Origin: Blastococcus litoris
Lineage (GTDB): Bacteria; Actinomycetota; Actinomycetes; Mycobacteriales; Geodermatophilaceae
DNA length: 64,000 nt
NCBI RefSeq assembly: GCF_003075095.1
Contig: NZ_QCZF01000004.1
Span: 310,001 to 374,000, forward strand
Reading direction: 5' to 3'
The translations under genes were made by a program, and so were the position numbers. The notes beneath the pieces were generated by a model. The model did not search any database. It saw only the letters and a program-made list of their open reading frames with translations, and was not told the DNA's origin. Shown here piece after piece: positions 1 through 64,000 of this stretch. Every line of letters begins with the position of its first letter. Position 1 is the stretch's first letter.

Positions 1-223
1 GCCGGCCGACCGGCGATCCGAGCAGCTCCACCTCGCCGCCGAGCACCGGGGCGAGCCCGAGCAGCCCGCGGGCCAGGGTGGTCTTCCCCGACCCGTTCGA
101 CCCGAGGACGGCGATCGCCTCGCCGTGGCCCACGGTCAGGTCGACGCCCTGGACGATCGGGACGTCGTCGTAGCCGATCGTGGCGTCGTGGAGCCGGATC
201 GCCGGCGTGCCGGGCGGCGTCAT
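1..223 (-). CDS. Metal (probably zinc) ABC transporter ATP-binding protein, partial
   Basis: This is the N-terminal 74 residues of an ABC ATPase whose C-terminus lies beyond the window's left edge. A Walker A motif (GSNGSGKT) sits near residues 41-48, and the sequence before it is the usual nucleotide-binding-domain start. The ATG lies inside the end of the upstream znuA gene (ATGA overlap), so the two are translationally coupled. As the partner of a ZnuA-type binding protein it should energise zinc, possibly manganese, uptake at the inner face of the membrane. The signature motif and Walker B are not visible, and a membrane permease gene is expected further left. ZnuC is the likeliest name, but the family assignment rests on the neighbour. 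Confidence 0.88.
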   Translation of the reverse strand, partial: MTPPGTPAIRLHDATIGYDDVPIVQGVDLTVGHGEAIAVLGSNGSGKTTLARGLLGLAPVLGGEVELLGSPVGR

Positions 224-1182
224 GAACAGGACTGGCCTTCCTGCAGGGTGGCGAGGTTGGCGCGCATCACCTGGAGATAGTCCTCGCCCGGCGACTCGTC
301 GGTCAGCCCCTCGATCGGGTCGAGGACGGCGGTCCGCACGCCGGCCTCGTCCGCGACGGTCTCGGCGACGGCCGGGTCGACGAGGGTCTCGGTGTAGACG
401 GTCGTGACGCCGCGTTCGCGGACCAGGGACGCGATCTCGGCGAGCTGGGAGGGGTCGGGCTCCTGGGAGGGGCTCAGCCCGCTGATGCCGACCACCTCCA
501 GACCGTAGCGGTCGGCCAGGTAGCCGAAGGCGTCGTGGCTGGTGACGAGGGTGTCGACGGCGCAGCCGGCCAGCCCGGTCTCCATCTCGGTGTCCAGGGC
601 CTCCAGGTCGGCGCGGAGGGCGGCCGCGTTCTCCTCGTACGAGGCCGCGCCGTCCGGGTCGAGCTCGGTGAGGCGATCGGCCAGGGCGTCGCCGACCGAG
701 GCGAGCCGGGTGGGGTCGAGCCAGAAGTGCGGGTCGATCGCCTCGTCGCCGTGGTCGTGCCCGTCCTCCTCGGCGTGCTCCCCGTCCTCCTCGTGGCCCC
801 CGTGCTCGTCGGGGGAGACCAGGTCGGCCGCCCGGCCGGCGTCCCACGCGTGGTCGCCGCCCTCGGAGTGGGCCGCCTCGTCCAGCGCCGGCTGGAACCC
901 GTCGAGGTAGACCAGCAGGTCCGCCTCGCCGACGGCCGCGACGTCCTTCGGCGTGAGCTCGAGGTCGTGCGCCTCGGCGCCGGGCGGCGTGAGCGAGGAG
1001 ACCGAGATCCGGTCACCGCCGACCCGGGCGGCCGCCCACTCGAGCGGGTAGAAGCCGGCCACGACGGTCAGCCCGTCGTCGCCGCCGCCCGATCCGCCGT
1101 CGTCCGAGCCGCAGCCCGCCGTGAGGAGCGCGGCGGAGGAGAGCGCGGTCAGGGCGGTCCAGCGGACGGCGGAAGCGTTCAT
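220..1182 (-). CDS. znuA: Zinc ABC transporter substrate-binding lipoprotein (ZnuA type)
   Basis: A cluster A-I metal-binding protein of 320 aa. It has a lipoprotein signal peptide with lipobox LTAGC (Cys24), so it should be anchored outside the membrane. Between the first metal-ligand region and the IDPHFWLDP motif lies a loop very rich in His, Asp and Glu (about residues 115-145), typical of zinc rather than manganese binders. Further family features are the TSHDAFGYL and [13 protein letters not shown] stretches. The ATG at 1182 is chosen because it gives a complete signal peptide and sits at a Zur-like palindrome. Its stop overlaps the start of the ATPase gene. It captures extracellular Zn2+ and delivers it to the permease. 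Confidence 0.93.
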
Positions 1183-1196
1183 GGGAATCATTCTCA
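1182..1196. promoter_or_regulatory. Zur-type operator overlapping the znuA start
   Basis: The 15-bp sequence TGGGAATCATTCTCA is a 7-1-7 inverted repeat (one mismatch between arms) and closely matches the actinobacterial Zur box TGAAAATGATTTTCA. It starts on the first base of the znuA ATG, so a bound zinc-loaded repressor would cover the start of transcription and translation. This fits repression of znuA when zinc is plentiful. Confidence 0.65.
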
Positions 1197-1247
1197 CATA
1201 GGTCGCCCGGTCGGTGGCAGGCGGGCCGGTGCGGGGGAGGGCCCGCG

Positions 1248-1253
1248 TACCCT
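1248..1253 (+). promoter_or_regulatory. Probable -10 element of leaderless proA promoter
   Basis: TACCCT lies 7 nt before the proA GTG. With this spacing transcription would begin at or next to the start codon, giving a leaderless mRNA; no Shine-Dalgarno sequence precedes the GTG. Confidence 0.45.
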
Positions 1254-1260
1254 CGCGGGC

Positions 1261-2514
1261 GTGCCCGACGTCTCTTCGCTGCCGTTGATCGGTGCCGCTG
1301 CGCTGCGCGCGCGGGCGGCGGCACGGGTGCTGCGCACGCTGCCGACCGACGTGAAGGACTCGGCACTGGCCGCGATGGCCGACGCCCTGGTCGAGCGCAC
1401 GGACGAGATCCTCGCGGCCAACGCCGCCGACGTCGAGGCCGCGGCGGCCGACGGCACCCCCGAGTCGGTGCTCGACCGCCTGCGCCTGGACGCAGGCCGG
1501 GTGGCGGGCGTGGCCGCGGCCCTGCGCGACCTGGTCGCCCTGCCCGACCCGGTCGGCGACGTCGTGCGCGGCTCCCGGCTGCCCAACGGCCTGCAACTGC
1601 GCCAGGTGCGGGTGCCGCTGGGCGTCGTCGGGATCGTCTACGAGGCCCGCCCCAACGTGACCGTCGACGCCGCCGGCCTCTGCCTCAAGAGCGGCAACGC
1701 GGCGCTGCTGCGCGGTTCGGCCTCGGCGTTCGGCACGAACACCGCGCTCGTCGCGATCCTGGCCGAGACGGCGGAGAAGGCGGGCCTGCCCGCCGGTTCG
1801 GTCGAGCTGCTGCCGGCTGACCGGGCGTCGGTCGGTGAGCTGCTGAGCGCACGCGGGCTGGTCGACGTGGTCATCCCGCGCGGTGGCGCCTCCCTGATCC
1901 AGCGGGTCGTCCGGGAGTCGCGGGTGCCGGTGATCGAGACCGGTGAGGGCAACGTCCACGTCTACGTCGACGCCTCGGCCGATCCGGTGATCGCCGAGGC
2001 GGTCGTGCTCAACTCCAAGACGCACCGGGTGAGCGTCTGCAACTCGGCCGAGACGCTGCTGGTCCACCGTGGCTACCCGCACCTGGCCCGGCTGCTCGCG
2101 GCGCTGGCCGGTTCCGGGGTCGCGCTGCACGGCGACGACGCCGCCCGCGCCGCCCACGACGGCGTCGTCCCGGCCGGCGACGAGGACTGGGCCACCGAGT
2201 ACCTGTCGATGGACATGGCGGTGCGCGTGGTGGACGACCTCCAGGAGGCGCTCGACCACATCGAGCGGTGGAGCACCGGGCACACCGAGGCGATCGTCGC
2301 CGACTCCGCTGCCGCGATCGCCGCCTTCACCGCGGGTGTCGACGCCGCCGCGGTCATGGTCAACGCCTCGACGCGCTTCACCGACGGCGGTGAGTTCGGC
2401 TTCGGCGCCGAGATCGGCATCTCGACGCAGAAGCTGCACGCGCGGGGGCCGCTGGGCCTGCCCGAGCTCACCTCCACCACCTACGTCGTGACCGGCACCG
2501 GTCACACCCGCTGA
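1261..2514 (+). CDS. proA: Glutamate-5-semialdehyde dehydrogenase (gamma-glutamyl phosphate reductase)
   Basis: ProA reduces gamma-glutamyl phosphate to glutamate-5-semialdehyde with NADPH, the second step of proline synthesis. The protein is 417 aa, the usual family length. Recognisable family stretches are [44 protein letters not shown] and the catalytic-Cys region [13 protein letters not shown] (about residue 260). The C-terminal part with [17 protein letters not shown] closes the aldehyde-dehydrogenase fold. The GTG at 1261 is chosen because it yields the standard N-terminus and follows a -10-like TACCCT. In related genomes proA sits between obg/proB and nadD, and the downstream genes agree. 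Confidence 0.96.
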
Positions 2515-2553
2515 GGTCCACCCACCACACCGCCCGAACGAGAGGCCCTTTCC

Positions 2554-3441
2554 GTGCCCCGTCCGCCGTCCCAGTTCCCGCAGTTCTCCTCGGTCGGGGA
2601 CGTCGAGAAGCGGCTCGCCGAAGCCGGGTACCTGCCCGACGCCCAGATCTCGACGACGGTCTTCCTGGCCGACCGGCTGGGCAAGCCGCTGCTGGTGGAG
2701 GGGCCGGCCGGCACGGGCAAGACCGAGCTGGCCAAGGCGCTGGCGACCGCGACGGGTGCCGAGCTGATCCGGCTGCAGTGCTACGAGGGGCTGGACGAGG
2801 CCCGTGCGCTGTACGAGTGGAACTACAAGAAGCAGCTGCTCCGCATCCAGGCGTCGCAGGGGACCGACGGCGCCGACTGGGACACCGTCCACGACGACAT
2901 CTTCGGCGAGGAGTTCCTGCTCTCCCGCCCGCTGCTGACCGCCATCCGGCGCACCGAGCCGACCGTGCTGCTGATCGACGAGACCGACAAGGCCGACGTG
3001 GAGGTCGAGGGGCTGCTCCTGGAGGTGCTGTCGGACTTCCAGGTGACGATCCCCGAGCTCGGGACGGTGACGGCGACGCGGCGGCCGATGGTCGTGCTCA
3101 CCTCCAACGCCACGCGCGAGCTGTCGGAGGCCCTCAAGCGCCGCTGCCTCTACCTGGCGCTTGACTACCCCACCGCCGAGCGCGAGCGGGAGATCGTGCT
3201 GTCGCGGGTGCCCGACCTGGCGCCGGGTCTGGCCGAGCAGCTCGTGCGGACGGTCCGCGCGATGCGGGCCCTCGAGCTGAAGAAGTCGCCGTCGATCTCC
3301 GAGACCCTCGACTGGGCGCAGACCCTGCTCGAGCTGGGGCTCGACACCCTCGACGAGACCGCGGTGCGCTCGACGCTGGGCGTGGTGCTCAAGCACGCCA
3401 GCGACCAGGACCGTGCCGCCGCCGAGCTGCGGCTGAACTGA
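2554..3441 (+). CDS. MoxR-family AAA+ ATPase
   Basis: A 295-aa AAA+ ATPase of the MoxR group. Walker A is GPAGTGKT (residues 50-57) and Walker B is LLIDETDKAD (near 139-148); the later LKRRCLYLALDYP segment holds the expected arginine region. Such ATPases work as chaperones that activate or assemble target complexes together with a von Willebrand A protein, and here the VWA partner starts on the last base of this gene's stop (TGATG). A GTG start is used. The specific target is not evident. Similarity to CoxD-type proteins does not imply CO dehydrogenase, since no cox genes are present. Confidence 0.9.
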   Translation: MPRPPSQFPQFSSVGDVEKRLAEAGYLPDAQISTTVFLADRLGKPLLVEGPAGTGKTELAKALATATGAELIRLQCYEGLDEARALYEWNYKKQLLRIQASQGTDGADWDTVHDDIFGEEFLLSRPLLTAIRRTEPTVLLIDETDKADVEVEGLLLEVLSDFQVTIPELGTVTATRRPMVVLTSNATRELSEALKRRCLYLALDYPTAEREREIVLSRVPDLAPGLAEQLVRTVRAMRALELKKSPSISETLDWAQTLLELGLDTLDETAVRSTLGVVLKHASDQDRAAAELRLN

Positions 3442-4877
3442 TGACGGTCCCGGCTCCTCGTGTCGAGCCCGGTGGGCTCGCCGGCCACCTGGACGGGTTC
3501 GTCCGGGCGGTCCGCGAGGCCGGGATCCCGGTCGGCATCAGCCAGGCCGTGGACGCCGCGGAGATCCTCACCGTCGTCGACCTGCTGGACCGCGAGCAGC
3601 TCCGGCACGGCCTGGCCGCGGTGCTGCTCCAGCGGGCGGCGCAGCGGCCGACCTACGACGTCCTGTTCGACCTGTGGTGGCCGCTGTCCGACCGGCCCCG
3701 ACCGGCCGACGACGACGAGCCGGACGGCGAGGCCGACGGCGAGGCCCCGGAGTCGACGCTGGACCTGCCGGGGGACGACGGCGTCGACCTGGCCGCCCTG
3801 ATGCGCGAGCAGCTGCTCCGGCTGCTGCTGGAGGGCGACCCCGAGGCGCTGCGCCGGTTCGCGCGGGAGGCCGTGGAGCTGCTCGGCCGCGGGCAGCCCT
3901 CGCCGTCGGGGCAGTCGTACTTCAGCTACCGGGTGCTGCGGGCGCTGTCACCGGACACCCTCGTCGCGCAGCTGCTCGCCGGGCTGCTGGCGGAGGGCGA
4001 CCGCGGCGGGCTGGCCGAGCAGGTGGCGCGGCAGACGATCCGCGAGCGGCTCACGGCGCTGCGGGCGGCGATCGAGTCGGAGGTGCGCCGGCGCACCGCG
4101 GCCGAGAAGGGCCGGGACAAGGTCGCGAAGAACGCCGTCCGCCCGCTGGCCGACCAGGTCGACTTCCTGCGGGCCCAGTCCTCGGACCTGGCCGAGCTGC
4201 GCCGGGCCGTCGCCCCGCTGGCGCGGCGCCTGGCCGTGCGGCTGTCCGCGCGGCGGCGGCTGGGCCGGGAGGGCCGGCTGGACTTCCGCAAGACGGTGCG
4301 GGCCTCGCTGGGCACCGGCGGGGTGCCCGTGGTGACCCACCACCGGCCGCGCAAGGTGCACAAGCCGGAGCTGGTCGTGCTGTGCGACGTCAGCGGGTCG
4401 GTGGCCGGGTTCAGCCACTTCACGCTCATGCTGACCCAGGCGCTGCGCGAGCACTTCACCGGCGTCCGGGCCTTCGCGTTCGTCGACACGACCGACGAGG
4501 TCACCCGCTTCTTCCGCCCGGGCGCGGACGTCGTGGACGCGGTCTCGCGGATCGGGCGCGAGGCCGACGTGGTCGGCTTCGACGGGCACAGCGACTACGG
4601 CACCGCGTTCGAGGTGTTCGCCGACCGCTGGGCGTCGGCCGTCGGGCCGAAGACCTCGCTGCTCGTGCTGGGCGACGGCCGCACGAACTACCGGCCGCCG
4701 GGACTGCCCGTGCTGGCCGACCTGGTCCGCCGGTCGCGGTCGGCGCACTGGCTCAACCCCGAGCCGCAGCGGTTGTGGGGGAGCGGCGACTCGGCGGCCC
4801 ATCGCTACGGCGAGGTCATCGACATGGTCGAGTGCCGCAACGCAGCGCAGCTGGCGGAGTTCGTCACGACCCTCTGA
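3441..4877 (+). CDS. CoxE-like VWA domain protein, partner of MoxR ATPase
   Basis: A 478-aa protein with a variable, partly acidic N-terminal half (residues about 85-115 rich in Asp and Glu) and a C-terminal von Willebrand A domain. The MIDAS metal site is visible as CDVSGS near residue 315, with later metal-coordinating residues in the FDGHSDYG and VLGDGRTNY stretches. The family works with MoxR ATPases, as the preceding overlapping gene suggests. No signal peptide or membrane helix is evident, so it is probably cytoplasmic. The pair is inserted between proA and nadD; its physiological target is unknown. Confidence 0.88.
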   Translation: MTVPAPRVEPGGLAGHLDGFVRAVREAGIPVGISQAVDAAEILTVVDLLDREQLRHGLAAVLLQRAAQRPTYDVLFDLWWPLSDRPRPADDDEPDGEADGEAPESTLDLPGDDGVDLAALMREQLLRLLLEGDPEALRRFAREAVELLGRGQPSPSGQSYFSYRVLRALSPDTLVAQLLAGLLAEGDRGGLAEQVARQTIRERLTALRAAIESEVRRRTAAEKGRDKVAKNAVRPLADQVDFLRAQSSDLAELRRAVAPLARRLAVRLSARRRLGREGRLDFRKTVRASLGTGGVPVVTHHRPRKVHKPELVVLCDVSGSVAGFSHFTLMLTQALREHFTGVRAFAFVDTTDEVTRFFRPGADVVDAVSRIGREADVVGFDGHSDYGTAFEVFADRWASAVGPKTSLLVLGDGRTNYRPPGLPVLADLVRRSRSAHWLNPEPQRLWGSGDSAAHRYGEVIDMVECRNAAQLAEFVTTL

Positions 4878-5205
4878 GCCCGCGGCCGGCGGGCCGTGGG
4901 CGACATGTCGACGTGCGGGTTCGTCGACCTGTCGGCACGGTCCGCGGACGGTGTGTGCCGACGACCACAAGGCGACACGCCGGAGGGCCGTAACCCATCG
5001 CCGGGTGCCGCGTTGGTCAGCGCGGCGCCGGGGCAGCTGACCGCGCCGCACGATCCGTGCGACGACGCACGGCCTGGACTGCGACCGGCTGCACGGGGGA
5101 GCCGGTCGTGGCGGTTCCGGGGCCCGCCTCCGGGTGGGCTCCGGAGCCGCCGGCCGGGGTCGGTCCGCCGGGGCCGGCTCCGGTGGGCCCGGATACTCTC
5201 GTGCG
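4878..5205. other. 328-bp intergenic region without a recognisable gene
   Basis: Directly after the VWA stop, 4878-4894 forms a 6-bp GC hairpin (GCCCGC, loop GGCCG, GCGGGC) without a T tract, possibly a weak terminator. Further on, two GTCGAC copies about ten bases apart (around 4908-4928) could form another short hairpin. The rest is GC-rich and shows no convincing start codon plus protein. The last 15 bases hold the nadD -10-like element. Confidence 0.5.
5194..5199 (+). promoter_or_regulatory. Probable -10 element of leaderless nadD promoter
   Basis: TACTCT ends exactly 6 nt before the nadD GTG, the spacing of leaderless actinobacterial promoters. No ribosome binding site lies in front of that start. 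Confidence 0.45.
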
Positions 5206-5874
5206 GTGGCAGGCGGCCGGGTCGGGATCATGGGTGGGACGTTCGACCCCATCCACCACGGGCACCTCGTCGCCGCCAGCGAGGTCGCCGGGCTGTTCGG
5301 CCTCGACGAGGTCATCTTCGTGCCCACGGGAGAGCCGTGGCAGAAGAGCGACCGCGAGGTGAGCCCGGCGGAGGACCGCTACCTGATGACGGTCATCGCC
5401 ACGGCCTCCAACCCCCGGTTCTCCGTGAGCAGGGTCGACATCGACCGCGGCGGACCGACCTACACGATCGACACGCTGACCGACCTGCGCCAACAGCGGC
5501 CGGACGCCGAGCTGTTCTTCATCACCGGCGCGGACGCCCTGTCCCAGATCGTCAGCTGGCGGGAGAACCAGCAGCTGTTCGAGCTGGCGCACTTCATCGG
5601 CGTGACGCGGCCCGGCTTCCACCTGGCCGACGCCCACCTGCCCGAGGGCGTGGTCAGCCTCGTCGAGGTGCCCGCCCTGGCGATCAGCTCGACCGACTGC
5701 CGCGGCCGCGTCGGGCGCGGCATGCCCGTCTGGTACCTCGTCCCCGACGGCGTGGTGCAGTACATCGAGAAGCGCGGCCTGTACCGCGAGGGCCCGCGGC
5801 GGGCTCCCGTCGACGGCGCCCGCCCGCCCGCCACCCACCCACCGAACGACTCCCTCCAGGAGGTACCCCGATGA
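5206..5874 (+). CDS. nadD: Nicotinate-nucleotide adenylyltransferase
   Basis: NadD joins nicotinate mononucleotide and ATP to form deamido-NAD, a late step of NAD synthesis. The protein is 222 aa. The nucleotidyltransferase signature [12 protein letters not shown] is near the N-terminus (HxGH = HHGH), and the second family motif ISSTDCR precedes [13 protein letters not shown] at the C-terminus. The GTG at 5206 is preferred over upstream codons because it puts the first beta strand ([12 protein letters not shown]) right at the N-terminus and follows a -10-like TACTCT by 6 nt. The stop overlaps the rsfS ATG (ATGA), the common nadD-rsfS pairing. Confidence 0.95.
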
Positions 5875-6302
5875 CCGCCTCGGCCGAGGCGCGGGACACC
5901 GCGCTGCTCGCCGCTCAGGCGGCTGCGGACAAGCTCGCCACCGACGTGTCCATCGTCGACGTGAGCGACCGTCTCGCGATCACCGATGCCTTCGTGCTGG
6001 CCTCGGCGCCCAACGAGCGCCAGGTCCAGTCGATCGTGGACGAGGTGGAGGAGCGGCTCCGCCAGCACGGCATCAAGCCGGTCCGCCGCGAGGGCGTCGC
6101 AGAGGCCCGCTGGGTGCTGCTGGACTTCGTCGACGTCGTCGTGCACGTGCAGCACGCCGAGGAGCGCGCGTACTACGCCCTCGAGCGCCTCTGGAAGGAC
6201 TGCCCGACCATCCCGTTCGTCGACAGCGCCTCCCCGGAGGCAGAGCGTGCCGCCGGCTCCGACGGTGACCCGTCGGCCGACGGGGAGCCCGCCGGCCGGT
6301 GA
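5871..6302 (+). CDS. rsfS: Ribosomal silencing factor RsfS
   Basis: RsfS (Iojap family) binds ribosomal protein uL14 and blocks joining of the 30S and 50S subunits under nutrient limitation. The 143-aa protein carries family stretches such as [32 protein letters not shown] and the YYALERLW region that contacts uL14. About 25 C-terminal residues after PFV are low-complexity and acidic. A ribosome binding site (CAGGAGG) lies 7 nt before the ATG, inside nadD, so expression is coupled to nadD. The stop overlaps the next gene's GTG. Confidence 0.95.
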
Positions 6303-7036
6303 GCGGGGGACCACTGCCCGCCCTGCCGGTCCCGCGGCTCGTCCTCTGGCGGCACGGCCGCACCGAGTGGAACGCCGAGGGCCGCTTCCAGGGCCAGCTC
6401 GACCCGCCCCTGGACGTCACCGGTCGCCGGCAGGCCGCCGAGGCCGCCCCCTACGTCGCCGCGGGGCTTCCGCCGCAGGACACCGTCGTGGTGTCCAGCG
6501 ACCTGGACCGGGCAGCGGAGACCGCGCGGACGCTGGGCTCGCTGCTCGGCGTGGAGGTGCGCCTCGACGAGCGGCTGCGGGAGCACGGCATGGGCTCCTG
6601 GGAGGGCCTCACCCGGGCGGAGGTGGAGGAGCGCTTCCCCGAGCAGTACGCCGACTGGACGGCGGGGCGGCAGGTTCTCGGGCGCGGTGGCGAGGAGCCT
6701 GCCGCCGTCGGTGAGCGCGCGGTGGCGGCGCTCGCCGATCTGCCGGCCGCGGCCGTCGCCGTCGTCGTGACGCACGGAGGCACGGCGGGACGGCTGATCG
6801 AGCGCCTGGTCGGTCTCGGTCCCGAGCACCGCCGGTTCCTCGGCCCCCTGGCCAACTGCGCCTGGAGCGAGCTCTCCGTCCAGGGCGGTCGCTGGCGGCT
6901 GCTGCGGCACAACAGCACCGTGCACCGGCGTCCCGAGGGGCGGGTCGAGGGCGCCGGCCCGGTACCGCCCGCCGACGCGGTGGCGACGCCCGAGGGGGCG
7001 GCTCCTCCGCCGCCGGGTGACGCCGACGCCGTCTGA
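6299..7036 (+). CDS. Histidine phosphatase family protein (phosphoglycerate mutase-like)
   Basis: A 245-aa member of histidine phosphatase branch 1. The catalytic RHG motif is at residues 18-20 (LWRHGRTEWN). The second catalytic histidine is in VVTHGG near residue 160, and the acid residue region is LREHGMGSWEGL. In actinobacteria the gene regularly follows nadD-rsfS, and the four-base overlap with rsfS shows an operon. The natural substrate cannot be told from sequence; glucosyl-3-phosphoglycerate or other phosphate esters are possible. The C-terminal 40 residues are Pro/Ala-rich and probably disordered. Confidence 0.9.
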   Translation: MSGGPLPALPVPRLVLWRHGRTEWNAEGRFQGQLDPPLDVTGRRQAAEAAPYVAAGLPPQDTVVVSSDLDRAAETARTLGSLLGVEVRLDERLREHGMGSWEGLTRAEVEERFPEQYADWTAGRQVLGRGGEEPAAVGERAVAALADLPAAAVAVVVTHGGTAGRLIERLVGLGPEHRRFLGPLANCAWSELSVQGGRWRLLRHNSTVHRRPEGRVEGAGPVPPADAVATPEGAAPPPPGDADAV

Positions 7037-7094
7037 GGGCGCGCCGCCGAACCGGCGCCCCGCGCGCTCCCGCCGATCTCCCGGAGCCGCGGGC

Positions 7095-7100
7095 TAGCCT
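7095..7100 (+). promoter_or_regulatory. Probable -10 element of leaderless degV-type promoter
   Basis: TAGCCT is followed by exactly 6 nt and then the GTG at 7107, matching the leaderless pattern seen at several genes here. Confidence 0.42.
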
Positions 7101-7106
7101 CGCCGG

Positions 7107-7973
7107 GTGCCCGTCGCCGTAGTCACCGATTCGACGGCCTACCTCCCCGACGAGCTGATCGAGGGCTACGGCATCCACGTGGTGCCGCTGTACGTCGTCC
7201 TGGCCGGGCGGTCGGGCCGCGAGGGCTGGGACATCGGGCCGGAGGAGGTGGCCCGCACCTTGTCGGTCCGCGGGCAGACGGTCTCGACGTCGCGGCCCAC
7301 GCCCGGTGACTTCGTGGCCGCCTACCGCGGGGCGCTCGACGACGGTGCCGACCGGCTGGTCTCCATCCACCTCTCCTCGGAGCTGTCGGGCACGTGCGAT
7401 GCCGCGCGCCTGGCCGCGTCGCAGGTGGGCGAGCACATCGTGACGGTGGTCGACACGCGCTCGGCGGCGATGGGCGCGGGCTTCGCCGTCCTCGCCGCGG
7501 CCCGGTCCGCGGCAGCCGGCGCCGACCCGGCGACCGTGGTCCGCACCGCCCGGGAGACGGCGGACGCGACCCGGACGTACTTCGTGGTCGACACCCTCGA
7601 GCACCTGCGCCGGGGTGGGAGGATCGGCTCCGCGGCCGCCGTCCTCGGATCGGCGCTCGCGGTCAAGCCGGTCCTGCACGTGCAGGACGGCCGCGTCGTC
7701 CCGCTGGAGAAGGTGCGCACGTCCGCGCGGGCGCTGAGCCGGCTGGTGCAGCGGGCTGTCGAGACGGCCGGGGAGGGGCCGGTGTCGATCGCGGTCCACC
7801 ACCTCGCCGCCCCCGAGAAGGCCGACCGGCTGGCAGCCGAGCTCCGCGACCGCCTGCCGCAGCTGCGGGAGCTGCACGTCAGCGAGCTGGGCGCTGCCAT
7901 CGGTGCGCACGTCGGCCCCGGGGCGGTCGGCATCGTGGTGGCGCCGTTCTGGCAGGAGCCGGCGGAGAACTGA
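7107..7973 (+). CDS. DegV family fatty-acid-binding protein
   Basis: A 288-aa DegV protein. The family binds a long-chain fatty acid between two domains and in Gram-positive bacteria can feed it to a fatty acid kinase. Visible family motifs are VTDSTAYLP at the N-terminus, the TSRPTPGDF loop, SIHLSSELSGT and the DTLEHLRRGGRIG segment that lines the lipid pocket. The length is typical. The GTG at 7107 gives the standard N-terminus VAVVTDST. The gene lies in the conserved run between the phosphatase and comEA. No kinase (FakA) gene is next to it, so the downstream use of the lipid is open. Confidence 0.93.
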   Translation: MPVAVVTDSTAYLPDELIEGYGIHVVPLYVVLAGRSGREGWDIGPEEVARTLSVRGQTVSTSRPTPGDFVAAYRGALDDGADRLVSIHLSSELSGTCDAARLAASQVGEHIVTVVDTRSAAMGAGFAVLAAARSAAAGADPATVVRTARETADATRTYFVVDTLEHLRRGGRIGSAAAVLGSALAVKPVLHVQDGRVVPLEKVRTSARALSRLVQRAVETAGEGPVSIAVHHLAAPEKADRLAAELRDRLPQLRELHVSELGAAIGAHVGPGAVGIVVAPFWQEPAEN

Positions 7974-8101
7974 GCGCAGGGACGAGGGCGGCATGCGCGG
8001 CAGACTGCCGCGCACCGGCCCGGAGTGGGCGCTCGTCGTCCACAGCCGTCTGTCCCGTCCACAGATCCCCGACGAGGTGCCGCCCGGCGTCCGCCCGTTC
8101 C

Positions 8102-8107
8102 TAGCGT
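8102..8107 (+). promoter_or_regulatory. Probable -10 element of leaderless comEA promoter
   Basis: TAGCGT is followed by 6 nt and the GTG at 8114. Confidence 0.42.
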
Positions 8108-8113
8108 CGCGCC

Positions 8114-8944
8114 GTGCGACTTCCCTCCCGCCGCAGCGACGACGCCGACGTCATCCGTGCGCGCCTGAGGCGGCTGCTCGACGAGCGGGACCACCACGGG
8201 GGATGGGTCCCCGAGGAGATCGACGACCGCCCGCCTCCCGGCGGTTGGCCGGGCGACGAGGTCACCGCGCCGATCGCCCCGGACGACGACGGAACCGTTG
8301 CCGGGCTCCCGTCCGGCATCGGCCGCCACCGCGCCCCCGGCCCGGGGACGCGGTGGGACCCGGGCCGCCCCGGGGCACGCTCTCTGTGGCTGGCGGCGCT
8401 CGTGGCGGCCCTGCTGCTGGCCGGGTGGACGTGGTGGGACAGGCCCCGCGTCGAGCCGGTCGGAGGTCCGGCCGCTGCCACTGCCGGCGCCCCGTCCACG
8501 ACGCCGATGGGCGAGGTCGCCGAGACGACGGAGACCGTCGTCGTCTCCGTCGTCGGGCAGGTGGTCCGGCCAGGCCTGGTGACCCTGCCGACCGGCGCGC
8601 GCGTCGCCGACGCGATCGCCGCGGCCGGCGGGCTGCTGCCCGAGGCCGACGCCGCATCGGTCAACCTCGCCGCGGTGGTCGCGGACGGCGAGCAGCTGGC
8701 CGTCGGCGCTCCGGCCTCACCGGCCGGCACGACCGCCGGCGCTGCCGGCGGCGGACGGGTGGACCTGAACGCCGCCGGGGTCGCCGAGCTCGACGCGTTG
8801 CCCGGCATCGGTCCGGTGCTCGCCCAGCGCATCGTCGACCAGCGGGAGTCGCAGGGGCCCTTCCGCAGCGTGGAGGAGCTCGACGACGTCCCCGGCATCG
8901 GTCCGGCGATCGCCGCGGAACTGGCCGAGCTGGTGCGGGTGTGA
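8114..8944 (+). CDS. comEA: ComEA-like DNA-binding protein
   Basis: A 276-aa membrane-anchored DNA-binding protein. A charged N-terminal segment (about 1-90) is followed by one transmembrane helix (about 92-110, LWLAALVAALLLAGW), an SLBB domain (about 140-205, VVGQVVRPGLVTLPTG) and a C-terminal double helix-hairpin-helix (about 215-276, with LDALPGIGPVLAQRI and LDDVPGIGPAIAAEL). In naturally competent bacteria ComEA binds incoming double-stranded DNA on the outer face of the membrane and passes it to ComEC, which is encoded next with a four-base overlap. Competence itself is not shown by these two genes, which are widespread in actinobacteria. Confidence 0.92.
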   Translation: MRLPSRRSDDADVIRARLRRLLDERDHHGGWVPEEIDDRPPPGGWPGDEVTAPIAPDDDGTVAGLPSGIGRHRAPGPGTRWDPGRPGARSLWLAALVAALLLAGWTWWDRPRVEPVGGPAAATAGAPSTTPMGEVAETTETVVVSVVGQVVRPGLVTLPTGARVADAIAAAGGLLPEADAASVNLAAVVADGEQLAVGAPASPAGTTAGAAGGGRVDLNAAGVAELDALPGIGPVLAQRIVDQRESQGPFRSVEELDDVPGIGPAIAAELAELVRV

Positions 8945-11340
8945 GACAGGAGGAGTGGCGGCCCTGGCGGTGGCTGGACCTGCGGCTCGTGCCCGCGGCC
9001 GTCGCGATCTGGGCCACGACCCTGGCCGCCCCGCTGGTCGCACCGTCAGCGCTCGGCTGGACGTGTCTCGCGGCGTGCCTGCTCGCCCTGGCCGCTGGGC
9101 GCCGTCGCGGACCGGCGGCGGCCGTCCTGCTGGCTCTCCTGGCCGGCCTCGCCGTCGCCTCGGCAGCGGCCGCGGTCCGCGGCGTCGCACGAGAGGGGTC
9201 GCCGCTGCGGGCGGCAGCGGAGGTGGAGCGGACCGCCTGCGTGGTGCTCGAACTGGACGGTGACCCCCACGTGCTGAGAGGCCCCGGCGGGCCGCGGGTG
9301 GTCGCCGACGCGACCGTGACCCGGCTCGTCGAGCGCGACGTGACCCACCACCTCCGCGCGGAGGTGGGCCTCTTCGGGCCGGCGGACGACTGGCGCGACC
9401 TGCTGCCGGGGCAGGCGGTCCGCGTGCGGGCCGGTATCTCCCTGCCGGAGGCGGGCGACACCGTGGTCGCGGTGCTGTCCGCTCGCGGACCGCCCGCGCT
9501 GGTGGGGGAGCCGGATCGTCTGCAGCGCGCCGCCGGCAGCGTGCGGGAGGCCCTGGTGGCCTCGGCCCGACGGGTCCTCGACCCTGCGGCGGCGGGTCTG
9601 CTCCCGGGCCTCGTCGTGGGCGACACCGCAGGGATGGACCCCGTGCTGGAGGACGACTTCCGGCGGGCCGGGCTCGCGCACCTCACCGCCGTGTCGGGGG
9701 CGAACGTCGCCATCGTCCTGGCCGGGGTTCTCAGGCCGTTGCGCCGCCGGGCGGTGGACCGCCGCGTGCAGGCGGTGGTCGCCGGCCTGGCGCTGGTCGG
9801 CTTCGTGGTGCTCGCACGCCCGAGCCCCAGCGTCGTCCGCGCAGCGGCCATGGGCGCGGTCACCCTGCTGGCACTGGCCTCCGGACGGTCCCGCGCCGCG
9901 GTGCCGGCGCTCAGCGGCGCAGTGGCCGTGCTGCTCCTGCTCGACCCCGGACTGGCGCGCGATCCCGGCTTCGCGCTGTCGGTGGCCGCGACGGCAGGCA
10001 TCGTGCTGCTCGCGCCGGGGTGGTCCCGCCGTCTGCGCGAGCGCGGCTGCTGGTCGGTCCTCGCCGACGCGGTAGCGGTCAGCGCAGCGGCCGGGGCGGT
10101 GACGGCACCGATCGTCGCCGGGCTGTCGGGAACGGTGAGCCTGGTCTTGCTGCCGGCCAACCTGCTCGCAGCGCCCGCGGTCCCGGCCGCCACCGTGCTC
10201 GGGCTGCTCGCCGCGGTCGTGGGCGTGCCCCTGCCGTTCCTCGGGGACGCGCTGGTGTGGGTGGCCGGCTGGCCCACCCGGTGGCTCGCACTCGTCGCGC
10301 AGCAGGCCGCGGCGGTGCCCGACGGTGCCGCGGGGTGGCCGGCCGGGGCGACCGGCGCCCTGCTGCTGGGCGTGCTCCTGCTGGGGACGGGATGGCTCCT
10401 GTGGCGGTTCCGGCCGCTGCGGCCGCTGGCCCTGGCCGCGCTCGTCGGTCTGCTGGTCGTCGGATGGCCGGTGCGGCAGGTCGTCCGCGGTTGGCCGCCG
10501 CCGGACACGGTGGCCGTCGCCTGCGACGTGGGGCAGGGTGACGCGTTCGTCCTGCCGGTCGGCGGCGGTGCCGGGGTGCTCGTGGACGCCGGCCCGGACG
10601 TCGCAGCCGTCGACCGCTGCCTCGACCGGCTCGGCATCGACGCGCTCCCGCTGGTGCTGATCTCGCACCTGGACGCCGACCACGTGGCCGGCCTGGCCGG
10701 CGCACTCGGCGGCCGGGACGTCGGCGTGGTGGCCACCGGCACCCTCTCGCCCGCGGACGAGAGGGTGCCGGCGTTCGAGGCGCTGGTGCGCAGGTCCGGT
10801 GGGCAGCGGGCGGTGCTGGTGCCCGGTGACCGCACCGGAGCAGGGGAGGTCGCCGTCGAGGTCCTGGCACCGGCACCCGACCGCGTCACCGCGGCCGCGG
10901 AGCCCAACGACCTCTCCCTGGTGGTGCGGACGGAGGTGCGCGGTCTGCGGATCCTGTTCACCGGCGATCTGGGCGCCGAGGCCGAGGCGCGGCTCGTGGC
11001 GCAGGGCACCGATCTGCGTGCCGACGTGCTCAAGGTGCCGCACCACGGCAGCGGCGACGCCGACCCGGACTTCCTCGCCGCCAGCGGGGCTCGCGTCGCC
11101 CTCGTCTCGGTGGGCGCGGACAACACCTACGGCCATCCCACGGCGCAGCTGCTGGACTGGCTGGGAGGGGCCGGCATGCGGGTGCACCGGACCGACCTGG
11201 AGGGCGACCTGGCCGTCGTCGGCTCCGCCGGCGAGTGGGGCGTCGCCGCCCGGGGGAGCGGGGGAACGCGGCGCCGCGGGCGCCGGCAGCCGCGACGACG
11301 GGCCCGGGTGCACGGGCGCGGGAACGTCGGTGCGCCGTGA
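8941..11340 (+). CDS. comEC: ComEC/Rec2 family DNA-uptake channel protein
   Basis: A 799-aa polytopic membrane protein. An N-terminal soluble (OB-like) segment is followed by the competence domain of many membrane helices, including the family stretch GLAHLTAVSGANVAI near residue 245. The C-terminal domain is metallo-beta-lactamase-like, with SHLDADHVAGL near residue 574 and VPHHGS near 700. The metal-ligand motif (HLDADH) is intact, so nuclease-type activity is plausible. The family transports single-stranded DNA into the cytosol. The GTG at 8941 is chosen because it overlaps the comEA stop (GTGTGA) and starts a hydrophilic N-terminus ahead of the first helix. Confidence 0.93.
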   Translation: MRQEEWRPWRWLDLRLVPAAVAIWATTLAAPLVAPSALGWTCLAACLLALAAGRRRGPAAAVLLALLAGLAVASAAAAVRGVAREGSPLRAAAEVERTACVVLELDGDPHVLRGPGGPRVVADATVTRLVERDVTHHLRAEVGLFGPADDWRDLLPGQAVRVRAGISLPEAGDTVVAVLSARGPPALVGEPDRLQRAAGSVREALVASARRVLDPAAAGLLPGLVVGDTAGMDPVLEDDFRRAGLAHLTAVSGANVAIVLAGVLRPLRRRAVDRRVQAVVAGLALVGFVVLARPSPSVVRAAAMGAVTLLALASGRSRAAVPALSGAVAVLLLLDPGLARDPGFALSVAATAGIVLLAPGWSRRLRERGCWSVLADAVAVSAAAGAVTAPIVAGLSGTVSLVLLPANLLAAPAVPAATVLGLLAAVVGVPLPFLGDALVWVAGWPTRWLALVAQQAAAVPDGAAGWPAGATGALLLGVLLLGTGWLLWRFRPLRPLALAALVGLLVVGWPVRQVVRGWPPPDTVAVACDVGQGDAFVLPVGGGAGVLVDAGPDVAAVDRCLDRLGIDALPLVLISHLDADHVAGLAGALGGRDVGVVATGTLSPADERVPAFEALVRRSGGQRAVLVPGDRTGAGEVAVEVLAPAPDRVTAAAEPNDLSLVVRTEVRGLRILFTGDLGAEAEARLVAQGTDLRADVLKVPHHGSGDADPDFLAASGARVALVSVGADNTYGHPTAQLLDWLGGAGMRVHRTDLEGDLAVVGSAGEWGVAARGSGGTRRRGRRQPRRRARVHGRGNVGAP

Positions 11341-11352
11341 CACCATGCAGAC

Positions 11353-12354
11353 GTGCCGGCCCGACCCGTCGAACCCACCTCGCGGTTGCGCGTCGTCATG
11401 GGCGAGGAGGAGCTGCTGCGCTCCCGCGCCGTCGGCGCCGTGCGCTCCGCCGTCCTCGAGCGCCACCCGGAGGCCGAGGTGCACGAGCTCGCGGCGGCGG
11501 GGCTGCCGATCGGGCATCTCGCCGACGTCCTGGCTCCGTCGCTGTTCGGCGGCCACCGGCTGGTCGTCGTCAGCGGGGTGCACGAGTCGGCCGCCGCCCT
11601 GGCGGACTCGCTGATCGGCTACGCCAAGGACCCCGATCCCGACCTCACGCTGGTGATCGTCCACTTCGGCGGCAAGCGCAACGAGGCGCTGGTCAAGGCC
11701 TTCACCGCGGCGGGTGCGGCGCTGGACGAGTGCCCGAAGCTCAAGTCACCGGGGGACCTCGCGGCCTTCGCCCGCAACGAGGTCCGCCAGTTCGGGGGGC
11801 GGATCACCGCCGACGCCGTCACCGCCCTCGTCGACGCCATCGGCAACGACCTGCGCCAGCTCTCGGCCGCGGCCAGCCAGCTGGTCTCGGACTTCGGCGG
11901 CAGCATCGACGGTGACGCCGTCGCCCGCTTCCACCGCGGTCAGGCCGAGGTGTCCGGCTTCACCGTCGCCGAGCGGGTGCTGGTCGGCGACCGGGCCGGC
12001 TCCATCGAGATGCTGCGCTGGGCGCTCGAGCGGGGCGTCCCGCACGTCCTCATCGCCGACGCCATCGCCGACGGCGTGCGCACCGCGGCCCGGGTGGCCT
12101 CGCTCAGCTCGACCAACCCCGGCGAGCTGGCCCGCACGCTGAAGATGCCGCCCTGGAAGATCAAGAAGGCGCAGGCCCAGTCCCGCGGCTGGAGCATCGA
12201 CGGGCTGCAGCAGGCGATCGGCGTGGCGGCCGAGCTCAACGCCGACGTCAAGGGCGCCGCGGCCAGCGCCGACTACGCCCTCGAGCGCGCGGTCCGGCGC
12301 ATCGTCACCATCCGTGCCGAGACGGGTCGGGGCCGGGTCGGCGCCGGCCGCTGA
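11353..12354 (+). CDS. holA: DNA polymerase III delta subunit
   Basis: HolA opens the beta sliding clamp as part of the clamp-loader complex. The 333-aa protein has the delta-type N-terminal AAA-like domain without a functional Walker A ([16 protein letters not shown]), the [13 protein letters not shown] strand, and the C-terminal region [18 protein letters not shown] that ends in the collar domain. The GTG at 11353 precedes the conserved start; an internal ATG at 11398 would remove the first strand. The gene follows comEC and converges with rpsT, the usual actinobacterial order comEC-holA-rpsT-lepA. Confidence 0.94.
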
Positions 12355-12389
12355 TCCCCGCCCCGGTCACCAGGCCCCCGGACGCGAAA

Positions 12390-12419
12390 GAGCCCCCGTC
12401 CCGGACCGGGAGGGGGCTC
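12390..12419. terminator. Bidirectional hairpin terminator between holA and rpsT
   Basis: An inverted repeat of about 14 bp with one bulged G (GAGCCCCC...GGGGGCTC) lies between two convergent genes. The A's before it (CGAAAG) and CGTTCG after it give only a poor T tract, so termination efficiency is uncertain. Confidence 0.7.
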
Positions 12420-12453
12420 GTTCGACCACCGCGTCCGCAGACGCGGCGCCGGA

Positions 12454-12714
12454 TCAGAGACCGGCGGTGAGCTTCGCCAGACCCGACTTGCGGTTGGCGG
12501 CCTGGTTCTTGTGGATGACGCCCTTGCTGGCGGCCTTGTCGAGCGCCTTGCTGGCGGTGGCCAGGGCGGTGGCCGCGGCAGCGGAGTCACCCGACTCGGC
12601 AGCGGTGCGGACGCGCCGGACGGCGGTCTTCAGGGCGGACTTCACGGCAACGTTGCGCTGGCGCGCCTTCTCGTTGGTGATGTTCCGCTTCTTCTGGGAC
12701 TTGATGTTCGCCAC
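12454..12714 (-). CDS. rpsT: 30S ribosomal protein S20
   Basis: S20 binds 16S rRNA early in 30S assembly. The 86-aa basic protein begins with the family pattern [20 protein letters not shown] and ends with [22 protein letters not shown]. It starts with GTG, common for rpsT in this group. It is read opposite to holA and lepA; the 211 bp between its start and lepA's must carry divergent promoters. No gene lies in that gap. Confidence 0.97.
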
Positions 12715-12925
12715 GCGTGAGCCTCGAAAGTCTGGAGGGGATGGTTCTGACAATGCGTCCGGGCGGCAGGCGCCACAGGACCGGCCTGCAAGATTACCAG
12801 CGTCGTCGTCCCGAGCCCACCCCGGCACCGGGCGACCCACGGCACACGCCCGGGAGCCCCCGGGCGCACCCGGTTTCCCGGTACTCGCCCGGAGCCGGCC
12901 CGGGCCGTGGGACGATGGGCCCACT

Positions 12926-14751
<1,826 letters not shown>

Positions 14752-14755
<4 letters not shown>

Positions 14756-15408
14756 CCGGCCGGATCGACGCGGTCTGCGTCTCCGGCCCTCGGCCGATCC
14801 GCCTGCCGCGGGCCGGAGACACCACCAGCGCCATCGACAAGCGGCCGGTGCCCGGCCGGGTCGCCGTCCACCGGCTCGGTCTGGACGGCGACGTGCAGGT
14901 CAACCGGAAGTGGCACGGCGGCGAGGGCCAGGCGCTGTACGCCTACGCCCAGGAGGACGCCGACCGGTGGGCCGCCGAGCTCGACCGCGACCTGCCCGCC
15001 GGCCGGTTCGGCGAGAACCTCCGCACCAGCGGGATCGACCTGACCGGGGCGGTCCTGGGCGAGCGGTGGCGCATCGGCGATGTGCTGGCCGAGGTCACCG
15101 CGCCCCGCACGCCCTGCGCCAAGCTCCAGGCGCACTGGGGTGTGCCGCGGCTGATCAAGCGGTTCACCGAGCGCGGCCTGCCCGGCGCCTACCTGCGCGT
15201 GCTGGAGACCGGCGACATCGGCGCCGGCGACGGCATCGAGGTGGTCGAGCGCCCCGACCACGGGCTCACCATCGGATTCGCGTTCCGCGCGTTCACGACC
15301 GATCAGGACCTGCTGGCCGAGCTCGCTCCCGCCCGCGACGCGCTGCCCACGCGCAACCGGCCGAAGCTCGACGCGGCGGTCGCGTCACGGACCGGCGCCC
15401 CGGCCTGA
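14752..15408 (+). CDS. MOSC domain protein (YiiM-like)
   Basis: A 218-aa protein with a MOSC (molybdenum cofactor sulfurase C-terminal) domain. The stretch [17 protein letters not shown] and the conserved cysteine in APRTPCAKL (about residue 122) mark the family; the C-terminal part resembles the small helical domain of YiiM-type proteins. These proteins bind or transfer molybdenum cofactor to detoxify N-hydroxylated compounds. The GTG overlaps the lepA stop (GTGA), implying co-transcription. The specific substrate is unknown. Confidence 0.88.
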
Positions 15409-15418
15409 GGTCCGGGGC
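15397..15418 (+). terminator. GC hairpin at the end of the MOSC gene
   Basis: GCCCCGG and CCGGGGC flank an 8-nt loop containing the stop codon. There is no T tract, so it is a likely rather than certain terminator for the lepA-MOSC transcript. Confidence 0.45.
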
Positions 15419-15542
15419 CTGCGTGCCCTGCGCCGCACCTCCGACACGCCGCCCACCCCGGGGCCGTGCCGTCGGCTCCCCCCGAGCACCCGCCTGCCGA
15501 CCCCCTCCGGAGACGGTCCACCGGTGTGCAATCCCGTCAAAC

Positions 15543-15559
15543 GTTCGGCATAGCGGAAC
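15543..15559. promoter_or_regulatory. IclR-type operator copy 1, upstream of the importer operon
   Basis: GTTCGGCATAGCGGAAC is a near-palindrome (arms GTTC-GC / GC-GAAC). It agrees in 16 of 17 positions with the site at 20257-20273 between the iclR gene and the monooxygenase. It lies 38 bp before a -10-like TAGCGT, nearly the same geometry as the second copy (37 bp). This suggests both transcription units answer to the same regulator. Confidence 0.65.
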
Positions 15560-15573
15560 TACGGCCCGTGAAC

Positions 15574-15603
15574 GTAGCGCTGTGCGCTACGCCACGTTAG
15601 CGT
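15574..15603 (+). promoter_or_regulatory. Probable promoter of the importer operon with overlapping palindrome
   Basis: The -10-like TAGCGT (15598-15603) is 17 bp after a -35-position hexamer TAGCGC (15575-15580). That hexamer lies inside a perfect 7-3-7 palindrome (GTAGCGC, TGT, GCGCTAC; 15574-15590). The palindrome could be a second operator sitting on the promoter. Transcription would start near 15610, leaving a leader of about 85 nt before the GTG. Confidence 0.45.
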
Positions 15604-15693
15604 CCGGACGACCGCCGACGACGTGCAGCGCCTCAGCGCGACACCACGCGCCGGGCTCGTAGCCGTCAATGCCGACGTCTCTGGGAGGGCACC

Positions 15694-16602
15694 GTGCAGC
15701 CGTCCGCCGTTCCCGCATCGGTCCACCGGGGGGAGGTGAGCGCACCGGCCTCCCCGTCCGCCGCCGGGCCCGGCGGGCCCGCGGAAGCGGGCGGCGACGC
15801 CGGTCGGCAGGGGTCCGCCGGCACACCTGCCCGGCTCCGCCGGATCGGCCTCGGCCTGGCCGGCGTCGTCGGGGTCGTCGTCCTGCTGGAGCTCGTCGTC
15901 CGGACGGGCCTGCTGCCGCAGGCCTGGTTCCCGCCCCCGTCGGAGATCTTCCCGGCCTTCGTGCGGCTCGTCGCCGACGGCGAGCTGTTCGGCCCGGTGG
16001 GGCAGACCCTGCAGGGCTGGGTGCTGGGCATCCTCGCCGCCGCGGTCGTGGCCCTCCCGCTGGGCATCGCGATCGGGTCGGTGGAGCTGGCCCACCGGCT
16101 GACCCGGTTCCTGCTCGAGTTCCTCCGGCCGATCCCCCCGGTGGCCCTCATCCCGGCCGCCGTCCTGATCTTCGGCAGCAACCTCGACATGAAGGTGTTC
16201 CTCATCGCGTTCGGCACCTTCTGGCCGATCCTGCTGCAGACCGTCTACGGCATCCACGACACCGATCCGACGCTGCGGGACACCGCCCGGTCCTACGGGC
16301 TGCCGCGGCACGCCCGGCTGCTGCGCATCGTGCTGCCGAGCGCGCTGCCCTACATCGCGACCGGGCTGCGCATCGCCTCGGCCATCGGGCTGATCCTGGC
16401 CATCACGGCGGAGATCGTCGTGGGCACGCCCGGCATCGGGGTCCGCATCACCGACGCGCAGTCGGCCGGCAACGCCCAGGACGTGATGTACGCGTGGATC
16501 CTCGCCGCGGGGCTGCTCGGCTGGCTGCTCAACGGCGGGTTGCAGGCGGTCGAGCGCCGGGTCCTGCACTGGCACACCTCGTTCCGCGAGGTGGCCCGGT
16601 GA
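15694..16602 (+). CDS. SsuC/TauC-type ABC transporter permease 1
   Basis: A 302-aa inner-membrane permease of the taurine/nitrate/sulfonate group with about six helices after a roughly 50-residue Pro/Gly-rich N-terminal segment. The EAA-type loop that contacts the ATPase is visible as TARSYGLPRHARLLRIVLPSALP near residue 195. The GTG is preceded by GGGAGGGCACC, a good ribosome binding site. The gene leads an operon of permease, permease, ATPase and binding protein. Two different permeases imply a heterodimeric channel. The cargo is unknown; linkage to an IclR regulator and a ring monooxygenase suggests an aromatic or related organic acid. Confidence 0.9.
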   Translation: MQPSAVPASVHRGEVSAPASPSAAGPGGPAEAGGDAGRQGSAGTPARLRRIGLGLAGVVGVVVLLELVVRTGLLPQAWFPPPSEIFPAFVRLVADGELFGPVGQTLQGWVLGILAAAVVALPLGIAIGSVELAHRLTRFLLEFLRPIPPVALIPAAVLIFGSNLDMKVFLIAFGTFWPILLQTVYGIHDTDPTLRDTARSYGLPRHARLLRIVLPSALPYIATGLRIASAIGLILAITAEIVVGTPGIGVRITDAQSAGNAQDVMYAWILAAGLLGWLLNGGLQAVERRVLHWHTSFREVAR

Positions 16603-17513
16603 TCCGCGCCCGCGCGACCGACTGGGCGCTGGCCCTCGTCCTCCCCGTCCTGCTCCTCGTCGGCTACGACCTCTGGGCGCGCGGCGCGGGTGACTTCTTC
16701 TTCCCGCCGCTGTCGGTGATCGGCGCGGAGTTCGCCGAGGACTGGCTGTTCGCCCGGGTGCCGACCGACCTCCTGCCGAGCCTGGGCCGCATGCTCGCCG
16801 GCTACGCGATCGCCGTGGCGCTCGGCGTGGCGGCCGGGACGCTGCTCGGGCTGAGCCGCACGCTGGCCACGGCGCTGGAGCCGGTGCTGCAGTTCCTCCG
16901 CGCCCTGCCACCCCCCGCGCTCATCCCGGTCTCGCTGCTCGTGTTCGGTGCCGGGGACAGCGCGAAGGTGTTCCTCATCGTGCTCGGCGCGCTGTGGCCG
17001 GTGCTGCTGAACACCGTCGACGGGGTGCGCGGGGTCGACCCGACCGCGCTGGACATGGCCCGGTCCTACCGGATCCCGGCACGTGCCCGGCTCACCCGGG
17101 TCGTGCTGCCGGCCGCCCTGCCGCGCATCTTCGCCGGCGCCCGGACGGCGCTGTCGATCGCGATCATCCTCATGGTCGTCAGCGAGCTGGTCGGGGCCGC
17201 CAACGGCGTCGGGTACACCGTCCAGCTCGCGCAGCGAGGGTTCGACATCCCGGAGATGTGGGCCGGCACCGTCCTGCTCGGCCTGCTCGGGTTCGCCTTC
17301 AACGCCCTGTTCGTCGCCGTCGAGCGACGGGTCCTGCGCTGGCACCACGGCAGCACCGGTCGTGGCGGCGCCCCCACCGTCCGCCGCTCGCGGCTGCGGC
17401 GCGAGGCAGCGCGGCCCGCGCTCACCCCCACCCGCACCGCCGTCGCCGTCGAGTCCGCAGCCGCGGGCCCGGCCACCCCCGAAGGGACAGCCCCCGATGC
17501 TCGACGTCCGTGA
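16599..17513 (+). CDS. SsuC/TauC-type ABC transporter permease 2
   Basis: A 304-aa permease homologous to the preceding one. It starts at a GTG overlapping the upstream stop (GTGA). Membrane helices begin at LALVLPVLLLVGYDL; the coupling loop is MARSYRIPARARLTRVVLPAALP near residue 155. The last 50 residues form a charged, Pro/Ala-rich tail that overlaps the start of the ATPase gene by 17 bp. With permease 1 it should form the membrane pore. Confidence 0.9.
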   Translation: MIRARATDWALALVLPVLLLVGYDLWARGAGDFFFPPLSVIGAEFAEDWLFARVPTDLLPSLGRMLAGYAIAVALGVAAGTLLGLSRTLATALEPVLQFLRALPPPALIPVSLLVFGAGDSAKVFLIVLGALWPVLLNTVDGVRGVDPTALDMARSYRIPARARLTRVVLPAALPRIFAGARTALSIAIILMVVSELVGAANGVGYTVQLAQRGFDIPEMWAGTVLLGLLGFAFNALFVAVERRVLRWHHGSTGRGGAPTVRRSRLRREAARPALTPTRTAVAVESAAAGPATPEGTAPDARRP

Positions 17514-18261
17514 CCTGAGCAAGACCTACGCGCCCGGCGGCGAGCCGGCCATGGCCGGCCTGGACTTCTCCGTGGGTGAGCGGGAGTTCGTCTGCATCGT
17601 CGGCTCCTCCGGCTGCGGGAAGACGACGATGCTGCGCTGCCTGTCCGGGCTCCTCGCACCGACCGGCGGTTCCATCGAGCTCGAGGGCCGCCCCGTGCAG
17701 GGCCCGCCGCAGGACATGGCCTACGTCTTCCAGGACTACAGCCGCTCGTTGCTGCCCTGGCAGACGGTGGCCGGCAACGTCTCCTTCCCGCTCCGGTACA
17801 AGGGGCTGTCCAAGGCGGAGGCGGCCACCGCCACCGAGGAGGCGCTCGCGGCGGTGGGGTTGTCCGACCGCGGGCGCAGCTACCCGTGGCAGCTCTCCGG
17901 TGGCATGCAGCAGCGGGTGGCCATCGCCCGTGCGCTGGCCTACCAGCCCCGGATCCTGCTCATGGACGAGCCGTTCGCCTCGGTCGACGCGCAGACCCGC
18001 GCCGACCTCGAGGACCTGCTGCTCGACATCTGGCGGCGCTTCGAGATCACCGTCCTGTTCGTCACCCACGACATCGACGAGGCGGTCTACCTCTCGCAGC
18101 GGGTCCTCGTCCTGCACAAGCCGGCCCACGTCTTCGAGGCGATCGACGTCGACCTGCCCGCCGAGCGCGACCAGCTGGCCACCAAGCAGCTGCCGCGCTT
18201 CGGCGAGCTGCGCTCGCGCGTCCTGGCGAGCCTGCGGACCCCGGACGCCGTCCACCCCTGA
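17497..18261 (+). CDS. SsuB/TauB-type ABC transporter ATP-binding protein
   Basis: A 254-aa ABC ATPase with Walker A GSSGCGKT (about residues 37-44), the Q-loop region AYVFQDYSRSLLPW, signature LSGGMQQR, Walker B ILLMDEPFASVD and switch THDIDEAVYL, all intact. It should power the two permeases encoded just before it. The ATG at 17497 gives the standard N-terminus LDVRDLSKTY and lies inside the end of permease 2. Its stop is 56 bp before the binding-protein gene. Confidence 0.93.
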   Translation: MLDVRDLSKTYAPGGEPAMAGLDFSVGEREFVCIVGSSGCGKTTMLRCLSGLLAPTGGSIELEGRPVQGPPQDMAYVFQDYSRSLLPWQTVAGNVSFPLRYKGLSKAEAATATEEALAAVGLSDRGRSYPWQLSGGMQQRVAIARALAYQPRILLMDEPFASVDAQTRADLEDLLLDIWRRFEITVLFVTHDIDEAVYLSQRVLVLHKPAHVFEAIDVDLPAERDQLATKQLPRFGELRSRVLASLRTPDAVHP

Positions 18262-18317
18262 GCCGGCCCGTCCGGCCCTCCTGACCGCACCACCCCCTCA
18301 CGAAAGGGCATCCCTCG

Positions 18318-19301
18318 ATGAAGATCTGGTCCCGAACCGGCGCCGCCCTGGCTGCTGTCGCCCTGCTCGTCTCCGGCTGCGGCGGCTCCGACTCCGACTC
18401 CGACGGCGGCGGGAGCGGCGGTGGCGGGGACGGCGGCCCGATCACGCTCCGCGTCGCCGACACCAACGGGGCTCCGCTGTACTTCCTCAAGTACGGCATC
18501 GAGCAGGGCTTCTTCGAGGACGCCGGGGTCGAGCTCGAGGCCACCGCCTCGAGCGGCGGGGCGACGGTCATCCCGCAGCTGGTCAGCGGTGACCTGGACA
18601 TCGCCGGGTCCAACGTCGTCTCGGTGCTGATCGCCCGCAGCCAGGGGCTGCCCCTCAAGATGGTCGCCGCCGGGACGAGCACGTCCGAGGACCCGGAGCA
18701 GGACTTCTCCGCGCTGATGGTGCCGGCCGGCAGCCCGATCACCGACATCGGCCAGCTGGAGGGCCAGAAGGTCGCGGTCAACACCCTGCGCAACATCAAC
18801 GACATCGTGCTGGGCCACATGCTCGAGGACGCCGGCCTCTCCTTCGACAGCGTGGAGCTCGTGGAGATCCCGTTCCCGGACATGGCGGCGGCCATCGAGT
18901 CCGGCGACGTCGCGGCCGGGGTGCTGATCGAGCCGTTCATCACCGTCGCCGAGCAGCAGGGGCTGACGATCATCGGTCGTCCCTACTCCGACCTGAAGCC
19001 CGGCCTGCAGATCGGGACGTACGTGATGACCGAGCAGTTCGTGAACGAGAACCCGGACGCCGTCAGCGCCTTCCAGGAGGGCGTGCAGGCGACGGCCGAC
19101 GCCATCGCCGACGACCCGGACGCCTTCCGGGCGGCGTTGCCGCAGCTCGGCGACATCTCGCCCGAGCTGGCCGACCAGGTGCGGATCAACCTCTGGAAGG
19201 GCGAGACCGACCAGGAGTCCCTCGAGCTCATCCAGGGCCTGATGACGACGTACGGCCTCATCGACGAGGAGGTCGACCTGGACGAACTGGTCGTCGGCTG
19301 A
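18318..19301 (+). CDS. ABC transporter substrate-binding lipoprotein (SsuA/NMT1-like)
   Basis: A 327-aa extracellular binding protein. The lipobox is LVSGC (Cys21), followed by a Ser/Asp/Gly-rich linker (22-42). The mature part follows the SsuA/THI5 pattern: substrate-pocket start TNGAPLYFLKYGIEQGFFED, then SGGATVIPQLVSGDLDIAGS and the hinge NTLRNINDIVLGHML. A ribosome binding site GAAAGGG precedes the ATG. The family binds sulfonates, taurine, pyrimidine precursors or aromatic acids. The neighbouring monooxygenase and IclR regulator favour an aromatic or carboxylate ligand, but nothing in the sequence settles it. Confidence 0.88.
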   Translation: MKIWSRTGAALAAVALLVSGCGGSDSDSDGGGSGGGGDGGPITLRVADTNGAPLYFLKYGIEQGFFEDAGVELEATASSGGATVIPQLVSGDLDIAGSNVVSVLIARSQGLPLKMVAAGTSTSEDPEQDFSALMVPAGSPITDIGQLEGQKVAVNTLRNINDIVLGHMLEDAGLSFDSVELVEIPFPDMAAAIESGDVAAGVLIEPFITVAEQQGLTIIGRPYSDLKPGLQIGTYVMTEQFVNENPDAVSAFQEGVQATADAIADDPDAFRAALPQLGDISPELADQVRINLWKGETDQESLELIQGLMTTYGLIDEEVDLDELVVG

Positions 19302-19343
19302 GCCCGGTGGGTGCCGGCGGGGGAGTGCCGCCGGCACCCGCGT

Positions 19344-20159
19344 TCAGCTCGGGGAGGTCAGCCGCTCGTGCACCAGCGCCGCACCGCGCAATGCGGCCGG
19401 GGCGAGGGCCCGGATGGTCTCCCGGTCGCCGATGCGGCTGCTGGGCGCGGCGATGCCCAGCCCGGCCAGGGGCTGGCCGACGGTGTCCCGGAGCGCGACG
19501 GCGACCGCGCAGACGCCGTCGGCGCTCTCCTCCCAGTTGAGGGCGTAGCCCTGCTCGCGGATCTCGGCCAGCTCGGCCTTCAACCGGCCCATGTCCCGGA
19601 TGGCCGCGCTGGTGGTCGCCTCGGGCAGCCGGCCGTCCGGGTAGCGCCGGTCGAGCTCCTCGTCGGACAGCCCGGCGAGGATCGCCTTGCCCACGGCCGC
19701 AGCGTGCGCCGGCCGGACGACCCCCGTGCGGTTGCCGACCCGCACCGACCGCGGGCTCTCGGCGCAGTCGATGAACCGCACGGACGTGCCCTCGAGCACG
19801 ACGAGGCTCACCGTCTCCTGCGTCTCCTCCCGGAGCTGCTCCAGCACCGGCCGGGCGACCCGCCGGATGTCGATGCGGCTCACCGCGGCCAGCCCGATCT
19901 CGTAGAGCGCGGGCCCCGGCCGGTAGGCGCCGTTGGGTCGGTCCTGGTTGACGAATCCGCGGCGGCGCAGGGCGGTGAGCAGCCGGTGGGCGGTCGACCG
20001 GGCGACGCCGAGCAGATCGGCGGCCTCCGCGACCCGCAGGGCCTGGCGTTCCCCGATCAGCTGCAGGAGCCACAGGGCGTTGTCGACGGAGGTGGAGGTG
20101 ACCCCACCCGGTTCCGGGGGCGGCGCCAGGCGGCCGGCTGGAGGCCGAGAGTTCGACAT
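19344..20159 (-). CDS. IclR-family transcriptional regulator
   Basis: A 271-aa regulator with an N-terminal winged helix-turn-helix (about 22-85; ERQALRVAEAADLLGVARST is the helix-turn-helix core) and a C-terminal effector-binding GAF-like domain (about 95-265). It is divergent from the monooxygenase and convergent with the importer operon. Two almost identical 17-bp palindromes, one before each target unit, are its probable operators. IclR proteins often act as activators or repressors of aromatic catabolism in response to a pathway substrate. The ATG at 20159 is followed by a 20-residue Pro-rich lead before the DNA-binding domain. Confidence 0.92.
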   Translation of the reverse strand: MSNSRPPAGRLAPPPEPGGVTSTSVDNALWLLQLIGERQALRVAEAADLLGVARSTAHRLLTALRRRGFVNQDRPNGAYRPGPALYEIGLAAVSRIDIRRVARPVLEQLREETQETVSLVVLEGTSVRFIDCAESPRSVRVGNRTGVVRPAHAAAVGKAILAGLSDEELDRRYPDGRLPEATTSAAIRDMGRLKAELAEIREQGYALNWEESADGVCAVAVALRDTVGQPLAGLGIAAPSSRIGDRETIRALAPAALRGAALVHERLTSPS

Positions 20160-20256
20160 GGAGGAATCCTAGAGCCGTCCGGGGTCGTCCTCGCGGGGCT
20201 CCAGGAGGGATCGGCCCCGCGGGGTGATCCGGTAGGACGGATGTCGTCCGACGCAA

Positions 20257-20273
20257 GTTCGGCATGGCGGAAC
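20257..20273. promoter_or_regulatory. IclR-type operator copy 2, iclR/monooxygenase intergenic region
   Basis: GTTCGGCATGGCGGAAC differs from the copy at 15543-15559 by one base. It ends 14 bp before the -35 hexamer of the monooxygenase promoter, a position typical of an activator site, and could also serve the divergent iclR gene. Confidence 0.65.
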
Positions 20274-20287
20274 TATTGGCGTCCGAC

Positions 20288-20316
20288 TTCCGCTGATAGG
20301 AACACGTGGATAGCCT
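20288..20316 (+). promoter_or_regulatory. Probable promoter of the flavin monooxygenase gene
   Basis: TTCCGC (20288-20293), a 17-bp spacer and TAGCCT (20311-20316) form a reasonable promoter directly downstream of the IclR-type operator. The start would be near 20323, about 100 nt before the ATG. Confidence 0.45.
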
Positions 20317-20424
20317 CGGGGTCCATCCACCGAGCGACTCCGGCAGCCGACCCCGACGTGCACGGCACGCGGCGCGTCGCGCACGTGCACGGCGGTCACG
20401 CAGAGACAGGGCTGGGAAGGCGTC

Positions 20425-22008
20425 ATGAGCGCGCGTTACGAGGTCGTCATCGTGGGAGCGGGCCCGGTGGGCATGGCGCTGGCGCTGGAGCTGGGCATGC
20501 GCGGGGTGTCCTGCGCGATCGTGGAACGCCGGACGGCGCCCTCCCGCATCCCGAAGGGCCAGAACCTGACCCAGCGCACCATGGAGCACTTTCGGTTCTG
20601 GGGTCTGGCCGAGGAGCTGCGCGCCGCCCGCACGATGCCGCCGGGATCCCCCATCGGCACCGTGGTGGCCTACGGCGACCTCATGAGCGACTTCTGGCAC
20701 GCCCCGCCGGGCCGCGAGCAGGTCGGGGACTTCTACGTCGAGCGCAACGAACGGCTGCCCCAGTACCGCACCGAGGAAGTGCTGCGCAGGGCGTTGGCCG
20801 AGCAGGACACCGTGGAGGCATACCGCGGGTGGACCGTCGCGGGGATCGAGCAGCACGACACCGGCGTCCGGGTGGCCGTCGAGAGGACCGGCGAGCAGCA
20901 GGTCCTGGAGGCCGAGTACGTCGTCGGCTGCGACGGCGGGCGGTCCGTGGTCGCCGAGCAGAGCGGCGTGCAGCGGTCGGGCTCGGACTTCGACCAGGTG
21001 GTCGCCCTCGCCGTCTTCCGTTCCCCCGAGCTCAACCGCATCCTCGACCGCTTCCCCCCGCGCTCCACGTACCGCGTGGTGGCGCCCTACCTCAAGGGCT
21101 ACTGGGCCTTCTTCGGCCGGGTCGATGCCGACGGGACCTGGTTCTTCCACGCCCCCATCCCGGAGGGTGACACCCCGGAGAGCGCCGACATCGAGAAGAT
21201 GCTCCACCGGGCGGTGGGGGAGGCGTTCGCCCACGAGCTGGACCACCTGGGCTTCTGGGACCTGCGCGTCCAGGTGGCCCAGGAGTACCGGTCGGGGCGG
21301 GCGTTCATCGCCGGCGACGCGGCGCACACCCATCCGCCGTACGGCGGGTTCGGGCTCAACAACGGGCTCGAGGACGCCGTCAACCTCGGGTGGAAGCTCA
21401 CCGCGGTGCTCCGCGGCTGGGGTGGCGAGGGCCTGCTCGACTCCTACAGCGCCGAACGCCGCGCGGTCTTCCACGACATCGGGCAGAACATGATCGCCGC
21501 GCAGATCGAACGCGAGCGCGACTTCGTCGAGAGCCACCGGCCGGAGCAGGGGCTGCCGGAGTTCGAGGAGGCCTTCGCCCGGATCGCCAGCGTGGGCGGC
21601 GAGATCGCGGTGCACGACTACGAGCCGAACTACGAGGGCTCGGCGGTCGTCGCCGGTCCTCCCGGGGCGGTGTCCAGCGCCCACGGGTCGCACTCGTTCC
21701 TGGCGCGAGCGGGGCACCACCTCTCCCCGCAGGTCCTGACCTCCGGGGAGAACGTGCTCGACGCGCTCGGTCGCGGGTTCGCGCTCATCGCTCTCGACGC
21801 GCCGGAGTCCGCGGTGGCCTCCCTGGACGGCGCCGCGACCGCCCTCGGTGTGCCGCTCACGGTCGTGCGGGACAGCTTCGCCGACGGCCGCGCGGCGTAC
21901 GGGTCGCGGCTGGTGCTGGTCCGCCCCGACCAGCACGTCGCGTGGGCCGGGGACGACGCCCCGCAGGACGTGGAGGCGCTCGTCCGCCTGGTCACCGGGC
22001 GCCCCTGA
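20425..22008 (+). CDS. FAD-dependent aromatic-ring monooxygenase (class A, MhpA/phenol-hydroxylase type)
   Basis: A 527-aa class A flavoprotein hydroxylase. The dinucleotide-binding GAGPVG is at residues 11-16, the NADPH/FAD motif is CDGGRS near residue 170, and the second FAD motif GDAAHTHPPYGGFGLNNGLEDA begins near residue 297. The C-terminal 130 residues (ending VLVRPDQHVAWAG) match the thioredoxin-like domain of phenol and 3-(3-hydroxyphenyl)propionate hydroxylases. The family inserts one oxygen atom into a phenolic ring using NAD(P)H and O2. The gene is divergent from iclR and shares its operator with the importer operon, suggesting uptake and first-step hydroxylation of one compound. 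The exact substrate is unknown; no ring-cleavage gene is next to it. Confidence 0.9.
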   Translation: MSARYEVVIVGAGPVGMALALELGMRGVSCAIVERRTAPSRIPKGQNLTQRTMEHFRFWGLAEELRAARTMPPGSPIGTVVAYGDLMSDFWHAPPGREQVGDFYVERNERLPQYRTEEVLRRALAEQDTVEAYRGWTVAGIEQHDTGVRVAVERTGEQQVLEAEYVVGCDGGRSVVAEQSGVQRSGSDFDQVVALAVFRSPELNRILDRFPPRSTYRVVAPYLKGYWAFFGRVDADGTWFFHAPIPEGDTPESADIEKMLHRAVGEAFAHELDHLGFWDLRVQVAQEYRSGRAFIAGDAAHTHPPYGGFGLNNGLEDAVNLGWKLTAVLRGWGGEGLLDSYSAERRAVFHDIGQNMIAAQIERERDFVESHRPEQGLPEFEEAFARIASVGGEIAVHDYEPNYEGSAVVAGPPGAVSSAHGSHSFLARAGHHLSPQVLTSGENVLDALGRGFALIALDAPESAVASLDGAATALGVPLTVVRDSFADGRAAYGSRLVLVRPDQHVAWAGDDAPQDVEALVRLVTGRP

Positions 22009-22115
22009 CACCTTCGGAGGCGTTCCACCGGATCGTCCGCCGGCCGGGACCCGTGGCGCGCTACTGTCCGCCGCGGTATGCCGGTCGCTCGCGCCCGGCC
22101 GACGGGGAGGTCGCC

Positions 22116-22823
22116 ATGCTGCTGCGCCGGACGGCGAGCTCGCTGCTCGCCCTGACAGTGTTCGCCGTCCCGGTGCTGGCCGGGTGCGGGGGCAGCGACG
22201 AGCCGGAGGAGTCGGCGTCCGACCTGCTGGCCCGCGCGAAGACGGTGCTGGACGAGACGCAGACCGCGCACTTCGTGCTGAGCAGCGAAGGGGCGCCCGA
22301 CACCGGCACCGCGCTGATCGGCGGAGAGGGCGACATCGCCCGTCCGTCCTCGTTCGGGGGCACGCTGCAGGTGCGGGCGCTCGGCTCGGCCCTCGACCTC
22401 GAGGTGGTCTCGATCGACGGCACCGTCTACGCCCAGCTCCCGTTCGCCTCGGGTTTCAGCGTGGTCGACCCGGCCCAGTTCGGCTTCGGCGACCCGGGTG
22501 CCCTCATCGACCCCGACACCGGCATCTCCCAGCTGCTCGCCGAGGCCGACGGCGCCGAGCTGGGGGAGGAGCGCCGCGTCGACGGCGAGGTGGTCCGCGA
22601 GGTGACCGCCGAGCTGCCCGGTGACCTGGTGGAGCAGATCCTCACCAGCGCCGACCCCGACCAGCCGGTGCAGGCCCGGTTCAGCATCGCGAGCGAGAGC
22701 GGGGAGCTGCGCCGGGCCGTCCTCACCGGGCCGTTCTTCGACGCCGGGGACGACGCCACCTTCACCGTCGACCTGAGCGACTTCGGGGCCGATGTCGAGA
22801 TCACCGCACCGGCCACCGGCTGA
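22116..22823 (+). CDS. LprG/LppX-family lipoprotein
   Basis: A 235-aa lipoprotein with lipobox VLAGC (Cys24). The mature protein follows the LppX/LprAFG pattern: a helix SASDLLARAKTVLDETQTAHF, then beta strands of a half-barrel with a hydrophobic cavity. In mycobacteria LprG binds triacylated lipids and works with the MFS protein P55 encoded next to it; here too an MFS gene follows and overlaps by 32 bp. It probably carries a lipid or lipoglycan across the cell envelope. A GGGGAGG ribosome binding site precedes the ATG. The name lprG is withheld because identity is judged from pattern and context only. Confidence 0.82.
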   Translation: MLLRRTASSLLALTVFAVPVLAGCGGSDEPEESASDLLARAKTVLDETQTAHFVLSSEGAPDTGTALIGGEGDIARPSSFGGTLQVRALGSALDLEVVSIDGTVYAQLPFASGFSVVDPAQFGFGDPGALIDPDTGISQLLAEADGAELGEERRVDGEVVREVTAELPGDLVEQILTSADPDQPVQARFSIASESGELRRAVLTGPFFDAGDDATFTVDLSDFGADVEITAPATG

Positions 22824-24525
22824 GCCGGCGGCACGGGCGCCGGGCCTGCCGCTCGTCGTCCTCGCCACGCTCGCCGTCCTCGTCACCGCGGCCGACACCT
22901 ACGTCGTCGTCCTGGCGCTGCCCGACATCCTCACCGGGGTCGGCGTCGGGCTCGACGAGCTGCAGCGGGCCACCCCGATCGTCGGCGGTTTCCTGCTCGG
23001 CTACACCGCCACCCTCCCGCTGCTGGGGCGGCTGGCCGACCTGCGCGGCCGCGTGCCGGTCCTGGTCGGGTGCCTGCTGCTGTTCGCGCTGGGCTCGCTC
23101 CTGACCGCCACCGCCGACGCCCTGGGCCCGGCGGTCCTCGGCCGCGGGCTGCAGGGCATCGGCGCCGGCGGGTTGGTGCCCGCGACGCTCGCCCTGGTCG
23201 CCGACCGGTGGCCGCCCGAGCGCCGGGCGCTGCCGCTCGGCGTCGTCGGTGCGGTGCAGGAGGCCGGCGCCGTCCTGGGGCCGCTGGCCGGGGCGGCGGT
23301 CCTGGCCGTCGGCGACTGGCGGGCGATCTTCTGGCTCAACCTGCTCCTGGGGCTGGGCCTGGCGGCCGGCGCCCACCTGACCGGTGGAGCGCGCCGTCCC
23401 GACCCCGTGGGTCTCGCGCTGGGCTCGGTCACCGCGATCGCGCTCGGGCTGCAGCTGGCGGCCCCGCCGGCGCTGGCCGAGGACGTGACCCTGGGGCTCC
23501 TCTACGTGCCGGTCCTCGACGCCCTCGCCTGGACGACGCCGCTCGTCCTGGTCGCGGCTGCCGCCGGCATCGGGCTCGTGGCCCGCAGCCTGACCCGCCC
23601 GGACGGCGCCGTCCTGCCGCTCCGGGGGCTGCGCCGGCTGGCCGCGGACGTCGACGTCGCCGGCTCGGCCCTCGTGGTCGTCGCGCTGGGCAGCCTGGTC
23701 TGGGCGTTCGCGGCCGCCGACCCCGCCACCCAGGTGGTGGCGCACGGCCCGGTGCTCCTGCCGGTCGCCGCGCTCGCCACGGCCGCCTTCGTCTGGCACG
23801 AGCGGCGCACCCCGGCGCCGGTGCTGCCCCTGGCCGCCCTGCGCCCGGTCGGCGCCTGGGGCGCCCTGCTGGTCAACCTCCTCGTCGGGGTCGCGCTGGT
23901 CGCGGCCCTGGTCGACGTCCCGCTGTTCGCCCGCGGCACCACGACGCCCGGCGACCAGCTCGGTGCCGCGCTGGTGCTGCTGCGGCTGCTCGTCGCGGTG
24001 CCGGTGGGCGCGGTCGCCGGCGGCTGGCTGTGCCGCAGCGTCCCCGCCCGCGTCGTCGCGGCCGCCGGCATGGCCCTGTCCGCGCTCGCGTTCGTCGCCA
24101 TGACGCAGTGGGATGCCACGTCGCTCGACGGGGCGTGGTCGACGGTGGTGCTGGTGGCCGCGGGCCTCGGCTTCGGCCTGGCCATCGCGCCGGTCAACGC
24201 GGTGCTGCTCGGCGTCACCGGCGCCGAGGTGCACGGCAGCGCGAGCGCCCTCGCCGTCGTCGCCCGGACCGTCGGCATGCTGGCCGGGCTGTCGCTGCTC
24301 ACCGCCGTCGCGCTGCGCCGGTTCACCGCGGAGGTCGACGCGATCGGCACGCCGTTCGAGCTGTGCCCGCGCACGCCCGCCGACTGCCCGGCCTACGACG
24401 CCGCCACGGACGCCGCGATCCTCACCCAGCTGCACACGGTCTTCGCCGGGGCGGCGGTCGCCGCGGCGATGGCCGCCGTCGCCGCGCTGCTCCTCCTCCG
24501 CGAGACGCGGGCCGTGAGAACCTGA
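22792..24525 (+). CDS. MFS transporter, P55-like (14-helix DHA2 type)
   Basis: A 577-aa major facilitator with about 14 hydrophobic helices. The motif-A loop is visible as GRLADLRGRVPVL near residue 85, and the motif-C-like GAVQEAGAVLGPLAG stretch marks a drug:H+ antiporter-type exporter. The start at 22792 lies inside the end of the lipoprotein gene, which implies translational coupling. The lipoprotein-MFS pair matches the mycobacterial lprG-P55 operon, whose products export triacylglycerol-type lipids and confer drug tolerance. Lipid export is therefore the best guess; multidrug efflux is possible. Confidence 0.85.
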   Translation: MSRSPHRPPAEPAARAPGLPLVVLATLAVLVTAADTYVVVLALPDILTGVGVGLDELQRATPIVGGFLLGYTATLPLLGRLADLRGRVPVLVGCLLLFALGSLLTATADALGPAVLGRGLQGIGAGGLVPATLALVADRWPPERRALPLGVVGAVQEAGAVLGPLAGAAVLAVGDWRAIFWLNLLLGLGLAAGAHLTGGARRPDPVGLALGSVTAIALGLQLAAPPALAEDVTLGLLYVPVLDALAWTTPLVLVAAAAGIGLVARSLTRPDGAVLPLRGLRRLAADVDVAGSALVVVALGSLVWAFAAADPATQVVAHGPVLLPVAALATAAFVWHERRTPAPVLPLAALRPVGAWGALLVNLLVGVALVAALVDVPLFARGTTTPGDQLGAALVLLRLLVAVPVGAVAGGWLCRSVPARVVAAAGMALSALAFVAMTQWDATSLDGAWSTVVLVAAGLGFGLAIAPVNAVLLGVTGAEVHGSASALAVVARTVGMLAGLSLLTAVALRRFTAEVDAIGTPFELCPRTPADCPAYDAATDAAILTQLHTVFAGAAVAAAMAAVAALLLLRETRAVRT

Positions 24526-24597
24526 GGGCGAGCCGCGACGTCGGCTCCCGGACGAGGGGTGCCGTACCCGGAGTGCGACAAGACGGCCCGGAGAGGT
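24521..24597 (+). promoter_or_regulatory. Candidate guanidine (ykkC-type) riboswitch before the Gdx gene
   Basis: The 77 nt before the exporter gene contain blocks resembling the guanidine-I aptamer: CCTGAGGG at the 5' side, a GAGCCG/CGGCTC hairpin, CCGGACGAGGGG, then GCGACAAGACGGCCCGGAGAGG near the 3' side (compare the consensus GGGACAAAAGCCCGGGAGA). The 3' block also contains the ribosome binding site, so ligand control of translation is conceivable. The match is by eye and imperfect; a plain GC-rich leader is the alternative. Confidence 0.4.
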
Positions 24598-24602
24598 CCG
24601 TC

Positions 24603-24917
24603 GTGTCCTGGTTCGTCCTCGTCCTGTCCGGCGTGCTGGAGGCCGTCTGGGCCACCGCCCTCGACAGGTCCCAGGGGTTCACCCGGCTGTGGCCGTCGGT
24701 GCTGTTCGTCGTCGCCCTCGTGCTGAGCATGGGCGGCCTGGCCTTCGCCATGCGCGAGCTGCCCGTCGGCACGTCGTACGCGGTGTGGGTCGGCATCGGC
24801 GCGGTGCTCACCGTCGCCTACGCGATGGTCACCGGCGCCGAGTCCGCGTCGGTCGTCAAGCTCCTGCTGCTCGGCGGGATCGTCGGCTGCGTGGTCGGGC
24901 TCAAGCTCGTGCACTGA
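24603..24917 (+). CDS. gdx: Guanidinium exporter of the small multidrug resistance family (Gdx/SugE)
   Basis: A 104-aa protein with four membrane helices. It matches the SugE/Gdx subgroup closely: VSWFVLVLSGVLEAVWA with the essential glutamate at residue 13, GFTRLWPS, LPVGTSYAVWVGIGAV and the C-terminal GLKL. Gdx proteins exchange guanidinium for protons, removing this nitrogen waste compound, and work as dual-topology dimers. Only one gene is present, which fits the homodimeric type. The GTG at 24603 gives the standard N-terminus (SW-hydrophobic). A possible guanidine riboswitch precedes it. Confidence 0.9.
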   Translation: MSWFVLVLSGVLEAVWATALDRSQGFTRLWPSVLFVVALVLSMGGLAFAMRELPVGTSYAVWVGIGAVLTVAYAMVTGAESASVVKLLLLGGIVGCVVGLKLVH

Positions 24918-24968
24918 CCGGCCCACTCCGGCCGGTTCCTCGTCTAGCTTCCGTGCGAGGGAGGCGTC

Positions 24969-27900
24969 GTGGAGGGCACCGGGCAGCTGCGGATCAGCCT
25001 GCTGGGCGCCTGCACGGCCTCGTCCGGGGGGACGCCGCTCGACCTCGGGGGACCGCGGCAGCGCGCGGTCCTGGTCGTCCTCCTCCTGGCCCGCGGCGAG
25101 GTCGTCCCCGTGGAACGGCTCACCGAGGCGGTGTGGGGGGACCACCCGCCGGCCGACGCCGCGGGGGCGCTGCAGGCCTACGTGTCGCACCTGCGCAAGC
25201 GGCTGCAGCCCGGCAGCGCCGCGCGGACCCGGTCCTCGATCATCGTCAGCGAGGGCCGGGGCTACGCGGTGCGGGTGCCACCCGACGCCGTCGACGTCTG
25301 GCGGTTCGAGCAGCTGCTGGACCGCTCGGGGACGGCGCCGGCCGCCGACACGGCCCGGCTCGTCGGCGAGGCGCTGGCCCTCTGGCGGGGTCCGCCGCTG
25401 GCGGAGTGGGCCGACGAGCCGTGGGCGGAGGCGGAGATCGCCCGCCTCGCGGAGCTGCGTGCCGTGGCCCGCGAGCGGCTGAGCGCCGCCCGCCTGGAGC
25501 TGGGCGAGGCCGCGCTGCTCGTACCCGACCTCGAGGCGATGGTCGCCGAGGAGCCGCTGCGCGAGGAGCGCTGGCGGCTGCTGGTGCTCGCGCTCTACCG
25601 GGCGAGCCGGCAGGCCGACGCCCTGGGCGCGCTCCGCCGCGCCCGCGCCACCCTGGCCGACGAGCTCGGCGTCGACCCGGGACCGGCGCTGCGCGAGCTG
25701 GAGGAGCAGGTGCTCGCCCAGTCGCCGGCGCTCGCCGTGCCCGCGCAGCGCACCCGTCCGCCCGAGCCGGCGCCCCCGGCGCCACCGCCCCCGGACGACC
25801 TGCTCGACCGGGAGCGGGAGGTGCGCGCCGTCCGGGGGGCCCTCGCCGACCTCGTGGCCGGGGAGCCGCGGCTGCTGCTCGTCGAGGGACCGGCCGGCAT
25901 CGGCAAGACCCGCCTCCTGACCGAGGCCCGCCGGATGGCGGCCGAGCGGTCGATCCGGGTCCTCACCGCCCGCGGCAGCCAGCTGGAGAAGGAGTTCGGG
26001 TTCGGCGCCGTGCGCCAGCTCTTCGAGCCGGAGCTGGCGACCGCCGAGCGCCGGGACGCCCTCCTGGCGGGCGCCGCGGCCAGCGCCCGGACCGTCTTCG
26101 ACCTCGCCCCCGGCGACGTCCAGGAGGGCTCGTTCGCCGTCCTGCACGGGCTGTACTGGCTGGCCGTCAACCTGAGCGCCGACGGTCCGCTCGTCCTCGC
26201 CGTCGACGACCTGCAGTGGTGCGACAGCGCGTCCCTGCGGTGGCTGGCCTACCTCGCCCGCCGGCTGGACGCCGTCCCGGTCCTGGTGGTCGCCACCGTC
26301 CGGACCGGCGAGCAGCACCCCGACGAGGAGCTGCTCGCCGAGCTCGCGCTCGAGCCGGCCGCCGTCGTGGTGCGCCCGGCCGCGCTCTCGGCCGAGGCGA
26401 CCGAGGAGCTCGTGGAGCGCCGTCTCGGCGGCCCGGTGTCGCCGCTGTTCGCCCTCGCCTGCCACCGCACCACCTCGGGCAACCCGCTGCTCCTGCGGCA
26501 GCTGCTGCGGGGGCTGGAGGCCGACGCCGTGCGACCCGACGCCGCGCACGCCGACGTCGTCGTCGGGGTCGGGTCGCGGGCGGTGTCGAGCATGGTCCTC
26601 ATGCGGCTGCGCCGGCTGCCGGGCCCGGCCGCCGACGTCGCCCGTGCGGCCGCGGTCCTGGGCGACGGCGCGTCCCTGCCGGCGGTGGCGGCCCTCGCCG
26701 GGCTGACCGAGGCGCAGACGGCGGCGGGGCTCGCCGCGCTGGCCCGCTGCGAGATCGTGAAGGACGAGCAGCCGATGGCGTTCGTCCACGCGCTGGTGCG
26801 CGACGCCGTGTACCGGGACCTGCCGGCGGCGGAGCGCGCCCTGCGGCACGAACGCGCGGCCGGGCTGCTGCAGGCGGCGGGGGCCAGCGCCGAGCAGGTG
26901 GCCGCCCACCTGCTGCTGGCCCCGGCGCGCGGCGACCCCGCGACGGTGGAGACGCTGCGCCGGGCCGCCCGCACGGCCGCCGACCGCGGCGCCTCCGACA
27001 GCGCCGTCACGCTGCTCCGGCGGGCCCTGGCCGAGCTTCCGGCCGGCGAGCTGCGCGCCGACGTGCTCACCGAGCTCGGCATGCTCGAGACGCGCGTCGA
27101 CGGCGCCGCGAGCACCGAGCACCTGCTCGCCGCCTACGAGCTGGACGGCGACCCGCGGGCCCGGGCCACCATCGCCGTCGCGATTGCCCGCACCGAGGTG
27201 TTCGCCAGCCCGCCCGGAGCGGCCACGGACTTCGCGCGGGCGGCTGCCCGCGTCCTGCCCGCCGAGCTGACCGACCACCGCCAGGCCCTGGTGGCGATCG
27301 AGCGGATCGGCGGTTACCTGCACGGGCTCGAACCCGGGAGGTGGGCGACCGCCGACCCGGGGGTGCCGGCCGGCGAGGGGCTCGGCGCCCGGATGCTGGC
27401 CGCCACGCTCGCCTTCGAGGCGACGGTGGAGGGTGCCGACCGGGAGCGCGCAGTCAGGCTCGCGCGGTTCGCCCTGGACGGCGACCGGCTCTGGGCGGTG
27501 GACGACGGCCTGTTCTGGGCGGTGGCGGCGCAGGTCCGCATGCTGGCCGACGACGACCTCGGCGACTTCTGGGCGCGGGCGCGGGTCCGGGCGCACGCCC
27601 GCGGCTCGCTGTTCATGGCACTCACCGTCAGCGTGTGGGAGGGCTACTGGCGCTGGCGCCGCGGGGAGCTCGACGAGGCGCTCGCCTGCCTCACCGCGGC
27701 GCTGGACCAGGACCGGATGTGGCGCGGGTCCCGCATCGGCGAGCCGTACACCCGCTCGATGCAGATCGGCTGCCACCTCGACCGGGGCGACGTCGCCGCC
27801 GCCCGCCAGGTGGCTGACGCGGCGGTCGCCGGGCCGACGGCGGGGGAGGGTGGGCGGCTGCTGGAGCACGCGGTCGCCCGGCTGCTCGCCGTGGAGGGCC

Positions 27901-28568
27901 GGCCCGCCGAGGCACTGGCCCGGCTGGACGCCATCGACATGCCGGTGCCGGTCCGCAACCCCGTGTGGAACCCGTGGCTGACCACCGCGGCGATCGCCCT
28001 CGACCGCCTGGGCCGCCGCGGCGAGGCGGTGTCGCTGATGGAGGAGGAGGTCGCCCGGCTGCGCCGGTGGGGTGCCCCCAGCTACCTCGGGACGGCGCTG
28101 TGCCGCCTGGGCGAGCTGCGGGGCGACGACGGCATCGAGGACGTGCGCGAGGCGGTCGAGGTGCTGACGCCGACGTGGGCCGCGGTCGAGCTGGCGCGGG
28201 CGCGCTGCGTCCTGGGTGGCCGCCCCGAGGTGCCCGACGACGAGGCCGTCGGGCTGCTGCGGGCAGCGCTGGACACCGCGCTCGACCGCGGCGCCCTGGG
28301 CATCCGGAAGCGAGCCGTGGCGGCGCTGGCCCGGCGCGGCCACCCCGACGTGAGCGGGCGGGACGCACAGCGGTGCCCGACGTCCACCGAGCGCCGCATC
28401 GTGGCGCTCGCCGCCGCGGGCGCCGGCGTCCGCGACGTCGCGCAGCAGCTGTTCCTGACACCGGGCACGGTGCAGTCGGTCCTGGAGGCGGCCGCCGCGA
28501 GCGGTCTCAAGTTCTCCTCAAGTCCGGCGCCCGATGCTCGGTCACCGGCAACCGGGAGGATCCCGTGA
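24969..28568 (+). CDS. Large SARP/BTAD-type transcriptional regulator with AAA ATPase and LuxR-like C-terminus
   Basis: A 1199-aa multidomain regulator. Residues about 1-95 form an OmpR-type winged helix DNA-binding domain (LGGPRQRAVLVVLLLARGEVV), and about 100-245 a bacterial transcriptional activation (BTAD) domain. An AAA/STAND-type ATPase follows, with Walker A VEGPAGIGKTRLL near residue 303 and Walker B LAVDDLQWCD near 410, then a long helical TPR-like region. The C-terminal 60 residues (STERRIVALAAAGAGVRDVAQQLFL) resemble a degenerate LuxR helix-turn-helix. Such proteins sense an unknown signal and activate nearby genes. Its stop overlaps the first FAD oxidase gene (GTGA), and TCAAG repeats before both oxidases are candidate binding sites. 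GTG start with GAGGGAGG before it; a -10-like TAGCTT is at 24945-24950. Confidence 0.88.
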   Translation: MEGTGQLRISLLGACTASSGGTPLDLGGPRQRAVLVVLLLARGEVVPVERLTEAVWGDHPPADAAGALQAYVSHLRKRLQPGSAARTRSSIIVSEGRGYAVRVPPDAVDVWRFEQLLDRSGTAPAADTARLVGEALALWRGPPLAEWADEPWAEAEIARLAELRAVARERLSAARLELGEAALLVPDLEAMVAEEPLREERWRLLVLALYRASRQADALGALRRARATLADELGVDPGPALRELEEQVLAQSPALAVPAQRTRPPEPAPPAPPPPDDLLDREREVRAVRGALADLVAGEPRLLLVEGPAGIGKTRLLTEARRMAAERSIRVLTARGSQLEKEFGFGAVRQLFEPELATAERRDALLAGAAASARTVFDLAPGDVQEGSFAVLHGLYWLAVNLSADGPLVLAVDDLQWCDSASLRWLAYLARRLDAVPVLVVATVRTGEQHPDEELLAELALEPAAVVVRPAALSAEATEELVERRLGGPVSPLFALACHRTTSGNPLLLRQLLRGLEADAVRPDAAHADVVVGVGSRAVSSMVLMRLRRLPGPAADVARAAAVLGDGASLPAVAALAGLTEAQTAAGLAALARCEIVKDEQPMAFVHALVRDAVYRDLPAAERALRHERAAGLLQAAGASAEQVAAHLLLAPARGDPATVETLRRAARTAADRGASDSAVTLLRRALAELPAGELRADVLTELGMLETRVDGAASTEHLLAAYELDGDPRARATIAVAIARTEVFASPPGAATDFARAAARVLPAELTDHRQALVAIERIGGYLHGLEPGRWATADPGVPAGEGLGARMLAATLAFEATVEGADRERAVRLARFALDGDRLWAVDDGLFWAVAAQVRMLADDDLGDFWARARVRAHARGSLFMALTVSVWEGYWRWRRGELDEALACLTAALDQDRMWRGSRIGEPYTRSMQIGCHLDRGDVAAARQVADAAVAGPTAGEGGRLLEHAVARLLAVEGRPAEALARLDAIDMPVPVRNPVWNPWLTTAAIALDRLGRRGEAVSLMEEEVARLRRWGAPSYLGTALCRLGELRGDDGIEDVREAVEVLTPTWAAVELARARCVLGGRPEVPDDEAVGLLRAALDTALDRGALGIRKRAVAALARRGHPDVSGRDAQRCPTSTERRIVALAAAGAGVRDVAQQLFLTPGTVQSVLEAAAASGLKFSSSPAPDARSPATGRIP
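28506..28522. repeat. Paired CTCAAG direct repeats (candidate SARP box) before the first FAD oxidase
   Basis: CTCAAG occurs at 28506 and 28517, an 11-bp period (one helix turn). SARP regulators bind such direct repeats. A weak -10-like GATGCT starts 10 bp after the second repeat (28533), and the oxidase GTG follows at 28565. The repeats lie within the last codons of the regulator gene itself. Confidence 0.5.
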
Positions 28569-29956
28569 CCCAGCAGCAGACGCCGACGGCGGCCCCGGAC
28601 CGCGCCGCGGGCCTGCGCGGCCTGTGCGGCGGCTCGGTGCAGCTGCCCGGAGATCCGGCCTACGACATGGCCCGGTCGCCGTGGAACCTCCAGATGCGCG
28701 ACCTCCCGGCGGCGGTGGCCTACCCGGCCTTCCCCGACGAGGTGGCCGAGGTGCTGGTGGCCGCGGCGCGCGCGGGCCTGCAGGTCGCGGCCCAGGGCAC
28801 CGGCCACGGCGCCCCGCCACTGGAGGGACGGCTGGGTGACGCCGTGCTGCTGCGCACCTCGGCGATGACCGAGCTGGAGGTCGACGCCGGGCGCCGCAGC
28901 GTGCGCGCCGGCGCCGGCGTCCTGTGGGGCGACCTCGCGGACGCCGCCGGCCGGCACGGGCTGGCCGCCCGCCACCCGTCGTCGCCGGACGTGGGCGTCG
29001 TCGGCTACACGCTGGGCGGCGGCATCGGCTGGTACGCCCGCGCGCTCGGCCTCCAGTGCAACGCCGTCACGGCGGTGGAGCTGGTGCTCGCCGACGGCTC
29101 GTTCGTGCGCGCGACCGCCGACACGGACGCCGAGCTGTTCTGGGCGCTGCGCGGCGGGGCGGCCCCGCTGGGCGTCGTCACGGCATTGGAGTTCGCGCTG
29201 TTCCCGCTGGAGACCGTGGTCGCCGGGCACCTGTCCTGGGACTGGACGGCGGCCGAGCGCGTCCTGCCGGCGTGGGTGGCCTGGTGCGCGGACGCCCCGG
29301 AGGCGGCGACGACGGCGTTCCGGCTGCTCGACGTGCCGGTCGACGAGACGGTCCCGGCGGAGCTGCGGGGCCGGCGCATCGCCATGATCGACGGCGCGGT
29401 GCTCGGCGACGACGCCTCGGCCGCGGAGATCCTGGCGCCGCTGCGGGCGCTGCACCCCGAGTTCGACACCGTCGCCCGCGTGCCCGCGGCCTCGCTGGTG
29501 CGGCTGCACCTGGACCCCGAGGGGCCCACGCCCGCCTACGCCAGCAGCACGCTCGTCTCCGGGCTCCCGGACGCGGCCGTCGCGGGCATCCTCGACGCCG
29601 TCGGCCCGGGCTCCGGCACCCGGCTGGCCGCGGCGGAGCTGCGCCAGCTCGGCGGGGCCCTGGCCCGCCCGGACTCCGACGGCGGTGCGCTGGCGGCCCT
29701 CGACGGCGAGTTCCTCGCGCTGGGGCTGGGCCTGGGCGGCGGCGACGACGAGCACTGGGCGCGCCAGCGGGCCGACGCCACCCGGTTCCTCTCCACGGTG
29801 GAGCCGTGGGCCACCGGGCGGCAGTACCTGCCGATGCTCGACGCCCGCACCGACACCCGGAAGGTCTTCCCCCCGGGCGTGCACGCGCGGCTGTCCGCGG
29901 TCCGCCGCGCCGTCGACCCCGGCGACCTGTTCCTCGCCGCGCACGACGCCACCTGA
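28565..29956 (+). CDS. FAD-linked oxidase (berberine-bridge/6-hydroxynicotine-oxidase type) 1
   Basis: A 463-aa oxidase of the vanillyl-alcohol-oxidase/PCMH flavoprotein fold. The FAD-binding half includes the GTGHGA stretch (about residue 80), whose histidine is the usual covalent FAD attachment site, and VGVVGYTLGGGIGWYAR near residue 145. The second covalent Cys found in bicovalent members is not visible, so single attachment is expected. The substrate domain and a BBE-like C-terminus follow. Such enzymes oxidise alcohols, amines or secondary metabolites with O2. The GTG overlaps the regulator's stop and is preceded by GGGAGGA. A paralogue follows. Substrate unknown. Confidence 0.85.
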   Translation: MTQQQTPTAAPDRAAGLRGLCGGSVQLPGDPAYDMARSPWNLQMRDLPAAVAYPAFPDEVAEVLVAAARAGLQVAAQGTGHGAPPLEGRLGDAVLLRTSAMTELEVDAGRRSVRAGAGVLWGDLADAAGRHGLAARHPSSPDVGVVGYTLGGGIGWYARALGLQCNAVTAVELVLADGSFVRATADTDAELFWALRGGAAPLGVVTALEFALFPLETVVAGHLSWDWTAAERVLPAWVAWCADAPEAATTAFRLLDVPVDETVPAELRGRRIAMIDGAVLGDDASAAEILAPLRALHPEFDTVARVPAASLVRLHLDPEGPTPAYASSTLVSGLPDAAVAGILDAVGPGSGTRLAAAELRQLGGALARPDSDGGALAALDGEFLALGLGLGGGDDEHWARQRADATRFLSTVEPWATGRQYLPMLDARTDTRKVFPPGVHARLSAVRRAVDPGDLFLAAHDAT

Positions 29957-29963
29957 GGCGAGC

Positions 29964-30003
29964 CTCAAGCGCGGGCTCAAGCCCGCCGCAGCCGCCCGTC
30001 AAG
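29964..30003. repeat. TCAAG repeats (candidate SARP box) before the second FAD oxidase
   Basis: TCAAG cores lie at 29965, 29977 and 29999, with steps of 12 and 22 bp. The last two are two helical turns apart. A weak -10-like CACGGT starts 10 bp after the last repeat, the same distance as at the first oxidase. The middle copy also lies in a 7-bp hairpin (29971-29986) that could act as a terminator, so there are two readings. Confidence 0.42.
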
Positions 30004-30053
30004 GCCCCGGCGCCACGGTTCCTCCATCAGCTCGATCCGACCTGGAGGACCCC

Positions 30054-31448
30054 GTGACCCTCACCCTCGACGCCCCCTACGTCGACCTGGAGACCTCGTT
30101 CGACGCCCTGCGCGCCGAGCTGACCGGCTCCCTGCACACCCCCGACGAGCCCGAGTACGACGCGCTCGTCAGCCCCTGGAACCTCGCCGTCCCGATGCGG
30201 CCGGCCGCCGTCGTCGCCGTCCGCACCGCCGAGGACGTGGCGGCGACCGTCCGCTTCGCCGGTGCCCACGGCTTCACCGCCGGGGTGCAGGCGACCGGCC
30301 ACGGCGCCGAGGCGTCCCTCGCCGGCCACCTGCTCGTCGTGACCCGCGGCCTGGACGAGTGCACCGTGCACCCGGAGGGCTGGGCCCGCGTCGGCGCGGG
30401 CGTGAAGTGGTCGCGGCTGGTCCCCGAGGCCGCCCGCCACGGCCTCGCCGGCGTGAACGGCTCCACGACCGACGTCGGCATCGTCGGCTACACGACCGGC
30501 GGGGGCGTCGGGCCGATGGCCCGGACCTATGGCATCAACGCCGACCGGGTGCGCGCCTTCGAGGTCGTCACGGGGGACGGCGTGTTCCGGCGGGTCACCG
30601 CGACCGACCACCCCGACCTGTTCTTCGCCCTCCGCGGCGGCAAGGGCGCGGCCGGCATCGTGACCGCGATCGAGTTCGACCTGGTGCACATGCCGGAGTT
30701 CTACGGCGGCGCGGTCTACTTCGACGGCGCCGACGCCGCGCGGGTCGTCGACCGGTGGCGCGGTTGGGCGGACGCCCTGCCGGAGCAGGGGACGACGTCG
30801 TTCGTCATCTTCCAGCTGCCGCCGCTGCCGGAGATCCCGCCCCCGCTGGCCGGCCGGATGACGCTCGGCATCCGGTTCCTGTGGACCGGGGAGCCGGGGG
30901 AGGGCGCCCGCCTGCTCGACCGGATCCGGGCGACGGCGCCGGTGATCCTGGACGACGCCCGGCTGCGCCCCTACGCGGAGATCGACGCGGTGCACGCCGA
31001 CCCGGTGGACCCGATGCCGGTCGTGGACCCGGCGATCCTGCTCGACGGGTTCCCGGCCGAGGCGGCGGAGCGGCTCCTGGCCGTCGCCGGGTACGGGTCG
31101 GGCTCGCCGCAGGTGCTGGTCGAGGTGCGGCACCTCGGGGGCGCCTACGCCCGCGAGGGCGCGTACCCCAGCGCCTTCAGCCACCGGTCGGCGAGGTACA
31201 GCGTCCTGGCCGTCGGGATGGCCGTGGACGAGGCGACGGCGGCCGGGTCGCTGGCCCACGCCGACCAGGTGTTCACCGCGCTGGCCGACTGGGACACCGG
31301 TGGTGTCTGGCCGAACTTCGGCGTCCCGCACGACGCCGTCTCGGCCCGGCGCTGCTACGACGAGCCGACGCTGGCCCGGCTCCGCGAGGTCGTCAGCACC
31401 TATGACCCGCAGGGCGTGCTCCAGGCGGGGGCCTACACCCGGGCCTGA
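30054..31448 (+). CDS. FAD-linked oxidase 2, paralogue of the preceding gene
   Basis: A 464-aa flavoprotein of the same family and length as the preceding oxidase, sharing the layout Y-D-SPWN near residue 40, ATGHGA (about residue 80, presumed FAD-linked histidine) and VGIVGYTTGGGVGPMAR near 145. The two genes probably arose by duplication but have diverged considerably. The GTG at 30054 is preceded by CTGGAGGA, almost the same start-site context as the first oxidase. Substrate unknown; control by the large SARP-type regulator is suggested by shared TCAAG repeats. Confidence 0.85.
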   Translation: MTLTLDAPYVDLETSFDALRAELTGSLHTPDEPEYDALVSPWNLAVPMRPAAVVAVRTAEDVAATVRFAGAHGFTAGVQATGHGAEASLAGHLLVVTRGLDECTVHPEGWARVGAGVKWSRLVPEAARHGLAGVNGSTTDVGIVGYTTGGGVGPMARTYGINADRVRAFEVVTGDGVFRRVTATDHPDLFFALRGGKGAAGIVTAIEFDLVHMPEFYGGAVYFDGADAARVVDRWRGWADALPEQGTTSFVIFQLPPLPEIPPPLAGRMTLGIRFLWTGEPGEGARLLDRIRATAPVILDDARLRPYAEIDAVHADPVDPMPVVDPAILLDGFPAEAAERLLAVAGYGSGSPQVLVEVRHLGGAYAREGAYPSAFSHRSARYSVLAVGMAVDEATAAGSLAHADQVFTALADWDTGGVWPNFGVPHDAVSARRCYDEPTLARLREVVSTYDPQGVLQAGAYTRA

Positions 31449-31460
31449 ATCCCGGCCGCC

Positions 31461-31493
31461 GGTGCCCGGACGTGGTTCCCACGTCCGGGCACC
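31461..31493. terminator. Strong hairpin between convergent genes
   Basis: A perfect 14-bp stem (GGTGCCCGGACGTG and its complement) with loop GTTCC lies between the second FAD oxidase and the Clp_N gene. It has no T tract on either side. It should act as a bidirectional terminator. Confidence 0.7.
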
Positions 31494-31500
31494 GTCGCGC

Positions 31501-32037
31501 TCAGGCCGCGAGGGCGGCCGTGAGGTCGCGGCGCAGCTCCACGGTGTCGACGCCGCGGTCGGCGAGCACCTTCATCGCCAGGCCCTCTCCCTCCCGGAGC
31601 AGGCCGAGGGCGATGTGCCCGTCGCCGATGCTCTTCGACCTCATCGCGATCGCCTCGCGCAGCGAGAGCTCGAGCACCTTCTTGGCCCGCGGCGTGAACG
31701 GGATGTGGCCGGCCGGACCCCGCTCGCCCGGACGGCGGTCGAGGGCCCCGGGCCCGAAGCTCGCCTCCACCGAGCTGCGGACGGCGTCCAGGTCGATCCC
31801 GAGCGCGGTGAGGGCCTCGGCGTCGAGATCCCCGTCCCCGACGTAGTGGCGGACTGCCGCGCTGACGTCGTCGCGCGTGAGCCCGTGCCGGGCGAGAACC
31901 GCGGCGCTGGGCGTCGGCTGGATCAGCAGGGCGAGGAGCAGGTGCTCGGTGCCGATCCGGCCGGAGTGCAGCCGTCGTGCTTCGTGCTGGGCGCCGACCA
32001 CGGCCTGCCGCGCCTCGGTGGTGAACCGCTCGAACAT
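31501..32037 (-). CDS. Stand-alone Clp N-domain protein
   Basis: A 178-aa protein made of two Clp_N repeats (about 1-75 and 95-175), as in the N-terminus of ClpC: MFERFTTEARQAVVGAQHEA, RIGTEHLLLALL and later FTPRAKKVLELSLREAIAM with IGDGHIALGLLREGEG. There is no AAA+ ATPase module, so it cannot unfold proteins itself; it may bind substrates or adaptors, or interfere with ClpC. It begins 2 bp after the stop of a small helix-turn-helix gene, so the two form an operon, an arrangement that suggests the Clp_N protein modulates the regulator. Confidence 0.88.
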   Translation of the reverse strand: MFERFTTEARQAVVGAQHEARRLHSGRIGTEHLLLALLIQPTPSAAVLARHGLTRDDVSAAVRHYVGDGDLDAEALTALGIDLDAVRSSVEASFGPGALDRRPGERGPAGHIPFTPRAKKVLELSLREAIAMRSKSIGDGHIALGLLREGEGLAMKVLADRGVDTVELRRDLTAALAA

Positions 32038-32039
32038 GG

Positions 32040-32273
32040 TCAGTCCCTCCGCCGGAGCGGCCCGCGGCCGCTCGCGTACTTCTTGTGCACCGCCTGCCGG
32101 GTCACGCCCAGGAGCTGGGCGATCTGCTCCCACGTCCAGCCCTGGTCGCGCGCGTTGCCCACCTGGAGCGCCTCCAGCCGCTCGACGAGCGTCCGGAGGG
32201 AGCGCACGGCCTTGAGGCCGATCGCGGGATCCCGGCTGCCGGCGGCCGATGCCACCTGCGCTGTGTCCGCCAT
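32040..32273 (-). CDS. Small helix-turn-helix DNA-binding protein
   Basis: A 77-aa protein with a sigma-70-region-4-like helix-turn-helix, WTWEQIAQLLGVTRQAVHKKYA (about residues 47-68), preceded by a helix (VRSLRTLVERLEALQVGNAR). It is co-transcribed with the Clp_N-only gene downstream. Its ATG lies 7 nt after a TAGGTT -10 with a TTGACA -35, so it is probably made from a leaderless mRNA. A palindrome overlapping the -35 (32305-32320) may be its own operator. Regulatory targets are otherwise unknown. Confidence 0.85.
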   Translation of the reverse strand: MADTAQVASAAGSRDPAIGLKAVRSLRTLVERLEALQVGNARDQGWTWEQIAQLLGVTRQAVHKKYASGRGPLRRRD

Positions 32274-32280
32274 GTCTGTC

Positions 32281-32320
32281 AACCTAAGTTGCGTGATGCC
32301 TCCTGTCAACGTGCATTGAC
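32281..32320 (-). promoter_or_regulatory. Near-consensus sigma-A promoter and palindrome for the HTH/Clp_N operon
   Basis: On the minus strand TTGACA (32304-32309), a 17-bp spacer and TAGGTT (32281-32286) form the best promoter in the window; transcription would begin at the ATG at 32273. An inverted repeat GTCAA-N6-TTGAC (32305-32320) overlaps the -35 and is a candidate autoregulatory site. Confidence 0.65.
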
Positions 32321-32334
32321 GAACCCGGCGATAC

Positions 32335-32368
32335 GGTGGGCCGGGTCCGGGAGCAGACCGGGCCCACC
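32335..32368 (+). other. Leader hairpin upstream of the small barrel protein gene
   Basis: GGTGGGCCGGGT (32335-32346) and ACCGGGCCCACC (32357-32368) can pair over 12 positions with one mismatch and a 10-nt loop. It lies 22 nt before the ATG and just before the ribosome binding site, so it might be a terminator of leftward transcription or a leader element. Function unknown. Confidence 0.4.
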
Positions 32369-32390
32369 GCCGTCCGCAGCGGAGGACGTC

Positions 32391-32702
32391 ATGACCTACG
32401 GATTCGTCATGGACGTACCGGCCCCGGTCCAGTTCTACGACGTGCTGCACGCCGAGCTCGCCCGCCGGACGTCCGGGGTCGTCGTCGAGGGGCTGCTCCT
32501 GCACGTGGCCCGGCAGACCGTCGCCGGGTTCCAGATCGTGGAGGTGTGGGAGTCCAAGGAGCTCTGCGACCGCTACACCGCCGAGCTCGTGAACCCGGTG
32601 ATCGCCGAGCTCTCGGGCGGATCACCGATGCCGATGGCACCGGCGATCGAGGAGTTCGAGCCGCGCGGGCTGGTCGTGCCCGCCGCGCACGTCTACGCCT
32701 GA
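32391..32702 (+). CDS. Small protein of dimeric alpha/beta-barrel type, function unknown
   Basis: A 103-aa protein with pattern D-V-P near residue 8, a LLLHVARQT strand, and IVEVWESKELCDRY. It is clearly related to the protein at 40395-40697, sharing DVP, LLH, VWES-E-C and a final GG turn. The predicted alternation of strand, helix and strand and the VWES motif suggest a ferredoxin-like dimeric barrel, as in ABM monooxygenases or stress-responsive barrels. The ribosome binding site GCGGAGG precedes the ATG. No catalytic function can be assigned. Confidence 0.72.
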   Translation: MTYGFVMDVPAPVQFYDVLHAELARRTSGVVVEGLLLHVARQTVAGFQIVEVWESKELCDRYTAELVNPVIAELSGGSPMPMAPAIEEFEPRGLVVPAAHVYA

Positions 32703-32706
32703 CCGG

Positions 32707-33015
32707 TCAGCCCGCCTCGGCCACCTCGAAGTGCGTCACGGTCACCTCGCGCTCGACGAGGTACCTGTCGTCCTCCGGGTAGAAGACGGCGCGGGAGACG
32801 TCCCCGCCGGCGAAGCCGGCGACGACGTCGAGGGAGTCCCAGAAGCTCAGCGTCACGATCTCGGTCCGGCCGTCGTCGAGATCGCGGGTGAGCAGGTGCG
32901 CGCCGCGGTTGCCCGGGGTCCGGCGGTAGTGCGCCATCCCGGTCTCCTCGACGTAGGAGACGTAGACGTCGCGGTCCTCCGTCCGGACCCAGCCCCGCCA
33001 CATCCGAGCGATCAC
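32707..33015 (-). CDS. ABM-type (antibiotic biosynthesis monooxygenase-like) small protein
   Basis: A 102-aa protein with features of the dimeric alpha/beta-barrel ABM family: start MWRGWVRTEDRDVYVSYVEE, then GNRGAHLLTRDLDDGRTEIVTLSFWDSLDVVAGFAG and a C-terminal EREVTVTHFEV strand. Members are cofactor-free oxygenases, heme-degrading or signalling barrels; no heme-ligand signature is evident. It converges with the preceding small gene (4 bp apart) and lies 16 bp downstream of the dehydrogenase gene on the same strand, probably in one transcript with it. Confidence 0.75.
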   Translation of the reverse strand: MIARMWRGWVRTEDRDVYVSYVEETGMAHYRRTPGNRGAHLLTRDLDDGRTEIVTLSFWDSLDVVAGFAGGDVSRAVFYPEDDRYLVEREVTVTHFEVAEAG

Positions 33016-33031
33016 GGCGCCACCTCCCGGG

Positions 33032-33997
33032 CTACAGCGTGAAGACGATCTTCCCGGCGGTGCGGCCCTCGAGCATCCGCTCGAACCCGTCGCGCGCCTG
33101 GCCGAGGGGCAGCTCGACGTCGATCTCGGGGCGGATGCCGGTGACGCTGCACAGCTGGATCAGCGACTCGAGCTCGGACCTGGTGCCCATCGTCGAGCCG
33201 ATGACCGACAGCTGGGTGAAGAAGATCCGGTTGAGCTCCGCGCCGGGGTTGAAGCCGGTGGTGGCACCGGAGGTGACGATCACGCCGCCGGGCTTGAGCG
33301 ACTTGACGCTGTGCGACCAGGTGGCCTCGCCGACGGTCTCCATGACGCCGTCCACCCGCTCGGGCAGGCGCGCGCCGGACTCGAACGCCTGGTCGGCGCC
33401 CAGCGCCAGGGCGGCGGCCCGCTTCTCCTCGCTGCGGCCGGTCACCCAGATCCGGTAGCCGGCGGCCCGCCCCAGGACGATGAGCGCCGTCGCCACGCCG
33501 CCGCTGGCGCCCTGCACCAGGACAGTCTGGCCCGGCCGCAGGCCCGACCGGACGAACAGCATCCGGTAGGCGGTCAGCCAGGCCGTGGGAAGGCAGGCGG
33601 CCTCGGCGAAGGACAGGTCGGCGGGCTTGGGCAGCAGGTTGCGCCTCGGGACGGCGACCCGCTCGGCCAGCGTGCCCTGGTGGACCTCCGAGAGCAGCGA
33701 CCGCTTCGGGTCCAGCGTCTCGTCGCCGCGCCAGTCGGGGCTGGAGATGACCGCGTGGACGACGACCTCGTTGCCGTCCTCGTCGATGCCGGCGGCGTCG
33801 CACCCGAGGATCATCGGCATCTTCTCGGCCGGCAGACCGACCCCGCGCAGGCTGAACAGGTCGTGGTGGTTGAGCGACGCGGCCTTGACCTCGATCGTCG
33901 TCCAGCCGTCGGGCGCCTCGGGCTCGGGCCGGTCGCCCACCTCCAGGACGGACAGCGGGTCCTTCGGGGCGGGGGTCGAGACGAAGGCGGCGAGCAT
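33032..33997 (-). CDS. Zinc-independent medium-chain dehydrogenase/quinone oxidoreductase family protein
   Basis: A 321-aa MDR-superfamily oxidoreductase. An N-terminal GroES-like domain (SLNHHDLFSLRGVGLPAEKMPMILGCDAAG) is followed by a Rossmann NADPH-binding domain (VLVQGASGGVATALIVLG near residue 160) and the C-terminal ELPLGQARDGFERMLEGRTAGKIVF. It keeps a conserved N-H-D core but lacks the clear structural-zinc Cys cluster, placing it with quinone oxidoreductases. Substrate unknown. It ends in TAG, which matters because this genome carries a UAG-reading tRNA-Sec. Confidence 0.88.
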   Translation of the reverse strand: MLAAFVSTPAPKDPLSVLEVGDRPEPEAPDGWTTIEVKAASLNHHDLFSLRGVGLPAEKMPMILGCDAAGIDEDGNEVVVHAVISSPDWRGDETLDPKRSLLSEVHQGTLAERVAVPRRNLLPKPADLSFAEAACLPTAWLTAYRMLFVRSGLRPGQTVLVQGASGGVATALIVLGRAAGYRIWVTGRSEEKRAAALALGADQAFESGARLPERVDGVMETVGEATWSHSVKSLKPGGVIVTSGATTGFNPGAELNRIFFTQLSVIGSTMGTRSELESLIQLCSVTGIRPEIDVELPLGQARDGFERMLEGRTAGKIVFTL

Positions 33998-34090
33998 GGT
34001 CGGACGCTAACCGAGCCGCCCACCAGCGGCGACGCGGACCCGTGCACGAGGCCCTGGGCGGCGGGGGAGGCGTCCGGGACGATCGGCCGC

Positions 34091-34954
34091 ATGTCGCAGC
34101 CCACGCCGGTGGTCGACGAGGCCAACGCCGAGCAGTTTCGCGCCTGGAACGGGGACGACGCGCAGGACTGGGTGAGCAACGCCGACCGCTACGAGGCGGC
34201 CAGCGCCCGCTACGACCCGTGGCTCCTCGACGCCGCGGCGATCGGTGCCACCGACCGCGTGCTCGACGTCGGCTGCGGCGCGGGCGTCTCGACCCGGGCG
34301 GCGGCGCGGCTGGCGGTCGACGGCCACGCCACCGGCCTCGACCTGTCGGCACCCCTGCTCGCCGAGGCCCGCCGGCGCACCGCGGCGGCCGGCCTGCGCA
34401 ACGTCGACTTCTTCCAGGGCGACGCCCAGGTGCACCCGTTCGAGCCCGCCGGCCGCGACGTGGCGATCAGCCGGTTCGGCGTCATGTTCTTCGCCGACCC
34501 CGTCGCCGCCTTCACCAACATCGCGTCGGCGCTGCGGCCGGGCGGCCGGCTGGCCGCCGTGGTGTGGCAGGAGTTCGCCCGCAACGAGTGGCTGCGCCTG
34601 CTGGTCGAGACGCTGGCCACCGGACGGGACCTGCCGCGGCCGGCGCCGGGCGCCCCCGGCCCGTTCGGGCTGGCCGACCCCGACGCCGTCCGCCGGATCC
34701 TGACCGCGGCGGGGTTCAGCGACGTCGATCTGGCCGACGTCCGGGAGCCGGTGCTGCTCGGCAGCGGACCCGACGACGCGTACGCCTACGTCAGCTCTCT
34801 CGGACCGGTCCGGGCCCTGGTGCGCGGTCTCGCGGAGGACGCTCGCGCCGGGGTGCTGGCCGAACTGCGGGTGCGGCTGTCCGAGCGCGCGGGCCCGGAC
34901 GGCGTGCTGCTCGGCGCCGCCGCCTGGGTGGTGACGGCGGTCAGCGGACGATGA
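34091..34954 (+). CDS. Class I SAM-dependent methyltransferase
   Basis: A 287-aa methyltransferase of the UbiE/Methyltransf_11 type. Motif I is VLDVGCGAGVST near residue 57, followed by the acidic GLDLS and a motif with FFQGDAQVHPF; the post-motif region ISRFGVMFFADPVAAF is typical. Substrate unknown. The ATG at 34091 follows GACGAT by 7 nt. Its last 14 bases overlap the 3' end of selD on the opposite strand. Nothing ties it to selenium metabolism except position. Confidence 0.88.
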   Translation: MSQPTPVVDEANAEQFRAWNGDDAQDWVSNADRYEAASARYDPWLLDAAAIGATDRVLDVGCGAGVSTRAAARLAVDGHATGLDLSAPLLAEARRRTAAAGLRNVDFFQGDAQVHPFEPAGRDVAISRFGVMFFADPVAAFTNIASALRPGGRLAAVVWQEFARNEWLRLLVETLATGRDLPRPAPGAPGPFGLADPDAVRRILTAAGFSDVDLADVREPVLLGSGPDDAYAYVSSLGPVRALVRGLAEDARAGVLAELRVRLSERAGPDGVLLGAAAWVVTAVSGR

Positions 34955-35948
34955 GCACGTGCTCCCGCCGGGGCACGAACTCGCCGATCACCGGGGCGCC
35001 GGGGACCTCCCCGCCCAGCAGCAGGCCGCCGGAGGTCTGCGCGTCGGCCAGCAGCAGCGCGTCGTCCTCGGTGGCCGCCGACAGGTCGGTGTGCGGTCGC
35101 ACCCAGTCGAGGTTGCGCCGGGTGCCCCCGGAGACGTACCCGTCGGCCAGCGCCTCGCGGGCCCCGGCCAGGTACGGGACGGCTGCCGCGTCGACCACGG
35201 CGGTCACGCCGCTGGCCCGCGCCATCTTGTAGAGGTGCCCCAGCAGGCCGAAGCCCGTGACGTCGGTGCCCGCACGGATGCCCGCGGCGACGGCGGCCCG
35301 GCCGGCGTCCCGGTTGAGCGCGGTCATCGAGGCGACGGCCTCCTCGGAGACCTCGCCCGTCGCCTTCATGCGGCTGTTGAGGACGCCGACGCCGAGCGGC
35401 TTGGTCAGCGACAGCGGCGTCCCTGCCTGCGCGGCGTCGTTGCGGATGATCCGGTCGAGGTCGACCAGCCCGGTGACCGCCATGCCGTACTTGGGCTCGG
35501 GGTCGTCGATGGAGTGCCCTCCGCCGACGTGGCAGCCGGCCTCCTGCGCCACCTCCAGCCCGCCGCGCAGCACCTCGGCCGCGAGCTCCGCGGGCAGCAC
35601 GTCACGCGGCCAGCCCAGCAGGTTGACCGCCACGACGGGGGTGCCACCCATCGCGTAGACGTCGGACAGCGCGTTGGCCGCCGCGATCCGGCCGAAGCTG
35701 TACGCGTCGTCGACGACCGGGGTGAAGAAGTCGGTGGTGAGCACCAGCCCCTGGCCGCCCGCGAGGCGGACCACGGCGGCGTCGTCGCCGTCGTCCAGGC
35801 CGACCACGAGCTCGGCGTTCGGCGACCCCGGACCGGTACCGGTCAGGCCGGCGACGACCGACTCCAGCTCGCCGGGCGGGATCTTGCAGGCGCAACCGCC
35901 GCCGTGGGCGAACTGGGTGAGCCGGACGCGGGCGGGTGCGGTGGTCAC
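34941..35948 (-). CDS. selD: Selenide, water dikinase (selenophosphate synthetase)
   Basis: SelD makes monoselenophosphate, the selenium donor for SelA, from selenide and ATP. The 335-aa protein has the N-terminal redox motif GGGCACK (about residues 16-22; the catalytic position is cysteine, not selenocysteine), LTTDFFTPVVDDAYSFGRIAAANALSDVYAMGG (ATP/Mg site), and the C-terminal HGGG..DVTGFGLLGH pattern. It starts with GTG. It lies on the opposite strand about 1.2 kb from the tRNA-Sec-selA-selB cluster, with two small regulatory-type genes between them. No SelU gene (selenouridine route) is present, so Sec incorporation is the evident use of its product. Confidence 0.95.
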   Translation of the reverse strand: MTTAPARVRLTQFAHGGGCACKIPPGELESVVAGLTGTGPGSPNAELVVGLDDGDDAAVVRLAGGQGLVLTTDFFTPVVDDAYSFGRIAAANALSDVYAMGGTPVVAVNLLGWPRDVLPAELAAEVLRGGLEVAQEAGCHVGGGHSIDDPEPKYGMAVTGLVDLDRIIRNDAAQAGTPLSLTKPLGVGVLNSRMKATGEVSEEAVASMTALNRDAGRAAVAAGIRAGTDVTGFGLLGHLYKMARASGVTAVVDAAAVPYLAGAREALADGYVSGGTRRNLDWVRPHTDLSAATEDDALLLADAQTSGGLLLGGEVPGAPVIGEFVPRREHVLIVR

Positions 35949-35984
35949 GCGTCCGACGGTAGCCGCGACCGGCCGGGCACGTGA

Positions 35985-36383
35985 TCACTGGTGAGCCTGC
36001 GCCCACGCCTCCCGGACATGACGGGGAATGGGTCCCCGATCGGCGATGTGGAGGCCCGAGGTCCGGGCCCACTGCCGCAGCTCCGCGTTGCCGACCGGCC
36101 TCACCGGGGTGGCCTGTCCGGCAGGCGTCGGCGGGGGTTCAAACGGCGGAGGCGGTTCAGGTGGCGGGGGCAGGGGTGGTGCCGTCCGCCGGGACTGTCC
36201 TCCCGCCGGTTGATCACGCGGCGTCGGCACGGCATCGGCGGGTCCTGCCCGTAGCCGCTCATCCGTCAGCCGGCCGTCTGACCGCCGGCGTGCCCAGCCG
36301 CTGATCGTGACACCGACGATCACCGCGAGGCCGAGGAGCGCCATGGCACCCCAGGCCATCACGAGGACCAGCCAGTCGGTCAC
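35985..36383 (-). CDS. Membrane-anchored protein with C-terminal Lsr2-type DNA-binding domain
   Basis: A predicted 132-aa protein with three parts. It has one N-terminal transmembrane helix (about 3-28, LVLVMAWGAMALLGLAVIVG), a Pro-rich linker (about 50-95), and a C-terminal segment, NAELRQWARTSGLHIADRGPIPRHVREAWAQA, that follows the Lsr2 AT-hook-like domain pattern (WAR..G..V.DRG.IP..V..AY). Lsr2 normally silences AT-rich foreign DNA from the cytosol; here the domain seems tied to the membrane. The GTG at 36383 is chosen because the helix starts at once; an ATG at 36503 would add 40 low-complexity residues. The gene lies directly upstream of selD, same strand, 36 bp away. Confidence 0.65.
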   Translation of the reverse strand: MTDWLVLVMAWGAMALLGLAVIVGVTISGWARRRSDGRLTDERLRAGPADAVPTPRDQPAGGQSRRTAPPLPPPPEPPPPFEPPPTPAGQATPVRPVGNAELRQWARTSGLHIADRGPIPRHVREAWAQAHQ

Positions 36384-36550
36384 CCCGACCGCCTGGTCGG
36401 GTGCCGGACCGTGCTCGTCCACGGCAGGGGCGGCGCGCCCGCGGCGGAGAGCGTGGTCACGACGGACAGGTTCGTCGACGACGCCCCGACGGACACGGGG
36501 CATCGGGAAATGTCACACGACCGGGCGAGCCGGTCCTGATCCGTCGACGG

Positions 36551-37117
36551 TCAGGAGCGGCCGCCGGGCAGCACGACCAGCCGCGGCCGAGCGGGGGCGG
36601 GGGCCGCGCCGAGCGCCCTCCCCGCCGGGTGCCGGTCGACCGGGGGCGTGCCGAGGTCGGCCAGGTCACGCCGGGGAGCCGACTCCCCGGTGATCTCCAC
36701 GCTCTCGATGCGGTCCTCGCGGAACCAGCGCACCGCCTCGCGCTCGCGGCACCACGCCACCAGGAACCAGTGCCTGCCGCTGCGGGCCAGCAACTGCGGC
36801 TCGACCTCGCGCCGGGTCGTCGTGCCACGGCCGTCGCGGTACTCGACCACGAGCACGCGGTGCCGCGTCACGGCCTGCTCGAGGACCGCGCGGATCGCCG
36901 CCGAACGGCGGGCCTCCGCGCTGGTGGCCAGCAGCTCCGCGCGCCGCACCGGATCGGGCTCGAGCACGTCGAGCACCTTCTCGAGCGCGGCCCGGCCCTC
37001 GGCGGCGTAGGGGCCCTCGGGCTGGGCGGCCAGCGCCACGGCGACGGCCGCCGCCTGCTCGGGGGTGAGGGTGACCGGCGGCAGCGTCACGGGGGAGCGG
37101 GACTCGGTTCGGTTCAC
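36551..37117 (-). CDS. WYL-domain protein lacking the usual N-terminal HTH
   Basis: A protein of about 188 aa with a WYL sensor domain: VLVVEYRDGRGTTTRREVEPQLLARSGRHWFLVAWCREREAVRWFREDRI (about residues 85-135). Full-length WYL regulators have an N-terminal helix-turn-helix that is absent here; the sequence begins in the helical linker (LTPEQAAAVAVALAA). The GTG at 37117 is preferred; a TTG at 37147 would add ten residues without restoring a DNA-binding domain. It may be a truncated regulator or a ligand-binding accessory. It is divergent from tRNA-Sec and selA. Confidence 0.68.
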   Translation of the reverse strand: MNRTESRSPVTLPPVTLTPEQAAAVAVALAAQPEGPYAAEGRAALEKVLDVLEPDPVRRAELLATSAEARRSAAIRAVLEQAVTRHRVLVVEYRDGRGTTTRREVEPQLLARSGRHWFLVAWCREREAVRWFREDRIESVEITGESAPRRDLADLGTPPVDRHPAGRALGAAPAPARPRLVVLPGGRS

Positions 37118-37168
37118 GCCGCGGATGCTGGCAGCGGCCTCTGACAATTCCGGCGGGCGAGGGGCACG

Positions 37169-37174
37169 TACGCT
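37169..37174 (+). promoter_or_regulatory. Probable -10 element for tRNA-Sec
   Basis: TACGCT ends 7 nt before the first base of the mature tRNA, so transcription could begin at the tRNA 5' end. No convincing -35 was seen. The identical hexamer recurs before selA at 37293. Confidence 0.45.
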
Positions 37175-37181
37175 GCCGGAC

Positions 37182-37277
37182 GGAGGCGTCAGGGTGTCTG
37201 GTGACCCCCGCGGCCTCTAAAGCCGACGTGGCCGAGCAGCTCGGTCAGGCGGGTTCGATTCCCGTCCGCCTCCGCCA
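37182..37277 (+). tRNA. selC: tRNA-Sec with CUA anticodon (reads UAG)
   Basis: This 96-nt gene folds as a selenocysteine tRNA. The ends GGAGGCG and CGCCTCC pair (7 bp), followed by discriminator G and an encoded CCA. The D-arm has an extended stem around loop TGGT (GTC/GAC plus GGG/CCC with one T-C mismatch). The long variable arm has 7 bp with a 3-nt loop (GGCCGAG-CAG-CTCGGTC), and the T-arm TTCGATT loop sits on a 6-bp stem, giving 13 bp across acceptor plus T stems as required for SelB. The anticodon loop is CTCTAAA on a CGGC/GCCG stem, so positions 34-36 are C-T-A (37217-37219). Canonical tRNA-Sec has CTTCAAA (anticodon TCA). It lies 29 bp upstream of selA on the same strand. Confidence 0.93.
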
Positions 37278-37292
37278 CACCCGTTGCGCCCC

Positions 37293-37298
37293 TACGCT
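37293..37298 (+). promoter_or_regulatory. Possible -10 element for selA
   Basis: TACGCT lies 8 nt before the selA ATG, and no ribosome binding site intervenes except a weak GGGG. selA could be transcribed leaderless from here or co-transcribed with the tRNA. Confidence 0.35.
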
Positions 37299-37306
37299 GC
37301 GGGGCG

Positions 37307-38611
37307 ATGAGCGCCGACATCCGCAGGCAGGTGCCCCGCACGGACGCGCTGCTCGCCGACCCGCGGCTCGCCGCGGCCGGCGAGCGGCTCGGTCGCGGGC
37401 TGGTCAAGGGGGCCGTCCAGCAGGTCCAGCAGCGGATCCGGGAGGGGGAGGTCGCCCCACCGGAGGCGGTCGACGCGGTCCTGGCCTCGCTCCCGGGGAC
37501 GGCGAGCAGCCTGCGACCGGTCCTCAACGCGACCGGTGTCCTCGTGCACACCAACCTGGGCCGCTCGCCCCTGTCGGATGCGGCGGTGGAGGCCATCACC
37601 GCGGCGGCCGGCACGACCGACGTGGAGCTCGACCTGGCCACCGGCCGTCGCGGCCCCCGGGGCGAGGCGGCGATCGCGGCGCTGCTGGATGCCGTCCCCG
37701 CCGCCGAGGCCGCGATCGTGGTCAACAACTGCGCCGCCGCGCTCGCGCTGGTCGCCACCGCCCTCGGTCAGGGCCGGGAGCTGGTGCTCGCCCGTGGTGA
37801 GCTGGTCGAGATCGGCGACGGCTTCCGGATCCCCGAGCTGCTGACCTCCACCGGCGCCCGCCTCCGCGAGGTCGGGACCACCAACCGCGTGACGCTCGCC
37901 GACTACCGCGGCGCCCTGGGACCGCAGACCGGCGCCGTCCTCAAGGTCCACCCGTCCAACTTCGTCGTCCGGGGCTTCACCCGGCAGGTCGAGGTGGGCG
38001 AGCTGGCGGCGGCGCTGGAGGACGTCCCGCTGGTCGCCGACATCGGGTCCGGTCTCCTGCGCCCGCACCCGCTGCTGCCCGACGAGCCCGACCTGCAGAG
38101 CACGCTGGCCGCCGGCGCCGACCTGGTGCTGGCCAGCGGCGACAAGCTGCTCGGCGGTCCGCAGGCCGGGCTGGTGCTCGGCCGGGCAGAGCTCGTCCAG
38201 CGGCTGCGCCGGCACCCCCTCTACCGGGCGCTCCGCGTCGACAAGACGACCCTCGCCGCGCTCGAGGCGACGCTCCGCGGTCCGCTCCCGCCGGTCCAGG
38301 AGATGCTCGCCGCGGACGTCGACGGCCTGCGGGCCCGTGCCGCGGCCCTCGCCGCTCGCTTCACGGGGGCGGGGATCGACGCCGCCGTCGTCGATGCCGA
38401 GGCGCGGGTCGGCGGGGGAGGTGCGCCGGAGCACCCGCTGCCGAGCATCGCCGTCTCCCTCCCCGTGTCCTTCGCCGACCGGCTGCGGCTGGGCTCGCCG
38501 CCGGTGGTCGGCTACGTCGAGGACGACCGCACCCTGCTGGACCTGCGCAGCCTGCCGCCGTCCGCGGACGACGACCTGGCCGCGGCCGTGCTGGCGGTCG
38601 CCACGCGATGA
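37307..38611 (+). CDS. selA: L-seryl-tRNA(Sec) selenium transferase
   Basis: SelA converts Ser-tRNA-Sec to Sec-tRNA-Sec using selenophosphate. The 434-aa PLP enzyme has the family patterns NATGVLVHTNLGRSPLS, NNCAAALALV, RGELVEIGDGFRIPELL and KVHPSNFVVRGF. The PLP-binding lysine is in SGDKLLGGPQAG (Lys280), and DKTTLAALEATL follows. The N-terminal helical domain that binds the D-arm of tRNA-Sec is present. It lies between the tRNA and selB and overlaps selB by four bases (ATGA). All components for bacterial Sec synthesis (selA, tRNA-Sec, selD) are therefore in this window. Confidence 0.96.
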   Translation: MSADIRRQVPRTDALLADPRLAAAGERLGRGLVKGAVQQVQQRIREGEVAPPEAVDAVLASLPGTASSLRPVLNATGVLVHTNLGRSPLSDAAVEAITAAAGTTDVELDLATGRRGPRGEAAIAALLDAVPAAEAAIVVNNCAAALALVATALGQGRELVLARGELVEIGDGFRIPELLTSTGARLREVGTTNRVTLADYRGALGPQTGAVLKVHPSNFVVRGFTRQVEVGELAAALEDVPLVADIGSGLLRPHPLLPDEPDLQSTLAAGADLVLASGDKLLGGPQAGLVLGRAELVQRLRRHPLYRALRVDKTTLAALEATLRGPLPPVQEMLAADVDGLRARAAALAARFTGAGIDAAVVDAEARVGGGGAPEHPLPSIAVSLPVSFADRLRLGSPPVVGYVEDDRTLLDLRSLPPSADDDLAAAVLAVATR

Positions 38612-40386
38612 CCGAGGTGCTCCACCCGGACGTCAACCACATGGACGTCGTCGCGACGGCCGGGCACGTCGACCACGGGAAGTCGGCGCTGGTCCGCGCT
38701 CTGACCGGCATGGAGCCCGACCGCTGGGTCGAGGAGCGGCGGCGCGGCCTGACCATCGACCTCGGCTTCGCGTGGACGACGCTGCGCTCGGGCCGCCGGG
38801 TCGCGGTCGTCGACGTGCCCGGGCACGAGAAGTTCGTCGGCAACATGCTGGCCGGGGTCGGCTCCGTGCCGGCCGCGCTGCTGGTCGTGGCCGCCGACGA
38901 CGGCTGGTCGGCGCAGACCGCCGAGCACGTGGCCGTGCTCGACGCGCTCGGGGTGCGGCACGCGCTGCTCGCCGTCACGAAGTGCGACCTCGCCGACCCC
39001 GAGCCGGTCATCGCCGACGTCCGGGAGCGGCTGGCGGGCACGTCGATGGGTGAGGTGCCGGCCGTCGCGGTCAGCGCCCTGACGGGTGCGGGCGTCGTCG
39101 AGCTGGGCGGCGCTCTGGAGGACCTGCTCGCCGGGCTGCCGCCGGCCGACGCGACCGCACCCGTGCGGCTGTGGATCGACCGCGCCTTCACGATCCGGGG
39201 CGCCGGCACCGTCGTCACCGGGACCCTGGCCGCGGGCAGCGTCACGGCCGGCGACCGGTTCCTGCTCGGCGACCGCGAGGTCGTCGTGCGCCGGGTGCAG
39301 TCGCTGGGAGCGCCGGTCGAGCGGGCCTCGGCCACGGCACGGGTCGCGCTCAACCTCCGCGGGGTCGCGGTGGAGGAGCTGTCGCGCGGCGACGCCCTGC
39401 TGACCCCGGGCGCCTTCCGCCTGACCGACCTCGTGGACGTGACCCTGACCGGGGCGCCCGAGGAGCGGCTGCCCGCCGAGCCGGTGGTCCACGTCGGGTC
39501 CGCGACGGTCGGTGCCCGCCTGCGCCTTCTGGACGGGCCGGCGCTGCGGCTGCGGCTGGCCTCGGCGCTGCCGCTTCGGATCGGCGACCGGCTGCTGCTG
39601 CGTGATCCCGGCTCACGCCGGGTGCTCGGCGCCGACGTCCGGGACGTCGACCCGCCGGACCTGCGCCGCCGCGGTGCGGCCCGCCAGCGGGCGGCCGAGC
39701 TCGCCGAGCAGCCGGACGGCGCGGCGGGCGCGGCCGCCGACCTCGCGCGCCGGCGCCTCGTCCGGGCCGACGACTTCGCCGCCATGGGCTGGCCGGTGCC
39801 GGCCGGTGCAACCGTCCACGGTCCGTGGCTGATGGCGGCGGGACTGGCCGACGACCTCGCGACGCGGCTGCCCGACGTCGTGGCCCGCTACCGGAGGCTG
39901 CGGCCGCTGGAGGCGGGGCCGCCGGTGGAGGTGGTCCGCCAGGCGCTCGAGCTGCCGGACGCCGACCTCGTGCCGGCCGTGGTGCGGCCGCCGCTGGCAC
40001 TGCGCGACGGCCGCGTGGTCGACGGCTCGGCGGAACTGCCGCCCGACGTGCAGGTGGCGGTCGACGGCATCCTGCGGCGCCTCGCCGACGACCCGTTCGC
40101 CGCACCGGAGGCGCCGGACCTGGTCGCCGCGGGTCTGGGGACGCGGGAGCTCGCGGCCGCGGTGCGGAGCGGGCAGCTGGTCCGGATCGGCGAGGGCGTC
40201 TACCTGGCGCCGGGCATCGCCGACGAGGCCCGTCGGCGGCTGCGGGCCATCGCGCAGCCGTTCACCCTGAGCGAGGCGCGGCAGGCGTGGGGCACCAGCC
40301 GCCGGGTCGCCGTCCCGCTGGCCGAGTGGCTCGACGCGCAGGGCGTGACAGTCCGGCTGCCGGACAACACCCGCCGGCTGCGCTGA
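38608..40386 (+). CDS. selB: Selenocysteine-specific elongation factor
   Basis: SelB carries Sec-tRNA-Sec to the ribosome at a Sec codon by binding a SECIS hairpin in the mRNA. The 592-aa protein has G1 GHVDHGKS (residues 19-26), the RRRGLTIDLGFAW switch, G3 DVPGHEKFVGNML (about 69) and G4 TKCDL. EF-Tu-like domains 2-3 follow, then a C-terminal set of winged helices (about 370-592) that bind SECIS. The ATG at 38608 overlaps the selA stop; a later ATG (38641) is a weaker alternative. Because its tRNA partner has a CUA anticodon, this factor should decode UAG. No unusual insertion was noticed. Confidence 0.95.
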   Translation: MTEVLHPDVNHMDVVATAGHVDHGKSALVRALTGMEPDRWVEERRRGLTIDLGFAWTTLRSGRRVAVVDVPGHEKFVGNMLAGVGSVPAALLVVAADDGWSAQTAEHVAVLDALGVRHALLAVTKCDLADPEPVIADVRERLAGTSMGEVPAVAVSALTGAGVVELGGALEDLLAGLPPADATAPVRLWIDRAFTIRGAGTVVTGTLAAGSVTAGDRFLLGDREVVVRRVQSLGAPVERASATARVALNLRGVAVEELSRGDALLTPGAFRLTDLVDVTLTGAPEERLPAEPVVHVGSATVGARLRLLDGPALRLRLASALPLRIGDRLLLRDPGSRRVLGADVRDVDPPDLRRRGAARQRAAELAEQPDGAAGAAADLARRRLVRADDFAAMGWPVPAGATVHGPWLMAAGLADDLATRLPDVVARYRRLRPLEAGPPVEVVRQALELPDADLVPAVVRPPLALRDGRVVDGSAELPPDVQVAVDGILRRLADDPFAAPEAPDLVAAGLGTRELAAAVRSGQLVRIGEGVYLAPGIADEARRRLRAIAQPFTLSEARQAWGTSRRVAVPLAEWLDAQGVTVRLPDNTRRLR

Positions 40387-40394
40387 GCGGGGCG

Positions 40395-40697
40395 TCAGGC
40401 CCGGGTGCCGAGCGCGGATCCGCGCACGTCGACGACGTCGAGGCGGGTGACCGTGGGCTCCGTCGCCGGCCGGCGGCCGCCGAACGCCGCGTCCACGGCG
40501 GGGTGCACCCGCTCGTCGAAGGCGCGGGCGCACTGCTCCTCGCTCTCCCAGACGTCGATGTAGCGGAGGCTGCCGTCCTCGTTGCGGACGCAGAGGTGCA
40601 GCAGCTGCCCGTCCATCGGTTCGTCGCCGAGCAGGTCGATGATCCGGCCGTACATGGCCGTGTCGATCGGGACGTCCTGCGTGTAGGCGTAGACCAT
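40395..40697 (-). CDS. Small dimeric alpha/beta-barrel type protein, paralogue of 32391-32702
   Basis: A 100-aa protein sharing with the gene at 32391 the DVP start, the LLHLCVRNEDG strand, DVWESEEQCARAF and a GG turn. The pattern suggests an ABM-like barrel fold without recognisable catalytic residues. It is divergent from a TetR regulator; a perfect 7-5-7 palindrome in the shared promoter region suggests TetR control. It converges with selB (8 bp apart). The GGAGACC ribosome binding site precedes the ATG at 40697. Confidence 0.75.
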   Translation of the reverse strand: MVYAYTQDVPIDTAMYGRIIDLLGDEPMDGQLLHLCVRNEDGSLRYIDVWESEEQCARAFDERVHPAVDAAFGGRRPATEPTVTRLDVVDVRGSALGTRA

Positions 40698-40714
40698 GGC
40701 GGTCTCCTCAATCG

Positions 40715-40733
40715 GTCCGAACCAGCTTCGGAC
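40715..40733. promoter_or_regulatory. TetR-type operator between divergent genes
   Basis: GTCCGAACCAGCTTCGGAC is a perfect inverted repeat (7-bp arms, 5-bp centre). It lies 17 bp from the small-barrel gene's start and 13 bp before the TetR GTG, the classic position for an autoregulated divergent TetR pair. Confidence 0.68.
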
Positions 40734-40746
40734 GGATTCTGGTAGC

Positions 40747-41403
40747 GTGGCCCTGGTGACGGGGGACGTCAAGAGCACGCGGCGCTACACCTCGGCCGTC
40801 CGGGCGGAGCAGGCGGCTCGGACGCGTCGTGCGGTCCTCCTGGCAGCGCGCGACCTGTTCGCCGAGCGCGGCTACACGGCGACCTCCATCTCCGCGATCG
40901 CCGACCGGGCCGGGGTCGCTGTCGACACGGTGTACGCCGCTGCCGGGCGGAAGCCGGCGCTGCTGCGGGAGCTGGTCGAGACCAGCATCTCGGGCACCGA
41001 CCACGCCGTTCCTGCCGCTCAGCGCGACTACGTCCGCCGTGTCCGCGAGGCGACCACGGCGAGGGAGAAGATTGCGGTCTACGCCGCGGCGGTGGCCGAG
41101 ATCGGCGTCCGCATGGCCCCCGTCCACCGGGCCCTCGCGGAGGCCGCCGTGACCGACGCCGACTGCGCCGCCTTGCGGGCGGAGATCAGCGCCCGTCGGG
41201 CGGCCAACATGCGGCTGTTCGCCGCCGACCTCCGCGCCACCGGTGAGCTCCGGGACGACCTCACCGACGACGAGGTGGCCGACGTCGTGTGGAGCATGAA
41301 CTCGGCCGAGTACCGGGCGCTGCTCGTGGGGGAGCGGGGCTGGACGGCCGAGCGCTTCGGCAGCTGGCTGGCCGACGCCTGGACCCGGCTGCTCCTGGCC
41401 TGA
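40747..41403 (+). CDS. TetR-family transcriptional regulator
   Basis: A 218-aa TetR protein. The helix-turn-helix is ARDLFAERGYTATSISAIADRAGVAVDTVYAAAG (about residues 38-72), followed by an all-helical ligand domain with a C-terminal SMNSAEYRALLVGERGW segment. The GTG at 40747 is preferred; a GTG at 40756 is equally possible. The likely operator is the palindrome at 40715-40733, so it probably represses itself and the divergent small barrel gene. It converges with an enoyl-CoA hydratase gene, only 2 bp apart. Ligand unknown. Confidence 0.9.
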   Translation: MALVTGDVKSTRRYTSAVRAEQAARTRRAVLLAARDLFAERGYTATSISAIADRAGVAVDTVYAAAGRKPALLRELVETSISGTDHAVPAAQRDYVRRVREATTAREKIAVYAAAVAEIGVRMAPVHRALAEAAVTDADCAALRAEISARRAANMRLFAADLRATGELRDDLTDDEVADVVWSMNSAEYRALLVGERGWTAERFGSWLADAWTRLLLA

Positions 41404-41405
41404 GC

Positions 41406-42173
41406 TCAGCTCGCGGGGACCCACCGGGCGGGGCGCTTCTCCCGGAAGGCGGCGATGCCCTCCTGGCCCTCCTCGCCGGCGAAGAACCGGGCCGAGAGGT
41501 CGAGCAGGTCGTCGAACGCCAGGGCGCCCTGGCGCGCGCGCAGCAGCCGTTTGGTCTCGGCGAGCGCGGTGGGGGAGCCGGCGGTCAGGTGCACGAGCTG
41601 CGCGCGCAGCTCCCCGTCGACGTCGGCGTCGGGCACGGTGACGTCGACCAGCCCCCCTGCCGCGGCGACCGACGCGTCGAAGACCTGGCCGGTGAGCATC
41701 AGCCGGTGCGCGACGTGCGGCACCATCCGCGGCAGCACGACGGCGGAGATCACGGCCGGCACGAGCCCGAGCCGAACCTCCGAGAAGGCGAACGTGGCCG
41801 AGTCGCCGGCCACGACGACGTCGCAGGCGGCCGCGAGCCCGACCCCGCCCGCCCGTGCCGGCCCGCGCACCACGCCGACCACCGGCTTGGGCGAGGACCA
41901 CACGAGCTCGAGCAGTTCCGGGAACTCGCGCACGCCCTGGTCGTCGGAGCTGCCGCCCGCCGCCTCGGACAGGTCCATGCCGGAGCAGAAGACGCGGCCG
42001 GTGTGGTCGAGGACGACCACGCGGACCGCGTCGTCGGCCAGCGCGTCGGTGAGCGCCGTCCGCAGCTGCGCCCGCATCGCGCGGGAGAGGGCGTTGCGGT
42101 TGGCGGGGGAGTCCAGCGTCAGCGTCGCGACCCCGCGCGCCACCTCGACCTGTACCACTCGATCGGACGTCAC
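41406..42173 (-). CDS. Enoyl-CoA hydratase/isomerase family protein
   Basis: A 255-aa crotonase-fold protein. Family features are TLDSPANRNALSRAMRAQL, the oxyanion-hole stretch VFCSGMDLSEA (about residue 68), VRGPARAGGVGLAAACDVVVAG and FAFSEVRLGLVPA. At the second catalytic position it has V-P-A rather than the usual glutamate pattern, so hydratase activity is not assured; isomerase, hydrolase or other crotonase chemistry is possible. The GTG at 42173 starts TSDRVVQVEV. It is divergent from hemW with 48 bp between starts. Confidence 0.87.
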   Translation of the reverse strand: MTSDRVVQVEVARGVATLTLDSPANRNALSRAMRAQLRTALTDALADDAVRVVVLDHTGRVFCSGMDLSEAAGGSSDDQGVREFPELLELVWSSPKPVVGVVRGPARAGGVGLAAACDVVVAGDSATFAFSEVRLGLVPAVISAVVLPRMVPHVAHRLMLTGQVFDASVAAAGGLVDVTVPDADVDGELRAQLVHLTAGSPTALAETKRLLRARQGALAFDDLLDLSARFFAGEEGQEGIAAFREKRPARWVPAS

Positions 42174-42221
42174 AGCCGCATCCTGCCGGTCCGCGGCGCC
42201 GGCGCGGCACACTGGGAGCAG

Positions 42222-43442
42222 ATGAACACCGTCCTGCCCCTGCTCGAGACCCCGCCCCGGGCCTTCGAGCTCCCCGACAGCGCTCGCGAGGGACTCGCCC
42301 GCACGCCGTTCGGGCTCTACGTGCACGTGCCGTTCTGCGCCACTCGCTGCGGCTACTGCGACTTCAACACCTACACCTCCGACGAGCTCGGCCCCGGCGC
42401 CAACCGCGCCGAGTACGCCGGGACGGCGATCGCCGAGCTGCGCCGAGCCGCCGAGACGCTCGGGCCCGACCTGCCCACCGTCTCCACCGTCTTCGTCGGC
42501 GGCGGCACCCCGACCCTGCTCCCCGCGGACGACCTGGCTGCCGTGCTGGCCGAGGTCCACCGGCTCTTCCCGGTCGCCGACGACGTCGAGGTCACCACCG
42601 AGGCCAACCCGGAGACGGTGAGCACGGCCTACTTCTCCCGGCTGCGCGAGGCGGGGTTCACCCGTGTCAGCCTCGGCATGCAGTCGGCCGCCGAGCACGT
42701 GCTCGCCGTCCTCGACCGCCGGCACACGCCGGGCCGGGCGGTCGAGGCCGCGCACGAGGCGCGCGCCACCGGGTTCGAGCACGTCAACCTCGACCTCATC
42801 TACGGGACGCCGGGGGAGACCGACGCCGACTGGGCGGCTTCGCTCGACGCCGTCCTGTCCGGGCCGGTCGACCACGTCAGCGCCTACGCGCTGATCGTCG
42901 AGGAGGGCACCCGCCTGGCCCGCCGCATCTCCCGCGGCGAGCTCCCGATGCCGGACGACGACGTCCTCGCCGACCGCTACGAGCAGGCCGACGCGACGCT
43001 CCGGTCGGCCGGCTTCGACTGGTACGAGGTGTCCAACTGGGCCACCTCGGACGCCGCTCGCTGCCGGCACAACGAGCTGTACTGGGCCAACGCCAACTGG
43101 TGGGGCGTCGGACCGGGTGCGCACAGCCACGTCAGCGGCCTGCGCTGGTGGAACGTCAAGCACCCGGCCGCCTACGCCGACCGGCTGGCGGCGGGCGGCA
43201 GCCCGGTGCAGGACACCGAGCTGCTGGACGACGCCGACCGGGCGCTGGAGACGGTGATGCTGGGCCTGCGCCTGCGCGAGGGCCTGCCGATCGACCAGCT
43301 CTCGGACGTCGGACGACGGCGCGCCGAGGACTCGGTCGTCCGCGGTCTGCTCGACCCGGCGGCCCACGAGGCGGGGCGCGCCGTCCTCACCGACCGCGGC
43401 CGCCTGCTCGCCGACGCGATCGTCCGCGACCTCACCGACTGA
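42222..43442 (+). CDS. hemW: Radical SAM heme chaperone HemW
   Basis: A 406-aa radical SAM protein of the HemW (formerly HemN-like) group. The [4Fe-4S] motif CATRCGYC has cysteines 39, 43 and 46, followed by DFNTYTSDELG, the GGGTPTLL SAM-binding stretch, and YGTPGETDADW. HemW binds heme and inserts it into respiratory enzymes; it is not a coproporphyrinogen oxidase, whose extra N-terminal Cys is absent. In related actinobacteria hemW lies next to lepA and hrcA; here both neighbours have been separated from it by accessory genes. Confidence 0.93.
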   Translation: MNTVLPLLETPPRAFELPDSAREGLARTPFGLYVHVPFCATRCGYCDFNTYTSDELGPGANRAEYAGTAIAELRRAAETLGPDLPTVSTVFVGGGTPTLLPADDLAAVLAEVHRLFPVADDVEVTTEANPETVSTAYFSRLREAGFTRVSLGMQSAAEHVLAVLDRRHTPGRAVEAAHEARATGFEHVNLDLIYGTPGETDADWAASLDAVLSGPVDHVSAYALIVEEGTRLARRISRGELPMPDDDVLADRYEQADATLRSAGFDWYEVSNWATSDAARCRHNELYWANANWWGVGPGAHSHVSGLRWWNVKHPAAYADRLAAGGSPVQDTELLDDADRALETVMLGLRLREGLPIDQLSDVGRRRAEDSVVRGLLDPAAHEAGRAVLTDRGRLLADAIVRDLTD

Positions 43443-43460
43443 CGGTGCGCCCCGAAGCCC

Positions 43461-43817
43461 TCAGCCGGTGGGGCCGGGTGGCAACACCTCGAAGGTGCCG
43501 TCGCGGAGCTCGCCCCAGGCCAACCGGCTCTCGGCGAGTTCGTCACGAAGGAGGTCGTACAGTTCGTCGGCGAACCACTGCGCGTCCTCCGGGGCCTCGG
43601 TCACGAGCCAGCGACGTGGAGGTTCGATCCACTCCCCGCGGGCCTTCACCGCGACCCTGAGCCAGTTCTCCCGACCCACCACCGGGAAGCTGTTGCGGCC
43701 GACCTCGACGACGAGCTCCTCGAGCTCGTCAGCACGGACGAGGCTGCTCACGACGGGCACAACCACCCGACGGCGGACCTCCGCCGTATCGAGGAAGTCC
43801 AGGTCGTAGCCACCCAT
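43461..43817 (-). CDS. Hypothetical protein, unrecognised
   Basis: A 118-aa acidic protein beginning MGGYDLDFLDTAEVRRRVVVPVV. Strand and helix alternation with several Trp (ENWLRV, PPRRWLV, QWFADELYD, RLAWGEL) suggests a small alpha/beta domain. No signal peptide, membrane helix or known motif was seen. It converges with hemW (18 bp apart). The ATG at 43817 is chosen because the residues before it look like random translation of GC-rich DNA. Its function cannot be inferred. Confidence 0.65.
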   Translation of the reverse strand: MGGYDLDFLDTAEVRRRVVVPVVSSLVRADELEELVVEVGRNSFPVVGRENWLRVAVKARGEWIEPPRRWLVTEAPEDAQWFADELYDLLRDELAESRLAWGELRDGTFEVLPPGPTG

Positions 43818-43905
43818 GCACCGTATCCGGGGAGGTGCGCTCCGTGTGGGCACGGATGGGCGTGCACCTTCCGCCATGCCCCAGCTCGGGGCATGCTCCG
43901 CCGGT

Positions 43906-44820
43906 ATGGGACGACGGTTCGCGATCCGCCGGCGCATCGAGGCGCTGGACCCGCGCACGGACTTCGCCGAGATCTACCGGCTCATGGGCGCCTACGAGTT
44001 CCCGTGGGACATGAACCAGTCGCTGAGCTTCGCGCTGTTCCGCACCTACGCCGTCCCGAGCATCGGCGGCCTCCTGGCCCGCACCGGCGAGTTCACCGAG
44101 CGCACCCAGAAGCGCTACGACGACACGGTCCTGATCCTGGACGCCGTCCTGGAGCACGGCCCGGCCAGCGACGAGGGTCGCACCGCGATCCGGCGGATGA
44201 ACCAGATGCACCGCGCCCACGGCATCCCGAACGACGACCTGCGCTACGTCCTCGCCACCTTCGTCGTCATGCCGATCCGGTGGATCGAGGCCTACGGCTG
44301 GCGGCGGCTCACCGAGACCGAGCGGATCGCCAGCGCGAACTACTACCGCGACCTCGGACGACGGATGGGGATCCGCGACGTGCCCGAGACCTGGCAGGGG
44401 TTCGCCCACCTGCTCGACCGCTACGAACGGGAGCACTTCGCATTCGACCCCGGGGCCCGCGACGTCGCGGAGGCGACCCTCGACCTGTTCGCCACCTTCC
44501 CGCCGAACCACCGGCTGCCCGCGCCCCTGGTCCGGCAGATCTCCCTGGCCGTCATGGACGACCCGCTGCTCGACGCGTTCCGCCTGCCGCGCCCGAACCC
44601 GGTGGTGAGCGCTGTGGTCCGGGGCGGGCTCGCTGCCCGCGGGCGGGTCGTCCGCCTCCTCCCGCCGCGGGAGCAGCCCTACTTCGCCCGGCAGCTGCCG
44701 CAGGTCCGCAGCTACCCGGACGGGTACCGGCTCGCGGACCTCGGCACGTTCCCGGGCGGGTGCCCCGTACCGCACCCGCGGGAGGAAACGACACGGCGCT
44801 CACCCGAAAGGGCCGGGTAG
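43906..44820 (+). CDS. Oxygenase MpaB family protein (DUF2236)
   Basis: A 304-aa protein resembling the MpaB/DUF2236 group of heme-like oxygenases: RTDFAEIYRLMGAYEFPWDM near the N-terminus, the histidine-containing MNQMHRAHGIPNDDLRYVLATFVVMP, and later GWRRLTETERIASANYYRDLGRRMGI. Family members are often lipid- or polyketide-cleaving oxygenases, frequently membrane-associated. The ATG at 43906 is chosen because the similarity-bearing part starts there; ATG 43876 would add ten residues. The gene ends in TAG. Confidence 0.78.
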   Translation: MGRRFAIRRRIEALDPRTDFAEIYRLMGAYEFPWDMNQSLSFALFRTYAVPSIGGLLARTGEFTERTQKRYDDTVLILDAVLEHGPASDEGRTAIRRMNQMHRAHGIPNDDLRYVLATFVVMPIRWIEAYGWRRLTETERIASANYYRDLGRRMGIRDVPETWQGFAHLLDRYEREHFAFDPGARDVAEATLDLFATFPPNHRLPAPLVRQISLAVMDDPLLDAFRLPRPNPVVSAVVRGGLAARGRVVRLLPPREQPYFARQLPQVRSYPDGYRLADLGTFPGGCPVPHPREETTRRSPERAG

Positions 44821-44891
44821 CGGCGCCGGTCGTGGGCTATGGTGCTGAGTTCCGGCAACGAGGCCGGGGCGGGACGAGGGGGTGGTCGGCG

Positions 44892-45050
44892 ATGGACGCG
44901 TACGCGTTCCGAGACGCGGGCTCCCCGCCCGGCGTCCCCGCCCTGACCGGCGGGATGCTGCTCGCCCTGGCGATGAACCGGCGAGCGCGCGGCCTGCGGG
45001 GACTCGACGTCCTCCGCCGCAGCCAGGATCGGGCCCCGCCGCACCGTTGA
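44892..45050 (+). CDS. Small hypothetical protein (52 aa)
   Basis: A short reading frame starting with ATG after a weak GAGGGGG ribosome binding site. The product MDAYAFRDAGSPPGVPALTG continues with GMLLALAMNRRARGLRG, a possible short amphipathic segment. A -10-like TATGGT lies upstream near 44839. It ends 33 bp before a strong terminator, which favours a real transcript here. No family is recognised and coding is uncertain. Confidence 0.4.
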   Translation: MDAYAFRDAGSPPGVPALTGGMLLALAMNRRARGLRGLDVLRRSQDRAPPHR

Positions 45051-45083
45051 CTCCTCCGGAGTCCGCCGGCCATCCCCCTTCCT

Positions 45084-45121
45084 GACGCGTACCACCTCCG
45101 GTGGTCGCGTCTTTCGTTTTT
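45084..45121 (+). terminator. Strong intrinsic terminator directly upstream of the DksA-like gene
   Basis: GACGCG-T-ACCACC pairs with GGTGGTCGCGTC as a 12-bp stem with one bulged T and loop TCC, followed by TTTCGTTTTT. It is the only hairpin in the window with a true T tract. It ends 9 bp before the ribosome binding site of the next gene, so it either ends the upstream transcript or acts as an attenuator in the leader of the DksA-like gene. Confidence 0.82.
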
Positions 45122-45142
45122 CCCCTCACCGAGGAGAGCACC

Positions 45143-45454
45143 ATGACGCACACCCTGCCCAGCTCGTGCACCCACGACCGTTTCCGCGCCCTGCTCGACG
45201 AGCAGCGCGCCGACTGCGTCCGCCAGCGGGAGGAGGCCCTCGCCGAGTGCGCCCAGTCGGTCCCCGATCCGGTCGCGCAGCGCCGGGCCGCGGACCTCAA
45301 GATCACGATCGAGCAGATCGACGCGGCGCTCGCCCGCGTCGAGGCCGGTACCTACGGCCGGTGCACCGGCTGCGGGGCCGAGATCCCCGAGGAGCGGCTC
45401 GAGCTGCGCCCGTTCGCCGGCACCTGCGTGGCCTGCACCGCCGCCGCCCGCTGA
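45143..45454 (+). CDS. DksA/TraR-like zinc-finger protein
   Basis: A 103-aa protein. A coiled-coil segment (about 8-60, LLDEQRADCVRQREEALAEC) is followed by a TraR/DksA zinc finger with CTGC and CVAC pairs (about residues 74-98, YGRCTGCGAEIPEERL). Members bind the RNA polymerase secondary channel or act as small regulators; without the DxxDxA tip of DksA, a ppGpp cofactor role is not shown. A good ribosome binding site (GAGGAGAG) precedes the ATG. It lies one base upstream of the DadA-like gene, forming an operon. Confidence 0.85.
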   Translation: MTHTLPSSCTHDRFRALLDEQRADCVRQREEALAECAQSVPDPVAQRRAADLKITIEQIDAALARVEAGTYGRCTGCGAEIPEERLELRPFAGTCVACTAAAR

Positions 45455-45455
45455 C

Positions 45456-46706
45456 ATGACCGCCGCCGCACCCCGCGACGTCGCCGTCGTCGGGGCCGGG
45501 ATGGTGGGGCTGGCCACCGCCTGGTTCCTGCAGGAGGGCGGCGCTCGCGTCACCGTCCACGAACGGGACGCCGTCGCGGCGGGGGCGTCGTGGGGCAACG
45601 CCGGCTGGCTCACCCCCGGCCTGGTCGCGCCCCTGCCCGAGCCCGCCGTCCTCCGGTACGGGCTCAAGGCCGTCCTGGACCCGAGCTCGCCGGTCTACCT
45701 GCCGCTGCGGGCCGACGCCGGCCTGCTCCGGTTCCTGGCCGCCTTCGCCCGCAACAGCACCCCCGGCCGGTGGCGCACCGGCATGCGCGCCTTCGTGCCG
45801 CTCGCCGAGCAGGCGCTGGCCGCGTTCGACACCCTCGCCGCCGGCGGCGTGAGCGCGGCGACTCCCCGCAGCGAGCCGTTCCTCGCCGTCTACCGGTCGG
45901 AGCGGGCACGCGAGGGGCTGCTCACCGAGCTGCGGCACGTCGAGGACGCCGGCATGCACGACCTCCGCTACCGAGTGGTCATGGGGGCCGAGGCGCGGGC
46001 GATGGAGCCGCTGCTGACCTCCGAGGCCGGTGCGGCGGTGCGGATCTGGGGCCAGCGCTACCTGAACCCGCCGCAGTACGTGGGGTCGCTCGCGGACGCC
46101 GTGCGGGCCCGCGGCGGCGACATCGTCGAGGGCGGGAACGTCACCGGCGTGCGCGCGACCGACGACGGCGTCGTCGTCACCACCACCGCGGGTGAGCACC
46201 GGCACGACGCCGTCGTCCTGGCGACCGGTGCCCGGCTCGGCGCGCTGGCCCGGCAGTTCGGCGTCCGCCGGACCGTGGAGGCCGGTCGGGGGTACAGCTT
46301 CAGCGTCCCGGTCGATCGCATGCCCGGCGGCCCGCTGTACTTCCCGGAGGAGCGGGTCGCGTGCACGCCGCTCGGCGACCGGCTGCGCGTCGCCGGGATG
46401 ATGGAGTTCCGCCGCCCCGGCGACCCGCTCGACCCCCGGCGCATCACCGCGATCGTCGACGCGGTCCGCCCGTTCCTGTCCGGCGTCGACCTCGACGACC
46501 GGCAGGACGAGTGGGTCGGCTCCCGCCCCATCACCGCCGACGGGCTGCCGCTGCTCGGGTCGACGGCCTCGCCCCGCGTCTTCGTCGCCGGCGGTCATGG
46601 CATGTGGGGCATGGTGCTCGGACCGGTGACCGGGCAGCTCGTCGCCCGCACCGTCCTCAGCGGCGCGGCGCCGCCCGAGCTGCGCCCCTTCGACCCGCTG
46701 CGCTGA
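45456..46706 (+). CDS. FAD-dependent D-amino-acid dehydrogenase (DadA-like)
   Basis: A 416-aa DAO-fold flavoprotein. The N-terminal FAD motif is VAVVGAGMVGLATAWFLQ, followed by the substrate-side signature GASWGNAGWLTPG. The C-terminal region carries VGSRPITADGLPLLG and AGGHGMWGMVLGPVTG, as in DadA. DadA oxidatively deaminates D-amino acids, passing electrons to the respiratory chain; other glycine- or proline-type substrates are possible. It starts one base after the DksA-like stop and is followed by a perfect palindrome. Confidence 0.87.
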   Translation: MTAAAPRDVAVVGAGMVGLATAWFLQEGGARVTVHERDAVAAGASWGNAGWLTPGLVAPLPEPAVLRYGLKAVLDPSSPVYLPLRADAGLLRFLAAFARNSTPGRWRTGMRAFVPLAEQALAAFDTLAAGGVSAATPRSEPFLAVYRSERAREGLLTELRHVEDAGMHDLRYRVVMGAEARAMEPLLTSEAGAAVRIWGQRYLNPPQYVGSLADAVRARGGDIVEGGNVTGVRATDDGVVVTTTAGEHRHDAVVLATGARLGALARQFGVRRTVEAGRGYSFSVPVDRMPGGPLYFPEERVACTPLGDRLRVAGMMEFRRPGDPLDPRRITAIVDAVRPFLSGVDLDDRQDEWVGSRPITADGLPLLGSTASPRVFVAGGHGMWGMVLGPVTGQLVARTVLSGAAPPELRPFDPLR

Positions 46707-46730
46707 GGCGTCTGACGGATGTCAGACGCC
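46707..46730. promoter_or_regulatory. Perfect 10-bp inverted repeat upstream of the ABC/two-component operon
   Basis: GGCGTCTGAC and GTCAGACGCC flank GGAT, starting at the last two bases after the DadA stop. It could be a terminator for dadA (no T tract) or the binding site of the response regulator encoded in the following operon, whose first ATG is 54 bp downstream. Confidence 0.5.
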
Positions 46731-46783
46731 ATCGCCGACGTTCCGCACTACCTGGCGGCGCGCGGTCCCGACACGCTCGTCGC

Positions 46784-47680
46784 ATGGACCGACCGCCCGC
46801 TCTGGACATCTCCGGACTGACCGTCCGCTACGGCGGGACGACCGCTGTCGACGGCCTCGACCTCGTCGTCCCCGCCGGCCAGACGGTGGCCCTGCTCGGC
46901 CCCAACGGGGCCGGGAAGTCGACCACCGTCAACGCCGTCCTCGGCCTCCTCCACCCCGACGCCGGCCGCATCCAGGTGCTGGGCCGCTCTCCGCAGGACG
47001 CGATCCGCGCCGGCGGGGTGGGCGCGATGCTCCAGCACGGCGGGCTGCCGAGCGAGGCCCGTGTCGGCGAGGTGATCGACCTGGTGCGGCGGAGCTTCCC
47101 GACGGCGTGGCCGCTCGACGACCTGGTCGTCACCGCCGGCATCGACGGGCTGCTGGGCCGGCCGGTCGACGCTCTCTCGGGCGGTCAGCGGCAGCGGGTG
47201 CTGCTCGCCCTCGCGCTGGCCGGCGAGCCGCCGCTGCTGCTCCTGGACGAGCCGACGTCGGCCATGGACGTCGAGGGCCGCCGGGCCTTCTGGACGACGA
47301 TGCGCGGGCTGGCCGGTCGCGGGCACACCGTCGTCTTCGCCACCCACCACCTCGAGGAGGCCGACGCGGTCGCCGACCGGGTGGTCGTGGTCGCCGGCGG
47401 GCGGATCGTCGCCGACGGCTCGGCGGCCTCGCTCAAGGCGGGAGCGGCGACGCGGCGGATCAGCTTCACCGCTGTCGACGACCGCGACCTCGATGCGCTG
47501 CCGGCCGTCCGTGGCACCAGCCGGCAGGGCAGCACGGTGACGCTGTCGACCTCCGACGCGGAGGCGACGCTGCGGGCGCTGCTGGCCGCCGGCACCCCGC
47601 TCCCGGACCTGGAGGTCCGCGGCGCCAGCCTCGAGGACGCCGTCCTCACCCTCACCTCGACGATCGGAGCCGTGCGATGA
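46784..47680 (+). CDS. ABC-2 type exporter ATP-binding protein
   Basis: A 298-aa ABC ATPase of the drug/antibiotic export group, with Walker A GPNGAGKST (about residues 38-46), signature LSGGQRQR, Walker B LLLLDEPTSAMD and the H-loop FATHHLEEAD. A C-terminal extension (about 215-298) is typical of DrrA/YhcG-like exporters. It forms an operon with a permease, a histidine kinase and a response regulator, each start overlapping or nearly so. Such sets sense membrane-active compounds or lipid state and drive export. Confidence 0.9.
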   Translation: MDRPPALDISGLTVRYGGTTAVDGLDLVVPAGQTVALLGPNGAGKSTTVNAVLGLLHPDAGRIQVLGRSPQDAIRAGGVGAMLQHGGLPSEARVGEVIDLVRRSFPTAWPLDDLVVTAGIDGLLGRPVDALSGGQRQRVLLALALAGEPPLLLLDEPTSAMDVEGRRAFWTTMRGLAGRGHTVVFATHHLEEADAVADRVVVVAGGRIVADGSAASLKAGAATRRISFTAVDDRDLDALPAVRGTSRQGSTVTLSTSDAEATLRALLAAGTPLPDLEVRGASLEDAVLTLTSTIGAVR

Positions 47681-48423
47681 ACCCGCTGTTCGCCTTCCAG
47701 CTGCGCCGGGTCGCGCGCAACCGCCAGTACCTGATCTTCACCGTGGTGCTGCCGGCGCTGTTCACGATCTTCTTCACCAAGATCTTCGGCGGCATGGCGT
47801 CGGGCCCGGTGGAGTACCAGGAGCAGGCGGCCCTCTACATGGTCTCGATGATGGCCTACGGCGGGCTCGGCGCCGCCCTGGGCGCGACCATCCGCATCTC
47901 GTTCGACCGAGCGTCGGGCTGGCTGCGGCAGCTGCGCGTGACTCCGGTGCCGCAGACCCAGGTGCTCGCCGTCGACGTCGCGGTCGGGTCGCTGCTCACC
48001 CTGCCCAGCCTCGTCGTCGTGGCGCTGGTCGGGCGGTTCGTGAACGACGTCCAGCTGGGCCTGGGCCAGTGGCTGGCGCTGGTCGGAGTGCTCTGGATCG
48101 GCGCGATCACGTTCGTCGCCCTGGGCATCCTGCTCGGCCTCGCCCTGGACGAGAAGGCCGCCGGGGGAGCGATGGGCTTCGTCGGGGTCGTGCTCGCGAC
48201 CCTCGGCGGCCTGTGGGCACCGGTGGAGGTGTTCCCCGAGTCGCTGCGCACCGTGGCGCACGCGATGCCGTCGTACTGGTACGCCGAACTGGGTCGCGAC
48301 GTCGCCGCCGGAGCCGTGCCCTCGGGGACGGCGGCCCTGGTGCTGGCCGGCTTCACCGCGGGGTTCGCCGCCCTCGCGGTGACCGTGGCCCGGCGTCGTC
48401 CGCTGCACGCGGTCGCGGGCTGA
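47677..48423 (+). CDS. ABC-2 type exporter permease
   Basis: A 248-aa membrane protein with about six helices in the ABC-2 layout (NPLFAFQLRRVARNRQYLIFTVVLPALFTIFF at the N-terminus; the conserved late motif GLWAPVEVFPESLRTVAHAMPSYW). It overlaps the ATPase gene by four bases. Together they should form an exporter of a hydrophobic compound. The histidine kinase and response regulator downstream probably control or sense it. Confidence 0.9.
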   Translation: MNPLFAFQLRRVARNRQYLIFTVVLPALFTIFFTKIFGGMASGPVEYQEQAALYMVSMMAYGGLGAALGATIRISFDRASGWLRQLRVTPVPQTQVLAVDVAVGSLLTLPSLVVVALVGRFVNDVQLGLGQWLALVGVLWIGAITFVALGILLGLALDEKAAGGAMGFVGVVLATLGGLWAPVEVFPESLRTVAHAMPSYWYAELGRDVAAGAVPSGTAALVLAGFTAGFAALAVTVARRRPLHAVAG

Positions 48424-48443
48424 GCCGGGCTACGGTGCCGGGC

Positions 48444-49565
48444 GTGGAGCACGGGAGCCGCGGGTGGCGGCCGCGCTGGGGCGAGCTGGCGTGGGCGTCG
48501 CCGTGGCTGCTGTTCCAGCTCTTCCCGCTCGCCGACCTGGTCACCGAGCCCCGGCCGGTCGCCGTCCGGATCGTCGCGGGCGCCGCGCTGGTCGTCTTCA
48601 CCGTCGTCTACCTGATGGTGTTCGGCCGGGCCTTCGCCCGCGGTTGCGCCCCGGCCTACCGGGAGCTGGCGCTGGTGGCCGTCCTGGGCGTCGGTCTCGC
48701 CGTCACCATGGGGACGGCCTGGGCCGGTCTGATGATCTACCTGTCGGCCGCGGTGGCGGTCACCCTGCCCCAGCGATGGGTCTGGCCGGCGGTGCTGGCC
48801 GCGACGGCGGTCTGCGCGTCCGTCATCGCCCGCGAGGGCCTGCTCGAGGACGTCTTCATCCTCCCGGTCATGTGCGTGCTCACCGCGTTCGCGCTGCGGG
48901 GGACGCGAGCCCTGGTCTCCCTCAACGCCGAGCTGAGCGAGGCGCGCGACGAGCTGGCCCGCAGCGCCGTCGCCGAGGAGCGCATGCGCTTCGCCCGCGA
49001 CCTGCACGACCTGCTGGGCCACAGCCTGTCGCTCATCGCGCTGAAGAGCGAGCTGGCCGGCCGGCTCGCCGAGCGCGACCCGGTGCGGGCCCGCCAGGAG
49101 ATGGCCGACGTCGAGGCCGCCGCGCGCGGCGCGCTGGCCGAGGTGCGCGACGCCGTCAGCGGCTACCGGCAGGTCAGCCTGGCGCAGGCGCTCGCCGAGG
49201 CCCGCTCGGCCCTGTCGGCGGCGGGCATCACGCTGCGCGTCCCCGCGCCGGGGGAGCCGCTGCCCGGCGCCGTCGACGCCGTCCTCGGCTGGGTGGTGCG
49301 GGAGGCGACGACGAACGTGCTCCGGCACAGCGGGGCACGGTCGGTGGCGGTCGACCTGGTCACCGGCGCGGACGCCGTCACGCTCACCGTCACCGACGAC
49401 GGCCGGGGCGGGACGGCGCCGCGCGGTGCCGGTCTGGCCGGTCTGGCCGAGCGCGTGGCGGCGGTCGGCGGGCGGCTGGAGTCCGGCCCCGCCGCGGGGA
49501 GGGGCTTCGTGCTCACCGCCGTCGTCCCGGCGCGGGTGCCGGCCGCCGAGGCGGTGCCGAGGTGA
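48444..49565 (+). CDS. Sensor histidine kinase (HisKA_3/NarL-partner type)
   Basis: A 373-aa kinase with four to six N-terminal membrane helices (about 15-165, almost no extracellular loops), a HisKA_3 dimerisation domain with the phosphorylation site FARDLHDLLGHSLS (His about 187), and an HATPase domain (VREATTNVLRHSGA, DDGRGG). Intramembrane sensing is likely, as in DesK-type kinases. The GTG at 48444 is chosen, with 48435 as an alternative. It overlaps the response regulator gene by four bases. Confidence 0.9.
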   Translation: MEHGSRGWRPRWGELAWASPWLLFQLFPLADLVTEPRPVAVRIVAGAALVVFTVVYLMVFGRAFARGCAPAYRELALVAVLGVGLAVTMGTAWAGLMIYLSAAVAVTLPQRWVWPAVLAATAVCASVIAREGLLEDVFILPVMCVLTAFALRGTRALVSLNAELSEARDELARSAVAEERMRFARDLHDLLGHSLSLIALKSELAGRLAERDPVRARQEMADVEAAARGALAEVRDAVSGYRQVSLAQALAEARSALSAAGITLRVPAPGEPLPGAVDAVLGWVVREATTNVLRHSGARSVAVDLVTGADAVTLTVTDDGRGGTAPRGAGLAGLAERVAAVGGRLESGPAAGRGFVLTAVVPARVPAAEAVPR

Positions 49566-50167
49566 TCCGGGTGCTGATCGCCGAGGACCAGACGCTGGTC
49601 CGCGGCGCGCTGCGGGCGCTCCTGGAGCTGGAGGAGGACCTCGAGGTGGTGGCCGAGGTCGGTCGCGGGGACGCCGTCGTCGACGCCGCCCGCGAGCACC
49701 GGCCGGACGTCGCGCTGCTCGACATCGAGATGCCCGGCGGCGACGGCATCGAGGCCGCCCGCGCGCTCGCCACCGCCGTCCCCGGCTGCCGGGCGGTCAT
49801 CCTCACGACGTTCGGCCGGCCCGGGTTCCTGCGCCGGGCCATGGAGGTCGGCGCCGCGGGGTTCCTCGTGAAGGACGCGCCGGTCGCCGAGCTGGCCCGC
49901 GGGATCAGGGCGGTGATGACCGGCGAGCGGGTGATCGACCGGGAGCTGGCCGCCGCCGCCCTGGCCATCGGCGCGACGCCGCTCTCGGCGCGGGAGGCCG
50001 ACGTCCTGCGCGCGGCGGTCGACGGGGCCACGGTCGCCGACATCGCCGGGCGGCTGTTCCTCTCGGAGGGGACGGTGCGCAACTACCTGTCCTCGGCCAT
50101 CGGCAAGACCGGTGCCCGGACCCGCGTCGAGGCGGCGCGGGTGGCGGCGGAGAAGGGCTGGCTCTAG
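49562..50167 (+). CDS. NarL/FixJ-family response regulator
   Basis: A 201-aa regulator with an N-terminal receiver domain (acidic pocket ED at 8-9, phosphoacceptor Asp54 in LLDIEMPGGDG, conserved Thr and Lys in LTTFGR and FLVKD) and a C-terminal LuxR-type helix-turn-helix (about 138-195, LSAREADVLRAAVDGATVADIAGRLFLSEGTVRNY). It probably controls the exporter operon; the 46707 palindrome is a candidate target. It ends with TAG, overlapping the TAG of the convergent siderophore ATPase gene in the shared bases CTAG. Confidence 0.92.
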   Translation: MIRVLIAEDQTLVRGALRALLELEEDLEVVAEVGRGDAVVDAAREHRPDVALLDIEMPGGDGIEAARALATAVPGCRAVILTTFGRPGFLRRAMEVGAAGFLVKDAPVAELARGIRAVMTGERVIDRELAAAALAIGATPLSAREADVLRAAVDGATVADIAGRLFLSEGTVRNYLSSAIGKTGARTRVEAARVAAEKGWL

Positions 50168-50979
50168 GCCGTCGCGGCCGGCGCCATGTGGTGCCGGCCG
50201 ATCGGCAGCATCAGCGGCCGCCCCGACGTGGGGTCGGAGATGACCCGGCTGTCCAGCCCGAACACCGCCCGGACCGTGTCCTCGGTGAGCACCTCGGCCG
50301 GCTGGCCGACGGCGTGCACCCGCCCGTCGGCTAGCGCGACGAGGTGGTCGGCGTAGCGGGCAGCGAGGTTCAGGTCGTGCAGCACCATGACCACGGTCGT
50401 GCCACGCGTCCGGTTGAGGTCGGTCAGCAGGTCGAGCACCTCGACCTGGTGGGCGACGTCGAGGAACGTCGTCGGCTCGTCGAGCAGCAGCAGGTCGGTC
50501 TGCTGGGCCAGGGCCATGGCGATCCAGACCCGCTGCCGCTGCCCGCCCGACAGCTCGTCCACGCTCCGCTCGGCCAGCTCCGTCGTCTGCGTCGCCTCCA
50601 GGGCCGCGGCCACGGCGGCGTCGTCCTCCCGGCTCCACCGGGTGAACACGCCCTGGTGCGGGTGCCGGCCGCGGCCCACGAGGTCGGCCACGGTGATGCC
50701 CTCCGGCGCGATCGGCGACTGGGGGAGCAGGCCGAGGGTGCGGGCCAGCTCCTTGGCCGGCATGCGGTGCACGGAGCGGCCGTCGAGCAGGACGTGGCCG
50801 ACCCGGGGTGCCAGCAGCCGGGACATCGAGCGGAGCAGGGTCGACTTGCCGCACGCGTTGGCCCCGACGATGCCGGTGATCCTCCCGGCCGGGACGACCA
50901 GGTCGAGGCCCTCGATGACCGTCCGCTCCCCGTACGCGAGCGTCAGCTCCTCGGCGGTCAGCGAATGGGTGGCGGTCAC
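50164..50979 (-). CDS. Siderophore (iron) ABC transporter ATP-binding protein, FecE/FepC type
   Basis: A 271-aa ABC ATPase with Walker A GANACGKST (a variant with Ala and Cys where Gly and Ser/Gly are usual, but keeping GKST), signature LSGGQRQR, Walker B LLLLDEPTTFLD and VLHDLNLAARYAD. It energises uptake of ferric siderophores. The GTG at 50979 overlaps the preceding permease stop. It ends with TAG, overlapping the end of the convergent response-regulator gene. The operon order is binding protein, permease, permease, ATPase. Confidence 0.93.
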   Translation of the reverse strand: MTATHSLTAEELTLAYGERTVIEGLDLVVPAGRITGIVGANACGKSTLLRSMSRLLAPRVGHVLLDGRSVHRMPAKELARTLGLLPQSPIAPEGITVADLVGRGRHPHQGVFTRWSREDDAAVAAALEATQTTELAERSVDELSGGQRQRVWIAMALAQQTDLLLLDEPTTFLDVAHQVEVLDLLTDLNRTRGTTVVMVLHDLNLAARYADHLVALADGRVHAVGQPAEVLTEDTVRAVFGLDSRVISDPTSGRPLMLPIGRHHMAPAATA

Positions 50980-52028
50980 AGGCTGCCTCCGGCGCGGTTC
51001 GTGCGGACGATCAGGTAGATCAGGTAGGGCGCCCCGAGCACACCGGTGACGACGCCGACCGGGAAGCGCGTCCCGAGGGCGAACTGCCCGACCAGGTCGG
51101 CGACCAGCACCAGCAGCGCGCCGACCAGGGCCGCCGGGACCAGCAGCGAGCCGTCGGGGCCGACGATCCGCGCCGCGATGGGCCCGGCGAGGAAGGAGAC
51201 GAACGCGATCGGGCCGCACGCGGCCGTGGCGAAGGCGATCAGCCCCACCGCCGCGACGATGGCCACGACCCGGGTGCGCTCCACCCGGATCCCCAGGGCC
51301 GACGCCGTGTCGTCGCCGAGCTGCAGCGCTCCCAGCTCCCGCGTCTGCGCGAGCAGGACCGGCCCGAGGACGACGAGCGCGACCAGCGCCGGCACCGTCG
51401 CCTCCCAGGTGCTGCCGTTGAGGCTGCCGGTCAGCCAGCGCAACGCCTCGGCGAAGTCCCAGGCCCCTGCCTGGTCGAGCACGTAGGCGATGAAGCTGCG
51501 CGACATCGCGGCCACGCCGATGCCGATGAGGATGAGCCGGGTGCCGGCGACGCCGTCCTTGAAGGCCAGCAGGTAGACGAGCAGGGCGACCACGAGCGCG
51601 GCGACGATCGCGGTGACCGAGACGGCGGTGCCGCTCCAGCCGAGGACGACGATGGCGAACGCGGCGGCGGCGCTGGCTCCGGCGCTGATGCCGATGACGT
51701 CCGGGCTGGCCAGCGGGTTGCGGAGCATCGTCTGGAAGGTGACGCCGGCCAGGCCGAAGCTCAGCCCGGCCACGACCGCGAGCACCGCACGGGGCAGGCG
51801 CAGCCGGCCGACGGTGAAGGAGGCGCCGGGCACCTGCTCGCCGAACACCACCCGCAGGACGTCGCCGGGCGGGTAGAAGGTCTGCCCGACCATGAGGGCC
51901 GCCAGGAACGCGACGACCACGAGCGCGGCCAGGACGGCGACGACGAGGCGGCGGCGGGCGGCCCGGCGGACCCGGTTGCGCGCCACGGCGTCGACGAGCT
52001 CCGACGGCGGGGGGACGACGGCGGTCAC
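50976..52028 (-). CDS. Siderophore ABC transporter permease (FecCD family) 2
   Basis: A 350-aa permease with about ten helices. Family stretches are LPRAVLAVVAGLSFGLAGVTFQTMLRNPLASPDVIGIS and ACGPIAFVSFLAGPIAARIVGPDG, the latter near the ATPase-coupling loop. It forms a heterodimer with the preceding permease. Both ends overlap neighbours by four bases, so the whole set is translationally coupled. Confidence 0.93.
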   Translation of the reverse strand: MTAVVPPPSELVDAVARNRVRRAARRRLVVAVLAALVVVAFLAALMVGQTFYPPGDVLRVVFGEQVPGASFTVGRLRLPRAVLAVVAGLSFGLAGVTFQTMLRNPLASPDVIGISAGASAAAAFAIVVLGWSGTAVSVTAIVAALVVALLVYLLAFKDGVAGTRLILIGIGVAAMSRSFIAYVLDQAGAWDFAEALRWLTGSLNGSTWEATVPALVALVVLGPVLLAQTRELGALQLGDDTASALGIRVERTRVVAIVAAVGLIAFATAACGPIAFVSFLAGPIAARIVGPDGSLLVPAALVGALLVLVADLVGQFALGTRFPVGVVTGVLGAPYLIYLIVRTNRAGGSL

Positions 52029-53068
52029 AGCTCGCGCACCTTCTGCCGGCGGACGATCCAGATGAAGAAGGGCGCGCCGACCAGCGCGGTGATGATGCCG
52101 ACGTCGATCTCCGACGGCCGGGCCACGATGCGGCCGAGGACGTCGGTGGCGGTGAGCAGGCAGGCCCCGGTCAGCGCCGAGAAGGGCAGCATCCACCGGT
52201 GGTCGACGCCGACGAGCAGCCGGCACAGGTGCGGGACGACGAGGCCCACGAAGCCGATGGGGCCGGCGACCGCGGTGGCGGCGCCGCAGAGCAGGACCGA
52301 GCCGAGGGCCGCGACGCCCCGGGCCAGGGCGACGCGCTCACCCAGGCCGGCCGCCAGCTCGTCGCCCAGTGCCAGGGAGTTGAGGCTGCGCGCGGACAGG
52401 AGGCTGACGGCGAAGCCCACCGCCAGGAAGGGCAGGACCGTGCCGATGCTGTCGAAGGTGGCGCCGCCGACGCCGCCGATCTCCCACGACTGCACGCTCT
52501 CGGCGATGTCACCGCGCGGCAGGGCGACGGCGGTGATGAACGAGGTGAGCGCGGCGGAGGTGGCCGCCCCGGCGAGGGCCAGCTTGAGCGGCGTCGGACC
52601 GCCGCGGCCCAGCGAGCCCACCGCGTAGACGAAGACGGCCGCGACGGCCGCTCCGGCGATCGCCGTCCAGATGATGGCCGTCGAGGAGAACAGGCCGAAC
52701 CACGCCAGGCCGGCGACGACGGCGAGGGAGGCCCCCATGTTGATGCCGAGGACGCCCGGGTCGGCCAGCGGGTTCCGGGTGACCCCCTGCATGACCGCAC
52801 CGGACAGGCCCAGCGCCGCGCCCACGGCGACGGCGAGCAGCGTGCGGGGGATCCGCTTGGTGACGGCCGCCTGGCCGATGTTCTCCGTCGACCCGCCGAG
52901 GGCGGCGACGATGTCCGACCAGTCCACGTCGCGCGACCCCACCGCGACGGAGGCGGCCATGAGGGCAACCAGCAGCGCGAGCACCGCCAGGAGCCAGAGG
53001 AACCGGACCGACCCCGGGCGCCGCACGACGGCGGCACCCGGGGCCGGGACGGGAGGAGCGGTGGTCAC
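52025..53068 (-). CDS. Siderophore ABC transporter permease (FecCD family) 1
   Basis: A 347-aa FecCD-family membrane protein. After a Pro-rich 20-residue start, its helices contain IPRTLLAVAVGAALGLSGAVMQGVTRNPLADPGVLGINMG and AVAGPIGFVGLVVPHLCRLLVGVDHRWMLP, the latter two conserved in BtuC/FepD transporters. It pairs with the next permease to import ferric siderophore. A GTG start overlaps the binding-protein stop. Confidence 0.93.
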   Translation of the reverse strand: MTTAPPVPAPGAAVVRRPGSVRFLWLLAVLALLVALMAASVAVGSRDVDWSDIVAALGGSTENIGQAAVTKRIPRTLLAVAVGAALGLSGAVMQGVTRNPLADPGVLGINMGASLAVVAGLAWFGLFSSTAIIWTAIAGAAVAAVFVYAVGSLGRGGPTPLKLALAGAATSAALTSFITAVALPRGDIAESVQSWEIGGVGGATFDSIGTVLPFLAVGFAVSLLSARSLNSLALGDELAAGLGERVALARGVAALGSVLLCGAATAVAGPIGFVGLVVPHLCRLLVGVDHRWMLPFSALTGACLLTATDVLGRIVARPSEIDVGIITALVGAPFFIWIVRRQKVREL

Positions 53069-54087
53069 TGCCCCTTGTCAGCTGCCTCGGCGAGCATCGA
53101 CAGGTAGTCCTCGAGCACGTAGCCGATCGCCAGCGGCGTCGGGTTCGCCGCGGTGCCCAGCGGGGTGTCGGGGAGCAGGACGATGGCCCCGTTCTTCACG
53201 GCCGGGATCTGCGAGAGCAGCGGGTCGGCGTTCAGGGCGTCGACCAGGGCCTGGTCGCCGTAGGTGACGATGATGTCGACGTCGTCGAACGTGTCGACCT
53301 GCTCGGCGCTGATCGTGCCGGAGAACTGCTCGGGGTCGGTCGACGCGTCCGCCACGCTGCCGGGGGTGGTCAGCCCGAGGTCCTCGAAGAAGGCGCTCCG
53401 GGTGTCGAACGGCGTGTAGTAGCTGACCTCGCTCAGGTCGGTGGTGTCGACGTGGGTGAGGAACATGGTCGCCTTGCCCTCGAGCTGCGGGTGCTCGGCG
53501 GCGGCGTCGGCGATGTCCTGCTCCAGGCTGGCGACGAGCTCCTCGCCCTCCTGCTCCATCCCCATGCCCTTCGCGTTGATCTCGATCATCTCGCGCCACG
53601 GCGTCGCCCACGGGGCCTCGGGGTAGGCCACGACCGGGGCGATCTCGCTGAGGGTGTCGTAGTCCTCCTGCGTGAGGCCCGAGTAGCCGGCGAGGATGAC
53701 GTCGGGGTTCGTGTCCGCCACGGCCTCGAAGTCGATGCCGTCGGTCTCGTCGAACAGGACCGGGGTCTCCGCGTCGAGCTCCTCGAGCCGCTCGGAGACC
53801 CAGGGGAGGAGGCCGTCGCCGTCGTCGTCGCCGAAGTTGGCGGCGGCCATGCCGACGGGGACCACGCCCAGCGCCAGCGGCACCTCGTGGTTGGCCCACT
53901 GCACCGTGGCGACGCGCTCGGGCTTGGACTCGATCGTCGTCGTCCCGAGGGCGTGCTCGATGGTGATGGGGGCGAAGTCGCCGCCGGTGTCGGCCTGGGC
54001 CTCCTCCTCGGACGACGAGCAGGCCGCGAGGCCGCCGGTGAGGAGTACGGCTGCGGAGAGCGCGACCAGTCGCGATGCGCGGGGCAT
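53065..54087 (-). CDS. Iron-siderophore substrate-binding lipoprotein
   Basis: A 340-aa binding protein of the FepB/FecB group. The lipobox is GLAAC (Cys23). The mature protein shows the class III fold pattern: ALGTTTIESKPERVATVQWANHEVPLALGVVPVGM, then the PDVILAGYSGLTQEDYDTLSEIAPVVAY strand. It captures ferric siderophore at the outer face of the membrane. An IdeR/DtxR-type box lies 56 bp upstream, so the operon should be repressed when iron is sufficient. No siderophore biosynthesis gene is in the window. Confidence 0.93.
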   Translation of the reverse strand: MPRASRLVALSAAVLLTGGLAACSSSEEEAQADTGGDFAPITIEHALGTTTIESKPERVATVQWANHEVPLALGVVPVGMAAANFGDDDGDGLLPWVSERLEELDAETPVLFDETDGIDFEAVADTNPDVILAGYSGLTQEDYDTLSEIAPVVAYPEAPWATPWREMIEINAKGMGMEQEGEELVASLEQDIADAAAEHPQLEGKATMFLTHVDTTDLSEVSYYTPFDTRSAFFEDLGLTTPGSVADASTDPEQFSGTISAEQVDTFDDVDIIVTYGDQALVDALNADPLLSQIPAVKNGAIVLLPDTPLGTAANPTPLAIGYVLEDYLSMLAEAADKGQ

Positions 54088-54142
54088 GGTGTCCTTCCAG
54101 GGTGGTCCGGTCCTCCGCGCAGGCGTCGACCGGGCGAGGGGG

Positions 54143-54161
54143 TTAGGTATGCCTAACCGAA
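54143..54161. promoter_or_regulatory. IdeR/DtxR iron box
   Basis: TTAGGTATGCCTAACCGAA agrees in about 15 of 19 positions with the actinobacterial iron box TTAGGTTAGGCTAACCTAA. Its core GTTAGG-N4-CCTAAC is a perfect inverted repeat. It lies upstream of the siderophore operon, facing the divergent side as well. Confidence 0.75.
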
Positions 54162-54245
54162 CCTAGGGGTGCCCTGGACGCGCTGTCGATCACGAACCGA
54201 TCACGATCGACAGCGGGACTGTGTGACGTGCGACGCGCGCAGGCG

Positions 54246-54623
54246 TCAGAGCCGGCGCGGGTTGGGAACCGGCGGCTGGGTGGGGATCGACGCGGTCGCG
54301 GGCCCGGACGGCGCCTGGACGGGGGTGAGCGCATCCAGGTCCAGCACGCGGACGTGGATCACGTTGCGCTGCTGCAGGGCCGCGCGCAGGGCGCGGTGCA
54401 GGCCGTCCTCCAGGTACAGCTCGCCGTGCCACTGCACCGCGTGCGGGAAGAGGTCGCCGTAGAACGTGGAGTCGTCGGCGAGGAGGGCGTCGAGCGCCAG
54501 CTCCTTCTTCGTCGTCGTCAACGTGTCCATCCGCACCTGCCGGGGCGGGATCATCGCCCAGTCCCGGGTCGACAAGCCGTGGTCGGGGTACGGGCGGCCG
54601 TCACGAACAGCTTTGAAGATCAG
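54246..54623 (-). CDS. ParB/sulfiredoxin-like small conserved protein, probable CTG start
   Basis: A protein of about 125 aa with the core IFKAVRDGRPYPDHGLSTRDW, VRMDTLTTTKKELALDALLADDSTFYGDLFPHAVQWHG and YLEDGLHRALRAALQQR. The DGLHR motif recalls the DGxHR of ParB N-terminal and sulfiredoxin folds. It is divergent from hrcA, where I recall mycobacteria carrying a similar small conserved gene (unverified). No ATG, GTG or TTG exists between the core and a long low-complexity upstream stretch. A CTG at 54623 sits 8 nt after GGAGG and yields the expected (M)IFK start, so a CTG start is proposed. Function unknown. Confidence 0.72.
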   Translation of the reverse strand: MIFKAVRDGRPYPDHGLSTRDWAMIPPRQVRMDTLTTTKKELALDALLADDSTFYGDLFPHAVQWHGELYLEDGLHRALRAALQQRNVIHVRVLDLDALTPVQAPSGPATASIPTQPPVPNPRRL

Positions 54624-54767
54624 GGAACCGACCTCCGCTCTCTGCCCCGCGCGAGGGCGCCGACGGATCCACCCTAGCCGTCGGCCCTGGCCTCCGCCCC
54701 CGCCCACCGGAGGGGGTGAGGCTCGCCGCGAGCCACGCGACGGCACGGCTCTGCGGAGATATGCTGG

Positions 54768-54796
54768 CCTGGCACTCTGCCCGTGCGAGTGCCAGG
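54768..54796. promoter_or_regulatory. CIRCE operator upstream of hrcA
   Basis: CCTGGCACTC-N9-GAGTGCCAGG is a perfect 10-bp inverted repeat with the 9-bp spacer and GCACTC/GAGTGC core of CIRCE. A -10-like TATGCT (54760-54765) lies directly before it. HrcA should bind here and repress its own operon until heat shock. Confidence 0.85.
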
Positions 54797-54842
54797 TTCA
54801 CGGTGCCGCGCGGGACGTCGACCGGTACGGGGAGGTGTCACC

Positions 54843-55865
54843 GTGGCGCACGACGAACGCCGCCTGGAGGTCCTCCGGGCCATCGTCCAGGACTACGTCT
54901 CCACCAACGACCCCGTGGGCAGCAAGGCCCTCGCCGAGCGGCACGACCTCGGCGTCTCCCCGGCCACCATCCGCAACGACATGGCGGTGCTGGAGGAGCA
55001 GGGCTACATCACCCAGCCGCACACCAGCGCCGGCCGGGTGCCCACGGACAAGGGCTACCGCCTGTTCGTCGACCGGCTCTCGGCGGTCAAGCCGCTGTCG
55101 ACCGCCGAGCGCCGCGCGATCGAGCGCTTCCTCGACGGCGCGGTCGACCTGCACGACGTGCTCAGCCGCAGCGTCCGGCTGCTGGCCCAGCTCACCCGCC
55201 AGGTGGCCGTCGTCCAGTACCCGACCCTGTCCCGGAGCGCCGTGCGCCACCTCGAGGTGGTGCAGCTCGCGGCGGCCCGGCTCATGCTGGTCCTCATCAC
55301 CGACACCGGGCGGGTCGAGCAGCGGGTCGTCGACACCCCCGTGGACGTCGACGCCGAAGCCGTGGCCGAGCTGCGGACGCTGTTGAACTCCGCGTTCGTG
55401 GGGGTGAAGCTCGTCGACGCCGGAGGCAAGGTGCCCGACCTGCTGGAGACGGCGCCGCCGCACCTGCGCGGGCTGGTCGCCACCGTCAGCGCGACCCTGC
55501 TGGAGACCCTGGTCGAGCCGAGCGAGGACCGGCTGGTCATCGGCGGGACGGCGAACCTCGCGCGGGGCAACGCGCTCGACTTCCCGGGCACCGTCCGGCC
55601 GCTGCTGGAGGCGCTGGAAGAACAGGTGGTCGTCCTGCGGTTGATGAGCCAGGTGGACGCGAGCACGGTGCTGGTGCGCATCGGTGAGGAGAACGCCCAC
55701 GAGGCACTCACCGGGGCATCCTTCGTCTCCGTCGGCTACGGCGCCGGCGACCGGGCCCTGGGTGGGCTGGGTGTCGTGGGGCCGACCCGCATGGACTACC
55801 CGATGAACATGGCCGCGGTTCGCGCCGTGGCCCGCTACGTCGGCCACCTGCTGGCCGAGAGCTGA
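54843..55865 (+). CDS. hrcA: Heat-inducible transcription repressor HrcA
   Basis: HrcA represses chaperone genes through CIRCE and is kept active by GroEL. The 340-aa protein has the N-terminal winged helix ([61 protein letters not shown]) and the C-terminal dimerisation domain ending [26 protein letters not shown]. The GTG at 54843 is chosen because GGGGAGGTG lies 7 nt before it and the frame then starts at [10 protein letters not shown]. It forms an operon with dnaJ and rsmE. Confidence 0.96.
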
Positions 55866-55880
55866 GGCTGAGACTTCTCG

Positions 55881-57017
55881 ATGGCGACCGACTACTTCGG
55901 CGTACTGGGCGTGTCCCACGACGCCAGTGACAGCGACATCAAGCGCGCCTACCGCAAGATGGCGCGCGACCTGCACCCCGACGTCAACCCCGACCCGGGT
56001 GCCAAGGAGCGGTTCCAGGAGGTCACCCGCGCCTACGAGGCGCTGACCGACCCGGAGAAGCGCCGCATCGTCGACCTGGGCGGCGACCCGTTCGACCCGG
56101 GCGGCAGCGGCGGCGGCGCCGGCGGCTTCGGCGGCGCCGGGTTCGGCGGGCTCGGCGACATCATGGACGCGTTCTTCGGCGGGGCGGCCACCCGCGGCCC
56201 GCGCAGCCGCACCCGCGCCGGTCGCGACGCGCTCATCCCGGTCGAGCTGGAGCTGGACGAGACGGTCTTCGGGACGACGAAGGACATCACCGTCGACACC
56301 GCCGTCCTGTGCACCGTGTGCACCGGCGCCGGCACTGCGCCGGGCACCCACCCGACCACCTGCACCACCTGCTCCGGCCGGGGCGAGGTGCAGAGCGTCC
56401 AGCGCGGCTTCCTCGGCCAGGTCGTCTCGAGCCGGGTCTGCCCGACCTGCGCCGGCACGGGTCAGGTCATCCCCGAGCCCTGCCGCGAGTGCGGCGGCGA
56501 CGGGCGCGTCCGGGCACGGCGCACCCTGCAGGTGAAGGTGCCCGCGGGCGTCGAGGACGGCATGCGGATCCGGCTCACCGGCCAGGGCGAGGTCGGCCCC
56601 GGTGGCGGCCCGGCCGGCGACCTCTACGTCGAGGTGCACGAGCGGCCGCACGACGTCTTCACCCGCGACGGCGAGGACCTGCACTGCCGGGTCACCCTGC
56701 CGATGACGTCGGCCGCGCTCGGGACGACGCTGAACCTCAAGACGCTGGACGGCGAGGAGGACCTGGACATCAAGCCGGGCACCCAGTCGGGCAGCGTGCT
56801 GACCCTGCGGGCGCACGGCGCGCCGCGGCTGCGCGGCACCGGCCGCGGCAACCTGCTCGTCCACGTCGAGGTGGCCACCCCGACCCGCCTGGACGCCGAG
56901 CAGGAGAAGCTGCTGCGCGAGCTGGCCGCCCTGCGCGGCGAGGACCAGGCCGACTCGCACCGCGAGGCGCAGGGCGGGCTGTTCTCCCGCGTCCGCGACG
57001 CGTTCAACGGGCGCTGA
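55881..57017 (+). CDS. dnaJ: Chaperone protein DnaJ
   Basis: A type I J-domain co-chaperone of 378 aa that delivers clients to DnaK and stimulates its ATPase. It has a J domain (1-65, HPD motif at about 32-34), a Gly/Phe-rich segment (about 75-95), and a zinc region with four CxxCxGxG-type repeats ([32 protein letters not shown]; about 140-215). The C-terminal client-binding domains follow. This is the HrcA-linked paralogue (often called dnaJ2) rather than the dnaK-operon copy. It lies 15 bp after hrcA. Confidence 0.95.
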
Positions 57018-57018
57018 G

Positions 57019-57774
57019 ATGACCGACGTCGGCGTCCCGGAGCTGGACGGCGCCCCGCTGTTCCTGCTCGACACCCTCCCCGAGACCGCCGAGCTGCTGG
57101 TGGACGGGCCCGAGGGCCGGCACGCCGTCGAGGTGCTCCGGCTCGCGCCGGGGGAGCGGGTGCGGGTCGGCGACGGCCAGGGGACGGTCGCCGAGGGCGA
57201 CGTCGTCTCCGCCGGTGCCGAGGGCCTGCGGGTCGCCGTCACCGCGCGGCTCGAGGTGCCGGCGCCGAGCCCCGAGTTCGTGCTGGTGCAGGCGCTGCCG
57301 AAGGGTGACCGCGGGCCACTGGCCGTGGAGCTGGCCACCGAGCTCGGCGTCGACCGGGTCGTGCCGTGGACGGCGTCGCGCTGCGTGACCCGCTGGCGCG
57401 ACGACCGCATCGCCAAGGGCGTGGCCAAGTGGCAGGCCTCGGCCCGCACGGCGGCGAAGCAGTCGCGGCGTCCGCGGGTGCCCGAGGTGACCGGCCCGAT
57501 GACCACCCGCGAGGTGTGCGGGATGCTCGCCGACGTGGACCTGGCCGTCGTCCTGCACGAGCAGGCCCGCCGTCCGCTGTCGGGGCTGGAGATCCCGCGG
57601 GAGGGGACGATCGCCGTCATCGTCGGACCCGAGGGCGGGCTCACCGACGGCGAGGTCGTCGCCTTCCGCGCCGCCGGTGCCGAGGCGGTGCGCCTGGGCC
57701 CGGAGGTGCTGCGCACCTCCACCGCCGGCGCCGCCACCCTCGCCGCCCTGTCCATGCGCACCCGCTGGGCCTGA
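57019..57774 (+). CDS. rsmE: 16S rRNA (uracil-1498-N3)-methyltransferase
   Basis: RsmE methylates U1498 of 16S rRNA. The 251-aa SPOUT-type protein has an N-terminal PUA-like domain (EGRHAVEVLRLAPGERVRVGDGQG) and the knot motifs VQALPKGDR, AKWQASARTAAKQSRRPRVPEV, IVGPEGGLTDGEV and LGPEVLRTSTAGAATLAAL. It starts one base after the dnaJ stop, the conserved hrcA-dnaJ-rsmE order. It converges with ybdD. Confidence 0.94.
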   Translation: MTDVGVPELDGAPLFLLDTLPETAELLVDGPEGRHAVEVLRLAPGERVRVGDGQGTVAEGDVVSAGAEGLRVAVTARLEVPAPSPEFVLVQALPKGDRGPLAVELATELGVDRVVPWTASRCVTRWRDDRIAKGVAKWQASARTAAKQSRRPRVPEVTGPMTTREVCGMLADVDLAVVLHEQARRPLSGLEIPREGTIAVIVGPEGGLTDGEVVAFRAAGAEAVRLGPEVLRTSTAGAATLAALSMRTRWA

Positions 57775-57806
57775 CCCCCGTAGTGATCAGGTCGGCTGAT
57801 CGTCAC

Positions 57807-57842
57807 GGGTCCTGGCTCACGGTCGACGGTGAGCCAGGACCC
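57807..57842. terminator. Long palindrome between convergent rsmE and ybdD
   Basis: A perfect 14-bp stem (GGGTCCTGGCTCAC and its complement) with an 8-nt loop GGTCGACG. A further partial copy, GGTGAGCCAGGAACC, follows at 57848-57862, and a second smaller hairpin around GATCAG/CTGATC lies just before. It probably terminates both genes; the repeated arms also resemble an intergenic repeat family. Confidence 0.65.
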
Positions 57843-57865
57843 GAAACGGTGAGCCAGGAACCTGC

Positions 57866-58054
57866 TCAGCAGCAGCGGCTGACCGGGTTCCGCTCCTGGG
57901 CGTCGGTGCGCGCCCGCTCGAACTCGTAGCGGGACATCGGCGTGTGCCCGTGCTGGGCGCAGTGGGACAGGTAGTCGTCCCACCGCGCCTCGCCGGTGAA
58001 CTCCTTCAGGTACCAGCGCACGCCGTGCCAGGCGCGGGTCAGCGCGGCGGTCAC
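57866..58054 (-). CDS. ybdD: YbdD/YjiX family small protein (CstA partner)
   Basis: A 62-aa protein with the family pattern WHGVRWYLKEFTGEARWDDYLSHC and HGHTPMSRYEFERARTD. In enterobacteria it is encoded after cstA/btsT and takes part in pyruvate or peptide uptake by that carrier. It starts with a GTG overlapping the cstA stop by four bases, so the two proteins are made together. The C-terminal CC pair is an oddity of unknown meaning. Confidence 0.88.
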   Translation of the reverse strand: MTAALTRAWHGVRWYLKEFTGEARWDDYLSHCAQHGHTPMSRYEFERARTDAQERNPVSRCC

Positions 58055-60270
58055 TTCTCCTCCGCCTCGCTGCGCCCGCTGCCGGCACCGACCAGCCGCT
58101 CGTGCTCGGCCATCGCCCGCTTCTCCGCCGCCGTGGGGATGAGACCCGCGGGCTCCACGATGTTCGACGGCACCGCCGGTTCCTCCGTGGTCGGCAGCCC
58201 ACCGGCCCTGATCGCCCGCGCGATCACCACCGCGGCGTGCGCGGCGACGACGAGCACCAGCAGGGCGAAGACCGCCTGCAGGATGCCGTTGAGGGTCGAG
58301 TTGAAGATGACCTGGTCCATCTGGCCCTGGTCCTGCGCCGGCGCGAGGACCTCCCCGGCCTCCTGTGCGTCGCGGTAGATGCCCGCCTGGGTGAAATAGC
58401 CGACCCGCGGGTCGCCGGAGAAGACCTTCTGCCAGCTCGCCGTCATGGTGACCACGAGGTCCCACACCAGCGGTACCGCCGACACCCAGGCGTAGCGCAG
58501 CTTCCCGTGCTTGATCAGCAGCACCGTCACCAGCGTCAGCGCGATCGCGGCGAGCAGCTGGTTGGCGATGCCGAACAGCGGGAAGAGCTGGTTGACCCCG
58601 CCGAGCGGGTCGGTGACGCCGATGTAGAGCACCGAGCCCCACAGCCCGACGACGATGGCGCTGGCGATGATGTTGCCCGGCCGCCACGACAGGTCGCCGA
58701 ACTTCTTCCAGACGTTGCCGATCGTGTCCTGCAGCATGAACCGGCCCACCCGGGTGCCGGCGTCGACGGCGGTGAGGATGAACAGCGCCTCGAACATGAT
58801 CGCGAAGTGGTACCAGAACGCCTGGCCGCCGCCGCCGAACGCCTGGCTGAACACCTGCGCGAGGCCCACCGCGAGCGCCGGGGCGCCTCCGGTCCGCGAG
58901 ATGAGGGTGTCCTCCTGCACCGCTGCCGAGGCCGCGGCCAGGTCCTGCGCCGAGGTGTCGAAGCCGAGGCCCTGCACGAACGTCGCGGCCGACTCCACCG
59001 TCCCGCCGGTCGCTCCGGCGGGCGCGTTCATGGCGAAGTACAGCCCCTGGTCGATGACGACCGCGGCGATCAGGGCGCTGATGGCGACGAAGGACTCCAT
59101 CAGCATGCCGCCGTAGCCGATCAGCCGGACCTGGCTCTCCTTGGCCACCATCTTCGGCGTCGTCCCGGACGAGATCAGCGCGTGGAATCCGGACAGCGCC
59201 CCGCACGCGATCGTGATGAACACGAAGGGGAACAGCGACCCGGCGAAGACCGGCCCCGTGCCGTCGCGTGCGAAGTCGCTCACCGCGTCGGCCTGGAGCA
59301 CCGGCCGCGCGACCAGCAGGCTCACCGCCAGCAGCGCGATCACACCGATCTTCATGAACGTCGACAGGTAGTCGCGCGGGGTCAGCAGCAGCCACACCGG
59401 CAGGACCGAGGCGACGAAGCCGTAGATCACCAGCGCCACGACCAGCCACTCCTTGGAGAGGGTCAGCGCGTCGCCCAGGCCGCTGTCCTCGATCCACCCG
59501 CCGCTGATGATGGCCAGCAGGAGGAGAACGACGCCGATGCCGGTCGCCTCGAGCACCCTCCCCGGCCGGAGCCGGCGCAGGTAGACGCCCATGAACAGCG
59601 CGATCGGGATGGTGAGCCCGATCGACCAGACGCCCCACGGCGACTCGGCCAGCGCGTTCACCACGATCAGCGCGAGCACCGCCAGGATGATGATCATGAT
59701 GGCGAAGACGGCGATCAGCGCGGCGATGCCGCCGACGATGCCGATCTCCTCGCGGACCATCTGGCCCAGGCTCTTGCCGTTGCGGCGCATGGAGAAGAAC
59801 AGGACGGTCATGTCCTGCACCGCCCCGGCGAAGATGACGCCGACGACGATCCAGATGGTGCCGGGCAGGTAGCCCATCTGCGCCGCGAGCACGGGTCCGA
59901 CCAGCGGACCGGCGCCGGCGATGGCGGCGAAGTGGTGGCCGAAGAGCACGCGGCGGTCGGTGACGTCGAAGTCGACGCCGTTCTCCAGGCGCTCGGCGGG
60001 GGTGGCCCGCCGGTCGTCGGCGCGCAGCACCTTGTAGGTGATGAACCGCGAGTAGAAGCGGTAGGCGATCGCGTACGAGCACAGCGCCGCGAACAACAGC
60101 CACAGCGCCGAGATCGTCTCGCCGCGGGCGATGGCCAGCACACCCCAGCAGACGGCGCCGACCACGGCGACCGCCGTCCAGATGGCTATCGACTTCACCG
60201 ACCGGCCGCCTCCGGCTGCCGGGCCTGCCGACGAGCTGCCGCCGGCGTCGGTGGTGATGGTTCCGGACAT
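58051..60270 (-). CDS. cstA: CstA/BtsT family carbon-starvation transporter
   Basis: A 739-aa polytopic membrane carrier. Family stretches are FGHHFAAIAGAGPLVGPVLAAQMGYLPGTIWIVVG and VQDMTVLFFSMRRNGKSLGQM, with LSGFHALISSGTTPKMV and GTRVGRFMLQDTIGN later on. About 16-18 helices are expected. Members import pyruvate or peptides, often under carbon limitation. An N-terminal Gly/Ser-rich leader (about 1-22) precedes the first helix. The ATG at 60270 follows AGGGGGC. ybdD is downstream. No regulator or two-component pair of the BtsSR type is adjacent. Confidence 0.94.
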   Translation of the reverse strand: MSGTITTDAGGSSSAGPAAGGGRSVKSIAIWTAVAVVGAVCWGVLAIARGETISALWLLFAALCSYAIAYRFYSRFITYKVLRADDRRATPAERLENGVDFDVTDRRVLFGHHFAAIAGAGPLVGPVLAAQMGYLPGTIWIVVGVIFAGAVQDMTVLFFSMRRNGKSLGQMVREEIGIVGGIAALIAVFAIMIIILAVLALIVVNALAESPWGVWSIGLTIPIALFMGVYLRRLRPGRVLEATGIGVVLLLLAIISGGWIEDSGLGDALTLSKEWLVVALVIYGFVASVLPVWLLLTPRDYLSTFMKIGVIALLAVSLLVARPVLQADAVSDFARDGTGPVFAGSLFPFVFITIACGALSGFHALISSGTTPKMVAKESQVRLIGYGGMLMESFVAISALIAAVVIDQGLYFAMNAPAGATGGTVESAATFVQGLGFDTSAQDLAAASAAVQEDTLISRTGGAPALAVGLAQVFSQAFGGGGQAFWYHFAIMFEALFILTAVDAGTRVGRFMLQDTIGNVWKKFGDLSWRPGNIIASAIVVGLWGSVLYIGVTDPLGGVNQLFPLFGIANQLLAAIALTLVTVLLIKHGKLRYAWVSAVPLVWDLVVTMTASWQKVFSGDPRVGYFTQAGIYRDAQEAGEVLAPAQDQGQMDQVIFNSTLNGILQAVFALLVLVVAAHAAVVIARAIRAGGLPTTEEPAVPSNIVEPAGLIPTAAEKRAMAEHERLVGAGSGRSEAEEK

Positions 60271-60477
60271 GAGCGCCCCCTTGCACTCCTGCCAACGCCT
60301 GCGACGGCGTCTTCCGCCCAGGAGCCTAGGGAGCCGGGACGGTTCCGGCTCCCCGGAACGGCGGATCGTGATCGCCGGTCGACCTCGACGCGGAGCGGTC
60401 GTCCTCGCGGTGCACCGCGAGGTGGCCCGCCGCACCGCGAGCACCAGGCGCGAGATGTGGGGGAGGAGCGGTCCTCC

Positions 60478-60483
60478 TAGGGT
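60478..60483 (+). promoter_or_regulatory. Probable -10 element of leaderless HIT gene promoter
   Basis: TAGGGT is followed by exactly 6 nt and the GTG at 60490. Confidence 0.42.
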
Positions 60484-60489
60484 CGGGGC

Positions 60490-60849
60490 GTGACCGACTG
60501 CCTCTTCTGCCGCATGGTCGCCGGTGAGATCCCCGCCGACGTCGTCCACGAGACCGACCGGGTGCTGGCGTTCCGCGACATCAACCCGCAGGCGCCCACG
60601 CACGTGCTGGTGATCCCGAAGGAGCACCACCGCAACCTCGGGGCGCTCGCCGCGGCGGACGGCGAGCTGCTCGCCGACGTCGCCCGCGCCGCCCACGCCG
60701 TCGCCGTCCAGGAGGGCCTGGTGACCGACGGCGGCATCGAGCCGGGCTACCGCGTCGTCACCAACACCGGGCCGCAGGCGGGGCAGTCGGTGGACCACCT
60801 GCACCTGCACGTCCTCGGCGGACGCGGACTCGGCTGGCCGCCCGGCTGA
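60490..60849 (+). CDS. HIT family nucleotide-binding protein (HINT type)
   Basis: A 119-aa histidine-triad protein. The N-terminal CLFCRMVAGEIP holds a probable zinc-binding pair, and the active-site triad is VDHLHLHVLGG near residue 100. HINT enzymes hydrolyse adenosine phosphoramidates. In actinobacteria the gene lies between rsmE and phoH, as here (with extra genes between). The GTG at 60490 fits a leaderless start. Exact substrate unknown. Confidence 0.92.
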   Translation: MTDCLFCRMVAGEIPADVVHETDRVLAFRDINPQAPTHVLVIPKEHHRNLGALAAADGELLADVARAAHAVAVQEGLVTDGGIEPGYRVVTNTGPQAGQSVDHLHLHVLGGRGLGWPPG

Positions 60850-60859
60850 CCCGCCCTGC

Positions 60860-60865
60860 GAGGAT
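60860..60865 (+). promoter_or_regulatory. Possible -10 element of leaderless crotonase promoter
   Basis: GAGGAT lies 6 nt before the ATG at 60872. The spacing fits the leaderless pattern, but the hexamer is less canonical (first base G). Confidence 0.3.
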
Positions 60866-60871
60866 CGGCGC

Positions 60872-61690
60872 ATGACCGAGACCGCGCCCCTCCGGATCGA
60901 GCGTGACGGCGACGTCGCCGTCGTCGTCCTGGACAACCCGCCGCTGAACCTCTTCGACGGGCGGGTGTTCGACGCCCTCGAGTCCGTGGCCGGCGAGCTG
61001 GTCGGGCTCACCGATCCGGCGCGGCCGGACCGCGCCCGTGCGGTGCTGTTCGAGGCGCGCGGCAAGGTCGTGTCCGGCGGCGTCGACGTCACCGAGTTCC
61101 AGGCCATCGCCGAGGGGCCCGAGCCGGCCGAGCGGGGCGCGGAACTCTGGGCCCGGCTGCTGAAGGCGTCGCAGACCATCGAGGACCTGCCCGTCCCCAC
61201 CGTCTACGCCGCCCACGGGCTCACCCTGACCGCGGCGTTCGAGCTGGCGCTGGCCTGCGACATCCTGCTGGCCGCCGAGAAGGCGTCGTTCGGGCTGGTG
61301 GAGATCGTCGTCGGCCTCACGCCGTCGATGGGCGGGCCGCAGCGCCTGGCCGAGCGGGCCGGGCCGGCCCGCGCCCGCGAGCTGGTCTTCACCGGCGAGC
61401 GCTACCCGGCCGCCGTCCTCGAGCGCTGGAACGTGGTCAACCGGGTGCTGCCCGACGACGGGTTCGCCGCGGCGGCCCGCGAGTACGCCCGCCGGGTGGC
61501 CGCCGGCCCCACGGTCGCGCACGCGGCGACCAAGCGGCTGGTCGCCGAGACGATCCGGAACGGCGCCCGCGCGGCGGACGCGCTCGTGCCGGAGGTCTCG
61601 GGCGCGCTGTTCGCCACCGAGGACCTGCGGGGCGCCGTCGCCTCCTTCCTCACCGAAGGGCCGGGGAAGGCCACCTACTCCGGCCGCTGA
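60872..61690 (+). CDS. Enoyl-CoA hydratase/isomerase family protein
   Basis: A 272-aa crotonase-fold protein: VVVLDNPPLNLFDGRVFDALESV at the start, SGGVDVTEFQAIAEGP in the oxyanion-hole region, then AAHGLTLTAAFELALACDILLAA and FGLVEIVVGLTPSMGGPQRLAER with a glutamate near the expected catalytic position. It may act in fatty-acid or amino-acid degradation. It is separated from HIT by 22 bp and from phoH by about 100 bp. It is unrelated in detail to the crotonase at 41406-42173. Confidence 0.88.
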   Translation: MTETAPLRIERDGDVAVVVLDNPPLNLFDGRVFDALESVAGELVGLTDPARPDRARAVLFEARGKVVSGGVDVTEFQAIAEGPEPAERGAELWARLLKASQTIEDLPVPTVYAAHGLTLTAAFELALACDILLAAEKASFGLVEIVVGLTPSMGGPQRLAERAGPARARELVFTGERYPAAVLERWNVVNRVLPDDGFAAAAREYARRVAAGPTVAHAATKRLVAETIRNGARAADALVPEVSGALFATEDLRGAVASFLTEGPGKATYSGR

Positions 61691-61794
61691 CCGGGTGCTC
61701 CCCCCGAGGAGCGAAGCGGGATTCCCGGTGGCCGGGCGCGGGTAGACTCGCGCGGGTCCGCTCGTCCATCGAAGGAAGGCAGGGTCGAGGGTTC

Positions 61795-64000
61795 TTGCCC
61801 GACACCTCCCCGAACGTGCCCGTGCCCGGCGCCCCCATGTCCCGTGACGCGTCGGCCCAGGCCGCAGCCGCGGACGGCCACCTCGGGATGCCCGCCGACG
61901 GCGCTGTTCCCGCTGCTGTCCGCGCCACCATCACCGTTCCCGAGTCCGTCTCGATGGTCGCCCTCCTGGGCTCGGCCGACGAGCTGCTCCGCCTGGTCGA
62001 GGCCGAGGTCGACGCCGACGTCCACGTGCGCGGCAACGAGATCGCCGTCACCGGCCAGCCGGCCGACAACGCCTTCGCCGTCCGGGTCTTCGACGAGCTG
62101 ATCGCCCTGCTCGGCACCGGCCAGGCCCTGCGGCCTGACTCGGTCCGCCGGGTCATCGCCATGCTGAAGAGCGGCGGGTCCGAGCGGCCGGCCGACGTCC
62201 TGAGCCTGGACATCATCAGCCGCCGGGGCCGCACGATCCGCCCGAAGACGCTGAACCAGAAGCGCTACGTCGACGCGATCGACGAGAACACCATCGTCTT
62301 CGGCATCGGCCCGGCCGGTACCGGCAAGACCTACCTCGCCATGGCCAAGGCCGTGCAGGCGCTGCAGACCAAGCAGGTCAACCGGATCATCCTGACCCGC
62401 CCGGCGGTCGAGGCAGGCGAGCGCCTCGGCTACCTGCCCGGCACGCTGAGCGAGAAGATCGACCCCTACCTGCGGCCGCTGTACGACGCGCTGCACGACA
62501 TGGTCGACCCCGAGTCGATCCCGCGGCTCATGGCCGCCGGCACCATCGAGGTCGCCCCGCTGGCCTACATGCGCGGGCGGGCGCAGCCTTACGACGCGCA
62601 GGTGCTCACGCCCAACGGCTTCATGCCGATCGGGTCGCTGCAGGTCGGTGACCTCGTCGTCGGTTCCGATGGTCTGCCCACTCCGGTGCTGGGCATCTAC
62701 CCGCAGGGCAAGAAGGTGGTCTACCGGGTCACCACCCAGGACGGTGCCTCGACGCTGGCCTGCGGAGAGCACCTGTGGACCGTGACGACGCCCGACGACC
62801 GGCGACGCGGCACGGAGCGGACTCTCGAAACGCAGGAGATGGTCGGGAACCTGCGCTGGGGTGCCGGTGCACACCGATACGAGCTGCCGCTCGTCGACGC
62901 GGTGGAGTTCGAGCCTCAGGAAGTGCCGCTCGATCCGTACGCGCTCGGGCTCCTGCTCGGCGACGGTTGCCTGACGACCTCCACGACGCCATCCTTCGCC
63001 ACCGCTGATCAGGAACTCGTCGTCGCGCTGGAGTCGGCGCTGGACGGGATCGAGGTGGTGCACAAGGCGGGGCCGGACTACAGCCTTCGGCACGTGGACG
63101 GCGGCCGCGGCGGGCTCCGGATCGCCAACCCGGTGACGGAGGCGATCCGAGAGCTCGGTCTGGCGGGCACGCGTTCGGCGACGAAGTTCGTCCCCTGGGT
63201 GTACTCCCACAACTCGGCGGAGGTCCGGACCGCGCTGCTGCAGGGGCTTCTCGACAGTGACGGTGGCCCCGTCACGCAGCGGGGGCGCACCTGCCGCGTC
63301 CAGTACACGACGACGTCGACTCGCCTCCGGGACGACGTGATGTTCCTCGTCCGCTCGCTGGGCGGCGTGGTCACCTCACGCACCCGCCCGGCGATCGGGC
63401 GCCGACCGGGCCTTGCCCTGGGGCGGCCGGTGCACCACCGGCACGCGAGCCACATCCTGGACATCCGGCTTCCTGCCGGCATCCAGCCTTTCCGCCTCGC
63501 GCGCAAGCGAGCGGCGTACGACGCCGCGGGCGGTGGACGACCGATGCGATTCGTCCACAGCATCGAGCCGGTCGGCGAGATGGACACGATGTGCATCCAG
63601 GTCGGCGCGCAGGATTCGCTCTACGTCACCGATGACTTCCTGGTCACGCACAACACGCTGAACGACGCGTTCGTCATCCTCGACGAGGCGCAGAACACCA
63701 CCGCCGAGCAGATGAAGATGTTTCTCACCCGCCTCGGCTTCGGGTCGAAGATCGTGGTCACCGGTGACATCACGCAGGTCGACCTGCCCGGCGGCGCGCA
63801 GAGCGGGCTCAAGATCGTCCGCGAGATCCTCGACGGCATCGACGACGTGCACTTCGCCAACCTGACCAGCACCGACGTCGTCCGCCACCGCCTGGTGGGC
63901 AACATCGTCGACGCCTACGAGCGGTGGGACGCCACCCGGCAGCCCGCCGCCGCCCGACCGGGCGCCGGCGCACCGGTCCGGTCGTCCCGCCCGCGCCGCC
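61795..64000 (+). CDS. phoH: PhoH family ATPase interrupted by an intein, C-terminus beyond the window
   Basis: PhoH-like P-loop ATPase, probably linked to RNA metabolism. The host protein starts with a KH-like region ([25 protein letters not shown]), then [25 protein letters not shown], Walker [14 protein letters not shown] and [16 protein letters not shown]. At 62581 the frame enters a 358-residue intein and resumes at 63655 with [32 protein letters not shown], which contains Walker B. The start is uncertain: TTG 61795 has GAGGG five bases upstream; GTG 61816 and ATG 61837 are alternatives. The frame is still open at the right edge. Confidence 0.9.
62581..63654 (+). mobile_element. Class 3 intein with LAGLIDADG homing endonuclease inside phoH
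   Basis: The 358-aa insert begins with Ala ([20 protein letters not shown], block A without a nucleophile) and ends VTHN before extein Thr+1. It carries the class 3 triad: Trp66 in GEHLWTV (block B), Cys338 in MCIQVG (block F) and Thr356 in VTHN (block G), with His357-Asn358 at the C-terminus. The endonuclease domain has LGLLLGDG (about 122-129) and [11 protein letters not shown] (about 219-229), both with the catalytic acid. Removing it restores the normal PhoH sequence [15 protein letters not shown]. The frame is intact, so splicing and homing are probably active. By eye its DNA looks less GC-rich than its flanks. Confidence 0.92.

Follow-up and report, generated by a model that had tools for sequence, protein, structure and literature searches.

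The window analysed here, a stretch of 64,000 nt from Blastococcus litoris, carries a tRNA gene for selenocysteine (Sec) together with the protein genes of a bacterial Sec system. The tRNA-Sec gene, selC, occupies positions 37182–37277 of the plus strand, with G73 and the CCA end encoded, as judged from ARAGORN, the Rfam model RF01852 and the sequence. After a gap of 29 bases follows selA (37307–38611, plus strand), encoding an L-seryl-tRNA(Sec) selenium transferase of 434 amino acids that scores 425.4 bits on TIGR00474 (cut-off 267.9). The first four bases of selB (38608–40386, plus strand) coincide with the last four of selA; the selB product, a Sec-specific elongation factor of 592 amino acids, scores 284.2 bits on TIGR00475 (cut-off 242.25) and has a C-terminal winged helix, matched by PF09107 (SelB-wing_3) at residues 548–588. 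selD, for a selenide, water dikinase of 335 amino acids (34941–35948, minus strand; 390.4 bits on TIGR00476, cut-off 125), lies 1.2 kb upstream of the tRNA gene on the opposite strand. SelA, SelB and SelD all exceed their NCBIfam cut-offs, in line with the Sec system that an earlier note on this DNA had described. Elsewhere in the window, a Guanidine-III riboswitch (RF01763, 62.9 bits, cut-off 36; 24527–24592, plus strand) sits upstream of an ORF of 1,199 amino acids (24969–28568).

The anticodon of the tRNA-Sec gene is CTA (RNA CUA; 37217–37219, plus strand), the anticodon for UAG, according to the sequence, ARAGORN and the RF01852 alignment. The RF01852 match spans the full model (37182–37273; 66.8 bits, cut-off 47; E value 2.1e-13, or 1.9e-11 when recomputed over the full window) and aligns the anticodon loop CTCTAAA (37215–37221) to the CUUCAAA of the model, with U33 and A37–A38 retained. 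With the loop so defined, the anticodon is CTA, and the alignment places no TCA at positions 34–36. The earlier note had described a tRNA-Sec-type gene ahead of selA and selB with anticodon CUA and with U33 and A37–A38 kept, and the sequence and both programs bear this out.

ARAGORN finds 37182–37277 to be the sole tRNA of the window (anticodon cta) and labels it tRNA-Pyl, as would suit a pyrrolysine tRNA or another amber suppressor, with UAG read generally as another amino acid. We regard this reading as extremely improbable. The match to RF01852 is full length, with selA and selB adjoining, and for closely similar TCA genes from other actinobacteria ARAGORN itself gives the label tRNA-SeC. 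tRNA-Sec is, moreover, the sole Rfam match with an E value of 0.1 or better at the locus, and the gene does not fit the structure of tRNA-Pyl. The variable arm of tRNA-Pyl consists of three nucleotides (PMC7609411). tRNA-Pyl shares with the present gene the anticodon CUA and the reading of UAG, but its tRNA family and amino-acid pathway differ from those of tRNA-Sec.

Across all 4.63 Mb of the genome (G000; 87 contigs, 99.96% complete), we found no second tRNA-Sec, either with RF01852 and ARAGORN or with a tRNA-Sec pattern, which matches once. The six other RF01852 matches, out of seven, are called tRNA-Ser (three), tRNA-Tyr, tRNA-Leu and tRNA-Met by ARAGORN, and one tRNA-Ser(tga) scores 49.7, slightly above the cut-off. 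No canonical tRNA-Sec(UCA) was found in this genome, so this check does not refute the UAG reading.

UAG also continues to serve as an ordinary stop codon. Among 38 ORFs of the window picked by codon bias, 36 end at TGA, two at TAG and none at TAA, which agrees, within the window, with the earlier statement that nearly all stops are UGA. One of the TAG stops (33032–33034, minus strand) ends a zinc-type dehydrogenase gene (33032–33997) identified by its ORF and domain ends: in the 321-residue product, PF13602 reaches residue 318 and TIGR02824 residue 320. Since this stop coincides with the end of the domain models, UAG is recoded in context only, not throughout; that ordinary genes still end at UAG argues further against a general amber suppressor.

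Two selenoprotein genes were found in the genome. Of five matches to the molybdopterin oxidoreductase family, one, a formate dehydrogenase (FDH), has a single in-frame TAG, located at G000:C1:200414 in the context NQARI-U-HSATVPGL; reading through the TAG gives a protein that reaches 1788 bits on NF041513 (formate_DH_Act), whose cut-off is 1400. For the UGSC family there is a single match, again with one TAG, lying in the motif U-G-S-C. Thus both genes carry TAG and not TGA at the Sec position, the point on which the earlier note had proposed to check its reading.

To place these genes among relatives, we used a SelA search that returned 80 named loci; ARAGORN detects a tRNA-Sec-type gene at 64 of these and none within the stretch at the other 16. 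The anticodon is CTA at 35 loci and TCA at 29. Of the CTA loci, 34 are named Blastococcus, Geodermatophilus, Modestobacter, Klenkia, Trujillonella, Goekera or Geodermatophilaceae, and one is named Bacillus sp. AZ43. This last record (L017, UNVERIFIED_ORG) groups with Blastococcus in a SelA tree, and its label looks wrong. The stem pair flanking the anticodon loop (37214/37222 of the window) is C-G in 35 of 35 CTA genes and T-A in 28 of 29 TCA genes. C-G is also seen in TCA genes from other parts of the order (at the least in G174, G259 and G468), so that this pair is not tied to the anticodon alone.

The Sec codon follows the anticodon in these relatives, the two agreeing wherever both were read. 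We searched for FDH in every CTA genome but that of AZ43 (34 of 35) and in 14 of the 29 with TCA. All 34 CTA genomes have an FDH with one TAG, and at least 8 of the 14 TCA outgroups have one with a single TGA, the other six having no stop-bearing FDH among the matches listed. Sec sites read directly (n = 41) comprise 37 with TAG, from the genome itself and all 34 CTA relatives, and four with TGA, from outgroups. Additional FDH copies occur at L244, L245 and L246 (genomes G024, G001 and G009) and also in G005 and G007, and all of them have TAG at this site. The UGSC family is present in 18 of 34 CTA genomes and in none of 14 outgroups; its 34 matches include 23 with TAG, 11 without a stop and none with TGA, and ten of the stop-less genes, when read, have TGC (nine) or TGT (one) at the Sec position.

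This conservation bears on the possibility that Sec still enters at UGA in the canonical way, with CTA a sequencing error or the relic of a decayed gene and the TAGs nonsense mutations. CTA recurs at all 34 SelA loci named for Geodermatophilaceae and in 101 of the 112 genomes of the family discussed below, and the TAG of the FDH site is found in 34 of 34 genomes, with an open frame before and after it and a covarying hairpin. The conservation of CTA and TAG refutes such an explanation, to which we assign next to no likelihood.

Downstream of the TAG, 58 sites (37 FDH and 21 UGSC, from the genome and its relatives; 27 distinct sequences) have a common SECIS geometry, in which 11 nt separate the UAG from a 7-bp stem with the loop RGUNU. 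FDH and UGSC differ in sequence at the hairpin and share this geometry. Among the 27 distinct sequences, seven stem positions pair in 21, six in two and five in four, so that 94.7% of 189 cells are paired, and six of the seven pairs have changed on both sides. Double-sided changes occur in 41 cells, as opposed to 8.3 in shuffles, over 27 sequences from two protein families, and part of this covariation is due to the contrast between FDH and UGSC. When the hairpin partners are slid out of register, pairing drops to 36–51%. Of five covariation measures, one is no higher than in shuffles, namely the count of additional pair types (9 versus 8.3; 220/500), and the folding energy of the UAG hairpin in single sequences is no better than that of shuffles (z = −0.64 and −0.49). 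TAGs at the Sec positions of FDH and UGSC, each with a hairpin after it, are also not what a general amber suppressor would lead one to expect.

We searched for further genes of this type with both the primary sequence and the structure of the hairpin. The pattern TAG-N16-SS-RGTNT-SS is not enriched in the genome, with 8 matches versus 10 in a reversed control; the full 7-bp stem is formed in two of the eight, which are FDH and UGSC. A covariance model (R1), built from the 27 FDH and UGSC sites and run over 35 genomes with 150 candidates scored per genome, gave 63 matches of at least 40.7 bits among those listed, the next scoring 28.2 bits. By place, 40 of these are in FDH, including three in further FDH copies, and 23 in UGSC. 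One known UGSC site with TAG (G009) scored 26.1 bits on R1. Seventeen weaker matches, read among those listed, included no convincing new selenoprotein; given the training of R1 on two families and the 150 candidates per genome, other selenoprotein families could be missed.

From these comparisons of sequence, we are highly confident that tRNA-Sec(CUA) inserts Sec at UAG codons that bear a SECIS hairpin, that other UAGs act as stops, and that this arrangement goes back to a single swap, most likely within the family, in which the tRNA and the genes changed together. In the proposed pathway, SerRS would charge tRNA-Sec(CUA) with serine, SelA would turn the serine into Sec using selenophosphate from SelD, and SelB would deliver the Sec-tRNA to ribosomes at a UAG followed by the SECIS hairpin. 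Sec would thereby be inserted in the formate dehydrogenase and the UGSC-family protein, and a UAG without a SECIS would still be a stop codon. The earlier note had inferred that UAG is read as Sec at SECIS-bearing sites, a view supported by the tRNA, by SelA, SelB and SelD, by the two TAG Sec sites and by the covarying hairpin. As a possible reason for the swap, the note had suggested that Sec at the rare UAG would compete less with termination in a genome rich in UGA stops.

A further possibility, on which the sequence itself is silent, is that the charged tRNA chiefly places serine or cysteine at UAG, yielding products that are not true selenoproteins. We consider this highly unlikely. The matches of SelA and SelD to their families are complete, and a conserved hairpin points to delivery by SelB, a factor selective for Sec-tRNA. 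The ten cysteine forms of UGSC, in addition, have TGC or TGT at the position in question.

The use of UAG for Sec is already known for Geodermatophilaceae, and the genome studied here is another member of this group. PMC5330540 describes three Geodermatophilaceae genomes with tRNA-Sec(CUA), credits the FDH and UGSC selenoproteins of the family to Mukai et al. 2016 and adds an AhpC selenoprotein with TAG for Blastococcus saxobsidens; PMC5133445 reports UAG for Sec in Blastococcus. The statement in the earlier note that UAG-directed Sec had been reported for the family and for Blastococcus was thus right. The published cases and the present one share the family, the CUA anticodon of tRNA-Sec and the FDH and UGSC genes with TAG for Sec. 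They differ in that B. saxobsidens is reported to have an AhpC gene with TAG (PMC5330540), whereas we found none in this genome, where 10 AhpC-TSA matches all lack a stop.

With the canonical bacterial Sec system (UCA/UGA, SelA/SelB/SelD and bSECIS), the present one has in common its genes, tRNA architecture, hairpin geometry and target enzyme; at four FDH sites read in outgroups of the canonical type, TGA is followed by a similar hairpin sequence. The difference lies in the codon and anticodon, UGA/UCA in the canonical system and UAG/CUA here. Anticodon variants of tRNA-Sec for UGU/UGC, UAA and other codons are described in PMC8124441 and PMC10778597. In these variants, as here, the change of anticodon is matched in the selenoprotein genes, and the codons are those for Cys, UAA or others, compared with UAG in the present case. 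With codon and anticodon in accord wherever both were read, the present system confirms that the Sec codon can move between stop codons while the new one still ends other genes. For annotation, the system calls for caution: ARAGORN names the tRNA a tRNA-Pyl, and under the standard code the FDH and UGSC genes break at TAG.

What the present analysis may add is the family-wide distribution of CTA and TCA, which narrows the origin of the swap, and a candidate strain with a dual code. A literature search confined to titles, abstract openings and passages of PMC5330540 and PMC5133445 turned up nothing on a strain with both tRNAs or on genera with UCA.

In the GTDB family Geodermatophilaceae, the tRNA-Sec pattern matched 108 of 112 genomes, the four without a match being incomplete. 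CTA is found in 101 of the 112 genomes and in 9 of 12 genera. TCA alone is found in seven genomes from three genera (g5: G114, G116 and G117; g6: G118; g7: G120–G122; loci L278–L284). The genomes of g5–g7 are fragmentary, at 2.4–3.7 Mb in 190–550 contigs, and are probably MAGs. The FDH Sec site is TGA in all five readable genomes of g6 and g7 (G118–G122), and none is readable in g5. The FDH of g6 and g7 belongs to a different subtype (NRT-U-HAPS) from that of the B. litoris genome, whose own subtype is found with TGA in four genomes (L301–L304), three from family f2 and the fourth from f3.

A SelA tree of 72 rows, covering neither the 16 loci that lack a tRNA nor g5, for which there was no SelA sequence, places the 36 CTA rows on one side of a 100/100 branch and so gives CTA a single origin on this tree. 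The g6 and g7 rows fall outside the CTA branch, together with a Pseudonocardiales MAG, and do not resolve as sister to the CTA rows. Judging from the GTDB grouping, the swap most likely arose inside Geodermatophilaceae after g5–g7 had branched off. The exchange of UGA/UCA for UAG/CUA would then have taken place once, at about this point, with the tRNA and the selenoprotein genes changing together. Because three UCA genera in the same GTDB family bracket the swap, the order of its steps is open to study.

Outside the family, CTA occurs in a single genome, G278, among the matches listed (397 genomes, 251 with a match). One contig of this genome, which is assigned to another family of the order (L276, G278:C194; 4,845 bases), has a CTA tRNA-Sec and a SelA piece 82% identical to that of the window, and another contig has a TCA tRNA-Sec and a SelA 63% identical to that of the window. 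Given this discrepancy, the CTA contig is probably a mis-binned Geodermatophilaceae contig. Two copies of tRNA-Sec(CTA) are present in each of the incomplete genomes G084 (C25, C168) and G143 (C376, C481), where mixing of bins is possible. One strict tRNA-Sec-like pattern, applied to viral contigs, found CTA in none and TCA in six.

One of the 101 CTA genomes, that of Geodermatophilus sp. LHW52908 (G106, also G008; listed by NCBI under G. marinus), has a second tRNA-Sec, with TCA. The strain keeps tRNA-Sec(CUA) beside selA and selB, and TAG in its FDH (L199) and UGSC (L142) genes. The tRNA-Sec(UCA) gene lies at 1263–1169, minus strand, of locus L274 (G106:C17:1-18000; RF01852, 81.8 bits) and, among the loci compared, is best matched by Amycolatopsis, at 84%. 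About 315 bases away and divergent from it is a peroxidase-related gene of CFYU type (L274, 1579–2157, plus strand), a frame of 192 residues whose single in-frame TGA stands at a cysteine position (..LNRCFY-U-MESH..). With Cys in place of Sec, a 174-residue piece scores 108.8 on TIGR01926 (peroxidase-related enzyme), above the cut-off of 81.8, and reaches 45.1 on NF041238, a model whose name bears the motif CFYU, far under its cut-off of 175. Past the TGA come 10 nt and then a 7-bp stem with a 3-nt loop, or by eye alternatively 6 bp with AGUUU; this spacing is unlike that of the UAG sites, and the energy of the hairpin is within that of shuffles (z = −0.11 and −1.24). We found no relative of the CFYU protein in viral contigs.

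The coexistence, in one genome, of FDH and UGSC genes with TAG and of a tRNA-Sec(UCA) beside a gene with TGA suggests that UAG and UGA are possibly both used for Sec. Whether LHW52908 regained UGA-Sec by horizontal transfer after the swap from UGA to UAG, and today uses two stop codons for Sec, is in our judgement an even call. In such a dual code, the one SelA/SelB set seen would serve both tRNAs, and the strain, if confirmed, would make it possible to test whether a single set serves two Sec codons.

The second tRNA looks foreign and lies in an island of low GC content (59–65% in the windows from 1 to 6 kb of L274, compared with 77% around selA), which is adjoined on contig C17 by transposase-type genes (IS110 and others), and it is possible that the island was joined to C17 by an assembly misjoin at the IS elements. 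Outside the island, C17 looks chromosomal from its gene content: all 26 genomes of the genus match a 4.5-kb stretch that includes a uroporphyrinogen decarboxylase gene, the best piece being 79–87% identical in the other 25 genomes, some of which match the stretch only partly, and a deoxyxylulose-phosphate synthase gene lies further along the contig. The transposase region also contains an ALIL pseudoknot (RF01497, 65.8 bits; L274:9125-9253, minus strand), a usual frameshift signal of IS elements. Finally, the plasmids NZ_CP110115.1 (L292, Arthrobacter, conjugative by typing) and NZ_LR134459.1 (L293, Tsukamurella) each carry tRNA-Sec(TCA), selA, selB, selD and fdh together, and the presence of such whole clusters on plasmids makes the transfer of parts of this kind plausible.
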